Shown: positions 1 through 64,000 of the stretch, piece after piece | Numbering within the stretch: the stretch's first letter is position 1 | How the letters are laid out: every line of letters starts with the position of its first letter | Source of the DNA: Streptomyces sp. TS71-3 | GTDB lineage: Bacteria; Actinomycetota; Actinomycetes; Streptomycetales; Streptomycetaceae | Length of the DNA: 64,000 nucleotides | Direction of reading: 5' to 3' | NCBI RefSeq assembly: GCF_018327685.1 | Contig: NZ_BNEL01000001.1 | Coordinates: forward strand, 1-64,000 | Notes under the pieces: model-generated | The model's database searches: none | What the model was told of the DNA's origin: nothing | The model's input: only the letters and a program-made list of their open reading frames with translations | Program-made: the position numbers and the translations under genes

Positions 1-156
1 GTGCTCGGCCTTGGTGCGGGGGTCTGTGCGCTGATCGGGCACCGTGTCGCCAGCTACGACTATCCGTCGCGCTTCGTCCACATGACGGCGGGCGTGGCGC
101 TGCCGCTGACCGCGGCGGCTCCGGCGGTGTACATCCTGGGGCGCGTGCTCGGCTGA
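1..156 (+). CDS. C-terminal end of a membrane protein (start outside window)
   Basis: The reading frame is open from base 1 and stops with TGA at 154-156, giving 51 residues. Two hydrophobic stretches (about residues 1-17 and 28-48) flank a short polar loop, so this is probably the last part of an integral membrane protein. The start lies outside the window and I do not recognise the family. The last 15 bases of the gene, including the stop, are repeated immediately downstream. Confidence 0.6.
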   Translation: MLGLGAGVCALIGHRVASYDYPSRFVHMTAGVALPLTAAAPAVYILGRVLG

Positions 157-171
157 CGCGTGCTCGGCTGA
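142..171 (+). repeat. 15-bp direct duplication spanning a stop codon
   Basis: CGCGTGCTCGGCTGA occurs twice back to back (142-156 and 157-171). The first copy is the end of the upstream gene including its stop; the second lies just outside it. Several other genes in the window show the same arrangement. Confidence 0.9.
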
Positions 172-269
172 CGCCTCGGTCAGCCCCTCCGTTGGTTGCC
201 CCCGGCCGATGGTGGCCTCCCGGCCGGGGGGCTTCACGCCGCGCGGGTTGTGTTCCGGCTGTCCGTGAG

Positions 270-545
270 GGGGTGTTTGCGCAGTTCCCCGCGCCCCTGA
301 CGGGGCTCGGTCGGGTCGCTTGCGGTTTCTGTCCCGGCTTTCTGCCGGTGGGGGTGTTTGCGCAGTTCCCCGCGCCCCTGATCGGGTCTGGTCGAGCCCC
401 TTTCCGTTTGTGTGCCGGCTTTCTGCCGGTGGGGGTGTTTGCGCAGTTCCTCGCGCCCCTGACGGAGCCCGGTCGGGCCCCTTGCGGTTTCTGTCCCGGC
501 TTTCCGCCGGTCAGGGCTGAGCGCGCAGTTCCCCGCGCCCCTGGT
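270..545. repeat. Four-copy, about 81-bp tandem array of a REP-like element
   Basis: The core GCGCAGTTCCCCGCGCCCCT appears at 279-298, 360-379, 441-460 (one mismatch) and 523-542, with 81-82 bp spacing and conserved flanking sequence (a CGGCTTTCTGCCGGT hairpin between copies). It fills the gap between the partial gene and the DUF2993 gene. The open frames across it come from the repeat and are not genes. Confidence 0.9.
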
Positions 546-694
546 GGGAGCCGAAGGCGTCACCTCGCGCAGCCCGTGCGTCAGCTGAGTCACATCCGCA
601 CCGCCGCTGAGCCGGGTTAGGCTCCCGTCCAGGCCCGGGACGTCCTCGGGTGTGACGCGGCGGGCGACCGTCGAGGCGGGGGGAGACTCCGGGC

Positions 695-1465
695 ATGCGC
701 GCACTGCGAATACTTCTGATCCTTGTGGTGGTCCTCGGCGGCCTCTTCACGGCCGTGGACCGGCTCGGCGTGCACTTCGCCGAGGGCAAGGTCGGCGACC
801 AGCTGCGCAGCAGCGAGAACCTCTCCGAGCAGCCGGACGTCTCGATCGGCGGCTTCCCGTTCCTGACGCAGGTCGCCGCCGGCAAGCTCGACGACGTCGA
901 CATCAAGATCGCGAACTACGCGGCGTCCACCGACGGGGTCGTCGGCGGGGGCGGCAGCACGGGCAAGAACCCGGGCACCGTGAACATCCAGGACCTGGAC
1001 GCCCGGATGCAGGGCGTCTCGTTCTCCCTGAGCGACCCCTCCTCCGCGACCGCGGACTCGGCAACCGGCTCCGCGCGGATCTCCTACGACGAGCTGCTCA
1101 AGGCCGCGCAGGTCGAGCCCGTGGAGGTGGCGCCCGGCGCGAAGGCCAAGGTCATCCGGCTCTCCGACGGCGGGGGCGGAAAGCTGAAGGTCACCGTCGA
1201 GGCGACCCTGCTCGGCCACAAGCTGCCCGACCCGATCACCGTCACGAGCACCATGCGCGTCGACGGCGACGTGGTGAAGGTGCACGCGGACACCCTGCCC
1301 TCGTTCGGCAGCCTGTCGGCCCCCGAGAGCCGCGCACGGCAGATCACCGACTTCGAGCAGGCGATCACGGGCCTGCCCGCCGGCATCAAGATCGACACGG
1401 TGGAGGCGGCGCCGGACGGCGTCCACATCACCGTCAAGGGCTCGCACGTCAGGCTCGCCGGCTAG
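695..1465 (+). CDS. DUF2993 (LmeA-like) exported/membrane-anchored protein
   Basis: The 256-residue protein opens with a hydrophobic segment (about residues 4-20) typical of a signal or anchor sequence. It is followed by the conserved DUF2993 region with a GGFPFLTQ-type motif and a VDI strand. Actinobacterial DUF2993 proteins include LmeA, a cell-envelope protein needed for lipomannan maturation in mycobacteria; the role in Streptomyces is unknown. A Gly/Ser insert (about residues 85-95) looks like a flexible loop. The ATG follows a GGGGGAGA ribosome binding site. The stop region CTCGCCGGCTAG is echoed 15 bases later as TTCGCCGGCTGG. Confidence 0.85.
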   Translation: MRALRILLILVVVLGGLFTAVDRLGVHFAEGKVGDQLRSSENLSEQPDVSIGGFPFLTQVAAGKLDDVDIKIANYAASTDGVVGGGGSTGKNPGTVNIQDLDARMQGVSFSLSDPSSATADSATGSARISYDELLKAAQVEPVEVAPGAKAKVIRLSDGGGGKLKVTVEATLLGHKLPDPITVTSTMRVDGDVVKVHADTLPSFGSLSAPESRARQITDFEQAITGLPAGIKIDTVEAAPDGVHITVKGSHVRLAG

Positions 1466-1847
1466 GGATTCGCCGGCTGGAACCCGGCCACCCCTTGGGT
1501 AGAACCGGCCACGCCGGGGTAGGACCCAGCCGCGCTGAGCACGCTGAGCCGGCCACGCTGAGCACTGCCCGGGGGTGGTTCCGATTCCGGCCGAACCGCG
1601 GTGGACGACCACAGGCGGGAGCCGGTCCCGAGGCGCCGCCGGTCCCGAGGCGCCCACCGGCCCCGAAGCGCCCGTCGGCGTCCGCAGTGCGAGACGAGTC
1701 GTCCGTACAGTAGGAGAGACGCCGGTCGTCACCCCACCCCACGACCCCCGGACAGCCGCACGGATGGGCGCCGGTCCTGGCGCGGTCGTCCGCATCCTGC
1801 CGTAGGACCAAATGGTGGACGATCGCGTCTCAGAATGTGAGCAAGCG
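1466..1847. other. Intergenic region without a convincing gene
   Basis: This stretch holds short degenerate direct repeats (CACGCTGAGC near 1540-1565, GTCCCGAGGCGCC near 1625-1655). I see no reading frame with a ribosome binding site or recognisable protein. A TACAGT motif near 1700 could be a -10 box, but nothing clear follows it. Confidence 0.5.
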
Positions 1848-1877
1848 GTGACATGTCTGCCGATGCATCCCTACGAT
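1848..1877 (+). promoter_or_regulatory. Promoter of the cysteine leader peptide, -35 GTGACA / -10 TACGAT
   Basis: GTGACA (1848-1853) and TACGAT (1872-1877) are separated by 18 bp. The predicted start of transcription is at about 1884, the A of the leader-peptide ATG, so the message would be leaderless, as is common in Streptomyces. Confidence 0.7.
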
Positions 1878-1883
1878 CGCCCT

Positions 1884-1991
1884 ATGCGGTGCTATGTGAG
1901 CGGTCCCCGTTCCCGGGGGCAGGCGGACCTGACGAAACGGCGGGCAGTCGACCTGTGCCGTGTGGCCGCCATGCTCTGTCGCAGCGCCTGA
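1884..1991 (+). CDS. Cysteine-containing leader peptide of the sulfurtransferase gene
   Basis: This 35-codon frame has Cys at positions 3, 25 and 32, and the segment TKRRAVDLCRVAAMLC matches the pattern of short actinobacterial leader peptides found ahead of sulfur-assimilation genes. In such systems, ribosome stalling at Cys codons when cysteine is scarce is thought to raise expression of the downstream gene. The ATG sits exactly where transcription should start, and the stop is 271 bases ahead of the sulfurtransferase start. The family resemblance is from memory; attenuation here is inference. Confidence 0.75.
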   Translation: MRCYVSGPRSRGQADLTKRRAVDLCRVAAMLCRSA

Positions 1992-2262
1992 GCGGGCGCC
2001 CGAGCGGGCCTCCGGTTCCGTCGCGGCCCGTTCCGAAGCCGCTGGGCGGCGCACCGCAGCGTCGCGCGTGCCCGCGGCCACCGGAGCGCCACCGCGGCCC
2101 GGCCCCGCCCCGTCCCCGCCGGGTGTCCGGCGACACCCCGCGTGACCGTCCAGAAGCACGGCCCGACGCGCCGGAGGGCACCGACCCAGGCGCCTCGGCG
2201 CAGCACCCGGTGCACCACACCAAGCAGCACCATCCCGCCGCAACTGCCCCGGAGGAGAGAGC

Positions 2263-3108
2263 ATGAGCCGCAGTGACGTCCTGGTGGACGCCGACTGGGT
2301 CGAGGAGAACCTCGACAACCCCAAGGTCGTCGTCGTCGAGGTCGACGAGGACACCTCGGCGTACGACAAGAACCACATCAAGAACGCCGTCAAGATCGAC
2401 TGGAAGACGGACCTCCAGGACCCGGTCCGACGTGACTTCGTCGACCAGGACGGCTTCGAGAAGCTGCTCTCCGAGCGCGGTATCGCGAACGACGACACCG
2501 TGGTGCTCTACGGCGGCAACAACAACTGGTTCGCGGCGTACGCCTACTGGTACTTCAAGCTGTACGGCCACGACAGCGTCAAGCTGCTGGACGGCGGCCG
2601 CAAGAAGTGGGAGCTGGACTCCCGCGACCTGGTCGACGGCTCCGAGGTGCCCGCCCGCCCCGCCACCCAGTACAAGGCCAAGGCCCAGGACACCTCCATC
2701 CGCGCCTTCCGCGACGACGTGGTCGCCGCGATCGGCGCCCAGAACCTGGTCGACGTGCGCTCGCCCGACGAGTTCGCCGGCAGGCTGCTCGCCCCGGCGC
2801 ACCTCCCGCAGGAGCAGTCCCAGCGCCCCGGCCACGTGCCGAGCGCCCGGAACATCCCGTGGTCGAAGAACGCCAACGACGACGGCACCTTCAAGTCGGA
2901 CGACGAGCTCACCGAGCTGTACGCCGAGGAGCGGGTCGACCTCGCCAAGGACACCATCGCCTACTGCCGCATCGGCGAGCGTTCCGCGCTGACGTGGTTC
3001 GTGCTGCACGAGCTGCTCGGCGTGACCAACGTCAAGAACTACGACGGCTCCTGGACCGAGTACGGCTCCCTGGTGGGTGTGCCGATCGAGCTCGGCGCCG
3101 GCGAGTGA
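2263..3108 (+). CDS. Thiosulfate/3-mercaptopyruvate sulfurtransferase (tandem rhodanese)
   Basis: This is a 281-residue, two-domain rhodanese. The N-terminal domain (about 1-140) is inactive. The C-terminal domain carries the active-site loop with Cys235 in CRIGERS, which takes up sulfane sulfur as a persulfide. Such enzymes transfer sulfur from thiosulfate or 3-mercaptopyruvate to cyanide or thiols in the cytoplasm. The length is normal for the actinobacterial CysA/SseA type. GGAGGAGAG lies at the correct distance upstream of the ATG. The cysteine leader peptide upstream suggests control by cysteine supply, and DUF1416 follows in the same direction. Confidence 0.93.
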   Translation: MSRSDVLVDADWVEENLDNPKVVVVEVDEDTSAYDKNHIKNAVKIDWKTDLQDPVRRDFVDQDGFEKLLSERGIANDDTVVLYGGNNNWFAAYAYWYFKLYGHDSVKLLDGGRKKWELDSRDLVDGSEVPARPATQYKAKAQDTSIRAFRDDVVAAIGAQNLVDVRSPDEFAGRLLAPAHLPQEQSQRPGHVPSARNIPWSKNANDDGTFKSDDELTELYAEERVDLAKDTIAYCRIGERSALTWFVLHELLGVTNVKNYDGSWTEYGSLVGVPIELGAGE

Positions 3109-3275
3109 GCGGCGCGCACCACCGGTAGGCGGTGCGCGCCACCGGTATGCGGCCGGCCGTTCCGCACAGCAGTCAGTGCGGCGCACCCGACCGGTAGGCG
3201 GTCGGAGTGGCGCAGGGCACTTCGTTCCATCCCGTTCCACCCACCCTCGATGTACTCGACGCAAAGGACTGACGA

Positions 3276-3563
3276 ATGTGTGGAGCCAAGGCCGGCGGCC
3301 CCGACGCCGCGACGGCCAAGACCGGTGAGACCACCATCCAGGGTCAGGTGACCCGCGACGGCGAGCCCGTCACCGGATACGTCCGGTTGCTGGACGCCAC
3401 CGGCGAGTTCACCGCGGAGGTGCCCACCTCGGCCACCGGCCAGTTCCGCTTCTACGCCCGCGAGGGCACGTGGACCGTGCGCGCGCTGGTCCCGGGCGCG
3501 ACCGCGGACCGCACGGTCGTCGCGCGGACGGGCGGCCTCGCGGAGGTCGCGATCGCCGTCTGA
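3276..3563 (+). CDS. DUF1416 protein
   Basis: A 95-residue cytoplasmic protein with a single Cys near the N-terminus (MCGAK) and a predicted beta-sandwich fold typical of DUF1416. The family is regularly found directly after actinobacterial sulfurtransferase genes, as here, so a part in sulfur metabolism is likely though unproven. AAAGGA precedes the ATG by six bases. It is probably cotranscribed with the sulfurtransferase across a 167-base gap holding short repeats of ACCGGTAGGCGGT. Confidence 0.88.
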   Translation: MCGAKAGGPDAATAKTGETTIQGQVTRDGEPVTGYVRLLDATGEFTAEVPTSATGQFRFYAREGTWTVRALVPGATADRTVVARTGGLAEVAIAV

Positions 3564-3617
3564 CGGGTCGCACCGCCGGGCCGGGGTTCGCACGGGTCCC
3601 GGCCCGTCACGACGGAT

Positions 3618-3669
3618 GGAGGGCCGCACCACCGGTGCCGGGCGACCGGCGCCAGGGGTGCGGCCCTCC
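3618..3669 (+). terminator. Stem-loop terminator after DUF1416
   Basis: A 13-bp perfect stem pairs GGAGGGCCGCACC (3618-3630) with GGTGCGGCCCTCC (3657-3669) around a 26-base loop that can itself fold. It lies 55 bases past the DUF1416 stop. There is no U-run, as is usual in Streptomyces. Confidence 0.7.
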
Positions 3670-3684
3670 GCCGTTCGATGCCTT

Positions 3685-3716
3685 GATGCGCCGATGCGCC
3701 GATGCGCCGATGCGCT
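3685..3716. repeat. GATGCGCC microsatellite, four units
   Basis: Four consecutive 8-bp units (the last ends in T rather than C), between the terminator and the DUF3099 gene. Confidence 0.9.
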
Positions 3717-3821
3717 GGTCCGCGGGCCGGGCGGGCAGCGCACACGGCGGCCCCGGCCGGGCCGGTCGAAAACAGCGCACGGAACAGGCATGGATTCGCC
3801 CGTGCGGCCTACTCTTGAGGT

Positions 3822-4091
3822 ATGTACGCCCGCAGGCGCCACGCATACTTCGTCATGATGGGCATCTGCATCACGCTGTTCGTCCTGGCGTGGGGGGTGG
3901 TGCGCATCTGGTCCATCCCCGCCGCCGTCGGCATGTGCGTCGTGGCGATGGTGATCCCCCCGATGGCCGCGATCGTCGCCAACCGCCGAGGCCCCGGGGA
4001 CCGCTGGTGGGACGAGGACGAACCGTCCGGGGACCCCAAGTCCGACGAGTGGTGGGACGAGCTGGACGGCAGGAGCAGGAAACGCCGCTGA
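3822..4091 (+). CDS. DUF3099 small membrane protein
   Basis: The 89-residue protein has two closely spaced transmembrane helices (about residues 9-27 and 31-52), followed by a tryptophan- and acid-rich tail (RWWDEDEP, EWWDELDG), the pattern of actinobacterial DUF3099. The function is unknown. The start ATG is preceded by TACTCTTGAGGT; a TACTCT -10 box eight bases upstream suggests a very short leader. Confidence 0.8.
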   Translation: MYARRRHAYFVMMGICITLFVLAWGVVRIWSIPAAVGMCVVAMVIPPMAAIVANRRGPGDRWWDEDEPSGDPKSDEWWDELDGRSRKRR

Positions 4092-4238
4092 GCGCTCCGC
4101 GAACGGGACGGCGCACGGCCCGCGGGCCCACGGCCCGCTCGACCGCTCCGGCTCACGTTCCCCGACGCCGTGCCAGTACCGGCTCGCGTTTGCGGAACGC
4201 CGTGCCTCACGCCCGTTCACGTTCCGGAACGCCGCGGC

Positions 4239-4601
4239 TCAGTAGACGAGGGCCTGGGTGTCCTCCGCCAGCGCCTCCTGGACGAAGACCTGCGACCCGG
4301 CGATCCGCACCCCCGGCAGCACGTCGTCCTCGGAGATGCCACGGCGCGCCGCGCACTGGGTGCACAGCGTGATGCGGCCGGCCGCCTGGATGCCCTCGAT
4401 CAGCTCGGGCAGCGGTGCGGCGTGCGGCAGCTCGAACTCCGCGGCGCGGCCCGGCAGCGCGAACCACGCCGCCTCGCCGGTGAGCCAGAGGGACACGCTC
4501 ACCCCACTGGCCGCGGCGACCGCGGCCACCGTGAACGCCTGCGAGCAGCGCTCCGCCGCGTCCGACCCCGCTGTCACCTTGATCACCAGGTTCTTCGCCA
4601 T
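4239..4601 (-). CDS. DsrE-family sulfur-relay-like protein
   Basis: A 120-residue protein with the DsrE/TusD-type alpha/beta fold (MAKNLVIKVTAG start, and a Cys pair in LCTQCAARRG at about 79-88 that could carry persulfide sulfur). Family members move sulfur or act as small regulatory subunits. The reading frame extends further upstream, but the ATG at 4601 begins the conserved fold, so I chose it. It lies among other sulfur-linked genes on the opposite strand, which hints at a linked job. Confidence 0.82.
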   Translation of the reverse strand: MAKNLVIKVTAGSDAAERCSQAFTVAAVAAASGVSVSLWLTGEAAWFALPGRAAEFELPHAAPLPELIEGIQAAGRITLCTQCAARRGISEDDVLPGVRIAGSQVFVQEALAEDTQALVY

Positions 4602-4693
4602 GGCCGCATCGTATGCGCGCGAGCACGGCGGACTAAGCTGGGGCACGGCCCCCGTGCCGTCCGTACCGCCATTTCCGACCGCGGAGGACCGTC

Positions 4694-4795
4694 GTGCTAG
4701 AGGCACTCTTCGAGGCCCTGCTGGCGCTGGTCGGCGTCGCCGTCGTGGCGTTCGCCTGGCTGGCCCTGAGCAAGCTGTACGGAGGCCAGCGCTGA
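4694..4795 (+). CDS. 33-residue single-span membrane protein
   Basis: A GTG-initiated frame preceded by GGAGGA at about six bases encodes a peptide made almost wholly of one hydrophobic helix (about residues 5-26), ending LYGGQR. It is too short for standard gene finders. Codon use is strongly GC3-biased, supporting translation. Its function is unknown. Confidence 0.6.
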   Translation: MLEALFEALLALVGVAVVAFAWLALSKLYGGQR

Positions 4796-4942
4796 GCCCG
4801 TCCGCGAGAGGGCGGGCCCGCTCACGCCGCGCGGTCGGTGCGGTGGCCGGGCGTGGCGGTGGCCGCGTCCCGCGCATGTCCCCGCGGCCGCCCCGATCCG
4901 CGGCCGCGAAGCCGTCCCACAGAGAGACCGACTGAGCACCCG

Positions 4943-5515
4943 ATGATCGAGATTCCGTCCGACCTGCACAAGGACCTCGTCCCCCTCGCCTTCCTCCTCG
5001 GCTCCTGGGCCGGGGCCGGCGTCTCGGACTTCCCGGGCGCCGAGAAGTGCAACTTCGGCCAGGAAGTCACCTTCACCCACGACGGGCGGGACTTCCTGGA
5101 GTACCACTCGCACACCTGGGTGCTCGACGCCGACGGCAAGAAGGTCAGGCCGCTGGAGTCGGAGTCCGGCTTCTGGCGCGTCGACGGCGAGCGGAAGGTC
5201 GAGGCCGTCATGGTCCGCGACGGCGGCGTGGCCGAGGTCTGGTACGGCGAGCTGGCCGACAGGAAGCCCCAGATCGACCTGGCCACCGACGCCGTCGCCC
5301 GCACCGCCGCCTCCGGCCCGTACAGCGGCGGCAAGCGCCTGTACGGCTACGTGAAGGGCGACCTGATGTGGGTCGGCGAGAAGCAGACCCCCGAGGTACC
5401 GCTGCGGCCCTACATGTCCGCCCAGCTCAAGAAGGTCGTGAGCCCCGAGGAGGTGGCCTCCTGGGCGAAGGACCTGGGGGACCTGCCGGACGACGGGATC
5501 ACGTTCTTCAAGTGA
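4943..5515 (+). CDS. FABP/nitrobindin-family heme-binding protein
   Basis: A 190-residue beta-barrel protein with the signature GSWAGAG (residues 20-26, the GxWxGxG motif). It is the DUF1794/nitrobindin family, whose characterised members bind ferric heme and isomerise peroxynitrite to nitrate. Length fits actinobacterial members. The start at 4943 begins the conserved MIEIPSDLH segment; the upstream extension is poorly coding. It lies just ahead of a Fur regulator, consistent with a link to oxidative or metal stress, which is inference. Confidence 0.87.
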   Translation: MIEIPSDLHKDLVPLAFLLGSWAGAGVSDFPGAEKCNFGQEVTFTHDGRDFLEYHSHTWVLDADGKKVRPLESESGFWRVDGERKVEAVMVRDGGVAEVWYGELADRKPQIDLATDAVARTAASGPYSGGKRLYGYVKGDLMWVGEKQTPEVPLRPYMSAQLKKVVSPEEVASWAKDLGDLPDDGITFFK

Positions 5516-5611
5516 GGGTGGCGGGGTCGCTGAGCGGGTCACCGAGGAGGGGGCCCTCGTCCGGGGCCGGGGGGTTCCGCCGCGGACCCCGTGATCCGAT
5601 CCGTGGCCGCC

Positions 5612-5617
5612 TACACT
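5612..5617 (+). promoter_or_regulatory. -10 box (TACACT) of a leaderless fur-type gene
   Basis: TACACT ends six bases before the ATG, which places transcription start at or next to the first codon. No good -35 is visible. Confidence 0.5.
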
Positions 5618-5623
5618 GACCAG

Positions 5624-6118
5624 ATGGTGAGCACCGACTGGACCAGCGATCTGCGGCAGCGCGGGTACCGGCTGACGCCGCAGCGTCAGCTGGTGCTCCA
5701 GGCCGTCGACACGCTGGAGCACGCCACACCTGACGACATCCTGTGCGAGGTGCGCAAGACCGCCTCCGGCGTCAACATCTCGACCGTCTACCGCACGCTG
5801 GAGCTGCTGGAGGAGCTGGGTCTCGTCAGCCACGCGCACCTCGGGCACGGCGCGCCCAGCTACCATCTCGCCGACCGCCACCACCACATCCACCTCGTCT
5901 GCCGTGACTGCGACGAGGTCACCGAGGCCGATGTGGAGATCGCGGGCGAGTTCACGGCGAAGCTGCGCGAGAAGTTCGGCTTCGACACCGACATGAAGCA
6001 CTTCGCGATCTTCGGCAGGTGCGCGAAGTGCACGGCCTCCGAGGCGCGGCCGGGGGCCGCGGAAGCCCGGTCGGACGCCGCGAAGGCCCGGTCCGGGGCC
6101 GTGGCGGCACGCGACTAG
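5624..6118 (+). CDS. Fur-family metalloregulator
   Basis: A 164-residue Fur protein: N-terminal winged helix (about 10-85, GYRLTPQRQLVLQAV and NISTVYRTLELLEELGLV), then the dimerisation and metal part with the His-rich HHHIHLV, and two Cys pairs (CRDC, CAKC) that normally hold structural zinc. It could be a Fur or a Zur; the sequence alone does not settle the metal. An Ala/Arg-rich tail of about 25 residues (AEARSDAAKARSG) is low complexity and unusual. The upstream ATG at 5591 would add a poorly coding stretch. Confidence 0.9.
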   Translation: MVSTDWTSDLRQRGYRLTPQRQLVLQAVDTLEHATPDDILCEVRKTASGVNISTVYRTLELLEELGLVSHAHLGHGAPSYHLADRHHHIHLVCRDCDEVTEADVEIAGEFTAKLREKFGFDTDMKHFAIFGRCAKCTASEARPGAAEARSDAAKARSGAVAARD

Positions 6119-6253
6119 ACGCGGACGGTACGCGCACGGTACGTGGACGGGTCGCCGGAAGCAGGCGCGGAAGCGGAAGCGGATGCGGAAGCGGGCGCCG
6201 AACCGGGCGCGGAAATAAAAAGCGGTGAGCACACGGTCGTAGGCTGTGTGGAT

Positions 6254-7219
6254 ATGAAGAGCCCCCTGCTGTCCCTGTCAGGCGCCGTCCCCGCCGAGGG
6301 CGTGGACGAAGGCGTCGCCGCCCACTACGGCGATCTGTTCCGCGAGCAGCGCGCACTCGCCGACGGTTCCGGTTTCGTCGACCTCTCGCACCGCGGCGTG
6401 CTCGCCGTCAGCGGCGCCGACCGGCTGAGCTGGCTGCACCTGCTGCTCACCCAGCACGTCAGCGACCTGCCGACGGGCCGGGCGACCGAGGCGCTGATCC
6501 TCTCGGCGCACGGCCACATCGAGCACGCGCTGTACCTGGTCGACGACGGCTCCACCGTATGGATGCACGTCGAGCCCGACACCCAGGCCGCACTGCTCGG
6601 CTACCTGGAGTCGATGAAGTTCTTCTACCGGGTGGAGGTGGCCGACCGGACGGAGGAGTTCGCCGTCGTGCACCTGCCCGCCGGCTCGATCGCTGAGGCG
6701 CCCGCCGGGGCGGTCGTCCGGGAGACGGCTCACGGGCGCGACGTCTTCCTGCCGCGTGCCGACCTGCCCGCGTTCGCCGAGCGCGGCGGGCCCGCCGCGG
6801 GCCTGCTCGCCTACGAGGCGCTCCGCGTGGAGGCGCACCGCCCCCGGCTCGGCTTCGAGACCGACCACCGCACCATCCCCCACGAGGTGGGCTGGATCGG
6901 CGACGCGGTCCACCTGGAGAAGGGCTGCTACCGCGGGCAGGAGACGGTCGCCCGCGTGCACAACCTGGGCAAGCCGCCGCGCCGGCTGGTCTTCCTGCAC
7001 CTCGACGGCAGTGAGGTGCACCTGCCGCCGCACGGTGCGGCGGTGCGGCTCGCCGACGAGGGGCCCGACGGGCGCAAGCTCGGCTTCGTCACCACCTCGG
7101 CGCGCCACCACGAGCTGGGGCCGATCGCGCTCGCGCTGGTCAAGCGGAACGTGCCGCTGGACGCGCGGCTGATCGCGGAAGAGACGGCGGCGGCGCAGGA
7201 GGTTGTGGTTCAGCCGTAG
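6254..7219 (+). CDS. ygfZ: YgfZ/GcvT-type folate-binding protein
   Basis: A 321-residue protein with the diagnostic KGCYRGQE motif (residues 223-230, Cys225) of YgfZ/IBA57, the tetrahydrofolate-dependent factor that helps maintain certain Fe-S enzymes. It lacks glycine-cleavage context, and the motif separates it from GcvT. The ATG at 6254 is preceded by TAGGCT eight bases upstream, suggesting a short or absent leader. It is convergent with dtd; a REP element lies between. Confidence 0.9.
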   Translation: MKSPLLSLSGAVPAEGVDEGVAAHYGDLFREQRALADGSGFVDLSHRGVLAVSGADRLSWLHLLLTQHVSDLPTGRATEALILSAHGHIEHALYLVDDGSTVWMHVEPDTQAALLGYLESMKFFYRVEVADRTEEFAVVHLPAGSIAEAPAGAVVRETAHGRDVFLPRADLPAFAERGGPAAGLLAYEALRVEAHRPRLGFETDHRTIPHEVGWIGDAVHLEKGCYRGQETVARVHNLGKPPRRLVFLHLDGSEVHLPPHGAAVRLADEGPDGRKLGFVTTSARHHELGPIALALVKRNVPLDARLIAEETAAAQEVVVQP

Positions 7220-7343
7220 TGTGCGGTTGCCCGGTGCGGTACGGGGTCGCACGCCGTGCGGTTTTCGGGCTTCGCCCGGGCCCGTTCGGGCCTCACCTTG
7301 CTTTCGGTCCGGTTCGGTTCGGCTGCGGGGTGGGGGAGGGCTG

Positions 7344-7416
7344 GGGCCCTTTGCGCAGTTCCCCGCGCCCCTTTTTTTCCGGGCTTCGCCCGGATGTCTT
7401 GCGGTGTGTGGGTTGG
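7344..7416. repeat. REP-like element between convergent genes (ygfZ/dtd)
   Basis: It contains the core GCGCAGTTCCCCGCGCCCCT (7352-7371), a run of seven T and a CCGGGCTTCGCCCGG hairpin. The whole 73-bp block recurs, inverted and nearly identical, at 42697-42766. The hairpin plus T-run may end ygfZ transcription. Nothing coding is seen in the rest of 7220-7522. Confidence 0.85.
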
Positions 7417-7522
7417 CTGCAGCGCCTCAGGGGCGTGGGAGGTGCCCCCAGGGCGCACGCAGCGCCGCCCGCGCCCTGGGCGGCAGGGCCCGGCCGTGGG
7501 CTGGCCGGACACGGCCTGGAGC

Positions 7523-8011
7523 TCAGAGCTCCAGCAGGACCGTGAACGGGCCGTCGTTCGTCAGGGAGACCCGCATGCGGGCCCCGAAGCGGCCCGTGGC
7601 GACCGTCGCGCCCAGTGCGCGTAGCTGGGCCACCACCTCGTCCACCAGGGGCTCTGCCACCGCGCCGGGGGCCGCGGCGTTCCACGTCGGGCGGCGGCCC
7701 TTCCTGGCGTCTCCGTAGAGGGTGAACTGGCTCACCACCAGCAGCGGAGCATCCACGTCCGAGCAGGACTTCTCGTCCTGCAGCATCCGGATCGTCCAGA
7801 GCTTCCTGGCCAGTTGCGCGGCCTTCTCCTCGGTGTCGTCGTGGGTCACCCCGACCAGGACGCACAGGCCCTCGCCGGTGATCTCCCCGACGGTCACCGG
7901 CGCACCACCGGCACCGTCCGCCCCGCCGGCCTCGTCTCCGGCGCCTCCGGCGTCCTCCGCGGCATCGACGATCACGCTCGCGCCGTCCACCCTCTGCACC
8001 ACCGCACGCAT
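7523..8011 (-). CDS. dtd: D-aminoacyl-tRNA deacylase
   Basis: A 162-residue Dtd: [13 protein letters not shown] start, the catalytic [15 protein letters not shown] loop and the C-terminal [11 protein letters not shown] (Gly-Pro motif). It hydrolyses D-amino acids, and Gly, mischarged on tRNA. Compared with the family (about 141-150 residues) it carries an extra Ala/Gly/Asp-rich loop of about 20 residues after SVIVD (about 17-38), encoded by GC-rich repeats. It is divergent from rsiG. Confidence 0.93.
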
Positions 8012-8200
8012 GCGCACCATCATGCCGTGCCGCCCGGATCCGCCCGAGCGGGCCCCGTACGCCCCCCATCCGGGCCACCGGCAGGCCCCCAAGCCCCCCA
8101 TCCGGGGAGGATCACGGCTTCTCGGTCACATGGCGCGCATCCGTGGTGGCACGATGAGGTCGCGCGGGAAAGCCCGGCGAGGCGAAGTGGAGCAAGCCGC

Positions 8201-8815
8201 ATGTGCACAGCTGGTACCGGGGCCGGGCGGCCCCCCGGCACGGTGTCCTCGACCCGGACCCCCAAGCTGCAGTCCCGCGGACCCCGCACGGGACCGGTCC
8301 ATGCCGAGCAGGGCGGTCCCCAGCGGCCCGCGCTGCCGCTTCCCGACCTCGGCACCCTCAACCTCGCCGAGCTGAGGGTGCTGCGCCGCGAGGCCCAGCG
8401 CGAGGAGGCCGACCTGAGTTACGTGCGGCGGCTGGTGCAGGGGCGCGTGGACATCCTCCGTGCGGAGCTGGCGCGGCGGACGGAGCGCAAGGCGCCACTG
8501 GTGGGCCGGCTCCCGGAGATCCTGGCGGACCAGCCGGCGCGGCAGCGGTCGTCAGCCCGGCACGTCACGCTCGGCACCCCGCACAGCGAGGAGTACGTGC
8601 GGCTCGCCGCCGACATGCTCGCCGAGGTCGAGCTCTCCGACCTTGACGCCCGCACCGACGACGAGCTGCGCACGGCCATGGGCCGGCTCGTCGGGTACGA
8701 GCAGCAGGTGTCGCGGCGCCGCCAGCAGGTGCAGCACACGGCGGACGGATGCAGCGCCGAGATCGCCCGCAGGTACCGTGAGGGTGAAGCGCAAGTAGAC
8801 GACCTGCTCGCCTGA
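8201..8815 (+). CDS. rsiG: RsiG, c-di-GMP-binding anti-sigma factor for WhiG
   Basis: The 204-residue protein holds two coiled-coil helices, each with the E(x3)S(x2)R(x3)Q(x3)D signature: Glu69-Ser73-Arg76-Gln80-Asp84 and Glu167-Ser171-Arg174-Gln178-Asp182. Published work on Streptomyces RsiG shows that this duplicated motif binds a c-di-GMP dimer and that the complex sequesters the sporulation sigma factor WhiG. The first 45 residues are unstructured and the exact start is uncertain; the ATG at 8201 is the first in frame near the conserved part. This gene supports Streptomyces as host. Confidence 0.93.
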   Translation: MCTAGTGAGRPPGTVSSTRTPKLQSRGPRTGPVHAEQGGPQRPALPLPDLGTLNLAELRVLRREAQREEADLSYVRRLVQGRVDILRAELARRTERKAPLVGRLPEILADQPARQRSSARHVTLGTPHSEEYVRLAADMLAEVELSDLDARTDDELRTAMGRLVGYEQQVSRRRQQVQHTADGCSAEIARRYREGEAQVDDLLA

Positions 8816-8878
8816 ACGAGGCCTCCCGGCGAATCCGGCGCCCGTGCGGCGGCGGGTCCTCGTCTGGAAGGCCCGTCC

Positions 8879-9952
8879 ATGCCCGCCGAGACCCCGGCCG
8901 ACACCCCTGCCCACGACCACGGCCGGATCCCCTCCGGCTCCGCCGCACCTTCCCCCGACCCGGCCGCCAACGCCGTCACTGCCGCCGCGGGTCCCTATGC
9001 CGGGGGTGATGTCCAGCACCCGGTGCTCGCGGAGGTGGTGCGGTCCGGGTTCGTCGAGGGACGGCACCGCGGGAGCCTGGTGCTGCTCGCGCCGGACGGC
9101 AGCGTGGAGCTGGCGCTCGGCGAGGTCGCGGTGCCGGTGTTCCCGCGGTCGTCGAACAAGCCGATGCAGGCCGCCGCGGTGCTGCGCGCCGGGGTCCCGC
9201 TCGCGGACGAGCGGCTGGCGATGGCCGCGGCCAGCCACTCCGGCGAGGGCTTCCACCGCGCGCTGGTCGCGAAGGTGCTGGCCGAGTACCACCTCACCCC
9301 CGACGACCTCCAGTGCCCGCCGGACCTGCCCCTGGACCAGTCGGAGCGGGAGGTCTACCTCGCGGAGGGCGGCCGGCGCGAGCGGGTCGCGATGAACTGC
9401 TCGGGCAAGCACGCCGCGATGCTCGCCGCCTGCGTCACCGCCGGCTGGCCCACCGCGTCGTACCTCGACCCCGACCACCCCCTGCAACGGCTGGTGGGCA
9501 CAGTGATCGAGGAGGCGGCCGGCGAACCGGTCACAGCGGTCGGCACCGACGGCTGCGGTGCGCCGGTGATGGCGATCACCCTCACCGGCCTGGCCCGCGC
9601 CTTCCGGGGCTTCGTGCTCGCCGAACCCGGCAGCCCCGAGCGCCGCGTCGCCGACGCCATGCGCGCCCACCCCGAGTACGTCGCCGGCACGCACCGCACC
9701 GACACCTGGCTGATGCGTGCGGTACCGGGCGTGCTCGCGAAGGTGGGCGCCGAGGCCGTGCAGGCGGTGGCGCTGCCGGACGGCCGGGCACTCGCCTTCA
9801 AGGTCGACGACGGCGCCCTGCGCACGGTCGGCCCCGTACTCGCGCGGGCCCTGGAGCTCGCCGGCGTGCACGACGACGTACTGGACCGCGTCGGGCACGA
9901 GCCGCTTCTCGGCGGGGGCCACGAGGTGGGGGCGGTGCGGGCGGCGTTCTGA
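8879..9952 (+). CDS. Thermolabile-type L-asparaginase (asparaginase II family)
   Basis: A 357-residue enzyme of the Rhizobium etli AnsA-like family (Asparaginase_II, serine/lysine-based), not the E. coli type. Conserved blocks are SSNKPMQA (about 96-103), ASHSGEGFH and NCSGKHAAMLA, which hold the active-site Ser/Lys pairs and the Cys of this family. It converts L-asparagine to aspartate and ammonia. The first 35 residues are Pro/Ala-rich and variable, so a later start is possible. It follows rsiG by 63 bases in the same direction. Confidence 0.9.
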   Translation: MPAETPADTPAHDHGRIPSGSAAPSPDPAANAVTAAAGPYAGGDVQHPVLAEVVRSGFVEGRHRGSLVLLAPDGSVELALGEVAVPVFPRSSNKPMQAAAVLRAGVPLADERLAMAAASHSGEGFHRALVAKVLAEYHLTPDDLQCPPDLPLDQSEREVYLAEGGRRERVAMNCSGKHAAMLAACVTAGWPTASYLDPDHPLQRLVGTVIEEAAGEPVTAVGTDGCGAPVMAITLTGLARAFRGFVLAEPGSPERRVADAMRAHPEYVAGTHRTDTWLMRAVPGVLAKVGAEAVQAVALPDGRALAFKVDDGALRTVGPVLARALELAGVHDDVLDRVGHEPLLGGGHEVGAVRAAF

Positions 9953-10071
9953 CGGCTCCTGGGGGGGAGACTCCGGCCCACGGGCGGGGCGCGCTGGCCT
10001 ACGTCCGCGGGCAGGGGGTCCTGGGCTGGCTCCCGCAGGTGCTCCCGGCGGCACTGCTCACGGGCGGCAGC

Positions 10072-10740
10072 TCAGGAGCTGAGGAGCCGGCTGGTGAAGC
10101 CGTCGCGGATGAGGGATTCATACGCGCCATGCACGTCCTGCGGGACGCTCTGCTCAATGGCGAAGTCGAGCTTCGGATATTCGACAAGGCGCTGGAGATC
10201 GCCCACGAGCTGGTCGACGACGTGTTTCTCGTCGCCGATCGTCTTGAGGTAGTCGTCGAAGTCCAGCGGCGCCGAGGCACAGATCACCTCGACCGCGGGC
10301 CACACCTTGCGGGCGGTGGCGAATGCGCGTCGCTCCATATACGGCATGGAGACCAGCAGCACGGTATCGGGGATGATCCCGGCGGCGGCCAGGACGTCGC
10401 GGGAGAGGGTGATGTTCTGGCCCGTGTTGCGGGCCTCGGGCTCCAGCAGGATCGCTTCGGCGGGAACGCCGAGTTCGATGGCGTGCTCGCGGAAGTGCAC
10501 CGCCTCGCCACGGGGGAACCGCTCCGGGGCGGTGGGGTTGGGACCGCCGGTGAAGACCAGGGTCGGGAAGACCCCGGCCCGATAGAGCTCGGCACAGAAA
10601 GCGGGAACGCCGAGGTCGTGGCTGCCCAAGCCGATTGCGGCGTCGACCGGCCGCACCTCGTGGCTCATCTGGTGATAGTCCCAGATCAGCTTGGCGCGCC
10701 GGCGCTGGTCGTCGGTGATGGCCTGCTGGTTGTCCGTCAC
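10072..10740 (-). CDS. YdcF-family (DUF218) protein
   Basis: A 222-residue soluble DUF218/ElyC-SanA-YdcF protein with VFTGG, an acidic segment EPEARNTGQNI and VLLVSMPYMERRA, the usual conserved strands. It has no membrane anchor, unlike ElyC/SanA. YdcF binds SAM in vitro but no reaction is established. It begins 16 bases after the end of the HTH-TPR gene, so the two form an operon on the minus strand. Confidence 0.85.
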   Translation of the reverse strand: MTDNQQAITDDQRRRAKLIWDYHQMSHEVRPVDAAIGLGSHDLGVPAFCAELYRAGVFPTLVFTGGPNPTAPERFPRGEAVHFREHAIELGVPAEAILLEPEARNTGQNITLSRDVLAAAGIIPDTVLLVSMPYMERRAFATARKVWPAVEVICASAPLDFDDYLKTIGDEKHVVDQLVGDLQRLVEYPKLDFAIEQSVPQDVHGAYESLIRDGFTSRLLSS

Positions 10741-10756
10741 TCGCTTCTCTTCCTGG

Positions 10757-11854
10757 TCACCGCCGCCGGGGGCCGCCTGCCACCGCGGTCGTGGTCCGGA
10801 TGCTCTCGACGCTGCGAAGCTGATGGCTCATGCCGTGTCGGGCGGCCATTTTCGCAGCCTGGTCGAGGGCTTTCAGACCATCCTCCCGGGTGGCCGGGTC
10901 GGACAGCAGGATGTGTCCGTGGGCGGTGTCCAGGCGCACGCGTTGCATCGGCGAGTCGGTGAATGCCGTGCTGCGGGCGATGTCGATGAAATGCAGTGCC
11001 TGGGAGAGTTCGCCGGCGCCGCGGTGGGCGAGGGCGAGCTTCTGGTGGGCGACGGACCAGTCTTCGGGTTCGGCCAGGTCTTCGAATGCATGGGTCGCGG
11101 CGAGCATGACGCGGGCAGCGTAGTCGTGGCTGCCGTCCTTGCTCAGCGCGGTTCCCACCCACAGCCGGGCCCTGGCCCGGTCGCGGAGAGCGAGCCGCTC
11201 ATCGACGGCCAGGAGTTCGTAGTGGCGGGCCGCCTGCTCCAGCTTCCCGGACATTTCCGCGACCACGGCCAGGGACAGGTCGAGCTGCGCGACGCGGCGG
11301 GGAATGTCGAGCTGGGTGAAGATCGAGCGGGCTCCGGCGTACGCGTGCTGGGCCGACAGCGGCCCCACCACATCCCCCTGATCGCGTTTGAGGTCGCCTG
11401 AGAGGGCGGTGGAGCGGGCAAGGAGATACAGGCCCTTGTCGTCCAGTTCCCGTGGCTTGAAGCGGGTCAGCCACCTGTCGAGCAGGTTGCCGGCGAAGGC
11501 GAAGTTCTGCCGGGACAGGGCGGCGACGACCCGGTCCAGGTCGTCGGTCCACGACTCGTACTCCCAGGCCCGGGGACCGGCGGCGGTGATGCGGCGGGCG
11601 GATCCTGCCGACGGCCCGGCCTCGGACAGGAAGGTCTCGAACCGCAGATGCACCGCGGCGTCCGCGCGGGCGAGGGCTGTGTCCAAGATTGCTTGGGTGT
11701 CCGGGCGGGGCTCGGTACTGCCGAGCAGTTTCTCCCACTTGGAGATGGTGCGGACGCCGACGCCGAGGTGTTCGGCGAAGGCGCGGACACTCATCCGCAA
11801 TGCGAGCCGCAGGGCCCGGGCTTCCAGGCCGGTCCAGTGGTGCACGGTCGCCAC
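10757..11854 (-). CDS. HTH (Cro/C1-type) regulator with TPR-like repeats
   Basis: A 365-residue protein starting GTG with VATVHHWTGLEARALRLALR. A lambda-type HTH follows (about 20-45, MSVRAFAEHLGVGVRTISKWE), then a long helical TPR-like region. This layout is common in Streptomyces one-component regulators that sense peptides or small ligands. The frame extends to 11929, but the GTG at 11854 is the usual start of the family. Operon with YdcF downstream; divergent from the small genes starting at 12042. Confidence 0.83.
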   Translation of the reverse strand: MATVHHWTGLEARALRLALRMSVRAFAEHLGVGVRTISKWEKLLGSTEPRPDTQAILDTALARADAAVHLRFETFLSEAGPSAGSARRITAAGPRAWEYESWTDDLDRVVAALSRQNFAFAGNLLDRWLTRFKPRELDDKGLYLLARSTALSGDLKRDQGDVVGPLSAQHAYAGARSIFTQLDIPRRVAQLDLSLAVVAEMSGKLEQAARHYELLAVDERLALRDRARARLWVGTALSKDGSHDYAARVMLAATHAFEDLAEPEDWSVAHQKLALAHRGAGELSQALHFIDIARSTAFTDSPMQRVRLDTAHGHILLSDPATREDGLKALDQAAKMAARHGMSHQLRSVESIRTTTAVAGGPRRR

Positions 11855-12041
11855 GCGTCGCTCCCTTCCGAGAGCCCATGCAAGCACGGCCGGCCCACGC
11901 GGGGGGACGGAAGTGCAACGCAAGTACAACAGCAGGTCATTTCGTCACGGTGACTGGGCGAGGAAGCTTTCAGGCACAGGTCACATCCCCATGAGGGTGG
12001 CCCTGGTCTTCCATCCGCTGAATTCTTGGACGGTCACACGC
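11855..12041. promoter_or_regulatory. Divergent control region with an 11-bp palindrome
   Basis: GTCACGGTGAC (11944-11954) is a perfect dyad in the gap between the HTH-TPR regulator and the divergent small genes, and could be an operator for the regulator. No clear promoter hexamers were seen. Confidence 0.35.
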
Positions 12042-12419
12042 ATGGAACCCCTTACCGAGCATCGTCCGGTCAACGGCCCGGTGGTCTACGGCTACCTGAG
12101 GTTGATCAATGTCTCCGTTGCCCGGCAGACCGCGCTCAAGGAGTCGTTGGCGGAGTACTGCCGTCAGCACGAGTTGTCGTTGTTCGGGGTGTCCATCGAA
12201 AGCTCCACGGGGGCGGACCGGGCAGCGTTCACCGGGCTGCTGGACGTGCTGGCGTTGCCGGGCACCTATGGCGTCGTCCTGCCCGCGGCCTCCCATCTGG
12301 GGCCGAAACCCATAGCGGGTGACAGGGCCAAGCGCATCACTGTGGCCGGGTCCCGGTTGCTGCTGGCCCGCGGAGGTGGCAACTCCCGCCGTTCCGGTAG
12401 GTGGTTCGCGCGTGAGTGA
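12042..12419 (+). CDS. Small protein resembling the N-terminal part of a serine recombinase
   Basis: A 125-residue product. Residues 11-80 (VVYGYLRLINVSVARQTALK, then a TGADRAAFTGLLDVL helix) recall the first strands and helices of resolvase N-terminal domains, but the catalytic YxRxS serine is replaced (YLRLINVS) and there is no DNA-binding part. It is probably not an active recombinase. A start at 11991 is also possible. The stop overlaps the next gene's GTG by 8 bases, implying coupled translation. Confidence 0.55.
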   Translation: MEPLTEHRPVNGPVVYGYLRLINVSVARQTALKESLAEYCRQHELSLFGVSIESSTGADRAAFTGLLDVLALPGTYGVVLPAASHLGPKPIAGDRAKRITVAGSRLLLARGGGNSRRSGRWFARE

Positions 12420-12588
12420 AAAGCAGTGTGGCTGCGATGGCGGCACCGTGCTTGTTCGTGTGCCACAAGAAGTGCAGGAGTGGAGCAACGTGAAGAAGAG
12501 GATGGTCACCCGGAAAGTCGATGTGCTGATGCATCAGGCCTGCGGGGACTGCCAAGGGTCGGGGTTGCTTCCGAATGATGAGGACTAG
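12412..12588 (+). CDS. 58-residue putative zinc-ribbon protein
   Basis: GTG start inside the end of the previous gene. The sequence has Cys-Gly-Cys near the N-terminus and CGDCQGSG near the C-terminus, resembling one half of a DnaJ-type zinc finger. The middle segment is charged and basic. It probably binds zinc and perhaps nucleic acid or protein. Unknown function; part of the run of tiny genes from 12042 to 12862. Confidence 0.6.
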   Translation: MSEKQCGCDGGTVLVRVPQEVQEWSNVKKRMVTRKVDVLMHQACGDCQGSGLLPNDED

Positions 12589-12610
12589 GTCGGAAGGCGG
12601 CCGTGCCCGC

Positions 12611-12862
12611 GTGAGCAGATCAGAGATGGTAGAGAACCCCGCCGTGAGTCTGCGGGATTTGCACCTCATGGTTCTCGAACTCAAGAAAGCACTTTGTGAC
12701 GCCGGAATCGTCCTGCCGTCATTGGGGGTTGATCCGGTCGGTATCAGCAACGAGCCGCCCATGCACCTGGTGGAGTTGGGGCGCGTCAATCTTGAGACTG
12801 CGCGCAAGCTCATCGCCGTTCTCGCTCAACAGGGAAGAGACGAAGGCGGGGGCGAGGATTGA
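12611..12862 (+). CDS. Small helical protein of unknown function
   Basis: About 83 residues from the GTG at 12611; ATGs at 12575 and 12626 are alternatives. The core SLRDLHLMVLELKKALCDAG is an amphipathic helix, and NLETARKLIAVLAQQGRDEG is another. GC is lower than in the flanks. It is cotranscribed with the zinc-ribbon gene, but I do not recognise the family. Confidence 0.6.
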   Translation: MSRSEMVENPAVSLRDLHLMVLELKKALCDAGIVLPSLGVDPVGISNEPPMHLVELGRVNLETARKLIAVLAQQGRDEGGGED

Positions 12863-13112
12863 GAACCGACGATTCAGCCGGTCACTTGGAGACCTGCCAC
12901 GCCACGCGGCCTTCTCGACGATGGACGCATAACCGCCGCTCTGGACCACGACGGCCACACACGAAGGTGTCCCGCTCCGTGCGGGCGAAGGTAAGCCAGC
13001 ACTTCCATTCCATCGAGAAAATTGCTATGGATGGAGACCACAATGTGTGAAGAGCGCCGCCCCGTCGGCGTGGCACTCGACGTACCGGAAATGCGGTTGC
13101 CGCTGAGCGCCG
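12863..13112. other. Lower-GC stretch with fragmentary coding signal
   Basis: Frames here are short and change: one ends at TGA 13048-13050 where another begins (ATG 13043), and a third reads WHSTYRKCGCR before a stop just ahead of 13113. It looks like a decayed small gene, but no family is recognisable. Confidence 0.35.
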
Positions 13113-13280
13113 ATGGCGTCGCAGTCCTGCCGGAGTTGTCTGGGAGCGGTTCGCCAGCTCACCCAAGACGAAGGCCTCAAAGAACGGCTCCAGGTGGCCC
13201 GCGCCAACGGTCGTTTGCAAGATCGTCGAATCGTCGACCTTGAGTCGAAGCTTCTCGATGCCGGAGGATCTCCACCATGA
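13113..13280 (+). CDS. 55-residue CxxC/coiled-coil small protein
   Basis: ATG at 13113 opens a frame with CRSC at residues 6-9 followed by a charged helical stretch (EGLKERLQVARANGRLQDRR), typical of small zinc-hook-like proteins in mobile Streptomyces regions. There is no strong ribosome binding site. The preceding in-frame stop lies only a few bases upstream, and a Cys-rich peptide reads into it, so this may be the remainder of a longer, interrupted gene. Confidence 0.4.
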   Translation: MASQSCRSCLGAVRQLTQDEGLKERLQVARANGRLQDRRIVDLESKLLDAGGSPP

Positions 13281-13286
13281 ATATCC

Positions 13287-13994
13287 TCACGAGGCTGGAG
13301 CAGCATGCAGTTCGAAGTCCGGAACAGCCGACCATTTCAGTCTTTCACCGAGATGGTCGGCAACAATTCCTGCAAGGTGCTCAGCAGCATGGCGATAGAT
13401 CTGAGCGCACGTAATGGATCCGTGCAGCGCAAGTGAGTGCTTACCGTCCTTCATCGGACGCAACACGGAAGAGGCTGGCGGCACATCCTTTCTGACCGGC
13501 CCAGGCCAGATCTCACTGCTCCAGCCGCTGGCCAGCCCATGAGCAAGGCAGTGTCGGACCTGCATCCAGCCCTGCGCATCATGCTTCACATCAGCCCAAG
13601 TGAGCTCCTTCTCTTTCCAGAAAGTCTTTCCGACCACAGGCGGTGCCCACACTGTCAAGGTGAAGTCGGTACCGATCTGAGGCTTCAGCGTCGGAAACTC
13701 GCGACTGACCAAGCCCTCAACGTCGGCCACGTCTGGGTTCGTGAGATTCATCTTCTTTGCAATCTGGGCGAAGCTCTGGCCTTGGAGATATAACACGGTG
13801 GCGAAATAGTCCTCGGCGAACCCCTCGAATGCGGAGAGCACACCCAGAGTGATAGCAGGCGCCAGAGCCGCAGCGTTTCCAGCATGTCCTCGCCTGCGAG
13901 GGTGCAAAGCCAGAAGCCTTGACGGCACTATCAGGGAACGAGCGAAACGATCAACACTCGACTGCAAGCTTGGTGCCAGCACAGCGGTTGCCAC
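13287..13994 (-). CDS. Lone HEPN-domain protein (putative RNase)
   Basis: A 235-residue, mostly helical protein with the HEPN-type Rx4-6H motif: Arg147-His148-Cys-Leu-Ala-His152 in VRHCLAHG. HEPN proteins with this motif are often metal-independent RNases in toxin-antitoxin, abortive-infection or CRISPR settings. No nucleotidyltransferase (MNT) antitoxin is adjacent. GC is near 55%, far below the neighbours, and Leu68 is a TTA codon (13791-13793), making expression bldA-dependent. RNase activity is inference. Confidence 0.7.
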   Translation of the reverse strand: MATAVLAPSLQSSVDRFARSLIVPSRLLALHPRRRGHAGNAAALAPAITLGVLSAFEGFAEDYFATVLYLQGQSFAQIAKKMNLTNPDVADVEGLVSREFPTLKPQIGTDFTLTVWAPPVVGKTFWKEKELTWADVKHDAQGWMQVRHCLAHGLASGWSSEIWPGPVRKDVPPASSVLRPMKDGKHSLALHGSITCAQIYRHAAEHLAGIVADHLGERLKWSAVPDFELHAAPAS

Positions 13995-14057
13995 AGCAAC
14001 CTCCTCGGTGACGGATCACTTCAACCGCTAGAGGATTGCATCCGACAGACTGTCATT

Positions 14058-14252
14058 GTGGCCCAGCGCCTCAGGCACTCACGTGACCTACATGTTCGCC
14101 ATGTATCGCAGCAGGTCAGAGGCATAGCCCAGGGCGAAGCGGTCGGAAAACTGGAAGTGAATCCGAGCGGGCAGTACGGGTTCATCGAGCAGGCGACCGG
14201 ACTGCCGATCACGGCTGCCATCTGTGACTACTTGGAAGGAACCGGCCCGTGA
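14058..14252 (+). CDS. Small protein translationally coupled to a methyltransferase
   Basis: A 64-residue frame from GTG 14058 whose TGA overlaps the next GTG by 4 bases (GTGA at 14249-14252). The C-terminal half (KLEVNPSGQYGFIEQATGLP) looks folded and genuine. The N-terminal part is poorly coding, so the true start may be later. No family is recognised. Because isoaspartate-methyltransferase-like enzymes can modify ribosomal peptides, a substrate role is conceivable but unsupported. Confidence 0.5.
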   Translation: MAQRLRHSRDLHVRHVSQQVRGIAQGEAVGKLEVNPSGQYGFIEQATGLPITAAICDYLEGTGP

Positions 14253-15424
14253 CGAACATCCTCGACGACGAACAGCGCCTCCTCGCCGCCCGCGTCAGCC
14301 TCACCCAGCAGATCGACCGCGGAAGCGTGGTGCTGTCGTCGCGTCTGGCGGGCGCCTTTCTCAATGTGCCCAGACATCCCTTCGTGCCCGTCTTCTACCG
14401 GCGCGACGGCGAACGGTTCATCCCCTGGCGCAGCACTGACAGCGATGCGGAAGCGTGGCTCGACGCCGTGTACGCCGACGACTCCCTCATCACCGAAGTG
14501 GACGGCGTCCACGCCGAGGACGCTGCCCCTGAGGGGCTGAGCGGTGTCCCCACGTCGTCCTCCACGGCACCGAGCCTCATGGCCGACATGCTCGACGCCC
14601 TCGACGTGAACGAGGGAGACGAGGTCTACGAGGCCGGAGCCGGCACGGGCTACAACGCCGGTGCGCTGTGCTTCCTCGCGGGGGACGAGCACGTCACGAC
14701 CGTCGACAGGGCGGAATCCCTGACGGTCAGAGCCCAGCGGCGGCTGAAGGGCGTCGGGTTCGATCCGCTCGTCATCCACGGCGACGCCGCCCGGGACTTC
14801 CCGGCAGATGCCATGTACGACCGGATCATCGCCACCGCGTCCGTCCGGCGTATCCCGCCCGTGTGGCTGGCTCGGTTGCGCACCGGCGGCATCATGGTGG
14901 TCCCCGTCAAGGGCACGCTCGCAGGCGGGAGCGTCGTCCGCCTCACCAAGCTTCCGGACGGCGCCGCGGTCGGCCATGTCCTGCACACGCCCGCCGCGTT
15001 CATGCCGCTCAAGGGGGGCACCGGGACACCGGCAGAGGTGCCCGCCGTCCCGGACGGCCCGTGTGCGGATGCCGAGTTCTCGGCGCGAGTCCTGGACGAC
15101 TGGACGTTCTCGTTCTTCGCCCAGCTCCACATGGCCCCCGGCGTCGTCCGCGCCCACGGGAAGAACGACTACGGACTGCACGTCACCACCCTGTTCGACC
15201 CCGCCGACGGCTCGGCGACCCGCATCGACGACATGCCCGAGGGACCGCCGATGGTCACCACCGCCGGACCGCGGGACCTGTGGCAGCCGATCGAAGCCGC
15301 CCGCCGTCTGTGGCAGCGGCTCAACCGGCCCCGTCGCGAGTGGTTCACCGTCGAGGCCACCATCGACGAGCAGGCGGTGAGGTACACCGCCCCGGACGGC
15401 ACGGTCCACCGCTGGACGCTGTAG
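14249..15424 (+). CDS. Protein-L-isoaspartate-methyltransferase-like SAM methyltransferase
   Basis: A 391-residue protein. The N-terminal helical part contains VPRHPFVPVFYRRDG. A PTSSSTAPSLMADML block precedes the SAM site (EAGAGTGYNAG, about 130-140) and TVDRAESLT. These blocks mark the extended PIMT-like enzymes that accompany graspetide (ATP-grasp RiPP) or FxLD lanthipeptide clusters. Neither an ATP-grasp ligase nor a lanthionine synthetase is nearby, so this is an orphan. A 64-residue frame overlaps its start. Confidence 0.82.
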   Translation: MTNILDDEQRLLAARVSLTQQIDRGSVVLSSRLAGAFLNVPRHPFVPVFYRRDGERFIPWRSTDSDAEAWLDAVYADDSLITEVDGVHAEDAAPEGLSGVPTSSSTAPSLMADMLDALDVNEGDEVYEAGAGTGYNAGALCFLAGDEHVTTVDRAESLTVRAQRRLKGVGFDPLVIHGDAARDFPADAMYDRIIATASVRRIPPVWLARLRTGGIMVVPVKGTLAGGSVVRLTKLPDGAAVGHVLHTPAAFMPLKGGTGTPAEVPAVPDGPCADAEFSARVLDDWTFSFFAQLHMAPGVVRAHGKNDYGLHVTTLFDPADGSATRIDDMPEGPPMVTTAGPRDLWQPIEAARRLWQRLNRPRREWFTVEATIDEQAVRYTAPDGTVHRWTL

Positions 15425-15594
15425 CCGGCGGCGACCACAGAGCGAAGGGCACCGGTCGGACCCTGGCCGGATCTGCGGCGGCGTCCGAGGGCCGGCCACG
15501 TGACTCCTCCCCTGTGGGGGCGGTCTTTTCGAGCCCCCGCCGGCCGGTGCTGAGTGTGGCCCGCCACTACGGCGACGTGCCCCCGGCCACTTAT

Positions 15595-15702
15595 ATCGGG
15601 CACCGGATATTTCGGTGCCCGAAGTTTCTTCTGCGCACCCCCTTGCCGAGGTCCCGGGGCCGGAGTAGTTTCCCCGTCGTCCGAAAGGTTCGGGCACCGG
15701 AA
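15595..15702 (+). promoter_or_regulatory. Repeated GGGCACC operator boxes upstream of marR
   Basis: CGGGCACCG (15597-15605) and CGGTGCCCG (15613-15621) form a perfect 9-bp inverted repeat around GATATTT, and TTCGGGCACCGGAA (15689-15702) repeats the motif right before the ribosome binding site. A further look-alike TCGGGCACCCCGAA sits at 16265-16278, before the transporter gene. This arrangement suits autoregulation by the MarR protein and control of the downstream operon. Confidence 0.65.
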
Positions 15703-15717
15703 AGTACGGAGGGCAAA

Positions 15718-16200
15718 GTGACGTCCACGAGCACTGGGCCCGCCGAAGGCGGTGCGGACGGACCGGCGATCGGCGAGCTCGGTGAGGTACTGCTCGCGCT
15801 CGGCGGCCGCCTCACCCGGTTGCAGACGGAGATACTGGCGGGTCTCGACCAATCGTTGACGATCCGGCAGTACCGCATCCTGTCGAGGGTCCACAGCGGT
15901 CACACCTCGCTGACGGCTCTGTGCAGGCTCGCCCACCGGGGGCCGTCCACCATGTCCCAGAGCGTCGACAAGCTCGTCCAGCAGGGGCTCCTCACCCGAG
16001 GGGTCTCGGACACCAGCCGCCGCACCATGCGGCTGGGCGTGACCGACGCCGGTCTCGCCGCCCTTGAGGCGGGCGACCGGGCCCTGGGGAAGTTCACCTC
16101 GGAGATCACCGCGCGGCTCCCGGAGGAGGCCAGAGAGCTCATCCGCCCCGCGCTCCAGCAGTTGTACGCCGAGATCCAGGGCCACCTGGACAGCAGATAG
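15718..16200 (+). CDS. MarR-family regulator
   Basis: A 160-residue MarR protein. Its winged helix (about 50-115) reads TIRQYRILSRV, LTALCRLAHRGPSTMSQSVDKLVQQGLLTR and RRTMRLGVTDAG. GTG start with GGAGGG five bases upstream. The GGGCACC palindromes ahead of it are likely its own operators, and the catabolic operon beginning with the MFS gene 360 bases downstream is the obvious target. MarR proteins of this kind usually release DNA on binding an aromatic or acidic ligand. Confidence 0.87.
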   Translation: MTSTSTGPAEGGADGPAIGELGEVLLALGGRLTRLQTEILAGLDQSLTIRQYRILSRVHSGHTSLTALCRLAHRGPSTMSQSVDKLVQQGLLTRGVSDTSRRTMRLGVTDAGLAALEAGDRALGKFTSEITARLPEEARELIRPALQQLYAEIQGHLDSR

Positions 16201-16562
16201 CCGATAGCCGCACAGCGCGCCGGCACGCAGCACCGCCGGCGCCCACGCCCGGGGCGACGCGCCCTCGGGCACCCCGAACCCGGCCGCACCCGGGCCCACC
16301 GAGCAGACCGCCAGAGCCGACCGGCACCTGAGCCGGCGGGCACCCGGGCGCATCCGAGAGCCGCGAATCTCACCCGCTCACCCCCATCCGCACAGCGAGC
16401 CGCACACCCACCGCCGACACCCGCGCACCCACCGAAAGAGCCGCGCCGGGGTCGTCGCATCCAGCGCACCGGAGCACCGGCCCGACGACGGCCGGGGAAC
16501 CGGCGCACCTTCACTCCCGATCGGGGGACGGGGCGTTCAGCCACGAGGAGGTGGCAACGTTC
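16201..16562. other. Intergenic region before the transporter operon
   Basis: GC-rich, without a gene. It contains one possible regulator box (TCGGGCACCCCGAA, 16265-16278) and the ribosome binding site GAGGAGG (16543-16549) of the transporter gene. Confidence 0.5.
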
Positions 16563-18176
16563 ATGCCACGAGACAGTGCGACCACCATCAGCCCGGGACC
16601 GGCCGGGCTACTGAGCAGGCTCGACCACTCCCGCTTCACCCGCCGCCACGGCGTCATCTACGGAACGGCGCTGGTCGGACACTTCCTGGACGGGTTCACC
16701 ATCAACCTGACCGGTGTCGTCCTGCCCGGCGTCATCCCGGCCTTCCACCTCAGCAGCAAGGAGGCCGGCTACCTCAGCTCCGTGCTCTTCGCCGGCATGC
16801 TCGTCGGCGCCGCGGTCGCGGGCGCGGTCTCCGACCGGTTCGGCCGCAAGGTGCCGCTCGCGATCTGCCTGCTGGTCTTCGGCGGGTTCTCCGTGCTCGC
16901 CGCCTGCGCCTGGGACTACCCGTCGCTGATGACGGCACGGTTCTGCCAGGGCATCGGCCTGGGCGCCGAGATCGCCGTCGTCCTGCCGTACATCACGGAA
17001 TTCGTGCCGGCCCGGCACCGCGCACCACTGGTGACCTCGGCCACCGCCGCCTGGCTGATCGGCCTCCCGGTCGCCGCCGTGGTGGGCGCCGCGCTGGTGC
17101 CCGCGCTGTCGTGGCGCGCGATGTTCGTGGTCGGCACGGTGCCCGTGCTGATCAGCCTCGTCATCCTCGCCGTGCTGCCCGAGTCGGTGCGGTACCTGCT
17201 GCGCAGGGGCCGGCTGGACGCGGCACGCGACGTCGTCGACTCGCTCGCCGTCGAGCCGCCCGCGTCCGCCCGGACAGAGGCGTCCACCCGGGCCGAGCCG
17301 TCTGCCGCCGCCACCGTCACCGCCTCCGCACCCGCCGCCCCGCGGGCCGCCGGCCACGACACCGTGCTCCCCGAGGAGGAGGGCTCGTCGCGCAGCTCCG
17401 CGGGCTCGGTGTTCCGGCTGCTGGCCGCGCGCTACGCACCGTTCACCCTCTCCCTCTGGTTCATGGAGCTGTGCGCCGGCGCCTTCCTCTACGGGCTCTC
17501 CACCTGGCTCCCCTCCATCCTGGAGAAGCGCGGCAACAGCCTGCTCGGCAGCCTCACCTACACCGCGATCATCACCGCCACCGGCGTGGTCGGGGCCCTG
17601 CTCGCCGGGCATCTGGCGAGCAGGATCGGGCGGCGCCTGACCATCGGCCTCTCGTTCGTGCTGAGCGGCGTGTTCTGCCTGCTGTGGGGCGCGGTCGACT
17701 CGACGGGGGCCGTGGTGCTGCTGGGCTGCTGCGCCACGTTCTTCGGCAGCGGGCTCGCCGGCAGCACCCTCTTCGTCTACGCGAGCGAGCTGTACCCGAC
17801 CGTGAACCGCGCCACCGGCCTCGGCTGGGCGGCCGCCTGGCAGAAGGCGGGCGGGCTGATCATCCCGACGGTGATCGGCTGGATCCTCGCGGCGCACGCG
17901 CCTGGCTACACGTTCTTCGTCCTCTTCGCGGGCGTCTCGGTGCTCGCCGGCATCTCCGGGCTGCTCGTCACGTTCGAGACCCGGGGCAGGACCGTCGAGC
18001 AGATCACCGCGGACATCGCGGCCCGGTCCGGCATCCGGCCCGGCGCCCCGCTCCCCGCGTCCGCCACCGCCGGCGCCTCCCACGGCGCCCGCACGGCCTC
18101 CCCCACCTTGGCCACCGACCTCTCCGCCCCGGAGCCCACCGCACCGTACGACCCCGAACAGGCAGGTGAAGGATGA
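16563..18176 (+). CDS. MFS transporter, aromatic-acid/H+ symporter-like
   Basis: A 537-residue, 12-helix MFS protein. Motif A between helices 2 and 3 is GAVSDRFGRKVPLAI. The opening HFLDGFTINLTGVVLPGVIP resembles AAHS/sugar-porter-type importers. The central loop between helices 6 and 7 is lengthened by an Ala/Thr/Glu-rich low-complexity stretch (about 235-265). It probably imports the substrate of the following enzymes. The next gene starts within its last codons (GATGAC overlap, 4 bases), so it is in the same operon. The alternative start at 16551 lies inside the ribosome binding site. Confidence 0.86.
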   Translation: MPRDSATTISPGPAGLLSRLDHSRFTRRHGVIYGTALVGHFLDGFTINLTGVVLPGVIPAFHLSSKEAGYLSSVLFAGMLVGAAVAGAVSDRFGRKVPLAICLLVFGGFSVLAACAWDYPSLMTARFCQGIGLGAEIAVVLPYITEFVPARHRAPLVTSATAAWLIGLPVAAVVGAALVPALSWRAMFVVGTVPVLISLVILAVLPESVRYLLRRGRLDAARDVVDSLAVEPPASARTEASTRAEPSAAATVTASAPAAPRAAGHDTVLPEEEGSSRSSAGSVFRLLAARYAPFTLSLWFMELCAGAFLYGLSTWLPSILEKRGNSLLGSLTYTAIITATGVVGALLAGHLASRIGRRLTIGLSFVLSGVFCLLWGAVDSTGAVVLLGCCATFFGSGLAGSTLFVYASELYPTVNRATGLGWAAAWQKAGGLIIPTVIGWILAAHAPGYTFFVLFAGVSVLAGISGLLVTFETRGRTVEQITADIAARSGIRPGAPLPASATAGASHGARTASPTLATDLSAPEPTAPYDPEQAGEG

Positions 18177-19453
18177 CCTCCGCCCCCTCCCGCACACCAG
18201 GTACCGCCTCCCGGGCGCCCGCCCTCGACCCGGCCGACGCCGCCGAGCGCGCCCTGCGCCACCAGAAGGTCCGGGACGCGATGGCCGAAGAGGGCCTGGA
18301 CGCCCTGATCGCCTTCGCGCCCGGCTGGCGCAGGGAGAACGTCCGCTACTTCACCGACGCCCGCCTCACCGGCACCGCGTCCTTCGTGCTCTTCCCCGCA
18401 TCCGGATCCGCCTCCGCCGAGGTGTGCGCGTTCTCCACGCGCCGCGCCGACCTGCCCGCGCTCAGGGCGGCCGGCTGGGTGGACCACGCGGCCGTGCTCG
18501 ACGCCCACGACCCGTCCGCCCTGACCGAGCCGCTGCGCGACCTGCGGCCGCGGCGGGTGGGCGTGGCCCACCTGGAGCTGCTGCCGGGGCTGCTGGCCGA
18601 GGCGCTGCGCCGGGCCCTGCCGGACGCGGAGCTGGTCTCGGCGAGCGCCCTGATGGACCGGGTCCGGATGGTCAAGAGCGACTGGGAGCTGGCCAGGATG
18701 CGGCGCAGCGCCGCCGTCTGCGCGGCGGGCTGGCAGGCGTTCGTGGACGTCCTCGAACCGGGCCTGCCCGAGTACCGCATCGTCGCCGAGGTGGAGGCGG
18801 AGATCAAACGGCTCGGCGCCGAGGACAACTTCATGCTGATCGCCTCCGGCGGCGACGAGGTGCGCGGCATGACCGCCCCGACGCCCCGCTCCCTGGAGGC
18901 GGGCGACATGGTGCGCACCGAGCTGACCCCGCAGATGGACGGCTACTGGCTCCAGATCTGCCGGTCCGCGGTGGTGGGCCCGCCGAGCGACGGGCAGCGC
19001 AGGTCCTTCGACCTCTTCAACGAGTCCGTGGAGGCCGGCATGGCCGCCACCAGGCCCGGCGTCACCGCGCACGACGTCGCCAAGGCGCAGAACGACGTCT
19101 TCCGCAAGTACGGCTACGGCGAGTACTGCACCAGCAAGTACACCCGCGTGCGCGGCCACGGCCACGGGCTGCACCTGGACGAGACGCCGATCATCGAGGG
19201 CAACGAGACCGTGCTGCCCGAGAACGCCGTCTTCATCATCCATCCCAACACCTACACCCCGCTGGCCGGCTACCACGTGCTGGGCGACCCGGTCCGGGTG
19301 ACCAAGGACGGCCCCGAGGTGCTGATCGCGACGGAACGCAAGCTGTTCCACTCCGACAAGGGCAGCTCAGCGGGGCGTGCGGGAGCCGCCGGTGCGCCGG
19401 CCGGAGCCGCCGAGGAACCCGGAACCCCCTCCGGAAAGGAGAGCGCGGCATGA
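18173..19453 (+). CDS. M24-family creatinase-like hydrolase
   Basis: A 426-residue protein: creatinase N-terminal domain (about 25-165), then a pita-bread M24 domain (about 170-400). His329 in GHGHGLHLDETP is kept, but positions that hold metal in Xaa-Pro aminopeptidases are changed. GDMVRTELTPQ has Glu for the first Asp, YWLQICRS has Gln for the second, FIIHPNTY has His for Glu, and VLGDPV lacks the last Glu. Creatinase and some ectoine-hydrolase-type members likewise lack metals and cleave C-N bonds in small amides. The substrate is unknown. A Gly/Ala-rich tail follows the fold. It overlaps the next gene by 4 bases. Confidence 0.85.
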   Translation: MTSAPSRTPGTASRAPALDPADAAERALRHQKVRDAMAEEGLDALIAFAPGWRRENVRYFTDARLTGTASFVLFPASGSASAEVCAFSTRRADLPALRAAGWVDHAAVLDAHDPSALTEPLRDLRPRRVGVAHLELLPGLLAEALRRALPDAELVSASALMDRVRMVKSDWELARMRRSAAVCAAGWQAFVDVLEPGLPEYRIVAEVEAEIKRLGAEDNFMLIASGGDEVRGMTAPTPRSLEAGDMVRTELTPQMDGYWLQICRSAVVGPPSDGQRRSFDLFNESVEAGMAATRPGVTAHDVAKAQNDVFRKYGYGEYCTSKYTRVRGHGHGLHLDETPIIEGNETVLPENAVFIIHPNTYTPLAGYHVLGDPVRVTKDGPEVLIATERKLFHSDKGSSAGRAGAAGAPAGAAEEPGTPSGKESAA

Positions 19454-20592
19454 AGCGCGGACTCGTGGTGCTCGACCCGGACGAGGTGCCCACCGAGGAG
19501 TGGGCCGAGCGCGTCGGCGGCCTCCAGAGCCGCCTCGCCGACGAGCGGGTGGACCTGGCACTCGTCTACGGGGACGTCTTCGCCTCCGACGACATCGCCT
19601 ACCTCACCAACCTCTGCATCTACTGGAACGAGGGCGTGCTCGCCGTTCCGGCCGACGGCGAGCCGGTGTTCCTGACGAAGCTCTCGCCGCGGGTGCACCC
19701 CTGGATGCGGCGCGTGTCGACGGTCTCGCGGATCGAGAGCGGCCGGCAGTTCGGCGCGCTCGCCGCCAAGCTGGCAGAGGGCCGCGAGGCGGGCACCGTC
19801 GGCCTGGTCGACGCGCCGCTGTGGCCCGAGCCCGTGGTGGCCGAGCTGCGCGCCGCGCTGCCCGGCTGGGAGCTGCGCGAACTGCCCGGCCTCGTGCGGG
19901 AGCGGCGCGCCGTGCCGTCCCCGGCCGAGGTGGCGCTGCTGCGCACCGCCGCCCGCGTGGTGGGCGAGGCCGCGGACACCGCCGCCGGCGCCGTACTCGG
20001 CACGCAGGACCGGGTGGCCACCGTGGAGCGGATCGTGCGCGGCGCGGGCTTCCTCGACGTCCAGGTGAACACCGCGGACGCGACGGACGGTGCCGAGTGC
20101 GTGCAGGTCACCGGCCAGTACCGCACGTTGTGGGTGCACGCCTCCCGGATCGCGGGCGGCGCCGGGACGGACTGGGCCGGAACGCTCCAGGACGCGCTGG
20201 ACCGCGCGGTCGCGGCGGCACGTCCGGGCGCCACCGGAGCCGACCTCGCCGCCGCGGCCGGCCCCGCGCTCGACCGGCTGCCGGCCGGCACCGACGCCCA
20301 GGTGACCTGGGTCGGCCAGACCGACCTGGCGTCCGCGGGGGAGTACCGCCCCGCGACCGCGGACACCCCGCTGGCGGCCGGCGCCGCGGTGGCCGTCACC
20401 GTCGACGCCCTGCTGCCCGGCGGCGGCTACGCGGCGCTCGCGGACACCGTCCTGGTCACGGCGGACGGGCCCGAGCGGCTCACCGCGGCCGGATCCGCCG
20501 CGGACGGCGAGGCCGCCACCCCGGCCGCATCCGGCCACGACACCACCAGCACGAACGGGGCCGCGCGCCCCGACGGGAGGTCAGCGCAGTGA
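19450..20592 (+). CDS. Divergent M24-fold partner protein
   Basis: 380 residues with a creatinase-like N-terminal domain (ASDDIAYLTNLCIYWNEGVLAV resembles the NVRYFTDARLTG region of the preceding protein) and a shortened M24 domain in which none of the usual metal or His ligands can be found. The C-terminal 35 residues are low complexity. It may be a non-catalytic subunit pairing with the preceding hydrolase, which is inference from adjacency. ATGA overlaps link it to both neighbours' translation. Confidence 0.75.
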   Translation: MKRGLVVLDPDEVPTEEWAERVGGLQSRLADERVDLALVYGDVFASDDIAYLTNLCIYWNEGVLAVPADGEPVFLTKLSPRVHPWMRRVSTVSRIESGRQFGALAAKLAEGREAGTVGLVDAPLWPEPVVAELRAALPGWELRELPGLVRERRAVPSPAEVALLRTAARVVGEAADTAAGAVLGTQDRVATVERIVRGAGFLDVQVNTADATDGAECVQVTGQYRTLWVHASRIAGGAGTDWAGTLQDALDRAVAAARPGATGADLAAAAGPALDRLPAGTDAQVTWVGQTDLASAGEYRPATADTPLAAGAAVAVTVDALLPGGGYAALADTVLVTADGPERLTAAGSAADGEAATPAASGHDTTSTNGAARPDGRSAQ

Positions 20593-21668
20593 GGATCCTG
20601 TCCAACGACGACGTTCAGAAGGTGCTCTCCGCCGAGGAGTGCCTGGACGCCCTGCAGACCGCGTACCGGGAGCTGACCCGGGGCGAGGGCGCCAACCGGC
20701 CGCGCAACCACACCTACTTCCCGGTGGAGGACGAGCGGTACCCCGGCTTCCGCTACCGCTTCAAGTCGCAGGAGGGCGGCAACGTCTCCAGCGGCGTGTG
20801 GGCGCTGCGCATCACCTCCGACCTGGCGGGCGTCGAGACCCTGCCCAGCGGGGTGCAGCGCCGCCGGCTGATCCCGGCCGCGCCCGGCGAGCGGTACGTG
20901 GGCCTGGTCACGCTCTACAGCCTGACCACCCTGGAGCCGCTGGCCATGCTCCACGACAGCTGGATCCAGAAGATGCGCGTCGGCGCGACCTCCGCGCTCG
21001 GCATCCGCGAGATGGCCCGCGAGGACGTGACCGTGGCCGGCATGTTCGGCTCCGGCTGGCAGGCCGAGGCGCACCTGGAGACGCTGCTGCTGGTCCGCCC
21101 GTCGGTCGAGGAGGTACGGGTCTACAGCCCGACCGCCGAGCACCGGGAGACGTTCGCGAAGACCTGGAGCGAGCGCACCGGGCGCCGGATCGTCGCCGTG
21201 GACCACCCGCGGGACGCCGTCTCCGGCTGCGGGGTCGTGACCTGCGCGACGGCGACCATGGAGCCCTGCTTCGAGGGGGCCTGGCTGGATCCGGGCACCC
21301 ATGTCACGGCGATCACCTCGCCGGACGGCACCGCGACCCGCCGCGAGCTCGACGACGCCACCTTCGACCGCGCCGACCGCATCGTCGTCCTCTCCCGCGA
21401 GCAGGTCCACCACGACAAGCAGTACGACATCCTCGGCCCCGTCGAGCGGGGCCGGATGTCCTGGGAGGACATCCGCGAACTGGGCGAGCTGCTGACCGGC
21501 GACGCGCCGGGACGCCGCTCGGACGACGAGATCACGGTGTTCGCCAACAACACCGGCATGGGCGTGCAGTTCGCGGCGGTGTGCTCGCGGGCGCTGGCCC
21601 TGGCCGAGGAGCGTGGCCTGGGCCACGAGGTGCCGACGGGGTGGTTGCTGGAGGAGACCAGTCCCTGA
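20589..21668 (+). CDS. Ornithine cyclodeaminase/mu-crystallin-family dehydrogenase
   Basis: 359 residues of the OCD/mu-crystallin fold. The dimerisation region contains KMRVGATSALGIREMA and the Rossmann part VAGMFGSGWQAEAHLETL (about 150-167), an NAD(P)-binding loop. Family members reduce cyclic imines, make alanine or lysine-derived imino acids, or act in ectoine use (EutC). GTG start overlaps the preceding stop (GTGA). In this operon it probably handles an amino or imino acid released by the M24 hydrolase; the exact reaction is unknown. Confidence 0.85.
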   Translation: MRILSNDDVQKVLSAEECLDALQTAYRELTRGEGANRPRNHTYFPVEDERYPGFRYRFKSQEGGNVSSGVWALRITSDLAGVETLPSGVQRRRLIPAAPGERYVGLVTLYSLTTLEPLAMLHDSWIQKMRVGATSALGIREMAREDVTVAGMFGSGWQAEAHLETLLLVRPSVEEVRVYSPTAEHRETFAKTWSERTGRRIVAVDHPRDAVSGCGVVTCATATMEPCFEGAWLDPGTHVTAITSPDGTATRRELDDATFDRADRIVVLSREQVHHDKQYDILGPVERGRMSWEDIRELGELLTGDAPGRRSDDEITVFANNTGMGVQFAAVCSRALALAEERGLGHEVPTGWLLEETSP

Positions 21669-21726
21669 GACGGCGGGCATGCAAAAGCCCGTCCGGCGAT
21701 CGCAGCGCGACATAGGAGCACACGCA

Positions 21727-22251
21727 ATGAGTCCCACACCCCCATCCCGTGTAGGCGGAAATACCATCACTTTCGGTGACAACGTCAACACCGACGTCAT
21801 CATCCCCGGCCGCTACCTCGTCAGCATCGACCCGGCGGAGCTGGCCACGCACGCCTTCGAACCCCTCGGGCCGGAGGTCCAGAAGCAACTCCAGGCCAGC
21901 CAGATCGTGGTAGCCGGACGGAACTTCGGCTGCGGCAGCGCCCGTGAGCAGGCCGCGAGCTGCCTGATCGGGGCCGGGGTCAAGGCCGTCGTCGCCGTCT
22001 CCTTCTCCCGTGTCTTCTTCCGCAACGCGATCAACACCGGTCTGGTCGCCGTCGAGTGTCCACAGGCTGTGGAAGCTCTGGCCGCCGCGGGCGGCGAAGG
22101 GGACATGTGGGTCGATTACGACGAGGGCAGCGTGGAGGTCGCCGGAGGCACGTTCGGCTTCGCGCCGTACCCGCAGGGGCTGCGGGAGATCCTCCAGGAC
22201 GGCGGCCTGATCCCCCATCTGATGCGTACGCAGGAAGGAGCGACCTCGTGA
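21727..22251 (+). CDS. LeuD-type (aconitase swivel) small subunit, copy 1
   Basis: A 174-residue swivelling-domain protein with the canonical loop GRNFGCGSAREQA (about 61-73), FGDNVNTDVIIPGRYL at the start and FFRNAINTGL. It pairs with the LeuC-type subunit encoded next, with which it shares a GTGA overlap. Such heterodimers are hydro-lyases: isopropylmalate, homoaconitate, citramalate or dimethylmalate isomerase/dehydratase. The location in a catabolic-looking operon argues against leucine synthesis. Confidence 0.88.
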   Translation: MSPTPPSRVGGNTITFGDNVNTDVIIPGRYLVSIDPAELATHAFEPLGPEVQKQLQASQIVVAGRNFGCGSAREQAASCLIGAGVKAVVAVSFSRVFFRNAINTGLVAVECPQAVEALAAAGGEGDMWVDYDEGSVEVAGGTFGFAPYPQGLREILQDGGLIPHLMRTQEGATS

Positions 22252-23621
22252 CCGCCACCAGCAGCGCCGTGGGGACGGCCGGCGCCACCGGCGCCACCCG
22301 CCCCCCCAGGACCTTCGCGCAGAAGGCGATAGAGCGCGCCTCGGGCGAGTCGGGGCTCGTTCCCGGGCAGATCGTGGACGCCTACCCCGATCTCTACATG
22401 AGCCACACCGCGAGCTGGCGCTGCATCCGCACCCTGGAGCGGATGGGCACCGACCGGCTCTACGACCCCGACCGGGTCGCCATGGTCATGGACCACATCT
22501 CCCCGGCCATGAACGCCAAGACGGCCGCCGACCACCAGCTGTGCCGGCAGTTCGCCGACCGGATGGGCATCAAGAACTTCTTCGACGTCAACGCCGGCAT
22601 CGCCCACATCGTCCTGATGGAGAACGGCCTGGTCAGGCCGGGGCAGTTCATCATCGGCACCGACTCGCACTCCACCATCTACGGAGCGCTCGGCGCCTTC
22701 GGCACCGGTGTCGGGTTCAGCGAGATCACCGCGGCCTGGGTGACCGGCAAGCTGTGGGTGAAGGTGCCGGAGTCGGTGCGGATCGAGATCGACGGCGAGC
22801 TGCCCCCGGGCTCGTACGCCAAGGACGTCATGCTCAAGCTGATCGGCGACCTGGGCGCCGACGGGCTGACGTACTGCTCGGCGGAGTTCACCGGCTCCTA
22901 CGTCACCTCCCGGAGCGTGTCGGAGCGCATGACGTTCTGCAACCTGGCGATGGAGATGGGCGCGAAGAACGCCTACGTCGCCCCGGACGCCGTCACCCGC
23001 GCCTACCTGGGCGACGAGGCCGGCGTCCCGGAGGACGGCTACGAGGTGCTGCTGCCCGACGAGGGCGCCGTCTACCGCGACACCGTGCGGCTCGACGGAT
23101 CGGCGCTGACGCCGCAGATCGCCGTGCCGCACACCGTCGACAACGTCGTCGGCGTCGACGAGGTCAAGGGCACCAAGCTGGACCAGGTCTTCATCGGGTC
23201 CTGCGCCAACGCCAAGTACGACGACCTCGCCATCGCCGCCGAGGTGCTGGCCGGGCACAAGGTCGCGCCGGGCGTGCGGCTGGTGGTGACGCCCGCGTCG
23301 AGCACGGTGATGGCCAAGGCGTCCTCCACCGGCGTGCTCGCCACCCTGATCGAGGCCGGCGCGATGATCACCAACGCGGGCTGCGGCGCCTGCGCCGGCA
23401 ACGGCGGCGCGATGGCCGACGGCGAGGCCACCCTGTCCACGGCGAACCGCAACTTCCAGGGCCGGATGGGCAGCTACGAGTCCCGGATCTACCTGGGCAG
23501 CCCCGCCACCGCCGCGGCCTCCGCGATCACGGGCGTGATCACCAACCCGGCCGAGGTGCTCGCGGACGCGGCGCCGGGCGCCGCCAGGGCCGCCCACCGT
23601 CCGGAAGGAGCCGGCGCGTGA
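22248..23621 (+). CDS. LeuC-type (aconitase) large subunit, copy 1, Fe-S-binding
   Basis: 457 residues. The three [4Fe-4S] ligands are present: Cys319 in FIGSCANAKYDD, and Cys379 and Cys382 in NAGCGACAGN. GTDSHSTIYGALGAFGTGVG is the substrate-side His loop. An N-terminal 20-residue Ala/Thr stretch precedes the fold. With the preceding small subunit it should form a working hydro-lyase, probably acting on a branched hydroxy-di- or tricarboxylate. It overlaps both neighbours by 4 bases. Confidence 0.9.
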   Translation: MTATSSAVGTAGATGATRPPRTFAQKAIERASGESGLVPGQIVDAYPDLYMSHTASWRCIRTLERMGTDRLYDPDRVAMVMDHISPAMNAKTAADHQLCRQFADRMGIKNFFDVNAGIAHIVLMENGLVRPGQFIIGTDSHSTIYGALGAFGTGVGFSEITAAWVTGKLWVKVPESVRIEIDGELPPGSYAKDVMLKLIGDLGADGLTYCSAEFTGSYVTSRSVSERMTFCNLAMEMGAKNAYVAPDAVTRAYLGDEAGVPEDGYEVLLPDEGAVYRDTVRLDGSALTPQIAVPHTVDNVVGVDEVKGTKLDQVFIGSCANAKYDDLAIAAEVLAGHKVAPGVRLVVTPASSTVMAKASSTGVLATLIEAGAMITNAGCGACAGNGGAMADGEATLSTANRNFQGRMGSYESRIYLGSPATAAASAITGVITNPAEVLADAAPGAARAAHRPEGAGA

Positions 23622-24898
23622 ACCTCGTCGAGAAGATCCTGGCCAGGGCGAGCGGCCGGACGTCCGTCGAGCCGGGCGAGATCGTGATCGCCGGCGTGGA
23701 CCGGCTGCTGATGCACGACCTCAGCGGCTACCTGACGTCGGAGGTGTACGAGAAGCGGGTGGGCCGCCCGATCCCGGACCCCGAGCGGGTGGTGATGGTC
23801 TTCGACCACCACTTCTCGCCGCCCACCGAGCGCCAGGCGGACATCCTCCAGCACAACCGCGCCTGGGCCCGGGGGCACGGCATCACCCTCATGGACTGCG
23901 GAAGCGGCAACCTCCACCACGCCGCCGTGCGCGGCGGGCACGTGCGGCCCGGCATGATCGTGGTCGGCTCGGACAGCCACACCCCGGTGCACGGCTCGCT
24001 CGGCGCGCTCGCCGTGGCGCTCGGCAACGACTCGCACGCGGGCACCGTGCTGCCGTACGGGAAGGCGTGGTTCCGCGTGCCGGAGACCGTCCGCATCGAG
24101 CTGCACGGCGCCCCGCGGCCCGGCACCACGCCGCGGGACATCGCCCTGTGGCTGTGCGCGGAGATCGGCGAGGGCGCGCTGAACTACAAGGCGCTGGAGT
24201 TCACCGGCCCCTACGTCAAGCAGGCGTCGTTCTGGGACCGCTGGCTCTTCCCGCTGCTCACCGTCGACCTGGGCGCCAAGTGCGGGTTCGTCGAGCCGGA
24301 CGAGGTCACGGAGGCGTTCCTGCGGACGCTGCCGGGCGGGGCCGGGCCGCAGGGCGATCCGCTGCTGCGGGGCGACGGCGCGCAGGACGCGGCGAGCGTC
24401 CTCCGCTACGACATCAGCGAGGTGCCGCCCCAGGTGGCCTGCCCGCCGACCGTCGGCAACACGAAGGCGGTCGCCGACGCGGCCGGCGCCCGGGTCGGCT
24501 GGGCCGAGCTGGGCGGGCACGGCGGCGGGCGCCTGGAGGACATCCGCGCCGCGGCCGAGGTGCTGGACGGCCGCCGCGTCCATCCGGACACGCGGCTGAA
24601 CATCGTGCCGTCCAGCCGGGAGGTGTTCGCGGAGGCGCTCCGCGAGGGCCTGGTGGCGTCGCTGCACGAGGCCGGCGCGACGTGGTTCCCGCCGAGCACC
24701 GGGTCCAACCAGGCCATCAACATGGGTGCGCTGTCCGCCGGCGAGGCCATGATCTGCACCCACTCCAGGAACTTCCCCGGCCGCAACGGCAGCACGGAGG
24801 CCGGCGTGTACCTGGCGTCCGCGGCCACCGTCGCGGCCTCCGCGGCGGCCGGCGAGATCGCCGGGGCGCCGGCCGGCAGCGAGAGGAGGGCGGCGTGA
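23618..24898 (+). CDS. LeuC-type large subunit, copy 2, lacking the Fe-S cysteines
   Basis: 426 residues clearly homologous to the LeuC family (GSDSHTPVHGSLGALAVALG, RNFPGRNGS). At the three cluster-ligand positions it has His301 (LGGHGGGRLED), Ser360 and Ser363 (PPSTGSNQ) instead of Cys. It therefore cannot bind a normal [4Fe-4S] cluster. It may use another metal, act as a regulatory subunit, or have evolved a cluster-free reaction as in the AcnX branch. The reading frame is intact, with normal codon use and 4-base overlaps, so it is not a pseudogene. Confidence 0.88.
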   Translation: MNLVEKILARASGRTSVEPGEIVIAGVDRLLMHDLSGYLTSEVYEKRVGRPIPDPERVVMVFDHHFSPPTERQADILQHNRAWARGHGITLMDCGSGNLHHAAVRGGHVRPGMIVVGSDSHTPVHGSLGALAVALGNDSHAGTVLPYGKAWFRVPETVRIELHGAPRPGTTPRDIALWLCAEIGEGALNYKALEFTGPYVKQASFWDRWLFPLLTVDLGAKCGFVEPDEVTEAFLRTLPGGAGPQGDPLLRGDGAQDAASVLRYDISEVPPQVACPPTVGNTKAVADAAGARVGWAELGGHGGGRLEDIRAAAEVLDGRRVHPDTRLNIVPSSREVFAEALREGLVASLHEAGATWFPPSTGSNQAINMGALSAGEAMICTHSRNFPGRNGSTEAGVYLASAATVAASAAAGEIAGAPAGSERRAA

Positions 24899-25443
24899 TG
24901 GGTGGCACGACAGGGATCCAGGGCGGGCCGGACGGCAAGACCGGGAGCCGTTTCGAGGGCCCCTGCTGGACGTTCGGGGACAACATCCCCACCGACCAGC
25001 TGATCAAGTCCCGTTACGTCTTCGACCCGATGGACGTGATCGTCCAGCACGTCCTGGAGGACATGGACCCGGAGTTCCCGCGCCAGGTCGAGCCCGGGGA
25101 CGTGGTGGTGGCGGGCCGGCACTTCGGCCAGTCGTCGGGGCGCGCGATCGCCGCGAAGGCGCTCCAGGCCACCCGGATCGGCTGCGTGCTCGCGGAGAGC
25201 TTCGCGCGCACCTTCTACCGCAACTGCTTCGAGATCGGCCTGCCCGCGATGGAGGTCGAGGGCATCACGGAACTGGCCCGCAAGGGCGACCGGCTGGCGG
25301 TGGACATCACCACGGGAACGGTCACCAACACGGCGACCGGCGAGAGCCGCGTCGGCCGCCCGGCCGACCCGTTCCTCGTCGAGATGCTGGCGGCGGGCGG
25401 GCTGATCGCGCTGGCGGAGCAGCGGCCGGAGCTGTTCGCCTGA
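24898..25443 (+). CDS. LeuD-type small subunit, copy 2, with altered swivel loop
   Basis: 181 residues from ATG 24898 (GTG 24895 is an alternative; GGAGGG lies 8-13 bases upstream). The fold is LeuD-like (FGDNIPTDQLIKSRY, TFYRNCFEIGLP). The substrate loop reads GRHFGQSSGRAIA instead of GrNFGcGSSREhA, so Asn, Cys and Glu positions have changed while Arg is kept. This matches the unusual LeuC partner and suggests the pair changed together. It is the last enzyme gene of the operon. Confidence 0.86.
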   Translation: MGGTTGIQGGPDGKTGSRFEGPCWTFGDNIPTDQLIKSRYVFDPMDVIVQHVLEDMDPEFPRQVEPGDVVVAGRHFGQSSGRAIAAKALQATRIGCVLAESFARTFYRNCFEIGLPAMEVEGITELARKGDRLAVDITTGTVTNTATGESRVGRPADPFLVEMLAAGGLIALAEQRPELFA

Positions 25444-25480
25444 GCTGTTCGCCTGAGCCGTTGCTTGAGCCGTTGCTTGA
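25431..25480 (+). repeat. Tandem duplication of the operon's last codons and stop
   Basis: GCTGTTCGCCTGA at 25431-25443 (gene end plus stop) is repeated at 25444-25456 and followed by two 12-bp variants GCCGTTGCTTGA (25457-25468, 25469-25480), each again ending in TGA. Confidence 0.9.
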
Positions 25481-25506
25481 GCGCCCGTACGCACAAGGAG
25501 CGCGCC

Positions 25507-25587
25507 GTGACACTGGGCGCCGCGGTGCCCTGCGCGCTCCTCGCGTACGCGGTCATCGAACTGCCCTTCCAGGCGGTCTCCGCCTGA
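25507..25587 (+). CDS. 26-residue hydrophobic peptide, possible small membrane protein
   Basis: GTG start with AAGGAG eight bases upstream encodes a peptide that is nearly all one hydrophobic helix (LGAAVPCALLAYAVIELPF). It lies at the 3' end of the LeuCD operon. Translation is plausible from the ribosome binding site, but nothing else supports it. Confidence 0.4.
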   Translation: MTLGAAVPCALLAYAVIELPFQAVSA

Positions 25588-25619
25588 CCTGACACCTCAT
25601 CGTGCGGGTTCACGCCGCC

Positions 25620-25654
25620 AGGGGCGCGGGAGATACTCCCATCCCCGCGCCCCT
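25620..25654. terminator. Bidirectional stem-loop between convergent genes
   Basis: AGGGGCGCGGG (25620-25630) pairs perfectly with CCCGCGCCCCT (25644-25654) around a 13-base loop, between the LeuCD operon and the convergent GH55-like gene. Confidence 0.75.
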
Positions 25655-25685
25655 GCGTCGTGCACGTGGCCGTGCGGACGGCCGT

Positions 25686-25813
25686 CGGACGGATACGACG
25701 CGCCTCAGGAGGGATACGACGCGTCGGCCAGGACGGATACGAGGCGCGCGTCAGGACGGTACGACGCGCCTCAGGACGGATACGAGGCGCGCGTCAGGAC
25801 GGATACGACGTCA
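25686..25813. repeat. About 22-bp tandem repeat overlapping the 3' end of the GH55-like gene
   Basis: Six units of GGACGGATACGACGCGCCTCA-like sequence (alternating variants). The innermost unit encodes the last residues (SYPS) and stop of the minus-strand gene, and the outer ones lie beyond the stop and repeat the same TATCCGTCCTGA. Confidence 0.85.
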
Positions 25814-27689
25814 GCATCGCCAGATTGCACTCCGCGTCCGACGGACCGCCCGTGGTGTTGACGACGTGGGCGATCGTGCCCTGGCCGCCGCCCAGCGAGA
25901 ACGTGATCATGCTGTGCAGCCGGACGCCCGGCGTGCGCGGCACGGCGAAGGCGCGGTCGGCGACGATGGTCGCGTCCTCGGCGAAGATGCAGTAACTGCC
26001 CAGGCCCCACGCCTCGTGCCTGCGGACGTGGTCGGCGACCTGGTAGGCGGGGAAGCCGCGGTGCGCGCCGTCCATCCAGGCGGCCTGGTTCGGCGGGTCG
26101 TACGGCATCTCGTTCTGGAAGAAGTACGTCCGGCCGCCCTCGCCGTTCCACTGCACCTGCGCCTTCTGGTGGTGCTCCACGAACAGGCCGTAGACGGTGA
26201 CGTCGTCGCCGTTCACCACCAGCCCCTCCTCGGAGGTGTTGGTGGTCCAGCCCACGCCGGTGCCGTGGTCGGCGCGCCACAGCCAGGTGTTGTCGATGAT
26301 GACGTCCGAACTGTTCACGACCACGGACTGCTTGGCCTTGCCGACGCCCGCCCCGCCGATCCGCACGAACACGTCGTGCAGGGAGGTCGGGTCGGACGTG
26401 TGGCGCCCCCGGGCGCCGTCGGGGCCGACCCGCACCAGCGCGTCGGAGACCTGCTCGCCCGCGTCCACGAGCAGTCCGGCGACCGTGACCCCGTCGACGT
26501 CCGCGATGTCGAGGGCACTCGCGCCGCCCCCCGGCACGAGCGTGGCGAGGCCGAGGCCGAGCACGACGGTGCCGGCGCGCGTCACCGTCAGCGCCTTGTC
26601 GAGGTGGTACACGCCGGGCGTGAGCAGCAGGTGCTTGCCCTGTGCCAGCGCGGAGTTCAGCTCGTCGGCGGTGGTGCCCTCCTTCGCGATGTGGAAGTCG
26701 GCGATGGGCAGCGACTTGCCCTCCGGTCTGCGCCCCTCCCAGCTCGTGCCATGGCTGTCGGTGCGCACGGCGGGCACGAAAACGCGGTACGCGCCGTCGC
26801 CGTCCACGTACAGGAACGGCTTCTCGCGGACCACCGGCGTGCGCGGTACCGAGGTGTACGTCGGCGCGGGGAAGGTGGTGGCGGGGGCGTTGTCGACGCC
26901 GACGAAGACCATGTTCCAGTTGGAGCCGAGCCACTGCCCCACCATGGAGTTGCGGGTCACCCACTGCTGCTGGGTGCCCGAGTTCACCTGGCCGGTTATC
27001 TTGCAGTCCGCGATGAAGCCGCCGCTGGACCAGCCGCCGTCGTCGAGCTGGATGTTGCCCAGCAGGTAGATGCGGCGGAAGAAGGTCGCCTGGGAGACCG
27101 CCCAGCGGGCGGTGCCGCTGCGGGGCACCAGGTTGATGTTCTCCACGCCGCGCCAGAAGTTGGTCAGCGCGCCGTGGCCGTGCGCGTCGGCGTCGGCGTG
27201 CACGGCGTTGTTGATGGTCGCCGCGGCCGGCTGGATCCCGAGGCCCGACACCTGCGTGTAGTAGCCGACGTTGATGTCGACGTCGTAGCCGCCCGGCTTG
27301 AACAGCAGCGCGTACCGGCCGGATCCGAACTGCGCGCCGGCCTGCTGCGCGTACACCTGGTCCGCGATGGACTGGATGGTCTTGACGGGCGTCGAGGAGT
27401 CGAAGACGTAGACGTTGGGGCCGAAGTCCGGTTCCCCGGCGGGGTGCTGGGCGGGCGGCGGCGCGTCGGCCGCGGCCTTGCCCGCGGCCTTGGCGGGCGC
27501 GGCCTCGCGGGGCGCGGCGGACGCGGGGGAGCCGGCGGCGAGCCCGCCGCCGGCGGCGACCGAGGTGCCTGCGGCCACCGCGCCGGCGGAGGCGAGGAAT
27601 CCGCGCCGGCCGAGGGCGGCGCGGCCCGGAGCGGGGTCCGGGTCCTCCGGCGTGGAGCGCGGGGTGTTCCCGGGGGAAGCAGGAGCCAT
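25794..27689 (-). CDS. Secreted GH55-like beta-helix protein (Tat signal)
   Basis: 631 residues. A twin-arginine signal (GRRGFLASAGAVAAG, Arg28-Arg29, cleavage probably near residue 58) is followed by an Ala/Pro linker and a right-handed beta-helix protein. The sequence FGPNVYVFDSSTPVKTIQSI, LLFKPGGYDVDINVGYYTQ and RTPVVREKPFLYVDGDG resembles Streptomyces family 55 exo-beta-1,3-glucanases; relatives are often mislabelled adenylyl cyclase. Activity on beta-1,3-glucan is inferred, as I cannot confirm catalytic residues. I chose the ATG at 27689, which has AAGGGA upstream; the frame runs to 27749. Exported folded through Tat. Confidence 0.8.
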   Translation of the reverse strand: MAPASPGNTPRSTPEDPDPAPGRAALGRRGFLASAGAVAAGTSVAAGGGLAAGSPASAAPREAAPAKAAGKAAADAPPPAQHPAGEPDFGPNVYVFDSSTPVKTIQSIADQVYAQQAGAQFGSGRYALLFKPGGYDVDINVGYYTQVSGLGIQPAAATINNAVHADADAHGHGALTNFWRGVENINLVPRSGTARWAVSQATFFRRIYLLGNIQLDDGGWSSGGFIADCKITGQVNSGTQQQWVTRNSMVGQWLGSNWNMVFVGVDNAPATTFPAPTYTSVPRTPVVREKPFLYVDGDGAYRVFVPAVRTDSHGTSWEGRRPEGKSLPIADFHIAKEGTTADELNSALAQGKHLLLTPGVYHLDKALTVTRAGTVVLGLGLATLVPGGGASALDIADVDGVTVAGLLVDAGEQVSDALVRVGPDGARGRHTSDPTSLHDVFVRIGGAGVGKAKQSVVVNSSDVIIDNTWLWRADHGTGVGWTTNTSEEGLVVNGDDVTVYGLFVEHHQKAQVQWNGEGGRTYFFQNEMPYDPPNQAAWMDGAHRGFPAYQVADHVRRHEAWGLGSYCIFAEDATIVADRAFAVPRTPGVRLHSMITFSLGGGQGTIAHVVNTTGGPSDAECNLAMLTSYPS

Positions 27690-28237
27690 GAGACGTCCCT
27701 TCGAGGAGGCCGGCGCCGTGGGACCGCACAGCACCCCGGCCGGGGCCACGGGCGCCGACGTGACTCCACGCCTTTATTCAAGGGGTGAGGTAAGCCTGAC
27801 GGGATCTAACTCGTGGGGCGTCTGGGGCGTCAAGGGGGCGGGACGTCCGCGGTTTCCTCGCGGGGCGGGGCCGCTGCGCGGTGCGGGGGCCGGGTGCGGC
27901 AGGGGTGCCCCTGGGGTTGGTGGCGATCTGACGTCCCCCACTGCCTGAAGGGCGTGGGAGGTACCCCCAGTCGTGGCTGGTCGCGCAGTTCCCCGCGCCC
28001 CTCGAAGGACGGGGCTGCGCCCCGATGGCTCCGCGTCCCGCTGACGCCGCGCCCCGGAAGGGGCGCGGGGAACTGCGCGACCGGCCCACGACTCACCGTT
28101 GGTCCGGAGATGACCGATCCACCCCCGTGGGCCGGGAACGGGACCGCAGGTCCCGCCTGAGCCGGCCGCTCCCGGCCGCTCCCGGCCGCCCGCGGTGGAG
28201 CGTGAAGAAATGACGCGACACCGCCCGCACCCCCGCC
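27690..28237. other. Intergenic region carrying a REP pair
   Basis: Apart from the inverted REP pair listed separately, it holds only short repeats (GGGCGTGGGAGGTACCCCC) and the presumed promoter area of the GH55-like gene (AT-richer stretch near 27770-27810). No gene seen. Confidence 0.5.
27973..28089. repeat. Inverted pair of REP-like elements
   Basis: GCGCAGTTCCCCGCGCCCCT (27983-28002) faces its reverse complement (28059-28078). The match continues outward, so arms of about 30 bp can pair with two or so mismatches around a 56-base centre. Confidence 0.88.
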
Positions 28238-28243
28238 TACGAT
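28238..28243 (+). promoter_or_regulatory. -10 box (TACGAT) of a leaderless gene
   Basis: TACGAT ends six bases before the ATG of the Eis-like gene, so transcription likely starts at the first codon. Confidence 0.5.
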
Positions 28244-28249
28244 GATCCC

Positions 28250-29551
28250 ATGCGCGCCGACCCGGACATACGTACCATCGCCGAATCCGACCTCGTGGAC
28301 TGGATGCGGGCCCTGAACACCGGGTTCCTGCGTCCGCCGACGCCCACGCCGGCCGCCGTGGCGGATCGCGCCGGGTCGATCGCCTACGCCCGCGCCCGCG
28401 GCGCCTTCGACGCCGGCCGTTGCGTGGCGACGTTCCGCTCGTTCCCGCAGCGGCTCACGGCCGTGGGCGGGGCCTCCGTGCAGGCGGACGCGATATCGAG
28501 CGTCACCGTCTCGCCCACGCACCGCCGCCGGGGCCTGCTGAGCCGGATGATGGCCGCCGACCTGGCCGAGGCGCGCGAGCGCGGCGACGTCGTCGCCAGC
28601 CTCATCGCGGCCGAGTACCCGATCTACGGCCGCTTCGGCTTCGGCCCGGCCGCGGGCGTGGCGGACTGGGAGGTCGACGTGCCCCGTGCGGGCCTCGACC
28701 CGCGCTGGTCGGGCCCGGCGGACGGCGGCCGGATCGACCTCGTCGACGGCGCGGAGGTGCGCAAGGTGGGCCCGGAGCTGCACGAGCGGTTCCTGGCCCG
28801 GCAGCACGGCGCCGTGGACCGCGACGAGCACTGGTGGCAGCGCGCCACCGGGCAGCTGGGCCCGGCCATGGACCCGACCTGGACGGAGCCGTTCCAGGCG
28901 CTCTACCGTGCGCCCGACGGCACCGTGGAGGGCCTGCTCGCCTACCGCTCCGACGACGTGTGGAACGACGCCAAGCTCTCCATGGACACCGCGACGGTCG
29001 AGGACCTGATAGCGGTGAGTCCGGCGGCCGAGCGCGCGCTGTGGCACTTCCTCTGCTCGGTCGACTGGATCACCAGGGTCCGCACCGGCCACCGCGCCAT
29101 GGACGACCTGCTGCCCCAGTTCCTGCCCAACCCGCGTGCGGCACGCCCGGTGACCAGGGCGGACTGGCTGTGGGTACGCATCCTGGACACGGTCCGCGCC
29201 CTGGAGAGCCGCACGTACGCGGTGCCGGGCAGCCTGGTACTGGAGGTCGTGGACCGGCCGATCGAGCCGGTCGAGCCCGGCGGCACCGGTGCCGGCACCG
29301 GGTCGGGCGGCCCGGCCGCGGGCCGCTACCTGCTGGACGCCACCCCGGACGGCGCGAGCTGCACCCGCACCACCCGCTCGCCGGACGTCACCCTGGGCGC
29401 CGGGGAGCTGGCCTCGCTCTGGCTGGGCGAGGAGTCGGCCACCCGCCTCGCGGCCCTGGGCCGCCTCACCGAGCACACCCCCTCGGCCACCGCCACCGCC
29501 GAAACGCTCTTCCGGACGGCCCGGGGGCCTTGGTGCCCGGACACGTTCTGA
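28250..29551 (+). CDS. Eis-like GNAT N-acetyltransferase
   Basis: 433 residues: two GNAT domains (acetyl-CoA loop [17 protein letters not shown], about 83-99) and a C-terminal sterol-carrier-like domain, the Eis layout. The Tyr in [13 protein letters not shown] matches the catalytic Tyr of Eis, and the protein ends in Phe433, as in Eis proteins whose C-terminal carboxylate takes part in catalysis. Eis enzymes acetylate amines such as aminoglycosides or lysines; the substrate here is unknown. It appears to be leaderless and monocistronic. Confidence 0.88.
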
Positions 29552-29644
29552 GGGGCGCGGGGTGACGGCGGGGCGCGCGCGTGCGTGCCCCGGTGAGCCA
29601 CGAGGGCCCCGGCGAGCCAAGAGAACCGAGGTTGAAGAACGAGC

Positions 29645-29821
29645 TCAGTGCGCCAGCAACATCAGCACGATCACGACGGCCACCCAGACGAGCATGGTGT
29701 TCCTGGCTCGTATGCCGATGGACAGCAGCAGCGCGATGATCCCCATCGGGCCGTACCGCCACTGGATGAGTTGCTCGAATCCGACGCTGAGCGCGGTCAG
29801 GGTAATGGTGAAAAACGGCAT
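29645..29821 (-). CDS. 58-residue small membrane protein
   Basis: Two hydrophobic segments (about residues 3-16 and 25-57, ending VWVAVVIVLMLLAH) with a short basic loop (QWRYGP). GGGGAGG lies eight bases before the ATG. No family recognised; DNA GC is slightly lower than in neighbours. Missing from standard ORF lists because of its size. Confidence 0.65.
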   Translation of the reverse strand: MPFFTITLTALSVGFEQLIQWRYGPMGIIALLLSIGIRARNTMLVWVAVVIVLMLLAH

Positions 29822-30269
29822 GATGAACCTCCCCGTTGTGCTCCGTGGCTGTGCGCCCCTGATCCGCGGCCACCGTGCGGCACTGAACGGCGGCCCCCCG
29901 GCCGCCGCGCGAACCCCGCGCGAGCGACCCTGGCCGGCCCCGTCGTCATCCCCTGACGGGTCCGGCCCTTTCTCTCGAGCGCCTTCGGCGCTCGGCCCTT
30001 CGGTCTCGGCGCTCGGACCAGCCGGTCCGGCCGGAATGCCCGGTTCTGGGCTCCGGTCTCAGCGACACGGCGTCGGCACGTAGATCGCCGGCGCGAGCGC
30101 TCCGGCGGAACTCCCCGCTGGCATGCGGGCCTTGAGGCCGGTCCGGAGCAGTACGAGACCCGCTGTGTCCGCAGACCCTATGGCTACGTCAGCAGCTGCC
30201 CCCGGCGACGACACTGTTCAGCAGAGCCCCGAGGGATCGGAGGGCGAGGGGAGAATCCCCCCGTATCAA
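29822..30269. other. Intergenic region with hairpins, no gene
   Basis: Contains GC-rich hairpins (for example GAGCGCCTTCGGCGCTC near 29977-29993) and no convincing reading frame. The GntR control region follows. Confidence 0.5.
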
Positions 30270-30325
30270 AGTTGGTCACCAAGCAGGTTGTAGTTGTGCC
30301 CAGTTGGTCGAAACTGAAACCAACT
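30270..30325 (+). promoter_or_regulatory. AGTTGGT operator sites upstream of gntR
   Basis: AGTTGGT (30302-30308) and ACCAACT (30319-30325) form a perfect inverted repeat 10 bases apart, and another AGTTGGT lies at 30270-30276. The area is AT-rich compared with its surroundings and directly precedes the GntR gene, so it is probably the regulator's own operator. Confidence 0.6.
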
Positions 30326-30370
30326 TACAATTAACTACCTCAAGGTGGTCCTGGGTTGTACGGTTTGGTC

Positions 30371-31240
30371 GTGATCCAAGACGATGGTGGGGCAGACCGT
30401 CACAGACGGGCCTCCGAGGTCATCGCGGACCGGCTGCGCGAGCGGATCAGGAGTGGAGACCTCAAAGTTGGCGACCGGCTTCCCACGCAGGCGCAACTGG
30501 CCGCGGAGTTCGGCGTGGAGCGGGGCGTCGTACGGCAGGCGCTCAGAAGCCTCCAGGACGCCGAACTGCTGGTGGACGTCGGCAGGGGCAGCCCGCCGCG
30601 GGTGGCCGAGCCGGCGCCCGATACGGCACAGCCGCAGAAGGCGATGGTCGCCCTGGCGCCCCGGCTCAACGCCGCGTTCGCCGCGCCCGATGTCCGGATA
30701 GACGCCGTCTGCCTGACCGCGGAGACGCTGATGCTGGCCGTGGCCGACCCGGTTCGACTGATCCACCTGGGCGAGATCCGACCCGAGTCGCTGACGGTCC
30801 GCATCCTGCTGCCTAGCCGCCGTATCTCGCTCGCCTTCCCCGCCCCCATCGAGATGGGGACCACGGACGAGCGCGTGCACCTGCGCTGGCTCGGCCAGCG
30901 CAACGCCCAGGGAAAGGTGCTCCGGCACAACCTCCAGTCGCTGCACACCTCGCACGGCATCGACGTGGACATCGCCTTCCGCGCCCTGCCGTTCACCCCG
31001 CCGATCAAGCTGTACCTGCTGGGCGGCGAGGAGGCGCTCTTCGCGTACTACACGGTGACCAAGCGCGCCGAGGAGTCCGACGAGGGCCGGCTCGACATGT
31101 ACGACGCGCTAGGACGCCAGTCGCTGCTGTTCTCCTTCCGGAAACGGGCCGGAGGCCGGGAGGCGGCGTTCGTGACGGAGTCGCAGAACTGGTTCGACGC
31201 GCTCTGGGAAACCATCGCCACGGACCTGACACTCTCCTAG
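30371..31240 (+). CDS. GntR-family regulator
   Basis: 289 residues from GTG 30371 (ATG 30356 is in frame). The N-terminal winged helix (about 12-75) is IADRLRERIRSGDLKVGDRLPTQ then LAAEFGVERGVVRQALRSL. The C-terminal 200 residues form a ligand-type domain that I do not recognise from standard GntR subfamilies. It is typically paired in Streptomyces with a HAD phosphatase, whose remnant follows. A second, broken copy of the same type lies 1 kb downstream. Confidence 0.83.
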   Translation: MIQDDGGADRHRRASEVIADRLRERIRSGDLKVGDRLPTQAQLAAEFGVERGVVRQALRSLQDAELLVDVGRGSPPRVAEPAPDTAQPQKAMVALAPRLNAAFAAPDVRIDAVCLTAETLMLAVADPVRLIHLGEIRPESLTVRILLPSRRISLAFPAPIEMGTTDERVHLRWLGQRNAQGKVLRHNLQSLHTSHGIDVDIAFRALPFTPPIKLYLLGGEEALFAYYTVTKRAEESDEGRLDMYDALGRQSLLFSFRKRAGGREAAFVTESQNWFDALWETIATDLTLS

Positions 31241-31249
31241 TGACTTCTG

Positions 31250-31837
31250 ATGCGGAACGGATCGAACAGACACCGCGGTAGCGATCTCGTCGGCGAGCTG
31301 GAGGAGCGCCTGACACAGGCGGAACTCGCTGCGGTGGACTCCGCCTGGCCCACGGAGTACGCCGATCCGTTGATCCACACCTGGCGATCGGCCGGCGCCC
31401 GGCTCGCCATGGCCACCAACAACTCACCACGCATAGCCCACGCCTACCTGAGCGGCCGGGACCTAGGTCGTGTCCGGCACATCTACGGCCGCACCGAAGA
31501 CCTGCAACGCCTCAAGCCCGACCCGTACTGCCTGCTCCGCGCCCTGAACGCCACCGGCACCCGGCCCGGCGCCGCACTCATGATCGGCGACAACCCCTCG
31601 GACCTCGCCGCCGCCCGGCAGGCGGGTGTGGCCTTCCTCGGTTACGCGGCCAACGACCGCAAGGCGAAGCTGCTGCGCGAGGCGGGCGCGGAGGCCGTGG
31701 TGACCTCGCTGTGGGAGGTACTCGTGCTGGTGCGCGAAGGGGCGGAGCCGTCGGGGCCACCGCTCTCAGGGCCACCGCTCTCGGGGCCGTCCGTCGCACC
31801 CGGGATGTGGAAGTTGGACGTCACCACTAGGGTTTGA
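31250..31837 (+). pseudogene. N-terminally truncated HAD-family hydrolase
   Basis: The frame encodes HAD motif II (AMATNNSP), motif III Lys (LKPDPYC) and motif IV (MIGDNPSDLAAARQAG), but the nucleophile motif DxDx(T/V) and the first cap helices are missing. The sequence upstream is already the GntR gene. Full-length relatives are about 220-240 residues. The protein could be expressed but should lack catalysis. The truncation fits the decay seen in the next gene. Confidence 0.7.
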
Positions 31838-31939
31838 CCCCCTAGATGGCGAGTGCCCGACCTTTAGGAGTGGTTCGCGGCCGCACATCCTGCTCCGGGA
31901 GCCGCGGGCCCGGGAGTCGGCCTGATTGGCGAGCCGTCC

Positions 31940-32847
31940 GTGCTCGTCTGGACACCCGATGAACGCTTTCCCGAACGCCCAGACTTTCCCCGGTCGCTCG
32001 TGGCCGAGGTCCTGAACGCAGAGCGCACTGCGCCGCCTGAGCGGGTCTTCAGGGGCACCACTCACCGGAACACCGTGGTGGACGTGCCGGGCATGGGCCG
32101 GCTGGTCGTGATGCGGCGCAGAATCCCGGGCGCGATGGTGCGAAAGGTCCTGAACGAACTTCGCAACGAGGGCTTCGCCGAGACGGCACAGGGCAGCGGC
32201 ACACGGGTGGTGAAGGCACCGACGGTCCACTCAAGCCCGGCGGCGGGCCGCAGTCGTGGCAGTGCTTCTCTCCTCTCCGTCTTCGCTGCGGCATTCAAAC
32301 GGCCGACGGTGTCCCTTGACGTCTTCACGCTAACGTCGGAGTCCCTCGCCACACACATGCGCGTGCAGTGCGACGCCATCGTGGCCGGAGAAATCCAGGT
32401 GGAGGAGATCAAGGTCCGACTGCTGCTGCCGTCGGAGGGCCAAGAACTGCCCTACCCGGTTTCCCAGCATGACCCGAACGACACGCGGGTGCCAGAACGT
32501 ACAAAACGAATTACCCGCCGGAGCACTTTCGCTCTGCGTGGCATGCTGGCCCACTTGTCGGATGAGGGCTCGTCCCCCAGGTCGTCTTCGAAGTCCGCGA
32601 GCACCGCCTGACGCCGCACGCCAAGCTGTACCTACTGAACGATACCGAGGCGCTGCACGCGCCGTACGAGGTACTGACCCGGCCCATGTTGCTCGACGAC
32701 GGCGTGACCGTGGATGCCATCGATGTGCTGGGCATGAATTCCGCCCTCATGAAGTACGTGAAGGACAGTGACCCCGATTCTCTGGAGTCGCGGTTCGTGA
32801 CGAGCCATCAGGATTGGTTCGAGTCGGTCTGGAACAAGATCGCGGTA
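31940..32847 (+). pseudogene. Frameshifted GntR-like regulator remnant
   Basis: Residues like GAMVRKVLNELRNEGFAETA (HTH) and VEEIKVRLLLPSEGQ (ligand domain), similar to the intact GntR gene upstream, read in the frame to about 32550. The matching C-terminal part (HAKLYLLNDTEALHAPYEVL, then SHQDWFESVWNKIAV) continues in another frame, so at least one frameshift separates them. The first 60 residues do not look like GntR. GC is lower than average. Probably a dead duplicate. Confidence 0.65.
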
Positions 32848-32924
32848 CCGTCGACGAGGTTCCAGGGCCTCACCCCCCCCGACCGCCTGACTCTGTCCGA
32901 TGCCCAGGCATCCCACCACGTGCA

Positions 32925-33944
32925 TCAATTGGTCGGGAATTGGTCGCCTCGCACCCCCAACCGCCCCAACCGCTCCGGGTCAGCGATGATGATGAGTTCC
33001 GTGATCCGGCCGCCCCGCACGGTGAAGCCCATGACGGAGACCGGGTGGCCGCCCGGTGTGGCGAGGAGGCCGGGGGTGCCGGCCACCAGGACCGGGTGGA
33101 CGTCGGCGGCCAGCCGGCGGAACGTGAACGCCTGGCGGGCCACGTTCCGGGCGCCGCGGATGAGTTGCGACGCGCCGCCGGGGCCGGCGTCGGCCCGTAG
33201 CTCCACGTCCGGGTCGAGGAGCGCGAGGAGCGCGTCGAAGTCGCCGCTGCGGGAGGCCGCGAGGAACGCGTCGACGATGCTCCGCTGGCGTCCCGGGTCC
33301 GACTCCGGCTCGGGGCCCGCCGCCTGGATGCGGCGGCGGGCCCGGCTCGCGAGTTGGCGGGTGGCGGCCGGGCTGCGGTCGACGATCGCGGCGATGGCGT
33401 CGAACGGCACGGCGAACAGGTCGTGCAGCACGTAGGCGAGGCGTTCCGCGGGGCCCAGGGTGTCCAGGACCACCAGGAGGGCGAGGCCCACGGCCTCGGT
33501 GCGCACCGCCGCGCCCTCCGGGTCGCCCGGCCCCGCGTCCAGCGGCTCGATCACCGGGTCCGGCACCCGGACGTCGAGCGGTTCCTCCCGGCGCGAGAGG
33601 CGGGTGCGGAGCATGTCCAGGCAGATCCTGCCGACCACCGTGGTCAGCCACCCCGGCAGGTTCGCGATGCCCTCCGCGCCGGTGCGGCTGAGCCGGAACC
33701 ACGCCTCCTGGACGGCGTCCTCGGCTTCGCTCAGCGATCCGAGCATCCGGTACGCGACGGCCCGCAGATGGGGCCGGCTCTCCTCGAAACGCGCCGCCAG
33801 GTCGTCGTCCTGCGCCGCCAGGTCGTCGTCCTGCGCCGCCAGGTCGTCGTCCTGCGTTGCCGGGTCTTCGTCCTGCACCGCCAGGTCGTCGCGTGCCGCC
33901 TGGGAACCACCGTCGCCCGTGCCCTTGCCCGTGCCTGTGCCCAT
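32925..33944 (-). CDS. ECF41-type sigma factor with SnoaL-like C-terminal domain
   Basis: 339 residues: sigma2 (about 52-115, AYRMLGSLSEAEDAVQEAWFRL), sigma4 (about 155-215, LAYVLHDLFAVPFDAIAAIV) and a SnoaL-like extension (about 225-335), as in ECF41/SigJ-type factors where the C-terminal domain controls activity in place of an anti-sigma factor. The N-terminus carries three DDDLAAQ repeats encoded by a 21-bp tandem repeat near 33796-33865, and a Gly/Thr stretch. No partner oxidoreductase gene is adjacent, unlike the copy at 53493. Confidence 0.87.
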   Translation of the reverse strand: MGTGTGKGTGDGGSQAARDDLAVQDEDPATQDDDLAAQDDDLAAQDDDLAARFEESRPHLRAVAYRMLGSLSEAEDAVQEAWFRLSRTGAEGIANLPGWLTTVVGRICLDMLRTRLSRREEPLDVRVPDPVIEPLDAGPGDPEGAAVRTEAVGLALLVVLDTLGPAERLAYVLHDLFAVPFDAIAAIVDRSPAATRQLASRARRRIQAAGPEPESDPGRQRSIVDAFLAASRSGDFDALLALLDPDVELRADAGPGGASQLIRGARNVARQAFTFRRLAADVHPVLVAGTPGLLATPGGHPVSVMGFTVRGGRITELIIIADPERLGRLGVRGDQFPTN

Positions 33945-34026
33945 GCGGGCATTCTGCCGCTCCGGTGCCGGTCCGGTGCCGCCCCGGTCCTGGTCTGGCG
34001 CCGTTCCCGGCCCGTTCCGGTGCCGG

Positions 34027-35550
34027 TCAGGTGTCCCTCCGCGCGGGGGAGGCGGCCACGGCCGGCCGTTCCGCGGATCCCGCCGTGACCGGCCCCGCCG
34101 TCCCCGCCCCCACCGACCCCGTACCGCTCCCGGCGCCCAGCACCCCCCACGTCACCGCCAGTGCCGCCGCCAGCAGTCCCGCCCCGACCGTGAACGCGAG
34201 GTGGTAGCCGCCGGTCAGCGCCTCGGGGCGGGCGCGGCCCGTGGCGAGCAGGTCTTCCGTGCGGGAGGCGGCCAGCGTGGCGAGCACCGCCGAGCCGAGC
34301 GCCATGCCGATCTGCTGCGTGGTGTTGAAGAGGCCCGAGACGAGCCCCGCGTCCCGCTCGCCCGCCCCCGACATGCCGAGCGCGGTCAGCGCCGGGAGCG
34401 CCAGCCCGAACCCGCCGCCCAGCAGCATCAACGGGAAGATGTCGGTGGCGTAGTGCGCGTGCACCGGCACCCGGCCCAGCAGCGCGAGCAGCACCACCAG
34501 CAGCACGAGACCTGCCAGCAGCACCCGGCGCTCCCCGTACCGCGCGGACAGCCGTGCCGACACCGTCAGCGACACCCCGCCGATCACCACCGCCGCGGGC
34601 AGCATCGCGAGCCCGGTGCGCGCGGCGCCGTACCCGAGGACGTTCTGGAGGTAGAGCGCCAGGACCAGCTGGAACGAGAAGAGTGCCGCGACCATGAGCA
34701 CCTGCACCGCGTTGGCGCCGGCGACGTTGCGCGAACGGAGCGTGCGCAGCGGCATCAAGGGGACCGCCGCCGTGGCCTGACGGACGGTGAACAGCACCAG
34801 CAGGACCACCGCCAGCGCCCCTTCGCCGAGCGTGCGCACCGAGGTCCACCCGTACGCCTCGGCCTTGACGACCGCGTGGATCCCCACCATCAGCCCCGCC
34901 GTGACCAGCACGGCACCGGCCACGTCCGCACCGGCGGCGAGGCCGGTGCGCCGGTCCGCGGGGAGCGCCGGCACCGCGAGCGCCAGGATGGCGAGCCCGA
35001 TCGGGAGGTTGATCAGGAAGATCCAGTGCCAGCCGAGCGTGTCGGTGAGGACCCCGCCGAGCACCGAGCCGAGCGAGGCACCCGCCGCTCCGGTGAAGCC
35101 GAAGACGCCGACCGCCCGGCCCCGTTCGCGCGGCTCGGTGAAGAGCGTGACGACGATGCCCAGGCCGACGCCGGTCGACATCGCGCTGCCCGCGCCTTGC
35201 AGGAACCGCGCGGCGACCAGCAGACCCGGTGAGCCCGCCACGGCGGCCAGCACCGAGGCCGCCGTGAACACGGCCGTCCCGGCGAGGAACATCCGCTTGC
35301 GGCCCACCAGGTCGCCGAGCCGGCCGGCCAGCAGCAGGAGGCTGCCGAAGGCGATCAGGTACGCGTCGACCACCCAGCTCAGGCCGGCCGGCGAGAAGCC
35401 CAGGTCGCGCTGGATGGCGGGCATCGCGACGGTGACGATGCTGCCGTCGAGCACCACGGTCAGCGTGCCGGCCGCGACCACGGCCAGCGCGAGGGACCTT
35501 CGGCTCCGGGATGTGTTCGGTGCGACGGGCGTGCCCGGTGAGGTGGACAT
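34027..35550 (-). CDS. DHA2-type (14-TMS) drug-efflux MFS transporter
   Basis: 507 residues of the EmrB/QacA type: motif A LAGRLGDLVGRKRMFL, motif C-like GAAGASLGSVLGG, and about 14 hydrophobic segments. Expels cationic or amphipathic compounds by proton antiport in known members. It lies downstream of a MarR gene in the same direction, which is its likely repressor. The C-terminus is Gly/Ala/Thr-rich. Confidence 0.88.
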   Translation of the reverse strand: MSTSPGTPVAPNTSRSRRSLALAVVAAGTLTVVLDGSIVTVAMPAIQRDLGFSPAGLSWVVDAYLIAFGSLLLLAGRLGDLVGRKRMFLAGTAVFTAASVLAAVAGSPGLLVAARFLQGAGSAMSTGVGLGIVVTLFTEPRERGRAVGVFGFTGAAGASLGSVLGGVLTDTLGWHWIFLINLPIGLAILALAVPALPADRRTGLAAGADVAGAVLVTAGLMVGIHAVVKAEAYGWTSVRTLGEGALAVVLLVLFTVRQATAAVPLMPLRTLRSRNVAGANAVQVLMVAALFSFQLVLALYLQNVLGYGAARTGLAMLPAAVVIGGVSLTVSARLSARYGERRVLLAGLVLLVVLLALLGRVPVHAHYATDIFPLMLLGGGFGLALPALTALGMSGAGERDAGLVSGLFNTTQQIGMALGSAVLATLAASRTEDLLATGRARPEALTGGYHLAFTVGAGLLAAALAVTWGVLGAGSGTGSVGAGTAGPVTAGSAERPAVAASPARRDT

Positions 35551-35620
35551 GGGTCTCCCCTGACGTCGTGGGACGGAGGCAGGCGTGCGGCGGAAGCCGC
35601 AAGGTATGGAGAGACCGTAG

Positions 35621-35665
35621 CAGATAGTTCTGAAGCAGATTAGTTTTAACGGAACTGTTTTTGCG
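35621..35665. promoter_or_regulatory. AT-rich operator/promoter region of the efflux gene
   Basis: CAGATAGTT (35621-35629) and CAGATTAGTT (35636-35645) are near-identical direct repeats inside an AT-rich island upstream of the MFS gene, plausible binding sites for the adjacent MarR protein. Confidence 0.45.
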
Positions 35666-35690
35666 GTAGCCGGTGTGGCTTGCCGGTTGC

Positions 35691-35795
35691 CCGTCGGTGG
35701 CCGGTGGCCGGTGGCCGGTGGCCGGTGGCCGGTTGTCGGTGGCCGGTTGTCGGTTGGTGGTTGGTGGTTGGTGGCCGTTGGTTGGTGACCGGTCG
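35691..35795. repeat. GGCCGGT/GGTTGGT simple-sequence array
   Basis: A run of 6-7-bp units (GGCCGGT changing to GGTTGGT) lies immediately beyond the 3' end of the MarR gene. Confidence 0.85.
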
Positions 35796-35811
35796 CCGCC
35801 GGCCGCCCCCG

Positions 35812-36300
35812 CTATCCCTGGGCTTGGCGCGCCCGGCGCACCGGCTGCGGATTCTCCGTGGGAGTGGCCAACTCGGTCTCGGCCAGCCGGTTCAGCGCGT
35901 TCAGCAGCGCCGTCCGCTCGCCCGGCGGGAGGGTGCCGAGGGTGCCCTCGTGGACGCCGTCCACGATCCGCTGGCTCCGCTCGGCGATCCGGGCGCCCTT
36001 CTCGGTGACCGCGATGATCCGGGCCCGCCGGTCCTGGCTGGACGGGCGGCGCTCGGCGAGGCCGGCCTTCTCCAGGGCGTCCACGGTCACCACCATCGTG
36101 GTCTTGTCCATGTCGCCGATCTCGGCCAGCTGGATCTGGGTGCGCTCCTCCTGGAGGGCGTGCACCAGGACGCAGTGCATCCGCGCGGTCAGTCCGATCT
36201 CGGCGAGCGCCGCGGACATCCGGGTGCGCAGCACGTGGCTGGTGTGGTCCAGGAGGTAGGAGAGGTCCGGTGTGGTGCGGGCGGGGCTCATCGCGGTCAT
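35812..36300 (-). CDS. MarR-family regulator
   Basis: 162 residues (an inner ATG at 36291 is possible). The winged helix spans about 50-115: LVHALQEERTQIQLAEIGDMDKTT and RRPSSQDRRARIIAVTEKGARI. The DMDKTTMVVTVDALEKAGL recognition helix is canonical. Probably controls the downstream efflux pump and itself. Located between two other regulator/transport units. Confidence 0.87.
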   Translation of the reverse strand: MTAMSPARTTPDLSYLLDHTSHVLRTRMSAALAEIGLTARMHCVLVHALQEERTQIQLAEIGDMDKTTMVVTVDALEKAGLAERRPSSQDRRARIIAVTEKGARIAERSQRIVDGVHEGTLGTLPPGERTALLNALNRLAETELATPTENPQPVRRARQAQG

Positions 36301-36332
36301 GTCGCCAGACTAGCAATCCGGTCCGTGCTGGA

Positions 36333-37067
36333 TTATCCGGAAGTGGACGACTTTTCGGGTGAGGCGAGGATTCCCGCCGCGACCAGGCGCAGCGCCTCCG
36401 TCACCCGCGCTCCCGCGCCCTCCTCCAGCAGGAACTGGATCTGCTCGCTCTGGAGGGTGCTCAGCAGTACGTGCGCGAGCACGTCGGCGTCCAGATCCGG
36501 CCGCTCCTCGGCGATCAGTGCGCTGATGTGGCCGTACCAGAAGGCGTAGACGGGGTGGCCGTCGTGCGGGTGCGGCCGGCCGCCGTCGCCTCCGTCCCGG
36601 CTCCCGCTGCTGTCCGCGCGGGTGCCGTTCCCGTCTCCGTTCCCGCCTTCGTTGCCGTCTCCGTTTCCGACCGCCGCCGGGCGCTGGCGTGCCGCCGGGC
36701 GGTGGGCCGTGGAGGCCGCGTGGCCGAGGGCGGCCAGCAGGCCCTTGTTGCGGCTGACCACGTCGATGACGCCGTCCAGGAAGGCGAACAGCCGCTCGCG
36801 GGGCGGCGCCCCGGGGCCGAGGGGTGGCGGGCCCGAGGTCACGGACTCGCCCAGGCTCAGCGCCCGTTCCTGCATCAGCGCCGTCATCAGCCCCATCCGG
36901 CTGCCGAACCGGTGGAACAGCGTCCCCTTGCCGACCCCCGCCGCCGTCGCGACCTGCTCCATGGAGATCTCCTCCGGCCGGAACCGGGTCAGCAGGTCCT
37001 CGGTCGCCGAGAGGATGGCGCGCCGGTTGCGCGCCGCGTCGGCACGTTCGCGACGGCCTTGGGTCAT
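36333..37067 (-). CDS. TetR-family regulator
   Basis: 244 residues from the ATG at 37067 (frame open to 37283). The HTH (about 13-60) ends in VATAAGVGKGTLFHRFGSRMGL. The ligand domain is interrupted by a Gly/Asn/Asp-rich insert (about 130-165) encoded by GC-rich repeats. Divergent from the quinone oxidoreductase gene. A large perfect dyad sits between them, so it most likely represses that gene and itself. Confidence 0.88.
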   Translation of the reverse strand: MTQGRRERADAARNRRAILSATEDLLTRFRPEEISMEQVATAAGVGKGTLFHRFGSRMGLMTALMQERALSLGESVTSGPPPLGPGAPPRERLFAFLDGVIDVVSRNKGLLAALGHAASTAHRPAARQRPAAVGNGDGNEGGNGDGNGTRADSSGSRDGGDGGRPHPHDGHPVYAFWYGHISALIAEERPDLDADVLAHVLLSTLQSEQIQFLLEEGAGARVTEALRLVAAGILASPEKSSTSG

Positions 37068-37198
37068 GGGCGTGGGTCCTCGTTCCTCGCTGGTGTTCTC
37101 GTGTGGTCGCGCGTTCCGGTTCGTGCTGGTACCGGTTCGTGCCCGTTCCGGCTCGGCCGGCTCCTCCCGTGCCGGACGGGATCGTTCCACGTTTCGTG

Positions 37199-37238
37199 GG
37201 CCGATGGGTGCAGCCGATGGGTGCAGCCGATGAGTGCA
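37199..37238. repeat. GCCGATGGGTGCA triplicate
   Basis: Three near-identical 13-14-bp units lie just outside the TetR operator. Confidence 0.8.
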
Positions 37239-37241
37239 TGG

Positions 37242-37304
37242 ACAACTGGACCAACGGTCAAGTAAGGTCCGGGAGGCGGCCAACTTGACCGGCAGTCCAG
37301 TTGT
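37242..37304. promoter_or_regulatory. 63-bp perfect nested palindrome, TetR operator pair
   Basis: Outer arms ACAACTGGAC (37242-37251) and GTCCAGTTGT (37295-37304), and inner arms CGGTCAAGT (37255-37263) and ACTTGACCG (37283-37291), are exact reverse complements, arranged symmetrically about a 19-base centre. It lies between tetR and the divergent oxidoreductase gene and could hold two operator half-sets. Confidence 0.8.
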
Positions 37305-37354
37305 ATCGCCGGCGGGGTTTCTTCGGCTCTGTTTCTCTGTTGGGGGACATCATC

Positions 37355-38341
37355 ATGCGACGCGTGCGCTATCACGAGTACGGCGGCCCGGAGGTCCTGA
37401 CGGTCGAGGAGGCCGAGGTACCGGTGCCGGGGCCCGGCCAGGTGCTGCTGCGCACCGAGGCCGTCGGGGCGAACTACGTGGACGCCCTCATCCGCCGCGG
37501 CCACCCGGAGGGCTCGCCCTACCACCGGCCGCTGCCCGGCAGCTTCACGGGTGACGTGCTGGGCACCGTGGAGTCCGTGGGCGAGGGGGTCGGCGAGGAG
37601 GTCGCGGCGCTGGCCGGGCGGCGGGCCGTGGCGCTGGTCGCCGAGAACGCGTTCGCGGACCACGTGGTGGCCGACGCGGACTGGCTGACCCCGGTTCCGG
37701 AGGACCTGGAGGCGGGCGCGGCCAGCGCGTTGTGCCTCGTGGCTCCGGTGGCGCTGGGCACGCTGCGGGCCGGCCGCATGGAGCCCGGCGCGACGGTGCT
37801 CGTGCACGCCGCGGCCGGCGGCATCGGCCACCTGGCCGTGCAGCTCGCGCGGCTGCTCGGGGCGGGCACGGTGATCGGCACCGTGGGCGCGCGGGACAAG
37901 CTGGACTTCGTCCGGGGGCTCGGCGCGGACGCCGCGATCAGCTACCTGGACGAGGACTGGCCCGGCCAGGTGCGCAAGGTCGCCCCGGGCGGAGTGGACG
38001 TGGTGCTCGACGGGGTCGGCGAGGACACCACCCTCCAGAGCCTCGACCTGCTCGCGCCGTTCGGCAGGACGGTGGTGTACGGCTCCGCGAAAGGCAGGCT
38101 GACGGACCTGCCCGTCCGCGCATTGCTCGCCCTCAAGGGCGTGGTCGGCTTCAGCCTGCTGGCCTACCGCAAGGTCCTCCCCGAACAGGCCGCGAAGGAC
38201 GTCGAGCTGACCAGGGACCACCTCGCGACGGGCCGGCTGAGCGTCGAGGTGCACGCCCGGATCCCGCTCGCCGAGGCCGCGGAGATCCACCGCATCTTCG
38301 AGGCGCGGACCCACCGGGGCCGGGTGCTCCTCGTGCCCTGA
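37355..38341 (+). CDS. Zinc-independent quinone oxidoreductase (zeta-crystallin-like MDR)
   Basis: 328 residues of the medium-chain dehydrogenase family without zinc ligands. It has the Q-binding opening YHEYGGPEVLTVEEAEVPVP and the NADPH site VHAAAGGIGHLAVQLARLLG (about 149-168). It reduces quinones or similar electrophiles with NADPH. The ATG at 37355 begins the conserved core. Divergently transcribed from the TetR gene, and very likely induced through it. Confidence 0.88.
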   Translation: MRRVRYHEYGGPEVLTVEEAEVPVPGPGQVLLRTEAVGANYVDALIRRGHPEGSPYHRPLPGSFTGDVLGTVESVGEGVGEEVAALAGRRAVALVAENAFADHVVADADWLTPVPEDLEAGAASALCLVAPVALGTLRAGRMEPGATVLVHAAAGGIGHLAVQLARLLGAGTVIGTVGARDKLDFVRGLGADAAISYLDEDWPGQVRKVAPGGVDVVLDGVGEDTTLQSLDLLAPFGRTVVYGSAKGRLTDLPVRALLALKGVVGFSLLAYRKVLPEQAAKDVELTRDHLATGRLSVEVHARIPLAEAAEIHRIFEARTHRGRVLLVP

Positions 38342-38366
38342 GCTCGCAGCGCCCGAACGCCGCGAA

Positions 38367-38396
38367 CCGCGCCCTCACCTCACAGGGAGGGCGCGG
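38367..38396. terminator. Bidirectional stem-loop overlapping the amidase stop
   Basis: CCGCGCCCT (38367-38375) pairs with AGGGCGCGG (38388-38396) around a 12-base loop that contains the end of the minus-strand amidase gene. Confidence 0.65.
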
Positions 38397-39915
38397 GACG
38401 CGCGGTGTTCCCGTTCAGCGCCGCATCCGCCGCATCCGCCGTATCGGCGGTTACCGCTCCCGCGACCGCGAGGAGCAGGGCCTCGCGGCCGGGTGGGCAG
38501 ACGAGTTGGAGGCCCACCGGCATGCCGTCCACCGTGCCGGCCGGCACGCTCAGTGCGGGCAGGCCGAGCAGGTTCCAGGGGCTGGTGAGGGCGAGCATCG
38601 CCGGGCGGAGGGGGACGCGGGCGCCGTCCAGTACGGCGCTGCGGGCGTCGAGTTCGGGTGCGGTGAGCGGCGTGGTGGGCAGCGCCAGCAGATCGTGGCG
38701 GTCGAAGAGGCCGGCCACCACGCGCGCGATGCGTTCCCGGTCGGCCAGCGCGCGGACGTACCGCCAGCCGGGGGTGCGCCCGGCGTGGCGCAACCGGTCG
38801 AGCACCTCGGATCCGTAGAGGTCCGGTTGCGCGGCCACCCGGTCGGCGTGCACGGCGTAGACCTCGCTGTCCTGGATCGCCCCGAACGCGGCGCGCGCGT
38901 CCCGCGCGAAGGCTTCCGGCTCGAACGCCTCCGGGTCCAGGCTTTCCGGTGCAGTCGTGACCGGTGCGGATGCGTCCTGCCCGGATGCGTCCTGCCCGGA
39001 TACGTCCCGTGTGTCCACGTCCTGCGTCGATACGCTTCCGTCGACGGCGGCCCGTGCGACGCACACCACCTCGGGGTCGATCGCCGTGAACGCCGCGGGT
39101 GCCAGCCAACCGACGCGTGCCGTACGGGGGTCGGGCCGCTCGCCCACCGCCGTGCCCGCCAGCACCTCGTACCCGAGCCGGCAGTCCTCCGGGGTCCGGG
39201 CCAGGACGCCCACGTGGTCGAGGGAGGCCGACACCGGGAAGACGCCGCCGGTGGGCACCGCGCCGTACGCGGGCTTGAATCCGCTCACCCCGCACAGCGC
39301 CGCCGGGATGCGTACCGAGCCGCCGGTGTCCGTGCCGAGCGCGAGCGGCACGATGCCTGCCGCGACGGCCGCCGCGCTGCCACCGCTGGAGCCGCCGGAG
39401 ATGCACGCCGGGTCGAGGGGGTTGCGGGAGGGGCCGGTCGCGGAACGGTCCCCGGTCGGGCCGTACGCGAACTCGTGCGTGGTGGTCTTGCCGACGACGA
39501 CCGCGCCGCCCGCGCGCAGCCGCCGCACGCACTCCGCGTCCGCCACCGCGATGTGCCCCGCGAAGTGCGCCGCGCCCGCGGTGGTGGGCAGCCCGGCCAC
39601 GTCGATGATGTCCTTCACGGCGACGGGTATGCCGTGCAGCGGGCCGCGGTCGTGCCCGGCGGCGAGCTCCTCGTCCGCCTGCCGGGCGGCACGCCGGGCG
39701 CCCTCCGCGTCGACGGTCACGAACGTGCCCAGCAGGGCGTCCAGCCGTGCCACCGCCTCCAGGGCACGCTCGGTGAGGTCGGCGGCGGTCGTGCCACCGC
39801 CGCGTAGCAGTGCCGCGAGGGCGGCGACGGTGCCGTCCGGTCCGGCGAAGTACCCCGGCTCGACCCGCGCCCGCGCCCCGGTGCCGTCCACGGCCTTCTC
39901 CTGATCACTTTCCAT
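38380..39915 (-). CDS. Amidase-signature-family hydrolase
   Basis: 511 residues with the Ser-cisSer-Lys triad in context: Lys in IPVAVKDIID, cis-Ser in ISGGSSGGSAAAVAAG and the nucleophile region GTDTGGSVRIPAALCGVSGFKP. Such enzymes hydrolyse amides, nitrile-derived amides or allophanate, or act as GatA. The lack of gatB/gatC and the 511-residue length with a mid-region repeat (SGQDASGQDAS, PEAFEPEAF) point to a stand-alone amidase. The substrate cannot be read from the sequence. Confidence 0.88.
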   Translation of the reverse strand: MESDQEKAVDGTGARARVEPGYFAGPDGTVAALAALLRGGGTTAADLTERALEAVARLDALLGTFVTVDAEGARRAARQADEELAAGHDRGPLHGIPVAVKDIIDVAGLPTTAGAAHFAGHIAVADAECVRRLRAGGAVVVGKTTTHEFAYGPTGDRSATGPSRNPLDPACISGGSSGGSAAAVAAGIVPLALGTDTGGSVRIPAALCGVSGFKPAYGAVPTGGVFPVSASLDHVGVLARTPEDCRLGYEVLAGTAVGERPDPRTARVGWLAPAAFTAIDPEVVCVARAAVDGSVSTQDVDTRDVSGQDASGQDASAPVTTAPESLDPEAFEPEAFARDARAAFGAIQDSEVYAVHADRVAAQPDLYGSEVLDRLRHAGRTPGWRYVRALADRERIARVVAGLFDRHDLLALPTTPLTAPELDARSAVLDGARVPLRPAMLALTSPWNLLGLPALSVPAGTVDGMPVGLQLVCPPGREALLLAVAGAVTADTADAADAALNGNTARPAPSL

Positions 39916-40100
39916 GCCGTTCCCGCCCACCTTCGTACTGTTCCTGACCGCGGTGCGGCCGATCTCCGGCCCCTCGGTACCGTTCCTGCCCACGCCAGGC
40001 GGACCGTACCGCCCCTGGGCGGAGACGGCCGACGGTCGCCCTCCCCGAGGAACCCGAGGAAGGGGACAGGGGCGACCTGACGCCATGAGTGGATCGGATC

Positions 40101-41294
40101 TCAGAGCGCCAGGAAAGTGAGGTCCAGCCTCCGCAGCCGGTCGGGGTCGGTCAGGACGTCGATCGCCGTGATCCGTCCGGCCGTCACGGTGAACGCCATC
40201 ACCGACACGGGGCGTCCCTCGACGAGGCCGACCAGACCGGGCGCCCCGTTGACCAGCGTGGGCCGGCCGCCGTCCGCATGGCGCGCGGCGACGACCGCGC
40301 CCGACGCCACGGCCGTCGCGCCCCGGACCAGCCGGACGGGCCCGTGCGCGCCGCCGTCCGCGCGGAGCACCACGTCCGGGTCGAGCACCGCGACGAGCGC
40401 GTCCAGGTCCCCGCCGCGCGCCGCGGCGAGGAACGCGTCGACGACGTCCCGCTGCCTCGCCGGATCCGGATCGGGCACCGGCGCCGCGCCCCGCACCCGC
40501 CGGCGCGCCCGGCTCGCGAGCTGGCGGGCGGCGGATGGCGAGCGCCCCACGACGGGCGCGATCTCCTCGAACGGCACCGCGAAGAGGTCGTGCAGCACGA
40601 ACGCGAGCCGTTCCGCCGGGGCGAGGGTCTCCAGCACGACCAGCAGGGCGAGCCCCACGGAGTCCGCGAGCAGCGCCCTGGCCTCGGGGTCGGCCGCGGC
40701 GCCGTCGGGCGCGGTGACGATCGGGTCGGGCACGTGCACGTCGAGCGGCTCCTCGCGGCGGAGCCTGCGGCTGCGCAGCATGTCGAGGCAGACCCGGCCG
40801 ACCACGGTGGTCAGCCAGCCGCCGAGGTTGCCCACGCCCTCGGTGCCGTTCCTGCTGAGCCGCAGCCACGCCTCCTGCACGGCGTCGTCCGCCTCGCTCA
40901 CCGAGCCCAGCATCCGGTACGCCACGGCGCGCAGGTGCCCGCGGTGCGCCTCGAAGCGTTCGGCCAGGAACCGCTGGTCCGAACGTTCCGGATCGGCTCG
41001 CCCGCCGCGCCGCCGTGCCGGTGCCCTTGCCCCTGCTCGAACGCATCCCCGAACCCGTCCCCGAGCGCGCTCCCGACCTCGTGCCCGTGCCCGTTCACGG
41101 CCGCCCGCCGCTCGCCGTCCATGCGGTGCCCCGTCCTCGTACCGTTCCGTCCGCGCCCTGTCCGCCCGGACCCGACCCTCGGATCCCTGACGGATCGGGG
41201 CGGCCGGATGTGACGGAGACCAGGCGATCGGATGCGACGGAGCCCGGGCGGCCGGATGCGACCGAGGCCAGGCGGCCGGAGATGGCGGGCTCAC
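40101..41294 (-). CDS. ECF41-type sigma factor, N-terminus uncertain (possible frameshift)
   Basis: The conserved part (about the last 290 codons) is a full ECF41 sigma: AYRMLGSVSEADDAVQEAW, LAFVLHDLFAVPFEEIAPVV and a SnoaL-like C-terminal domain. The only in-frame start is GTG 41294, but the first 100 codons in that frame are Arg-rich and poorly coding. In another frame an ATG at 41122 after GAGG opens a well-coding Gly/Asp/His stretch (MDGERRAAVNGHGHEVGSAL) that changes frame near 41,000. Either a one-base indel broke the gene, or an unrecognised start is used. Confidence 0.72.
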   Translation of the reverse strand: MSPPSPAAWPRSHPAARAPSHPIAWSPSHPAAPIRQGSEGRVRADRARTERYEDGAPHGRRAAGGRERARARGRERARGRVRGCVRAGARAPARRRGGRADPERSDQRFLAERFEAHRGHLRAVAYRMLGSVSEADDAVQEAWLRLSRNGTEGVGNLGGWLTTVVGRVCLDMLRSRRLRREEPLDVHVPDPIVTAPDGAAADPEARALLADSVGLALLVVLETLAPAERLAFVLHDLFAVPFEEIAPVVGRSPSAARQLASRARRRVRGAAPVPDPDPARQRDVVDAFLAAARGGDLDALVAVLDPDVVLRADGGAHGPVRLVRGATAVASGAVVAARHADGGRPTLVNGAPGLVGLVEGRPVSVMAFTVTAGRITAIDVLTDPDRLRRLDLTFLAL

Positions 41295-41416
41295 AACGGG
41301 TGGGGGACGGGCCCCGCAAGGGAAACGGGTGCGGGACAGGTCCCCGCAAGGGGGCGGAAACGAGGGCGGGCAGCGGCCCCCGCTTCCCCCGGTGAACGGT
41401 GTTAACGTGCGTTCCC

Positions 41417-42061
41417 GTGACCGCCCACACCGATTCCGCGGGCCGCCGCCGTCCCACCGGCCACCACCACGGGGACCTGCGCAACGTACTGGAACAGGCC
41501 GCGCTCGCCCTGGTGGCCGAGCGCGGACCGCACGGCTTCACGCTCGCCGAGGCGTGCCGCCGGGCCGGCGTGAGCGTCTCGGCACCGTACAAGCACTTCG
41601 CCGACCGGGACGCGCTGCTCGCCTCGCTGGCCCTCAAGGGGTACCGCGAGCAGCGCGACCGCTACGCCGCCGCGGTCGCGGCCGGCGACGACCCCGGAGA
41701 GCAGCTCGCCGCCTTCGCGACGGCCTACGTACGGTTCGCCGCCGAGGAGCGGGCGCTGTTCGACATCACCTTCCTCGCCGGCCTGGACAAGAGCCGCCAT
41801 CCGGACCTGGAGGCGGCAGGCGGTGAGCTCTTCGCCGCCCTCGTACCCGTCGCCGAGCGCGTCGCCCCCGGCGAGGCCGCCGCCCTCGACCTGCTGGTAC
41901 GCGTCGCCGCGGCGGCCCACGGCCTCGCCCTCTTCCTCCAGCAGGGCATGCTTCCGGACGGCCAGAACACCCTGGCCGCGGCCGAGGAGCGCGCCGCCCG
42001 CGTCGCACGCGCCCTGGTGGAGGAGGAACGCCAGGAACGGCGGACCGGGCACGCCGGCTGA
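41417..42061 (+). CDS. TetR-family regulator with WHG-type C-terminal domain
   Basis: 214 residues from GTG 41417. HTH about 17-60 (NVLEQAALALVAERGPHGFTLAEACRRAGVSVSAPYKHF). The C-terminal helices with LAAFATAYVRFAAEERALFDI resemble the WHG/TetR_C_33 group. Its target is not evident: neighbours are the sigma gene and a long repeat-filled region. The upstream GTTAAC stretch may be part of a leaderless promoter. Confidence 0.85.
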   Translation: MTAHTDSAGRRRPTGHHHGDLRNVLEQAALALVAERGPHGFTLAEACRRAGVSVSAPYKHFADRDALLASLALKGYREQRDRYAAAVAAGDDPGEQLAAFATAYVRFAAEERALFDITFLAGLDKSRHPDLEAAGGELFAALVPVAERVAPGEAAALDLLVRVAAAAHGLALFLQQGMLPDGQNTLAAAEERAARVARALVEEERQERRTGHAG

Positions 42062-42081
42062 CCCCCGGCCGGGCCGTTCCC

Positions 42082-42408
42082 CCCTTCGCCTCGTCCGCGC
42101 AGGAACGCGTACCCCCACTCGGCCGCACCCGCCGACGAGACGTGCCCCCTTGGCCCCGTCCGCGCAGGAACGCGTACCCCCACTCGGCCGCACCCGCCGA
42201 CGAGACGTGCCCCCTTGGCCCCGTCCGCGCAGGAACGCGTACCCCCACTCGGCCGCACCCGCCAACGAGACGTGCCCCCTTCGCCCCGTCCGCGCAGGAA
42301 CGCGTACCCCCACTCGGCCGCCGTCGCGCACGAGACGTGCCCCCTTCGCCCTCTCCGCGCAGGGGCGCGTACCCCCACCGGCCGGTGGTCGCGTACGAGA
42401 CGTGAGGG
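42082..42408. repeat. 65-bp minisatellite, five copies
   Basis: AGGAACGCGTACCCCCACTC and flanking sequence recur with exact 65-bp spacing (unit anchors at 42101, 42166, 42231, 42296, 42361). The first three are almost identical and the last two diverged. The period is not a multiple of three, so it is non-coding; long open frames across it are artefacts. Confidence 0.93.
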
Positions 42409-42559
42409 GACGTGGGGGGATGTCCGCCCGCAGTGTCCTGCGTCAGGCCCAGGGAACCCGTCCGGTCGACGGAGGACGCGGGACCGAGGACGGATATCCG
42501 CCCGCGGCCCCGCCCCACGAAACACAAGGCGCCCCACCGCCCGGGGAAGTGGCGCCAGT

Positions 42560-42890
42560 CCGAGCCGGACAAGGCCAGCCCGATCCGACTCGGCTCGCCC
42601 GAGCCGGACAAGGCCAGCCCGAGCCGGACAGGCAAGCCGGAGCCGGACAAGGCCAGGCCGACGTGGACGAGGCCAAGCTACGCTGAGCCGGGCCGCCGAC
42701 CCACACACCGCAAGACATCCGGGCGAAGCCCGGCAGAAAGGGGCGCGGGGAACTGCGCAAAAGGGCCTGGCCGGACCTGGCGAGCCGAGTCGGATCGGGC
42801 AAGCCGAAGCCGGGCCGGGCCAAGCCAGGCCGGGCCAAGCCAGGCCAAAGTCAGGCTGGGCCAAGCCAAGCCAAGCCAAGCCAGGCAGGG
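42560..42890. repeat. Palindromic repeat block around an inverted REP copy
   Basis: CCCGATCCGACTCGGCTCGC at 42579-42598 is matched by its exact reverse complement at 42780-42799 (a 21-bp arm in full). Between them lies the inverted copy of the 7.3-kb REP element (42697-42766). Degenerate GAGCCGGACAAGGCCAG and CCAAG repeats flank both sides. No gene is seen. Confidence 0.88.
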
Positions 42891-42908
42891 CCGGGGCCGG
42901 GGCCGATC

Positions 42909-44285
42909 TCAGGCCGCGCCGGCCACCCGCACCAGCTTGCGGTTGAGGAATTCGCCGATGCCCAGTTCCGACAGTTCCCGCCCGAACCCCGAGTTCTTGA
43001 CCCCGCCGAAGGGCAGCCCCGGCGAGTCCGCGAAGCAGGAGTTGATGTACACCATGCCGCACTCGATTCGGGACGCCACCTGCCGCGCGTGCTCGACATC
43101 CGCGTCGAAGACGTAGGCACCCAGCCCGTAGCGGGTGGCATTGGCCAGCTCGATCGCCTCCTCCTCGCTGTCCACCACATAGAAGGACAGCACGGGTCCG
43201 AACGCCTCCTGCTGGTGGAGCGGATTGTCGTCGGCGATGTCCGCGATGATCGTCGGTTCGAGATAGAACCCGGGCCGGTCGACGCGCTTTCCGCCGTGGA
43301 CGATCCGCGCTCCCGCCGCCTTCGCGTCCTCGATCTGCCGGAGCAGCCCTTCCAGGGCGCGTTCACTGGACAGGGGACCGAGCAGGGTGGCCTCGTCCGC
43401 CGGATCGCCCACCGTGATCGCGGCGAATCGCTCCTTGAGCGCGGCCAGCATCCGCTCGCCCCGTTCCCTGCCGACCACCACGACGCGCTTGATGTTGACG
43501 CAGCCCTGCCCCGAATTGAACGTGCGGCCCATCACGCACTGCTCGACCGCGTGGTCGAGAGGCGCGCCCTGAAGGATGAGGGCGGGATCGCTGCCGCCCA
43601 GTTCGAGGATCACCTTCTTCAGGTTGCGCCCGGCGCGCTCACCGACGGCGGCCCCCGCCCTCTCGCTGCCGGTCAGCGCCACGCCGCGGACGCGGAAGTC
43701 GTCGATCAGGGCACCGACCTGCTCGATCGAGCAGAAGAGATTGGTGTACGCCCCTTCCGGCGCCCCCGCCTCCTCGAACAGCCGCGCGAAGGCGAGCGCG
43801 CACTGCGGCACGTTCTCGGCGTGCTTCATCAGGATCACGTTGCCCGCGACGAGCTGGGGCGCCGCCACGCGGGCCAGCTGGTAGAAGGGGAAATTCCAGG
43901 GCTCGACCGCCAGAACGACGCCGATGGGCTCGGCGACGAGTGTCGCGCCGGGTTCGCCGGGCAGGGACTGCGCCGCGAGGAGCCTTTCACCGTGCTCGGC
44001 GTAGTACTCCAGGATGTCGGCGACCAGATCGATCTCCAGATAGGAGAACCGGGTGACCTTGCCCATTTCCAGGATCGGGTACGTCGCGTACTCGTCCCGC
44101 TTCTCGCGCAGGATCCGAGCGGCGCGCCCGACGATCCGGGCCCGTTCCGCGACGGGCCTGAGCCGCCAGTCCTCGCGGTAGCGCCTGTCCGCGGTCGCCA
44201 GGGCGGCGAACACCTCCTCATCCGACTGCCACGGAAACTCCTTCACGAGGTCGCCCGTGGCCGGGTTGATCGTACGAAAGCTCAT
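42909..44285 (-). CDS. NAD(P)-dependent aldehyde dehydrogenase (SSADH-like)
   Basis: 458 residues, near the length of the shorter succinate-semialdehyde dehydrogenases. Catalytic Glu in ILELGGSDPALI and Cys in FNSGQGCVNIKR, cofactor loop VEPWNFPFYQLARVAAP. It oxidises an aldehyde to the acid; succinate semialdehyde is the likeliest substrate by resemblance. AAGGAGCAGACC precedes the ATG. It is divergent from the XRE regulator, a possible controller. Confidence 0.87.
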   Translation of the reverse strand: MSFRTINPATGDLVKEFPWQSDEEVFAALATADRRYREDWRLRPVAERARIVGRAARILREKRDEYATYPILEMGKVTRFSYLEIDLVADILEYYAEHGERLLAAQSLPGEPGATLVAEPIGVVLAVEPWNFPFYQLARVAAPQLVAGNVILMKHAENVPQCALAFARLFEEAGAPEGAYTNLFCSIEQVGALIDDFRVRGVALTGSERAGAAVGERAGRNLKKVILELGGSDPALILQGAPLDHAVEQCVMGRTFNSGQGCVNIKRVVVVGRERGERMLAALKERFAAITVGDPADEATLLGPLSSERALEGLLRQIEDAKAAGARIVHGGKRVDRPGFYLEPTIIADIADDNPLHQQEAFGPVLSFYVVDSEEEAIELANATRYGLGAYVFDADVEHARQVASRIECGMVYINSCFADSPGLPFGGVKNSGFGRELSELGIGEFLNRKLVRVAGAA

Positions 44286-44430
44286 GGTCTGCTCCTTGAT
44301 GACGGATCCCCGGACCCGGCGGGGACGCATCGAGGCTGCTCCGGCGGCAGGGCGCCGGCCAGGCACCGGGTTCGCCTACGTCCCGCGTGACTACCACCGG
44401 CAGGGACAGGCTGGACGCGGAGGCCGGCGC

Positions 44431-44436
44431 GATACT
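44431..44436 (+). promoter_or_regulatory. -10 box (GATACT) of a leaderless regulator gene
   Basis: GATACT ends six bases before the ATG at 44443. The arrangement matches other leaderless genes in the window. Confidence 0.45.
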
Positions 44437-44442
44437 CGACGC

Positions 44443-45543
44443 ATGGCTACTCATCGCGGCACTGGCGCTGGCACTGGCACCGGCGCTGACTCCGGCACCG
44501 GTGCTGACACTGGCACCGGGACTGGCGTAGGCACCGGTCAAGCCACCGGCCCCGGCCCCGGCACCGTGCCGCCGGCCGTACCGCGGCCGGGAGCCGTCAC
44601 CCTCACCGCCCCCGAGCATCCCGGGCACCCTGAGCAGCACCTCGACCCGCGCGCCGAGCTGAGCGAGTTCCTGCGCACCCGCAGGGCCCGCCTGAAGCCG
44701 GCCGACGTGGGGCTGCGCGACTACGGGCGGCGGCGCCGGGTTCCGGGCCTGCGGCGGGAGGAGCTGGCGCAGGTCGCGGGGGTCTCGGCGGCCTACTACA
44801 CCCGCCTCGAACAGGGCAACGCCCGCAACGTCTCACGTGAGGTGCTCGACGCCATCGCCGGCGCGCTCGAACTCTCCGACGCGGAGCGCACCCATCTGCT
44901 GCGCCTCGCCCGGCCGAGGCGGCACCGGCGGCGGCCCGTGCCACGGCGCCGGCAGGTCCGGCCGGCGCTGAGGGAACTGCTGACCGCGATGGAGGGCGTG
45001 CCCGCGTACGTGTGGGGCCGCCGCACCGACGTGCTCGCGTGGAACCACACGGCCTCCGCCCTCTTCGGCGACTGGTCGGCCCGCGCCCCGGAGCAGCGCA
45101 ACTGGGCGAGGATCACCTTCCTCGACCCGGCGGCCCGGCGGCTCTTCGCCGACTGGGAGTCCAAGGCGTACGACGTGGTGGGGCAGCTGCGACTCGACGC
45201 CGGCCTGCACGCCGACGATCCGCTCCTCGCGGCCCTGATCGGGGAACTCTCCCTGAGGAGCGAGGACTTCCGGCGGCTGTGGGCGGCCCACGACGTCAAG
45301 AGGAAGACGCACGGCGGCATGCGCATCGTGCACCCGATGGTGGGTGAGCTGGCCCTCCGCTACGAGACCTTCACGCTCCCCGACGACGACCAGGAGCAGT
45401 CGCTGAGCAGCTACCACGCGGAGCCCGGCTCGCCCTCCGAGGAGGCGCTGCGCCTGCTGGCGAGCTGGGGAGCGGACGCCTCCCGGGACTTCTCGGCCGA
45501 CGCCGGTACGGACGCCGACACGGACACCGGTACGGAGTCCTGA
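44443..45543 (+). CDS. XRE-family regulator with MmyB-like ligand domain
   Basis: 366 residues: a Gly-Thr repeat N-terminus (about 6-32, GTGAGTGTGADSGTG), HTH (about 78-130, RVPGLRREELAQVAGVSAAY and YTRLEQGNARNVSREVLDAI) and a PAS-like MmyB C-terminal domain (about 165-335, ending before an Asp/Thr repeat tail). Genes of this type often sit divergent to the oxidoreductase they control, here the aldehyde dehydrogenase. The repeats at both ends are coded by simple-sequence DNA. Confidence 0.87.
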   Translation: MATHRGTGAGTGTGADSGTGADTGTGTGVGTGQATGPGPGTVPPAVPRPGAVTLTAPEHPGHPEQHLDPRAELSEFLRTRRARLKPADVGLRDYGRRRRVPGLRREELAQVAGVSAAYYTRLEQGNARNVSREVLDAIAGALELSDAERTHLLRLARPRRHRRRPVPRRRQVRPALRELLTAMEGVPAYVWGRRTDVLAWNHTASALFGDWSARAPEQRNWARITFLDPAARRLFADWESKAYDVVGQLRLDAGLHADDPLLAALIGELSLRSEDFRRLWAAHDVKRKTHGGMRIVHPMVGELALRYETFTLPDDDQEQSLSSYHAEPGSPSEEALRLLASWGADASRDFSADAGTDADTDTGTES

Positions 45544-45600
45544 CCCCGGGCCCGGCTCGCCACCTCAGCCTGCCGCGCAACCCCGGCTCAGGTCCTTTCT

Positions 45601-45614
45601 TAGAATGCTAGCAT
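45601..45614 (+). promoter_or_regulatory. ATGCTAGCAT palindrome over a -10 box
   Basis: TAGAAT (45601-45606) looks like a -10 hexamer and overlaps the perfect palindrome ATGCTAGCAT (45605-45614), just upstream of the ribbon-helix-helix gene, as expected for an autoregulatory operator. Confidence 0.55.
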
Positions 45615-45621
45615 CCTAATT

Positions 45622-45867
45622 GTGGGGACCGAACCCAGACGACAGGTCAAGCAGTTCAACGTGTACCTGCCCCCCGACCTCATCCGCGCGGTCAAGCACC
45701 ACGCCGTGGACACCGAGCGGTCGCTCTCCGCGATCGTCGAGACGGCGCTGACCGAGTACCTGGGGCGGGCCTCGGCCCGGAACCAGGACGGCGGGGAAGG
45801 CGAGGGCCGCGAGGCCGGGGCTGCGGAGGAGCAGGACGAGACGGAGGAGAGGGACAGTGTCGACTGA
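45622..45867 (+). CDS. Ribbon-helix-helix (CopG/Arc-type) DNA-binding protein
   Basis: 81 residues from GTG. RHH fold at about 8-50: [20 protein letters not shown] and [15 protein letters not shown]. The acidic C-terminal half is low complexity. It has a leaderless-like start right after the palindromic -10 region and overlaps the next gene's GTG by 11 bases, so it is coupled to the VOC and methyltransferase genes. RHH proteins in such positions usually repress their own operon. No toxin gene is recognised nearby. Confidence 0.8.
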
Positions 45868-46276
45868 CGGCATCCAGGGCTTCTGCGTGGAGACGCGGAA
45901 CTACGGCGCCACGGCGGCGTTCTGGCGATCGTTCGGCTTCCGCGCCGTGCTGGAGACCGACCACGGCTCCGGCCAGTGGCAGCACCCGGCGGGCGGCCCG
46001 TACGTCTTCATCGTGGAGCGGCACGACGGCGACCCCCGGACCTACCCGGTGCTGGGGGTGCCGGACGCCGCGGCCTTCAGCCCGGCGCGCGAGCCGGACT
46101 TCGCGCAGCCGTTCACGCCCCAGCACTGGGGCGTCACGCAGGCCTTCGTGCGCGATCCGGACGGGCGGTACGTCAGCCTGGAGGCACCGCTTCCGGAAGG
46201 TGCCGGCGCCGGACACGGCGGACACGGAGGCCCCTCGGGAGCCTCCGCACACCAGGGATCCGGCCACCATGCCTGA
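45857..46276 (+). CDS. VOC (glyoxalase/bleomycin-resistance) superfamily protein
   Basis: 139 residues with paired beta-alpha-beta-beta-beta units ([21 protein letters not shown] and [19 protein letters not shown] end). Members bind metal and act as lyases, dioxygenases or drug-sequestering proteins. The His/Gly-rich tail is low complexity. Its end overlaps the methyltransferase start by 8 bases. Substrate unknown. Confidence 0.8.
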
Positions 46277-47234
46277 CCGGGCCGCTGAGGGCGCCGACGG
46301 CGCGAAGGGTCCCGAGAGGCCGCAGGAGCCGGGGCGGCCGCAGGAGCCGGAGAAGCCAGTGAACCCGGAGAAGCCAGCGAACCCGGAGAATCCTGAGGAG
46401 CCCGAGAGCTCGGCGGTCCGGGTGGCCCTGTGGCGGGCCCTGCACGTCCAGGCCGACCCGCCGCCGCACGTCCTCGTGGACGAGGTCGGCCTGCGGCTGG
46501 CGGCGCCGGACGCCGGCTGGCGCAGTCGTCCGGACATGGACGTGACGGGACCGGGCAGCAGCCGGGCGTCCATCGTGGTCCGCGCCCGCTTCGTGGAGGA
46601 CCTGGTCGTGGCGGAGGCCGGGCGGGGCGTCGGCCAGTACGTGATCCTCGGGGCCGGCCTGGACACCTTCGCCCAGCGCAGGCCGGAGGCCGCCGCCGGC
46701 GTGCGGGTCTTCGAGGTCGACCAGCCGGGGCCGCAGGCGTGGAAGCGGCGGCGCCTGGAGGAGCTGGGTCTCGGCGTTCCGGAGTGGCTGCGGCTCGTCC
46801 CGGTGGACTTCGAGGCGGACGGGTCCTGGCCGGAACGCCTCGCCGCCGCCGGGTTCGACACCGCCCGCCCGGCCGTGGTGGCCGCCACCGGCGTCTCCAT
46901 GTACCTGACGAGGGAGGCCAACGCGGACCTGCTGCGGCGCGTCGCCGCGCTCGCCCCGGGCACCACGCTGGCCATGACGTTCCTGCCCCCGCTGGAGCTG
47001 GTCGGCTCCGGCGCGCGCGCCGAGCGCCGGGCGACGGAGAGCGCCGCACGGTCCTCGGGGACCCCCTTCATCAGCTCCTTCGCCCCGCGGGACATGCTGG
47101 CGCTGGCCCGCGAGGCCGGTTTCCGCGCGGTGCGGCACGTACCGCTGTCCGGCCTCGCCGACCGCTACTTCGGCGGGCGGCAGGACCGCCCGCAGCCGCC
47201 GGGCTGGGAGGAACTGCTGGTGGCGACGGTCTGA
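46269..47234 (+). CDS. Class I SAM-dependent methyltransferase (LCMT/TIGR00027-like)
   Basis: 321 residues. A Pro/Glu-rich N-terminus of about 45 residues (PEKPVNPEKPANPENPEEPE) precedes the fold. SAM motif VILGAGLDTFAQRRPEA and acidic loop FEVDQPGPQAWKRRRL match the leucine-carboxyl-methyltransferase-like family common in actinobacteria. Substrate unknown, perhaps a small molecule or polyketide. Third gene of the RHH-VOC-methyltransferase unit. Confidence 0.83.
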   Translation: MPDRAAEGADGAKGPERPQEPGRPQEPEKPVNPEKPANPENPEEPESSAVRVALWRALHVQADPPPHVLVDEVGLRLAAPDAGWRSRPDMDVTGPGSSRASIVVRARFVEDLVVAEAGRGVGQYVILGAGLDTFAQRRPEAAAGVRVFEVDQPGPQAWKRRRLEELGLGVPEWLRLVPVDFEADGSWPERLAAAGFDTARPAVVAATGVSMYLTREANADLLRRVAALAPGTTLAMTFLPPLELVGSGARAERRATESAARSSGTPFISSFAPRDMLALAREAGFRAVRHVPLSGLADRYFGGRQDRPQPPGWEELLVATV

Positions 47235-47296
47235 GGACCGGGTGCCTGGCGCCCGAACCGCTCCGGGGCCCGCGCGTCGCGCGGCGTCACGTGAGG

Positions 47297-47420
47297 TCAG
47301 CCGCGTGGCGCGGGGGTCCGTAGTGTCAGCCGCGTGGCGCGTGGCGTGTGGCGCCTGGCGTCCGTGGTGTCAGCCGCGTGGCGCGTGGCGTGTGGCGCCT
47401 GGCGTCCGTGGTGTCAGCCG
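47297..47420. repeat. 44-bp tandem repeat that copies the 3' end of a gene
   Basis: TCAGCCGCGTGGCGCG recurs at 47297, 47326, 47370 and, as the real gene end, 47414; the last three are spaced exactly 44 bp. Each copy holds the TCA that is the stop codon (TGA) of the minus-strand gene. Confidence 0.9.
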
Positions 47421-47818
47421 CGCGGCGCGTGGGCGACGGAGTCGACGGCGATCGTCAGCAGGAGCCTGGTCTCCGGCCGGCCGGAGAAGCCGGGATAGGG
47501 GCGGCCGATGTACTTGTGCGAGATCTCGTCGATGCTCTCGGCCGCGCCGTCCGCGGTCACGTCGATCACCCGGCCGCGCACGCCGTAGTAGCGGGAGGCG
47601 TCCTCGGGGTCCGCGATGGTCACCGCCACCCGCGGGTCGCGGGCGATGTTCCGCGACTTGCGGTTCCCCTCGACGGTGTTGATCACGATGTGCTCGCCGT
47701 CGGTGGTCACCCAGGTCTGGGTCAGCTGGGGCGAGCCGTCGGGCATCACGGTGGCCAGGAAGCAGGTGCTGGGCCGGCGCAGCAGGTCGAGCAGCCCCTC
47801 GGGCAGCGGTATGGACAA
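47414..47818 (-). CDS. PPOX-class F420/FMN-dependent oxidoreductase
   Basis: 134 residues, split-barrel flavin fold: LLRRPSTCFLATVMPDGSPQ, VTTDGEHIVINTVEGNRKSRN and DPRVAVTIADPED. These enzymes use F420 or FMN to reduce small molecules. I took the TTG at 47818 as start because AAAGGA lies nine bases upstream and the conserved part begins there; the longer frame to 47902 is poorly coding. The last codons and stop are copied downstream in 44-bp repeats. Confidence 0.82.
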   Translation of the reverse strand: MSIPLPEGLLDLLRRPSTCFLATVMPDGSPQLTQTWVTTDGEHIVINTVEGNRKSRNIARDPRVAVTIADPEDASRYYGVRGRVIDVTADGAAESIDEISHKYIGRPYPGFSGRPETRLLLTIAVDSVAHAPRG

Positions 47819-48012
47819 CGCGGGTTCCTTTCGGTGGACGGTGACCGGCGCCCCGGACGGGGAACGCCGGGACCGGGCCACCCCGGCGGACACCGGACAC
47901 ACGCGCGCCGGCGCCCCGCTACGGACGCGATGATGTCACCACCACGAGCGGGGGCGACGGCCTCCCCTGCCTGCGCCGGGCGCCCCGCGTCCCGGCCGGC
48001 TCGGCTGCCACG

Positions 48013-48771
48013 ATGGGCTGGCACGATGTCCCGGTGTTCGCCGAAGCAGAACGAGACCGGGTGCGGGCGGCCCTGCTGGCCCGCGCCGAGTCCGATCCGG
48101 AGGTCACCGGCGCCGCGTTCACGGGCTCGTACGCGACCGGGGACGGCGACCGCTGGTCCGACACGGACCTGGTGCTCGGCGTGCGCGGGGACCCGGCCGC
48201 CGTGTCGGAGGCATGGACGTCCTGGCTGTACGAGGGGTTCGGCGCCGTCCACCACTGGGACCTGCCCACCGGCTCCGCCACCGTCGTCCGCGTCGTGCTC
48301 CTGCCAGGCTGGCTGGAGGTCGACCTCACCTTCGCTCCCGAGGCGGACTTCGGCCCCCGCGGCCCCCAGTGGCGCACGGTTCTCGGCACCGCGCGCCCCC
48401 AGCCGCCCTTCGCCCCGCCGCACCGCCCCACGCTCGTCGGCCTCTGCTGGCACCACGCCCTGCACGCCCGCATCAGCATCGAGCGCGACCGCCTCTGGGC
48501 CGCCGATTACTGGATCGGCACCCTCCGCGCCCGCCTCGTCGAACTCGCCTGCCTGCGCCTCGGCCTGCCCGCCGCGCACGGGAAGGGGGCCCATCTGCTG
48601 CCCGAGGAGGTGACCGGGCCGCTCGCCGGAACCCTCGTCCGCGAGCTCTCCGCGCCGGAGCTGCGGCGCGCGCTCGCCGCGGCGGCGGGGTGCTTCGCGG
48701 CGGAACTCGGCCGGGGCGAGCCGGAACTCGCCGGCCGGCTCCACGGGCTCCTCGCCGAGCTGGTGCGCTGA
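48013..48771 (+). CDS. Nucleotidyltransferase-fold protein
   Basis: 252 residues. N-terminal NTase domain with the signature TGSYATGDGDRWSDTDLVLG (GSx10DxD type, about 37-56) and a further Asp in EVDLTF, then a helical C-terminal domain. Resembles aminoglycoside or lincosamide nucleotidyltransferases and the MNT/substrate-binding class. Resistance is only one possibility. The stop lies inside a 15-bp repeat. Confidence 0.78.
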   Translation: MGWHDVPVFAEAERDRVRAALLARAESDPEVTGAAFTGSYATGDGDRWSDTDLVLGVRGDPAAVSEAWTSWLYEGFGAVHHWDLPTGSATVVRVVLLPGWLEVDLTFAPEADFGPRGPQWRTVLGTARPQPPFAPPHRPTLVGLCWHHALHARISIERDRLWAADYWIGTLRARLVELACLRLGLPAAHGKGAHLLPEEVTGPLAGTLVRELSAPELRRALAAAAGCFAAELGRGEPELAGRLHGLLAELVR

Positions 48772-48885
48772 GGAAGCCTGCGCTGAGGAAAGCCTGCGTT
48801 GAGGAAGCCTGCGTTGAGGAAGCCTGCCCTGAGGAAGGCTGCCCCGAGGAAGGCTGCCCCGAGGAAGCCGCGCTGAAGAAGACCG
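48766..48885. repeat. 15-bp tandem repeat starting in the last codons of the NTase gene
   Basis: Seven or so units of GCGCTGAGGAAGCCT, beginning in the gene's final CGC-TGA and extending about 110 bases past the stop. Later units drift to CCCCGAGGAAGGCTG. Confidence 0.9.
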
Positions 48886-49055
48886 GAACTCAGACGTCCG
48901 CCTCCGGGCCGGCGCCCGCCGCTGCCGTACGCCGTTCGAGTGGCGCACCGGCCCACCGGGCCACCGGGCCACCGGGCCGCCGGCCCACCGTCAGCGTCCC
49001 CGCGCCGGGCCCCGGCCACCCCGGCACCGGCCCGACCAGGCCTGGTCACGTCACG

Positions 49056-49784
49056 TCACGTCAGCATCGACCCGCCGTCCACCGTAAGGATCGTCCCCGT
49101 GGTGAAGTCCTGGCGGAGCAGGTACACGTACGCCTCGGCGATGTCCTCCACCTCGCCGACCCGGTCCAGCAGGTTGGATTCGGCGATCTGCTCGTACATC
49201 TGCTCGCGCTCCGCCTCCGGCATCCGGTCCCAGACGGGCGAGCGGGAGACGCCGGGGCGTACCGCGTTGACCCGGAGCGGGGCCAGCTCGACCGCTGCGG
49301 CCCGTACCGCCGCCTCGATGGCGCCGCAGATGCTCGCCCCGAGCACCCAGCCGGGGCCCGGCCGCTGCACCGCGGTGCCGCTCGTCAGGACGACCGAACC
49401 CGTGGTGCGCAGGTAGGGGTGCGCCGCGCTCAGGGCGCGCAGCGCACCGAAGTAGCGGAGCTGGAAGAAGTCCTGCGCGGACGCCATGTCCATCTGGTCG
49501 AGGGGCGTCATCCGCAGCGGCTCGCCCGCCGTGTACACCAGGTGGTCGAAGGCGCCGATGCGGTCGAAGAGGGCGGCGACCTGCCCGTTGTCGTTCAGGT
49601 TCGCGGTCTCGCCGGCGCTGCCCTCCGGCAGTTTCTCGACGGCCGCCCGCACCCGGGCCTCGTTGCTGGACACGACGGTGACGCGCGCGCCCAGCTCCGC
49701 CGCCTGCGCGGCGGTGGTCAGCCCGATGCCGGACGTGCCGCCCAGGACGACGACCCGTTGATCCGTGAGGGGCGTGAGGGTCAT
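49056..49784 (-). CDS. SDR-family protein with replaced catalytic Tyr/Lys
   Basis: 242 residues. The NAD(P) site VVLGGTSGIGLTTAAQ and the DGGSMLT end are typical short-chain dehydrogenase features, and Ser is present in VVLTSGTAV. Where YxxxK is expected, the sequence is LGASICGAIEAAVR, without Tyr or Lys. It may bind cofactor without normal catalysis or use other residues. Its ATG overlaps the stop of the ABC-F gene (4 bases), so the two are translated together. Confidence 0.85.
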   Translation of the reverse strand: MTLTPLTDQRVVVLGGTSGIGLTTAAQAAELGARVTVVSSNEARVRAAVEKLPEGSAGETANLNDNGQVAALFDRIGAFDHLVYTAGEPLRMTPLDQMDMASAQDFFQLRYFGALRALSAAHPYLRTTGSVVLTSGTAVQRPGPGWVLGASICGAIEAAVRAAAVELAPLRVNAVRPGVSRSPVWDRMPEAEREQMYEQIAESNLLDRVGEVEDIAEAYVYLLRQDFTTGTILTVDGGSMLT

Positions 49785-51595
49785 TCACCCACACTCCCGG
49801 GCATTTCGTCGCCCGGCAACTCCGTGGGCGGCCGCCCCGTACCGGGAACCGCCTCCGTGCCAGGAATCGCCTCCGTACCAGAAACCTCCTTCGCACCAGG
49901 AACGGCCTCCGTACCAGGAACCTCCTCCGCCCCCGCCGGCTCACCCCCCGACGTCTCCAGCAGCGCGCGCACCTCGTCGCCGGACGTCTCGACCAGTTCC
50001 TCGTCCACCAGCAGCCAGCGCGTGATCCCGATGGATTCGAGGAACGGCAGGTCGTGGCTGGCGACCACCAGGGCGCCCTGGTAGGCGGCGAGGGCGCCGG
50101 TGAGCTGGCGGACGCTGGGGACGTCCAGGTTGTTGGTGGGCTCGTCCAGCAGCAGGAGCTGGGGGGCCGGGGCGGCGAGCATGGTCGCCGCGAGTGCCGC
50201 GCGGAACCGCTCGCCGCCGGAGAGGGTGCCGGCCGGCTGCTCGGCGCGGGCGCCCCTGAAGAGGAACCGTGCGAGCTGGGCGCGGATCTCGTTGTCGGGC
50301 ACGCCGGGGGCCATCCGGGCGACGTTCGCGGCGACGCTCAGCTCGTCGTCCAGCACGTCGAGCCGCTGCGGCAGGAACCGCAGCGGCACGTGCGCCACGG
50401 CCCGCCCCGACACCGGCTCCAGCTCTCCGGTGAGGGTGCGCAGCAGCGTGGTCTTGCCGGAGCCGTTCCGGCCGACCAGCGCGATCCGCTCGGGCCCGTG
50501 CACGTGGAGGCCGCCGCGGGCCAGCCGGCCGTGCGGCAGGCACAGCTCCTCGACGGTGAGGACCGAGCGGCCCGCGGGCACGGCGGTGCCCGGCAGGCTG
50601 ACACGGATCTCCGCGTCGTCGCGGATCGCGTTCGCGGCCTCCTCGCGGCGCTCCCGGGCGTCGTTCAGCCGCTCCTCATGGAGGCCGCGGAGCCGGCCGG
50701 CGGATTCCTGGGAGGCGCGTTTGCGCGCGCCCGCGACGATCCGCGGCGCGCGCCGCTGGGCGTCCAGCTTGCTGTCCTGCCGCCGCCTGCGGGCCAGCTT
50801 GGTCTGCGTCTCCGCCAGCTCGCGCTGCTGCCGGCGGACGTCGGCCTCGGCGGCCTTCAGCATCCGCCCGGCCGCCTCCTGCTGGACGGCGAGCGCGTCC
50901 TCGTAGGCGGAGTAGCCGCCGCCGTACCAGTTCACCTCGCCGGAGCGCAGCTCGGCGATGCGGTCGACGCGTTCCAGCAGCTCCCGGTCGTGGCTGACGA
51001 CCACGAGCACACCGGACCGCCAGGAGTCCACCGCGTCGGAGAGGCGGCGGCGGGCGAACAGGTCGAGGTTGTTGGTCGGCTCGTCGAGCAGCAGGACGTC
51101 GGGGTGCTCCAGCAGCAGCGCGGCCAGCCGCAGCAGCACGGTCTCGCCGCCGGACATCTCGCCGACGGTGCGGTCGAGGCCGATGCCGTCGAGGCCGAGC
51201 GCGCCGAGGGTCGCGAGGGCGCGTTCCTCGACGTCCCAGTCGTCGCCGACGGTCTCGAAGTGCTCCTCCGCGACGTCGCCGGACTCGATCGCGCGCAGCG
51301 CGGCGCGACGGCCCGCGATGCCGAGGGCGGCGTCGACGCGGACGGTGGTGTCGAGGGTGATGTTCTGCGGCAGGTAGGCCAGGCTGCCGGGCACGGTGAC
51401 CGAGCCCCCGGCGGGGCGCAGCCGGCCGGCGAGCAGGCGCAGCAGGGTCGACTTGCCCGTCCCGTTCGCCCCGACGAGGCCGGTGCGGCCGCGCGGGACG
51501 GTGACGGACAGGCCGTCGAAGACGGGGGTGCCGTCCGGCCACTGGAAGGAGAGGCCGGTGCAGGTCAGGGAGGTGCTGGGAGTGGGATTCGCCAT
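49781..51595 (-). CDS. ABC-F ATPase, antibiotic-resistance type
   Basis: 604 residues with two ATPase domains and no membrane part. Walker A GANGTGKST and GRNGSGKTT, signatures MSGGE and LSGGE, Walker B LLLDEPTNN twice, and an Arg-rich inter-domain linker (about 270-340) that in ABC-F proteins reaches into the ribosome. Many Streptomyces members protect ribosomes from macrolides, lincosamides or pleuromutilins. The C-terminal 50 residues are repeats of EVPGTEAVPG-type units coded by 18-bp repeats at 49840-49925. The start at 51595 opens the conserved core. Confidence 0.88.
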   Translation of the reverse strand: MANPTPSTSLTCTGLSFQWPDGTPVFDGLSVTVPRGRTGLVGANGTGKSTLLRLLAGRLRPAGGSVTVPGSLAYLPQNITLDTTVRVDAALGIAGRRAALRAIESGDVAEEHFETVGDDWDVEERALATLGALGLDGIGLDRTVGEMSGGETVLLRLAALLLEHPDVLLLDEPTNNLDLFARRRLSDAVDSWRSGVLVVVSHDRELLERVDRIAELRSGEVNWYGGGYSAYEDALAVQQEAAGRMLKAAEADVRRQQRELAETQTKLARRRRQDSKLDAQRRAPRIVAGARKRASQESAGRLRGLHEERLNDARERREEAANAIRDDAEIRVSLPGTAVPAGRSVLTVEELCLPHGRLARGGLHVHGPERIALVGRNGSGKTTLLRTLTGELEPVSGRAVAHVPLRFLPQRLDVLDDELSVAANVARMAPGVPDNEIRAQLARFLFRGARAEQPAGTLSGGERFRAALAATMLAAPAPQLLLLDEPTNNLDVPSVRQLTGALAAYQGALVVASHDLPFLESIGITRWLLVDEELVETSGDEVRALLETSGGEPAGAEEVPGTEAVPGAKEVSGTEAIPGTEAVPGTGRPPTELPGDEMPGSVGE

Positions 51596-52139
51596 GGGAT
51601 CTCGCAGTCGCACGCGCGGTGGGCTTCGGGCTGGGTGCTCGGTGCTTGGTGCGTTCGTGTGCGAGCACCGCACGGCGCGCGGGACGGGACGAGATGCGTC
51701 TCAAAGCGGTCGGCTGGGACCGAGGGAGGGACGGCTCGTACACCGAGGTCGCGTTCCGCGCGTGTCACGGGCGCCGGGCGTGCCGGCTGCGGGTGACGTG
51801 TGTACGGCGGGGCCGTACCGCGCGATGGTCGCTGACCTCAGACGAGCAATGTCCACCTCTCTCGGAGACAACAGAGACGTCCACGAAGGTAACGCGTCGC
51901 CGGCGGGCCGCGCAAAGAGTTTTCGACGGCACCCGACGGCACCCGACGGCTCCAGAGGCGCACGACAGCCCCGATGGCTCCCGATCACCCCAGCCCCACG
52001 CCCCATCCCGAACGTACAATCGAATACGAGGCAGGCGGCCCTGCGATGCCCTGCGTACACGCGGGAGCACCCCGCGGTAGCCGCGGGCACCGTGGAACCC
52101 CTGGCCTGGCGCACGCACGCCCGCAAGGGAGAAACGGAA
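51596..52139. other. Long divergent intergenic region, possible ABC-F leader
   Basis: About 540 bases between the ABC-F gene and the SRPBCC-like gene. It contains GCACCCGACGGC repeats (near 51930-51960) and AT-richer parts near 51840-51890. No gene is convincing. Antibiotic-responsive ABC-F genes often have attenuator leaders, but I could not identify a leader peptide or terminator pair. Confidence 0.4.
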
Positions 52140-52682
52140 ATGACCACCGTCCAAGCCGATCTCGTCCTGTCGGACTCGGTCTTCCACGCCCAGATCAACG
52201 CGCCGGTGGAGAAGGTCGACATCGCGAAATGGCTGTTCGGCCTGCCCGACGCCGAGTACCAGCGGTGCGCGCCCCCGGACCACATCGCCGCCGGCGCCAC
52301 CACCACCGACGAGGGCCGGCCCATGTCGATCAACGTGGAGGTGATCGGCACGTCGCTGATGGTCCAGCACTACGTCGGCGAGATCACCGAGCCGCACCAC
52401 TGCCGCATGGTGTCGGCCTCGGACGTCTTCACCCCGCAGGGCCACACCAGGGTGCAGGTGATCTGGGACCTGAGCGTCACGCGGCTGGGCGAGGACCGGT
52501 GCGAGTACGCGAACTCGGTCACCGCCCACCCCACGGAGGAGTTCCTCGGCTTCCTCCGCGACCACGGCGTCACGTTCGAGCAGGCCGCCGGCGAGCGGCA
52601 GGCGGCGTCCAGCGACCACAACAGCCGGGAGACGCCGCGGTTCGCGGCGAGCATCGAGCGGGCGGCGCTGTCCCGGGGCTGA
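52140..52682 (+). CDS. SRPBCC-like hypothetical protein
   Basis: 180 residues, soluble. The pattern SVFHAQINAPVEKVDIAKWLFGLPDAEY then strands ending in HTRVQVIWDLSVTRLGEDRCEYANSV resembles START/SRPBCC (lipid- or aromatic-binding) folds, but this is weak. AAGGGAG precedes the ATG by about nine bases. Monocistronic, facing away from the ABC-F gene. Function unknown. Confidence 0.65.
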   Translation: MTTVQADLVLSDSVFHAQINAPVEKVDIAKWLFGLPDAEYQRCAPPDHIAAGATTTDEGRPMSINVEVIGTSLMVQHYVGEITEPHHCRMVSASDVFTPQGHTRVQVIWDLSVTRLGEDRCEYANSVTAHPTEEFLGFLRDHGVTFEQAAGERQAASSDHNSRETPRFAASIERAALSRG

Positions 52683-52917
52683 GGTCAGGAGGTTCGGGGC
52701 CGGCGGCGGATCGATATCCGGGCCCCGGTGGCGGCCGTCCCGCTCAGGGGCCACGTGGCGGCCGCCGCGTCCAGATGACCGTCGTGTCTGTCACATCCGA
52801 CCGTCGCGGCTGTCACGTCCGCTGCCCGGCCGGTGTCTTCATGCCGAACCGCCGATCGTGCACACGGCGCCATTCGGGCGCTCGACGCCGATCGGGCACT
52901 CGACAGGGGAGAACACC

Positions 52918-53496
52918 ATGGCGCTACGCGTTCCGAAGGCGGAGCTCGCCCCCGAGCTCGGCGAGAGCATGATCAAGCAGTTCGGTGCCGTGCCCGAACC
53001 GCTGGAGGTGACGTCGCACAACCCCAAGGTCGCCGGGACCAGCCTGGAGCTCGGCGGCAGGGTGGGCGAGTGGGACGCGGCCGACGAGAGCCTCAAGTCG
53101 TTCGCGCACATGGCCGTCGCGGCGCAGGTCGGGTGCGGCTGGTGCCTCGACCTCGGCTACTTCCAGGCGCAGAACCAGAACCTCGACCTGGCCAAGGCGA
53201 GCCAGGTGCCGCGCTGGCGGGAGTCGGAGGTGTTCACGCCGCTGGAGCGGGACGTACTGGAGTACGCCGAGGCCATGACGAGCACGCCGCCGACCGTCAC
53301 CGACGAGCTGTCCGCGCGCCTGCTGGACGGGCTCGGCCCGGCGGCGATGGTCGAACTCACCGTGTTCATCGCGTTCTCCAACTTCGCGACCAGGAGCAAC
53401 GCGGCGTTCGGGATCGAGTCGCAGGGCTTCTCGGACTCCTGCGAGATCCCGCTGGCCGGGCGCCCCGGGACGCCCGGCGTACCGTCGGCGGCATGA
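52918..53496 (+). CDS. Carboxymuconolactone decarboxylase/AhpD-like protein
   Basis: 192 residues with the AhpD-type helical core and redox pair CGWC (in AAQVGCGWCLDLGYF), then the FIAFSNFATRSNAAFG helix. AhpD-like proteins reduce peroxiredoxins or act as CMD enzymes. It overlaps the next gene, an ECF41 sigma factor, by 4 bases (ATGA). This pairing is the standard ECF41 neighbourhood and supports the assignment of both. GGGGAGAA precedes the ATG. Confidence 0.87.
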   Translation: MALRVPKAELAPELGESMIKQFGAVPEPLEVTSHNPKVAGTSLELGGRVGEWDAADESLKSFAHMAVAAQVGCGWCLDLGYFQAQNQNLDLAKASQVPRWRESEVFTPLERDVLEYAEAMTSTPPTVTDELSARLLDGLGPAAMVELTVFIAFSNFATRSNAAFGIESQGFSDSCEIPLAGRPGTPGVPSAA

Positions 53497-54359
53497 CCGG
53501 GGACCCGTTCGTCGCCCATCGCAGCCTGCTGTTCACGGTCGCCTACGAGATGCTCGGGTCGGCGGCCGACGCGGAGGACGTGCTCCAGGAGTCCTGGCTG
53601 CGGTGGGCCGGCGTCGACCGGTCGGCGGTGCGCGAACCGCGCGCGTACCTCGTCCGGGTCGTCACGCGGCAGGCGCTCAACCGCCTGCGGACGCTGTCGC
53701 GCAGCCGCGAGGAGTACGTCGGCGAGTGGCTGCCGGAACCGCTGCTGACCAGCCCCGACGTCGCCGAGGACGTCGAGCTCGCGGAGAGCGTGTCGATGGC
53801 GGTGCTGACGGTGCTGGAGACGCTCGGGCCCACCGAGCGCGCGGTGTTCGTGCTCCGCGAGGTCTTCGAGATGCCGTACGGCGAGATCGCGGAGGCGACG
53901 GGCAAGTCCGCGGCCGCGGTGCGGCAGATCGCGCGGCGGGCCCGCGAGCACGTGGTGGCCCGGCGGCCGCGGATGCGGGTCAGCCGGTCGGAGCAGCAGG
54001 CCGTGCTGGAACGGTTCCTGGCCGCGCTGCGCACCGGCAACCTCCAGGACCTGATGGAGGTCATGGCGCCCGACGTCGTCCTGATCGCCGACGGCGGCGG
54101 GATCGTGACCGCCGCCCGTGCCCCGCTCCACGGCAGCGAGCTGATCGCGAAGCTGTTCACCCGCGCGAACCGGGTGGTGGCCGAGATCGAGACAACGACC
54201 GTCCACCTCAACGGCGCACCCGCGGGCCGCCTCGAAGTCGACGGCGAATCGGCGGCGGTGAGCGTCGTGGTGGAGGACGGGCGGATCACCCGGATCTACG
54301 TGGTCCGCAACCCGCGGAAGTTGACGCGACTGGACGAACCGTCGGAACTGGCGCGGTGA
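53493..54359 (+). CDS. ECF41-type sigma factor
   Basis: 288 residues: sigma2 (AYEMLGSAADAEDVLQESWLRW), a WLPEPL motif in the inter-domain linker, sigma4 (AVFVLREVFEMPYGEIAEATGK) and a SnoaL-like C-terminal domain with VVLIADGGGIV. WLPEP and DGGG are the two motifs described for ECF41 factors, where the C-terminal domain acts as a built-in regulator. Coupled to the AhpD-like gene, its presumed target or partner. A third ECF41 within 21 kb, but this one has the classical context. Confidence 0.92.
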   Translation: MTGDPFVAHRSLLFTVAYEMLGSAADAEDVLQESWLRWAGVDRSAVREPRAYLVRVVTRQALNRLRTLSRSREEYVGEWLPEPLLTSPDVAEDVELAESVSMAVLTVLETLGPTERAVFVLREVFEMPYGEIAEATGKSAAAVRQIARRAREHVVARRPRMRVSRSEQQAVLERFLAALRTGNLQDLMEVMAPDVVLIADGGGIVTAARAPLHGSELIAKLFTRANRVVAEIETTTVHLNGAPAGRLEVDGESAAVSVVVEDGRITRIYVVRNPRKLTRLDEPSELAR

Positions 54360-54540
54360 GGTGGCCGCCGGAGCCGGCGGGGGGGGAGCCCGCGAGGGAG
54401 CGGCGGGTAGGGCCGTGAACCGGTGAGGCAGCGGCTCGTCAACGGACTGGGGAGTGAGTTCCGGCCCGTGCGGGCGGACCCGGTTTCGAGGTCTGCGGCT
54501 CGACCGCCGTCCCTACCACCGGCGCTCCATCACGTCGGCA
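54360..54540. other. Intergenic region, no gene
   Basis: A GC-rich gap between the ECF41 gene and the convergent MerR-PP2C gene. It contains only the 3'-end duplication listed separately. Confidence 0.5.
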
Positions 54541-54564
54541 CTACCGGCGCTCCATCACGTCGGC
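54516..54564. repeat. 25-bp duplication of the 3' end of the MerR-PP2C gene
   Basis: ACCGGCGCTCCATCACGTCG occurs inside the gene's end (54543-54562) and again 25 bp further out (54518-54537). In the outer copy the stop triplet is altered. Confidence 0.88.
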
Positions 54565-55617
54565 GACCACGCAGCTGATGTTGTCGGGGCCGCCGTACCC
54601 GTTGGCGAGGGCGACGAGTTCGCGGACCGCCTGCTCGGGCTCGCCGGTCCCTGCGAGCACACGGTTGATCTCCGCGGCCGGCACGACGGTGGACAGGCCG
54701 TCGGAGCAGAGCAGGTACCGGTCTCCCCGCCGGGCGTCGTGGAGGCGCATGTCGGGGGTGGCGTCCGCTCCGTGGCCCAGTGCCCGTACCAGCAGCGACC
54801 GCTGGGGATGGGAGGCGGCCTCCTCCGGGGTGAGGCGCCCTTCGTCGACCATCGTCTGCACCAGGGTGTGGTCGTGGGTGATCTGGAACAGCTCTCCGTC
54901 GCGCAGCAGGTAGACGCGGGAGTCGCCGATGTGGACGAGGGCCAGTCGCGACCCGGTCCAGAGCATCGCGGTGAGCGTGGTGCCGGCCTCTTCCGGGGAG
55001 GCGCTGCGCCCGGTGACACCGCGCACGGCCGCTCCGGCCTGCTCGACGGCGTCTTCGAGGACGTTGAGGAGGTCGCCGGCCGGGATGCCGTCGGTTTCCA
55101 GGCGCTTCAGGGCATCGACGGCGGCCGTGCTGGCGGGGGCTCCCTGGCTCCCGCAGCCGTCGGCGACGGCGAGCAGGCGGGGTCCGGCGTAGGCGGTGTC
55201 CTGGTTGCTCTCGCGGACGAGGCCCCTGTCGGACAGGGCGGCACAGCGGAGGGCGAGGGGCTCGGCGGTCTCGGGCATGGAGGGGTCCTTCCAGGACAGG
55301 TGGTCGATGAGGAAGGCGGCCAGGTCCCGCCGTGCGGCGGTGTCGGCCTCGACCCGGGCCCAGAACGCGCGGATCTCCTGGGCCGCCGCACCCGCGTCGA
55401 GCGTCCGGACGTGCCGGATGCGGGCGAGGGGCATGCCGAGGCGCCGGAGCCAGGCGACCAGGCGGGCCTGGTCGAGTTGTTCCGGTGCGTAGAGGCGGTA
55501 GCCGGTGACCGGGTCGACGCGGGCGGGTGTCAGCAGGCCCAGCTCGTCGTAGAGGCGCAGGGCCTTCGGCGACAGCCGGGACGCCTTCGCGAACGCCCCG
55601 ATGGTCAGCAACCCCAT
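54541..55617 (-). CDS. MerR-type DNA-binding domain fused to a PP2C phosphatase
   Basis: 358 residues. Residues 1-75 are a MerR winged helix (LLTIGAFAKASRLSPKALRLY, YRLYAPEQLDQARLVAWLRRLG), then a helical linker (about 75-115) and a full PP2C phosphatase (about 120-355). It has SDRGLVRESNQD, VADGCGSQG, LALVHIGDSRVYLLRDG, LLCSDGLS and GYGGPDNISCVV, keeping the metal-binding Asp residues. A phosphatase as the effector part of a MerR protein is unusual. It suggests a regulator that itself dephosphorylates Ser/Thr substrates, or senses them. Divergent from an SDR gene. Confidence 0.88.
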   Translation of the reverse strand: MGLLTIGAFAKASRLSPKALRLYDELGLLTPARVDPVTGYRLYAPEQLDQARLVAWLRRLGMPLARIRHVRTLDAGAAAQEIRAFWARVEADTAARRDLAAFLIDHLSWKDPSMPETAEPLALRCAALSDRGLVRESNQDTAYAGPRLLAVADGCGSQGAPASTAAVDALKRLETDGIPAGDLLNVLEDAVEQAGAAVRGVTGRSASPEEAGTTLTAMLWTGSRLALVHIGDSRVYLLRDGELFQITHDHTLVQTMVDEGRLTPEEAASHPQRSLLVRALGHGADATPDMRLHDARRGDRYLLCSDGLSTVVPAAEINRVLAGTGEPEQAVRELVALANGYGGPDNISCVVADVMERR

Positions 55618-55941
55618 GCCCGTTCCTCCTCATGCCGGGCACGTCGCCCGGCCCCGTCGATGCTGCGGGCTCCCCCAAGGTGAAGGTCAACCATGACGTT
55701 TGCCGGGATGCCGGGATGCCGGGTCCCGTACATCCCGGGTCCCGTACATCCGGGGATGCCATAGGAGTCGCCTATAGCACGTGCTGAATTTCCGTCTTTG
55801 CCTCTCGCTCTTTTCCCTACGTACGGTGAATCGACTCGACGACGTGCGCACCGCGATTCCTCCGGAATTCGTGCCCCGTGCACGGCGCGTCGTGCCTTCT
55901 TCCGTCGAGCGGACAATCACGCGATCGAGAGGACCGTTGGA
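55618..55941. promoter_or_regulatory. MerR-PP2C/SDR divergent control region with palindromes
   Basis: GGGTCCCGTACATCC repeats at 55721-55735 and 55737-55751. ATAGG (55761-55765) pairs with CCTAT (55771-55775), and AGCACGTGCT (55776-55785) is a perfect palindrome. The set could be an operator for the MerR domain or a general repressor site. No gene seen here. Confidence 0.45.
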
Positions 55942-56718
55942 ATGACCACGATCGAGAACGGATCGGGAACGCGGGAACTCGCGGGAAAGCGGGCCCTGGT
56001 CACGGGCGGTTCCCGCGGAATCGGAGCGGCCGTCGTGCGCCGGCTCCTGGACGCGGGGGCCGACGTGCTCACGACCGCCAGATCGGCGACGAGCACGGTG
56101 CCGGACGGGGCCACCTTCGTGGCGGCCGACGTGCGGACACGCGCCGGAGCGCAGGCGCTCGCCACGGCCGCGCAGGACGTGCTCGGCGGGGTGGACGTCG
56201 TCGTCCACAACGTGGGCGGGGCGCGACCGTACAAGGACGCTTCGGCGATCCCCGACGAGGAGTGGCAGGAGGCGCTGGACCTGAACTACCTGGCGTCGGT
56301 GCGGCTGGACTCGCTGCTGGTACCGGGGATGCGGGACCGGCGCTCGGGGACGATCGTGCACGTCTCCTCGGCGGCGGTCCTCACCCCGGTGGGACCGTTC
56401 CTGCACTACACGGCGGCGAAGGCGGCCCTGGAGAACTACAGCAGGGGGCTGGCCCTGGAGCTCGCCCCGTCCGGGATCAGGGTCAACACCGTGACGCCCG
56501 GCAGGGTCGCCACCCCCGGCGGCGAAGCGACACGGGAGCAGTGGGCGAGCCTGGAGGTGGGGCCGAGCCAGACCAACGCCGCCGACACCACCCCGCTGGG
56601 GCGCGACGGCCGGCCCGACGACATCGCCCACGCGGTGCTTTTCCTCGTGTCCGACCGGGCGGGCTGGCTGACCGGGAGCAATCTCGTGGTGGACGGCGGT
56701 GAATTCCCCATGAGGTAG
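55942..56718 (+). CDS. SDR-family oxidoreductase
   Basis: 258 residues, classical SDR: TGGSRGIGAAVVRRL (about 20-34), NVGG, Ser in IVHVSSAAVL, catalytic YTAAK and a GGEFPMR end. It should reduce or oxidise a carbonyl/alcohol with NAD(P)H; the substrate is not readable. GAGAGGACC lies a few bases before the ATG. Divergent from the MerR-PP2C gene, a likely target. Confidence 0.88.
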   Translation: MTTIENGSGTRELAGKRALVTGGSRGIGAAVVRRLLDAGADVLTTARSATSTVPDGATFVAADVRTRAGAQALATAAQDVLGGVDVVVHNVGGARPYKDASAIPDEEWQEALDLNYLASVRLDSLLVPGMRDRRSGTIVHVSSAAVLTPVGPFLHYTAAKAALENYSRGLALELAPSGIRVNTVTPGRVATPGGEATREQWASLEVGPSQTNAADTTPLGRDGRPDDIAHAVLFLVSDRAGWLTGSNLVVDGGEFPMR

Positions 56719-56833
56719 CCGCCGCGGGGATTCCGGAACAGGTCGCCGGGGAAAACGGCCGACGGAATTCTCGACGGGCCACCGGGAAATCCGCCGGCGA
56801 AATCACCGGAAGAATCACCGGTAAAACCACCGG

Positions 56834-57829
56834 TCAAGCCAGCGGCGAGGACACCGGCCGTGACGTCGGCCGTGACGTCGGCCGTGACGCAGGCTGTGAC
56901 ACCGGCTGTGACACAGGTTGCGACACCGGCTGTGACACCGGTGAGAAGTAAGAGGATCTGTACCAGGTCTCCTGACGCAGGAATTCCAGCAGGGCCGTCT
57001 CCGCCGGGCCCGCGCCGGGCCGGACCGCGGCGACGACGGGCTGGGACACGACCGGGAACACCGGGCGCACGAGGTGCTCGTGACCGGGGGGCACCGCGGA
57101 CGCCGGGACGAGCGTCACCCCCAGCCCGTGGGCGGCCCAGCGCACGGCCGTCACCGTCTGGGACACGCGGGCGACCGTGGTCGGGGCCAGCCCGTTGTCC
57201 CGCAGCACGTCCACGAGCACGCCGTCGAGCGCGCTGTCGTGGCCGAACCTCACCCACGGCTCCCGTTGCAGCTCACGCAGGTCGACCCGGTCCGCGGCGA
57301 GCTGGGGGTGGCCGGCGCCCAGCGCCACGACGAACTCCTCGTCGCCGAGGTGGTGGCCGTCGTACAGCCCTTCCTCGCACGGTCCGGCCATCAGGGCGAT
57401 GTCCAGCACGCCCCGGCGCGCCAGCCGCTCCAGCTCGGCGGGGTTCGGCTCCTCGAAGACGGTGACCTCCAGCCGCGGGAACCGGCACCGCAGGGCGCTC
57501 AGCGCGCCCGGCAGCTGCCGCGTGCCGAAGCCCATCTGCACGGCGACCACCAGCTCGCCCACCAGCTCCTCGGCACCGGCACGCGCGGTCGATCTCGCCC
57601 GCCGCGCCGCCCTCACAGCGACCTCGGCCTCCCGCAGGAAGGCGCGGCCGGCGAAAGTGGGCACCAGCCCGGTCGGGGTGCGGGAGAACAGTTCCACGCC
57701 GAGTTCCCGCTCCAGGCTGCGGATCTGCTGCGACACCGACGGCTGGGCGACGTGCAGCAGATCCGCAGCCGCGGTCACCGAGCCCTGCTCGGCAACGGCC
57801 AGGGCGTACTCGAACTGTCGAAGGCTCAT
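56834..57829 (-). CDS. LysR-family regulator with PVSQ repeat tail
   Basis: 331 residues: N-terminal HTH (about 1-60, MSLRQFEYALAVAEQGSVTAAADLLHVAQPSV) and a LysR substrate domain (about 90-295). The last 35 residues are (PVSQ)n/(PTSR)n, coded by a 12-bp repeat at about 56860-56950 which runs to the stop, so the tail length probably varies among strains. Faces the SDR gene convergently. Target genes unknown. Confidence 0.87.
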   Translation of the reverse strand: MSLRQFEYALAVAEQGSVTAAADLLHVAQPSVSQQIRSLERELGVELFSRTPTGLVPTFAGRAFLREAEVAVRAARRARSTARAGAEELVGELVVAVQMGFGTRQLPGALSALRCRFPRLEVTVFEEPNPAELERLARRGVLDIALMAGPCEEGLYDGHHLGDEEFVVALGAGHPQLAADRVDLRELQREPWVRFGHDSALDGVLVDVLRDNGLAPTTVARVSQTVTAVRWAAHGLGVTLVPASAVPPGHEHLVRPVFPVVSQPVVAAVRPGAGPAETALLEFLRQETWYRSSYFSPVSQPVSQPVSQPVSQPASRPTSRPTSRPVSSPLA

Positions 57830-58037
57830 CGACTCGCGTCTCCTCCCTGCGGTGACCGGGATCCCCGTTGCCGGCGTCGTGATGGCAGATAACCCGTTTC
57901 CGCCGGCGGAGATTCCCGTGGACCCGCCGGGGCCGATCCGTTCTCGGCGGCGCCGCCGGGCCACACGTTCCGTGTCGAGCGAGGTCAGAGGGCTCGGGTG
58001 GTGGCGCGGTCCTGGCGCTGGAAGTGCCGGCGGGCGA
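57830..58037. other. Short intergenic region, no gene
   Basis: GC-rich gap upstream of the LysR gene and past the end of the VOC gene. No feature recognised. Confidence 0.4.
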
Positions 58038-58412
58038 TCAGCTCAGCCGGGCCCGCAGCAGGCAGAACTCGTTGCCTTCGGGGTCGGCCAGGACGTGCCA
58101 CGGCTCGTCGCCGCTCTGGCCGATGTCGGCCGGGCGCGCCCCGAGCTTCAGCAGGCGTTCGAGCTCGGCGTCCTGGTCGCGGTCGGTGGCGTTGACGTCG
58201 AAGTGCAGCCGCAGCTTGCCCGCCCTGGGCTCGGTGCTGGGCACGAAGACAAGAGTCGGCTGGAGCCCGCCGAACCCCTCCCGCGGTCCGATCTCCACGG
58301 CGCCGCCATCATCGTCGTCGAGCACGACGAAGCCCAGCACCTCGCACCAGAACCCGGCCAGCGCCTGCGGGTCCCGGCAGGGAACGATCAGTTCGGAGAT
58401 ACGACAAGCCAT
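58038..58412 (-). CDS. VOC-family protein (glyoxalase-like)
   Basis: 124 residues: MACRISELIVPCRDPQALAGFWCEVLGFVV and VLADPEGNEFCLLRA, the paired VOC modules with a His in LRLHFDVNATD as a possible metal ligand. Common Streptomyces glyoxalase-like protein of unknown substrate. Start ATG at 58412 begins the fold. Confidence 0.82.
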   Translation of the reverse strand: MACRISELIVPCRDPQALAGFWCEVLGFVVLDDDDGGAVEIGPREGFGGLQPTLVFVPSTEPRAGKLRLHFDVNATDRDQDAELERLLKLGARPADIGQSGDEPWHVLADPEGNEFCLLRARLS

Positions 58413-58581
58413 GGCCGCACCCTACGGGGGGCCAACCGCAGGCGCCCAGTGATTGAACGGCCAGGGCCGCGACCGACCAGCCTCGCTGAGGATGAACCAC
58501 CACCCGTGGTGTGGACCGTGACCTGCGGCTGATTCCCGGGAATGCGCTCACAGGCGTCGCGTGAGTGAGAGACCATGAGGC

Positions 58582-59472
58582 ATGCGCCCGGCTGGCTGGC
58601 ACCTCACCGAAGACGTCGACGACTTCCTCGCCCGAGCCGGAGACTTCCTGCACTCTCGCCCCGCCCTGCACACCACGCCGCTGACGGCGATCGAGAAACT
58701 GCGAACACGCGGAGCGGGCGCAGAGGGCGCTGAAGCCACCGTCTTCGGCCGGCTGGAGTCAGGTGGCGAGGTCTGCGCGATCTTTTACCGCCCTCCGTCC
58801 CGCCGCCTGAATCTCACACTCCTCACCTCAGAACAGGCCGACACCCTGGCCGCCCACCTAGCCGACCTCGGCCACTCCTTCTCCGGCGTCACCGCGGACC
58901 ACGACACCGCCACAGCCTTCGCCGAGGCATGGCGGCGGCACTCAGGCGCAGTGCCCGTACCGGACTGGCGGGGCCGCCTCTACCGCCTCGGTACGCTCAC
59001 CCCGCCGCGGTTGCGCCCAGAGGGCCGGGGCCGAGTCGCGGACGCTCAGGACCATGAGCAACTACTGTGCTGGTGCCGGGAGTTCTGTGTCGGCAGCGGA
59101 GAGACCGTCACCGTGGACGCCATAGATGCCGGCTCCTGGACTGGCACACGTTTCGCCGACAAGCACTTCACGTTCTGGGAGACGCCGGACGGCTCTCCCG
59201 TCTCCATGGCGGGTTCGACTCCGATGGTCGGCGGCATGATCCGGGTGGACCCCGTCTACACCCCGGCCCACCTCCGGGGTCGCGGCTACGCGGGCGCCGT
59301 GACGGTTGAGGCGAGCAGGGTCGCGCTGACCGCAGGCGCGACGGACGTCGTCCTGTTCGCAGACCCGGGCAATCCAGCCAGCAATGCCCTCTACCGGCGA
59401 GTCGGATACGCTCCGGTTGCCGATTTCACTGGGTACGACTTCTCCCGGGACGCCTCAGATGCCGGTTACTGA
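58582..59472 (+). CDS. GNAT-family N-acetyltransferase
   Basis: 296 residues. The C-terminal half is a GNAT domain with the acetyl-CoA loop VYTPAHLRGRGYAGAVTVEA (about 226-245) and FADPGNPASNALYRRVGYAPV. The N-terminal half is a less conserved domain seen in Streptomyces GNATs. No ribosome binding site, so the ATG at 58582 may be leaderless. GC is somewhat lower than in neighbours. Confidence 0.8.
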   Translation: MRPAGWHLTEDVDDFLARAGDFLHSRPALHTTPLTAIEKLRTRGAGAEGAEATVFGRLESGGEVCAIFYRPPSRRLNLTLLTSEQADTLAAHLADLGHSFSGVTADHDTATAFAEAWRRHSGAVPVPDWRGRLYRLGTLTPPRLRPEGRGRVADAQDHEQLLCWCREFCVGSGETVTVDAIDAGSWTGTRFADKHFTFWETPDGSPVSMAGSTPMVGGMIRVDPVYTPAHLRGRGYAGAVTVEASRVALTAGATDVVLFADPGNPASNALYRRVGYAPVADFTGYDFSRDASDAGY

Positions 59473-59567
59473 CCCCCGAAGCCTGGTGTCATGCGACGCA
59501 TGACAGTTGCCTCGCCGGCGCGACACCTGGCGCGCCGGATCGCAGCCGGCGCCGCGTGGCGTGGCGC

Positions 59568-59595
59568 ACTTTTGCAAGCGGGTGCTTGCAAAAGT
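59568..59595 (+). promoter_or_regulatory. 12-bp perfect inverted repeat, operator of an XRE gene
   Basis: ACTTTTGCAAGC (59568-59579) and GCTTGCAAAAGT (59584-59595) flank four bases. The dyad covers a possible -35 (TTGCAA, 59587-59592) followed by CAGTAT (59609-59614). The ATG at 59621 is then at or near the transcription start. Confidence 0.75.
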
Positions 59596-59620
59596 TAGCA
59601 AGGTGGGCCAGTATCAGGGC

Positions 59621-60208
59621 ATGGCAACGCTCAACGTGGGCAATCTCGGTGAGTACCTCCGCGAGCAGCGGCGGCACGCGCAGCTGTCGCTGCGTCAACT
59701 CGCCGATGCCGCCGGGGTGTCGAACCCGTACCTCAGCCAGATCGAGCGCGGGCTGCGCAAGCCGAGCGCGGAGGTGCTCCAGCAGGTCGCCAAGGCGCTG
59801 CGGATCTCGGCCGAGACGCTGTACGTACGCGCCGGGATCCTCGACGAGCGCCAGCGCGACGAGTTGGAGACGCGTGCGGTCATCCTCGCCGACCCCTCGC
59901 TGAACGAACGGCAGAAGCAGGTGCTGCTTCAGATCTACGAGTCGTTCCGCAGGGAGAACGCGGCAGGCGACGGTCCCGCCTCCGGAGCCGGTCCGGGCTC
60001 CGGTGGCAGTCCGGGCTCCGGCGCCGCGGCCGGGCGCGACGGCGGCGGTTCGGAGGTGTCGGCCCGATCGGGTCCTGCCTCCGGTTCGGGCCCCGTCTCC
60101 GGATCGGACGGTGCGGAGGGTGCGACCGGAACGGATGCCGGGTCCGATGACGGGGCACCCGAAGGGCGCCGCACGGGTGGCGCCCGGCAGAAGCGTGGCG
60201 ATCGGTGA
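59621..60208 (+). CDS. XRE-family regulator (short HTH with disordered tail)
   Basis: 195 residues: lambda-type HTH at about 8-65 (LGEYLREQRRHAQLSLRQLA, GVSNPYLSQIERGLRKPSAE), a helical region with LNERQKQVLLQIYESFRRE and a long Gly/Ser/Ala tail (about 110-195). The layout resembles Streptomyces regulators placed ahead of HbhA-like genes. The perfect palindrome in its promoter suggests autorepression. The coding sequence ends in GATCGG-TGA next to a GATCGCGCC repeat. Confidence 0.87.
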   Translation: MATLNVGNLGEYLREQRRHAQLSLRQLADAAGVSNPYLSQIERGLRKPSAEVLQQVAKALRISAETLYVRAGILDERQRDELETRAVILADPSLNERQKQVLLQIYESFRRENAAGDGPASGAGPGSGGSPGSGAAAGRDGGGSEVSARSGPASGSGPVSGSDGAEGATGTDAGSDDGAPEGRRTGGARQKRGDR

Positions 60209-60210
60209 GA

Positions 60211-60265
60211 GCCGATCGCGCCGATCGCGCCGATCGCGCCGATCGCGCCGATCGCGCCGATCGCG
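60211..60265. repeat. 9-bp tandem repeat (GCCGATCGC), six copies
   Basis: The array begins a few bases after the stop of the XRE gene. The gene's last codons (GGCGATCGG) are a related unit. Confidence 0.9.
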
Positions 60266-60431
60266 GAGAACGGCACGGTCGGCAACGACAACAGGACATA
60301 CCTGGGTGACGCGGATTCACCAGATCACTTGACCATCCAGGGCAGCATTCGCGGCAAGTTTCACAAAAACAGAACATCGGGGCGTCCGAAGCCGATCGCC
60401 CCGGCCGAACGCACCGAGAGGAGCACCCCCC

Positions 60432-61079
60432 ATGGCCATCTCCGATGACCTCCGCAAGACCCTGACCAACCCGACCCCGCTCTACTTCGCCGCCGGCACC
60501 GCCGACCTCGCGCTCCAGCAGGCGAAGAAGATCCCCGGCCTGGTCGAGCAGTTCCGCGCCGAGGCCCCCGGGCGGTTCGAGGCGGTCCGCCGCACCGACC
60601 CCCGCGAGGTCCAGAACCGCGCCACCGCGCGCGCCAAGGACGTCCAGAGCACCCTCCAGACCAAGGTGAACGGGATCGTCGGCCAGCTCGACATCGATCT
60701 GAAGAAGCTCGGCGAGTCCGCCCAGGGCATGGCGCTGCGAGGTGTCGGGGTGGCCGTCGAGTACGCCGTCAAGGCACGGGAGACGTACGAGAAGGTCGCC
60801 GAGCACGGCGAGCAGACCGTGAGGACCTGGCGCGGCGAGACCGCCGGCGACCCGGCCCCCGCCGTCGTGGGCACGGACGGCACCGGCAAGCCGGGCCCCG
60901 TCGTCGTCAAGGACGCCGCCAAGGATGAGGCCGACGAGCCCAAGAGCGCCGCTCCCAAGGCCCCCAAGGCATCACCGTCGACGTCCCCGTCCACCTCCGC
61001 GACCGCCAAGAAGGCTGCCGCGAAGAAGCCGGCCACCCCCCGGAACGGCACGAAGAAGACCACCCCGCCGGCGAAGTGA
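60432..61079 (+). CDS. Heparin-binding-haemagglutinin-like (HbhA-type) protein
   Basis: 215 residues: a long amphipathic helical part (about 1-130, LALQQAKKIPGLVEQFRAEA) and a Lys/Ala/Pro-rich C-terminus (about 165-215, AKKAAAKKPATPRNGTKK), the layout of mycobacterial HbhA and actinobacterial relatives associated with cell surface or lipid inclusions. No signal peptide. GAGAGGAG precedes the ATG. It follows the XRE gene and may be under its control. Function in Streptomyces unknown. Confidence 0.8.
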   Translation: MAISDDLRKTLTNPTPLYFAAGTADLALQQAKKIPGLVEQFRAEAPGRFEAVRRTDPREVQNRATARAKDVQSTLQTKVNGIVGQLDIDLKKLGESAQGMALRGVGVAVEYAVKARETYEKVAEHGEQTVRTWRGETAGDPAPAVVGTDGTGKPGPVVVKDAAKDEADEPKSAAPKAPKASPSTSPSTSATAKKAAAKKPATPRNGTKKTTPPAK

Positions 61080-61356
61080 TCCTCGGCGAGGCGACCGACC
61101 GCGACGTGATCGCAAGCCCCGTGGCCACGGGTCGGGTCACCGTCCGTGACGCCGCCATCGGCAGAGCGGCCGCCGGTGAAGCGGCCGGCCCGGCCGAGCG
61201 GGTGCCGGCACCGCATCGCCGGGGTGGCACGAGCATGGTGTCGCCCCGGCCGGTGCCGGGCCCGGGGTGCTCGGGCACGACCGGCGTGCCTCGTGCGTTC
61301 TCCGGGTACGGTGGCCGCACAAGGCCGAGTCGACACAGGTGGTGGACGTAGTGCTG
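61080..61356. other. Intergenic region before DUF2516
   Basis: Nothing coding recognised. A start slightly upstream of the DUF2516 ATG (GTG 61351) is possible. Confidence 0.4.
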
Positions 61357-61686
61357 ATGCAGGGGTTCGCTGGAGTCATGTGGCTGCTGAACGTGGCCCT
61401 GATCGCCTTCAGTGGCTTCGCGCTCTTCGACGCCGCGTTCCGGCGCGAGGACGCGTACCGCGCGGTCGACAAGAAGACCAAGCCGTTCTGGCTGATCGTG
61501 CTCGGGCTGGCCTTCGTGGTGAGCCTGATCTTCCCGATCCTGTCGTTCCTGCCGATCATCGGCTTGATCGCCACGATCGTGTACATGGTGGACGTCCGCC
61601 CGGCCATCCGCGGGATCAGCGGCGGCGGTGCGCGTGGCCGCGGCTCCAGCAGCGACGGTCCCTACGGTCCGTTCAACGGCCGCTGA
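61357..61686 (+). CDS. DUF2516 membrane protein
   Basis: 109 residues, three hydrophobic segments (about 3-24, 45-64, 66-80), with FRREDAYRAVDKKTKPFW between the first two, the signature region of DUF2516. The Gly/Ser-rich tail is disordered. Usually found near HbhA-like genes in Streptomyces, as here. Function unknown. Past the stop, an 18-bp repeat begins. Confidence 0.83.
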   Translation: MQGFAGVMWLLNVALIAFSGFALFDAAFRREDAYRAVDKKTKPFWLIVLGLAFVVSLIFPILSFLPIIGLIATIVYMVDVRPAIRGISGGGARGRGSSSDGPYGPFNGR

Positions 61687-61719
61687 ACCGTCCCGCGCCG
61701 CCAAGCCCGGCTTCTGACC

Positions 61720-61815
61720 TCTGACCGTCCAGGCCGTCCTGGCCGTCCGGACCGTCGAGGCCGTCCGGACCGTCCAGGCCGTCCGGATCATCCAGGCCGT
61801 CCGGATCGTCTGATC
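61720..61815. repeat. 18-bp tandem repeat (GGCCGTCCGGACCGTCCA)
   Basis: About five degenerate units lie between the DUF2516 gene and the convergent phosphatase gene. GTCC/GGAC arms could form hairpins that act as a terminator. Confidence 0.88.
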
Positions 61816-61862
61816 CCTGTGTCATCCGGTCGCCGGGCCGCCCACCCGGAGCTTTCCGGCCC

Positions 61863-63458
61863 TCAGGTCTCGCGGTCCAGCAGCAGGACCGCCACGTCGT
61901 CCGTGAGCTCGCCGCCGTTGAGGTCGCGGGCCTCGTTCACCGCCGCCGCCAACAGCTCGTCGCCCGCGAGGCCCTGGGCGAGCTGGCGGCGCACCATCTC
62001 CACCATGCCGTCCTGCCCGAGCCGCCGATTGCCGTCGCCGACGCGGCCCTCTATCAGGCCGTCCGTGTACAGCATCAGGCTCCACGCGGGCCCCAGGTCC
62101 ACCTGCGTCTGCTGCCAGCGGGCCTGCGGCATGATGCCGAGCGCCGGGCCGTTGCTCTCGTACGACAGCAGATCGGCCGGGCCGTCCTGCGGTGCGAGCA
62201 GCGGGGCGGGGTGGCCGGCCAGGCAGAACCCGGCGCTCAGGCCGTCCGGCGCGATATCCACCGTGCAGAGCGTGGCGAAGATCTCCTCGTCGGACCGCTC
62301 GTGCTCCAGGACCTCCTGAAGGGTGTGCAGCAGGCTGTCGCCACACAGGCCCGCCAGGGTCAGCGCGCGCCAGGCGATGCGGAGTTCCACGCCGAGCGCC
62401 GCCTCGTCCGGGCCGTGGCCGCAGACATCGCCGATCATGGCGTGCACCGTGCCGTCCGGGGTGCGCACGGTGTCGTAGAAGTCACCGCCGAGCAGGGCGC
62501 GCGAGCGGCCCGGGCGGTAGTGCGTCGCGAACCGCAGCACGGACCCTTCCAGCAGCGGCGTGGGCAGCAGGCCGCGCTCCAGGCGGGCGTTCTCCTGCGC
62601 GCGCAGCCTGGACTCGGTGAGCTGGTGCTGCGCCATGTCGGCGCGTTTGCGCTCGACGGCGTAGCGGACGGCGCGGCTGAGCAGCCGGCCGTCCAGCTCC
62701 TCCCGCAGCAGGTAGTCCTGGGCTCCGACGCGGACCGCCGCCGCGCCGCCCTCCACGTTCTCCGACGCGGTGAGCGCCAGGACGGCGTGGCGGGGAGCGA
62801 GCTGGAGGACCTGCCTGAGGCTGGCCAGTTCGTCTGGTTTGCCTTTTACGTCGCCTGAGGTGCCGGCGGGAGTGCCGGTCGGGGCGGACGTGCCGGTGGA
62901 TGCGGGCGTGCCTGGATCCGTGGCGCCCTGCGCGGTTACGGGGCGCGGGGCGGTCTCCGCGCGCGCCGCACCCGTTCGGGGCGCGGTGGCCGCCGCCGTG
63001 GCGGGGTCCCGCCGCCCGCGCGCGGCGGGCAGGGCGAGGTCCAGCAGGATGCAGTGCACGTCGTCGGTGAGCAGCCGCTGGGCCTCGGTGAGGTTGCGGG
63101 CGGTGCGGACGCGGATGGGGTTGCCGGCGGCGTCGAACAGCTCGGGAAGGCTCAGCGAGCGGGTGGGGTCGTCCTCGATGACGAGAAGGGTGAGGGGGCC
63201 GCCGGCGGGCGCCGCGGGGATGTCCCAGCGCTGGGCGTCGCCGTCGGAGGCGGCACCGCCGGCCTCGGCCGCGTCGGGTGCGTCGGGCGAGGGGGCGGAA
63301 CCGGGCGTGCCAGGGCTGCCGGCGGGCGCGGTGGTCTGTACGCGCGCGTCGGTCCGGGTCTCGCTGTCTGTGCCGTCCGGTGCGGAGACCGGCGGGGTAT
63401 GAGCCTGACCACTCTCCGCGGCCGGGACTTTCCTCTGCCGCGGTACGGGTGCGGGCAT
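61863..63458 (-). CDS. Response-regulator-like receiver fused to a SpoIIE/PP2C phosphatase
   Basis: 531 residues. After a disordered Ala/Pro N-terminus (about 1-85), a receiver-like domain (about 88-270) keeps acidic residues in LLVIEDDPTR and the Asp in HCILLDLALP. However, it is split by an Ala/Thr/Gly insert of about 70 residues, and the usual Lys near YLLREELD is Arg. A SpoIIE-type phosphatase follows (about 330-531: ALLGGDFYDTV, MIGDVCGHGPDEA, LTDDVAVLLLD). It probably acts on an anti-sigma-factor antagonist. GGGAAGGA lies nine bases before the ATG. The receiver may not be phosphorylated normally. Confidence 0.87.
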   Translation of the reverse strand: MPAPVPRQRKVPAAESGQAHTPPVSAPDGTDSETRTDARVQTTAPAGSPGTPGSAPSPDAPDAAEAGGAASDGDAQRWDIPAAPAGGPLTLLVIEDDPTRSLSLPELFDAAGNPIRVRTARNLTEAQRLLTDDVHCILLDLALPAARGRRDPATAAATAPRTGAARAETAPRPVTAQGATDPGTPASTGTSAPTGTPAGTSGDVKGKPDELASLRQVLQLAPRHAVLALTASENVEGGAAAVRVGAQDYLLREELDGRLLSRAVRYAVERKRADMAQHQLTESRLRAQENARLERGLLPTPLLEGSVLRFATHYRPGRSRALLGGDFYDTVRTPDGTVHAMIGDVCGHGPDEAALGVELRIAWRALTLAGLCGDSLLHTLQEVLEHERSDEEIFATLCTVDIAPDGLSAGFCLAGHPAPLLAPQDGPADLLSYESNGPALGIMPQARWQQTQVDLGPAWSLMLYTDGLIEGRVGDGNRRLGQDGMVEMVRRQLAQGLAGDELLAAAVNEARDLNGGELTDDVAVLLLDRET

Positions 63459-63871
63459 GGGCCTGGTTCCTTCCCTCCCCCCGAGGGCATGGCAGGACGT
63501 CGAGCGACGAGCCGCCGACGGGGACCATAGCGGGTGGCGCCGCCGCAAGGGAATGCCGGACCGAAAACGGCCTCCGTCATATGCCGCATCCGGACATGCA
63601 CTTGGGCGGGGCACGGTGGTATCGGGAATGACGAATCTCACCCCTGCGGGGTTGCTTGCCTGATGGGGGCGTTCCCATGGCCACGTGGGGCGCGTCACGT
63701 CGTCGCAGGCCCTCCGTCCGGTGGCGGAGGGCGTCGTTCCGTGGCGGAGGCGTGTCACCTGCGAGCGGAGGGTGTCACTTGGGGGCGGGGTGGCGTACGA
63801 GAAGCCGCCTCCCCTCCCGGCCGGGAGCAAGGTGGGCCGAAAGCGTGCGGGTGGCGGCCGGGTACGGCGGA
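63459..63871. other. Intergenic region, no gene
   Basis: Contains GTGGCGGAGG repeats near 63722-63750 and no convincing frame on either strand. Confidence 0.45.
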
Positions 63872-63902
63872 GGCTGGAACCGGGTGGGAGCCGGTTCCAG
63901 CC
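63872..63902 (-). terminator. Stem-loop terminator for the edge gene
   Basis: GGCTGGAACCGG (63872-63883) pairs exactly with CCGGTTCCAGCC (63891-63902) around a seven-base loop, 25 bases past the stop of the minus-strand gene at the window edge. Confidence 0.75.
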
Positions 63903-63926
63903 GCCGCCAGGGTGGGAGTCGGCGGG

Positions 63927-64000
63927 TCAGCTCCGGGGCGCGAGGGCGGACCAGGTGAGCGTCAGCTCGCCGTGCCGCCAGCGGGACGGGCCGTCCAGGA
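63927..64000 (-). CDS. C-terminal end of a minus-strand gene (start outside window)
   Basis: The frame reads LDGPSRWRHGELTLTWSALAPRS and then TGA (complement of 63927-63929). Only 24 residues are in the window, so the family cannot be recognised. The strong stem-loop just beyond supports this as a gene end. Confidence 0.55.
   Translation of the reverse strand, partial: LDGPSRWRHGELTLTWSALAPRS

Follow-up and report, generated by a model that had tools for sequence, protein, structure and literature searches.

The window, a 64,000-nucleotide stretch of Streptomyces sp. TS71-3 (contig NZ_BNEL01000001.1, positions 1 to 64,000; source genome of 9.79 Mb in 3 contigs), contains a MarR-family regulator, an MFS transporter and seven enzyme genes on one strand, most of them overlapping by 4 bases (Table 1). 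Five junctions are of this kind (MFS/M24a, M24a/M24b, M24b/OCD, LeuD1/LeuC1 and LeuC1/LeuC2), while LeuC2 and LeuD2 overlap by 1 base; gaps of 58 and 362 bases separate OCD from LeuD1 and marR from the MFS gene, respectively. Gene coordinates and Pfam matches thus agree with the layout described in the initial annotation of this DNA. The same annotation placed the transporter in the AAHS family, and this holds as the nearest affinity but not as membership: TIGR00895 is the best NCBIfam match of the protein, at 264.2 bits against a cut-off of 418.55. The predicted ornithine cyclodeaminase (OCD) family enzyme is present, scoring 130.1 bits against PF02423 (cut-off 24 bits); it reaches the cut-off of no NCBIfam equivalog, and it is the best conserved of the operon's enzymes. 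Adjoining the operon on the - strand lies a gene for a 631-aa protein with no Pfam match (window positions 25794-27689).

Table 1. Genes and sequence features of the locus, in window coordinates
Feature	Position	Strand	Pfam match
Operator-like inverted repeat TCGGGCACCG-N7-CGGTGCCCGA, upstream	15595..15623 (repeat 15596-15622)		
Proposed MarR operator TTCGGGCACCGGA, just 5′ of the marR ribosome-binding site	15689..15701	+	
MarR-family regulator, 160 aa	15718-16200	+	MarR_2
MFS transporter, nearest aromatic acid/H+ symport subfamily	16563-18176	+	MFS_1
M24a, creatinase/ectoine-hydrolase-type, proposed catalytic subunit	18173-19453	+	Peptidase_M24 and Creatinase_N
M24b, degenerate M24 paralog, proposed partner subunit	19450-20592	+	Creatinase_N only, below cut-off
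OCD/mu-crystallin-family enzyme, 359 aa	20589-21668	+	OCD_Mu_crystall
LeuD1, small subunit, LeuD/DmdB subfamily	21727-22251	+	Aconitase_C
LeuC1, large subunit with three iron-sulfur cysteines	22248-23621	+	Aconitase
LeuC2, large subunit lacking these three cysteines	23618-24898	+	Aconitase
LeuD2, small subunit, partner of LeuC2	24898-25443	+	Aconitase_C

Homologous loci were fetched through M24b alone, using two peptide patterns against 84,980 species genomes. This gave 22 named loci, a lower bound, and because M24b was the only bait, the other six enzyme genes are the real test of conservation. By tblastn with the window's proteins, all seven enzyme genes are present in all 22 named loci, and their order and strand are identical in 21 (22 of 23 when the window is counted); in the exception, a Solirubrobacterales assembly (L033), the seven genes are adjacent in a different order. 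Besides this assembly, the hosts are two Bacillota and members of Streptomyces, Actinomadura, Amycolatopsis, Geodermatophilus, Saccharopolyspora and Pseudonocardia, with one of the Pseudonocardia loci (L025) borne on a plasmid. A marR match was obtained in 19 of the 22. M24b is broken into two reading frames in L018, and LeuD1 was overlooked by the gene caller in 5 of the 23 loci, leaving a conservation count of 18, although tblastn finds it in all 23. The initial annotation had proposed a single transport-plus-degradation unit with its own regulator and suggested a survey of gene order; retention of the gene set far beyond this strain, in almost unchanged order across various soil bacteria, supports that proposal. 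We conclude that this is a real, conserved operon which almost certainly functions as one unit; its function in outline is inferred below. The operon is also rare and patchily spread. At E 1e-100, LeuC2 is present in 2 of the order's 293 genomes, its own included; at the E 1e-90 level, the class gives 1 of 394 genomes, namely its own. In the homolog lists for LeuC2 (the best 120 of 1972) and M24b (the best 120 of 364), the nearest homologs come from Streptomyces sulfonofaciens, with 90% for LeuC2 and 82% for M24b, in keeping with a Streptomyces-type genome; a third list comprised the best 120 of 371. A search for the OCD enzyme on plasmids at E 1e-60 found none, and searches of open-licence papers, judged by titles and the openings of abstracts, found no description of the gene set.

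Transporter and regulator are the variable parts of the unit. An MFS homolog is detected by tblastn in 13 of the 22 named loci, and in six (L017, L019, L020, L022, L025 and L026) a three-gene ABC system takes its place, with its NMT1 domain confirmed in L019 only. Since the direction of an MFS protein is not readable from sequence, the enzymes might instead build an uncommon amino or hydroxy acid for export by the MFS protein; actinobacteria, Streptomyces among them, are prolific producers, and antibiotic pathways include homologous isomerases of the aconitase type. We regard such a biosynthetic operon as improbable, given that the ABC system that replaces the MFS protein has a substrate-binding protein and is hence of importer type, that the operon extends to Bacillota and Solirubrobacterales, and that the neighbouring proteins examined, a minority of all neighbours, included no PKS, NRPS or other assembly enzyme.

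Upstream of marR lies a motif, TTCGGGYACCGRA, which we propose on sequence grounds as the MarR operator. Derived from the sequences of the 14 MFS-type loci, it is found exactly before marR in 13 of these same loci and with one mismatch in L023; there are 15 exact copies in their 332,840 bases, every one upstream of marR. The window contains three copies at up to one mismatch, all at this locus, a number reached in 1 of 100 shuffles, and one arm of the upstream inverted repeat (15611-15623, - strand) is an exact match. Across the 9.79 Mb genome there are 5 exact copies, 2 of them at the operon, compared with 0 for the reversed control. As regards a wider MarR regulon, the three extra copies adjoin unrelated-looking genes, and no hidden front-end genes were found in this way. 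In the six ABC-type loci, MarR is more distant (37–41%) and no copy of the motif core is found next to marR.

The two M24 proteins do form a creatinase-fold pair, as previously noted, but M24b is degenerate and barely recognised by sequence profiles, scoring 21.0 bits against Creatinase_N, just under the Pfam cut-off of 22. M24a has the M24 fold of creatinase/EutD-type enzymes. At positions 250, 261, 357 and 371, which together with H329 we take to be the prolidase metal-ligand positions, E250, Q261, H357 and G371 stand in place of Asp, Asp, Glu and Glu, each in 23 of 23 loci, and H329 is retained in all 23. Hence, four of the five prolidase ligands are replaced and the histidine is kept, as in creatinase/EutD-type enzymes; an annotated DoeA likewise has Glu at the position of E250, the first ligand position. 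The closest folds to the M24a model are ectoine hydrolase EutD (Z of 37.2) and creatinases (36.3, 36.2 and 36.0), ahead of prolidases by just 0.2 to 2 Z units, with the model being poor at 321–343, the region containing H329. M24b, taken by itself, is equally close to EutD and to prolidases.

The two paralogs differ in the domain that is conserved. Mean pairwise identity rises from 0.567 in the N domain to 0.823 in the C domain of M24a, and from 0.514 to 0.646 in a control prolidase. M24b reverses this pattern (N 0.621, C 0.430), and an alphaproteobacterial M24b-like set gives N 0.584 and C 0.446 (after removal of 5 sequences under 335 aa from the 120 listed). This mirror-image conservation suggests an M24 heteromer with one composite active site, pairing M24a, which is of the type without metal ligands, with a half-degenerate M24b. 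Creatinase and ectoine hydrolase are homodimers of one gene, whereas M24a and M24b come from two genes that have diverged and conserve opposite domains; the pair may be a simple example of how a homodimeric enzyme becomes a heteromer in which only one site works. Rhizobial M24a/M24b operons contain neither OCD nor LeuCD genes, so the two M24 genes also occur together outside the pathway of this operon.

The ectoine operon (eutD/doeA, eutE/doeB, eutB, eutC) also combines a metal-ligand-free M24 protein with an OCD-family enzyme, a transporter and a regulator, and the modelled fold of M24a resembles EutD. A divergent route for ectoine or hydroxyectoine utilisation, built on EutD, EutB, EutC and EutE, could therefore be envisaged, but we consider it very unlikely. 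M24a falls far below the EutD/DoeA models (70.1 versus 613 bits for TIGR02993, 71.6 versus 575 for NF038259), as does the OCD enzyme for EutC (117.4 versus 471.65, TIGR02992), and none of the nine genes matches DoeB/EutE or EutB in Pfam or NCBIfam. M24b separates M24a from OCD, and the one annotated ectoine locus examined has no LeuCD pairs. The present operon thus differs in lacking the deacetylase and EutB and in having two LeuCD pairs and a degenerate second M24 protein.

The initial annotation read the last four genes as two LeuCD-type dehydratases. Two LeuCD pairs are indeed present, but LeuC2 lacks the iron-sulfur cysteines, which makes two ordinary dehydratases unlikely. In LeuC1, the iron-sulfur ligands C319, C379 and C382 are found in 23 of 23 loci. 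An alignment with LeuC1, the LeuC-like protein of the genome and further sequences gives the corresponding positions of LeuC2; these are occupied by H301, T361 and N364 in all 23 loci and in each of the 120 homologs listed (the best of 1972). In the same 120 homologs, D63, H64, H100, D119, H121, R384 and R389 are kept throughout. In our reading, based on motifs, D119, H121 and H100 would correspond to aconitase Asp165, His167 and His147. These three aconitase residues surround the open iron (PMC8184944). C94, C222 and C275 are common in LeuC2, and all three occur together in 21 of 23 loci and in 96 of the 120 listed homologs; with joint presence in only these 96, an alternative three-cysteine site is not conserved in LeuC2, although one is conceivable in most members. 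The sequence rules out the canonical cluster in LeuC2; an unusual iron-sulfur cluster in its place is conceivable.

Profile scores and phylogeny also set LeuC2 apart. LeuC1, LeuD1 and LeuD2 pass NCBIfam subfamily cut-offs of the LeuCD/HacAB/DmdAB family, LeuC1 those of three subfamily models, whereas LeuC2 lies under every NCBIfam cut-off listed. Neither large subunit reaches the leucine-biosynthesis LeuC equivalog TIGR02083 (LeuC1 389.4, LeuC2 269.5, cut-off 610.65). In a tree of 12 of the 23 loci, LeuC1 and LeuC2 form one clade each (100/100), with broadly congruent inner branching and stems of 0.81 and 1.88 changes per column, respectively. Of the eight PF00330 matches in the genome, four come from LeuC1 and LeuC2, both matched as split halves, while the remaining four lie elsewhere and include a full-length LeuC-like gene at C1:2182691; a housekeeping role in leucine biosynthesis or as aconitase was therefore rejected. 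Thus, the gene order is shared with other strains and the LeuCD pairs have company from four other aconitase-family genes, where the initial annotation would have counted a strain-specific order and an absence of such genes against its reading.

Given the missing cluster ligands and the long stem of LeuC2, it is also conceivable that LeuC2D2 is non-catalytic and serves only to stabilise or regulate LeuC1D1, as M24b might do for M24a, leaving one dehydratase step; M24b already provides an example of a degenerate paralog beside an active relative. We view this as rather unlikely. LeuC2 has 142 invariant positions across the 23 loci, including the non-cysteine active-site residues, which exceeds the needs of a scaffold and argues against a dead enzyme. 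Moreover, LeuD2 keeps S79, S80 and R82 (with the catalytic-loop Ser and Arg among its conserved residues), and the conservation score of LeuC2 (0.731) is near that of LeuC1 (0.774), unlike that of M24b (0.513).

Among known enzymes, aconitase X (AcnX; cis-3-hydroxyproline or phosphomevalonate dehydratase) resembles LeuC2 in being an aconitase-fold dehydratase with changed cluster ligands, and type I AcnX genes sit near OCD-family reductases. However, LeuC2 has no match to the AcnX domain PF04412 at E 0.001 (LeuC1 scores 19.7 versus a cut-off of 31.5 bits) and lacks a conserved cysteine trio. AcnX still binds its cluster by three cysteines at other places, and in the aconitase-superfamily enzymes described in the same source, AcnX included, the cluster is bound through three cysteines (PMC8184944). 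A literature search for cluster-less relatives, judged by titles and the openings of abstracts, found nothing on point. With the cysteines replaced and the rest of the active site kept, the LeuC2 clade offers a natural test of the need for the cluster.

Neighbouring genes in some relatives provide clues to the substrate. Five of the 22 loci (L014, L015, L018, L023 and L030) have a VanA-type Rieske oxygenase and its reductase next to the block; the Rieske type was tested in L023, where the protein matches Pfam VanA_C and has dicamba O-demethylase as its nearest solved structure, and the reductase was named by eye. Between oxygenase and reductase in L014, L015, L023 and L030 sits a 58-aa protein with no Pfam match (L023:5371-5547). 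Upstream in L013 are PrpD-family, Asp/Glu/hydantoin racemase-family and flavoprotein genes and an allantoinase-like amidohydrolase, a relative of which occurs in L017 together with cyclase-family and citrate-lyase-type proteins and, by eye, PrpD. In L021 and L023, an ABC system and a HyuA-type protein follow directly 3′ of LeuD2, and these proteins are 37–62% identical to counterparts in a plasmid locus of Neorhizobium galegae with the order LysR, HyuA, HyuB, M24a, M24b, PrpD, ABC, amidohydrolase. This locus, for which no described function was found, likewise has adjacent M24a and M24b genes (M24a at about 37% identity), with PrpD for LeuCD, LysR for MarR and no OCD; the best model for its HyuB is caprolactamase, below cut-off. 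Only a minority of the loci have these front-end genes, which the window's operon lacks, ring-opening enzymes included. As the neighbours are ring-opening or amide-handling and polycarboxylate enzymes, they hint at a substrate class, namely a cyclic amide or ureide yielding a polycarboxylate. Breakdown of an amide or cyclic amino compound, as originally suggested, would thus be favoured, and the initial interpretation as a whole is partly supported. Other substrate leads, namely citrazinate/cis-aconitamide (for which the literature search returned no paper), ectoine, hydroxyproline-type dehydration with OCD reduction, and nicotinate, could not be substantiated.

A MarR-controlled import-and-degradation operon is, in our view, the best explanation of the whole, held tentatively and with a little under an even chance of being right. 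An acidic nitrogen compound would enter through the MFS protein (in other lineages, through an ABC system of the NMT1 type) and would lift MarR off its operator. In some lineages, a lactamase-, allantoinase- or Rieske-type front end would first make the open-chain substrate. The M24 heteromer, its one active site built from the M24a C-terminal and the M24b N-terminal domain, would then hydrolyse a C–N bond (amide, ureido or amidine) without metal, like creatinase and ectoine hydrolase. The next step, an NAD(P)-dependent imine/amine redox reaction or deamination, would fall to the OCD enzyme. LeuC1D1 would hydrate or isomerise the resulting di- or tricarboxylate skeleton using its iron-sulfur cluster, and LeuC2D2 would catalyse a second step without one, with the product entering central metabolism. 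It is possible, if somewhat doubtful, that this is a new pathway with two novelties at once: an obligate heteromeric creatinase-type M24 hydrolase sharing one site, and a cluster-free aconitase-superfamily hydro-lyase with a His/Thr/Asn site beside its cluster-bearing paralog. Most surprising are the loss of the cluster site in LeuC2 and the split M24 pair. The operon also provides a compact, testable lead to a soil substrate, and the predicted operator could be used as a reporter.

Finally, relatives of these genes occur in other settings. On plasmids, LeuC2 relatives amount to 33 records, all below 60% identity, and the plasmid LeuC proteins from Peribacillus and Skermanella loci (n = 3) have the cysteines. 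A Skermanella mucosa plasmid carries two adjacent LeuC and two LeuD genes near fatty-acid or polyketide-type genes (L036:8673-12323); both LeuC proteins have the cluster cysteines, so this arrangement differs from that of LeuC1 and LeuC2. An Agrobacterium plasmid contains an operon with LeuC-family, isopropylmalate-dehydrogenase-family and M20 peptidase genes (L079:1850-7152). Elsewhere in the genome of TS71-3, two M24 proteins of another subtype, of 419 and 474 aa, are encoded about 7 kb apart (L044, C1:4858445; L045, C1:4851261). In the Neorhizobium galegae VafX2 plasmid, the annotation splits each of HyuB, M24a, M24b and PrpD in two (L034:10342-15511 versus L037:10341-15508), while in N. 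galegae HAMBI 540 each is a single frame; the VafX2 splits may reflect sequencing errors or decay.
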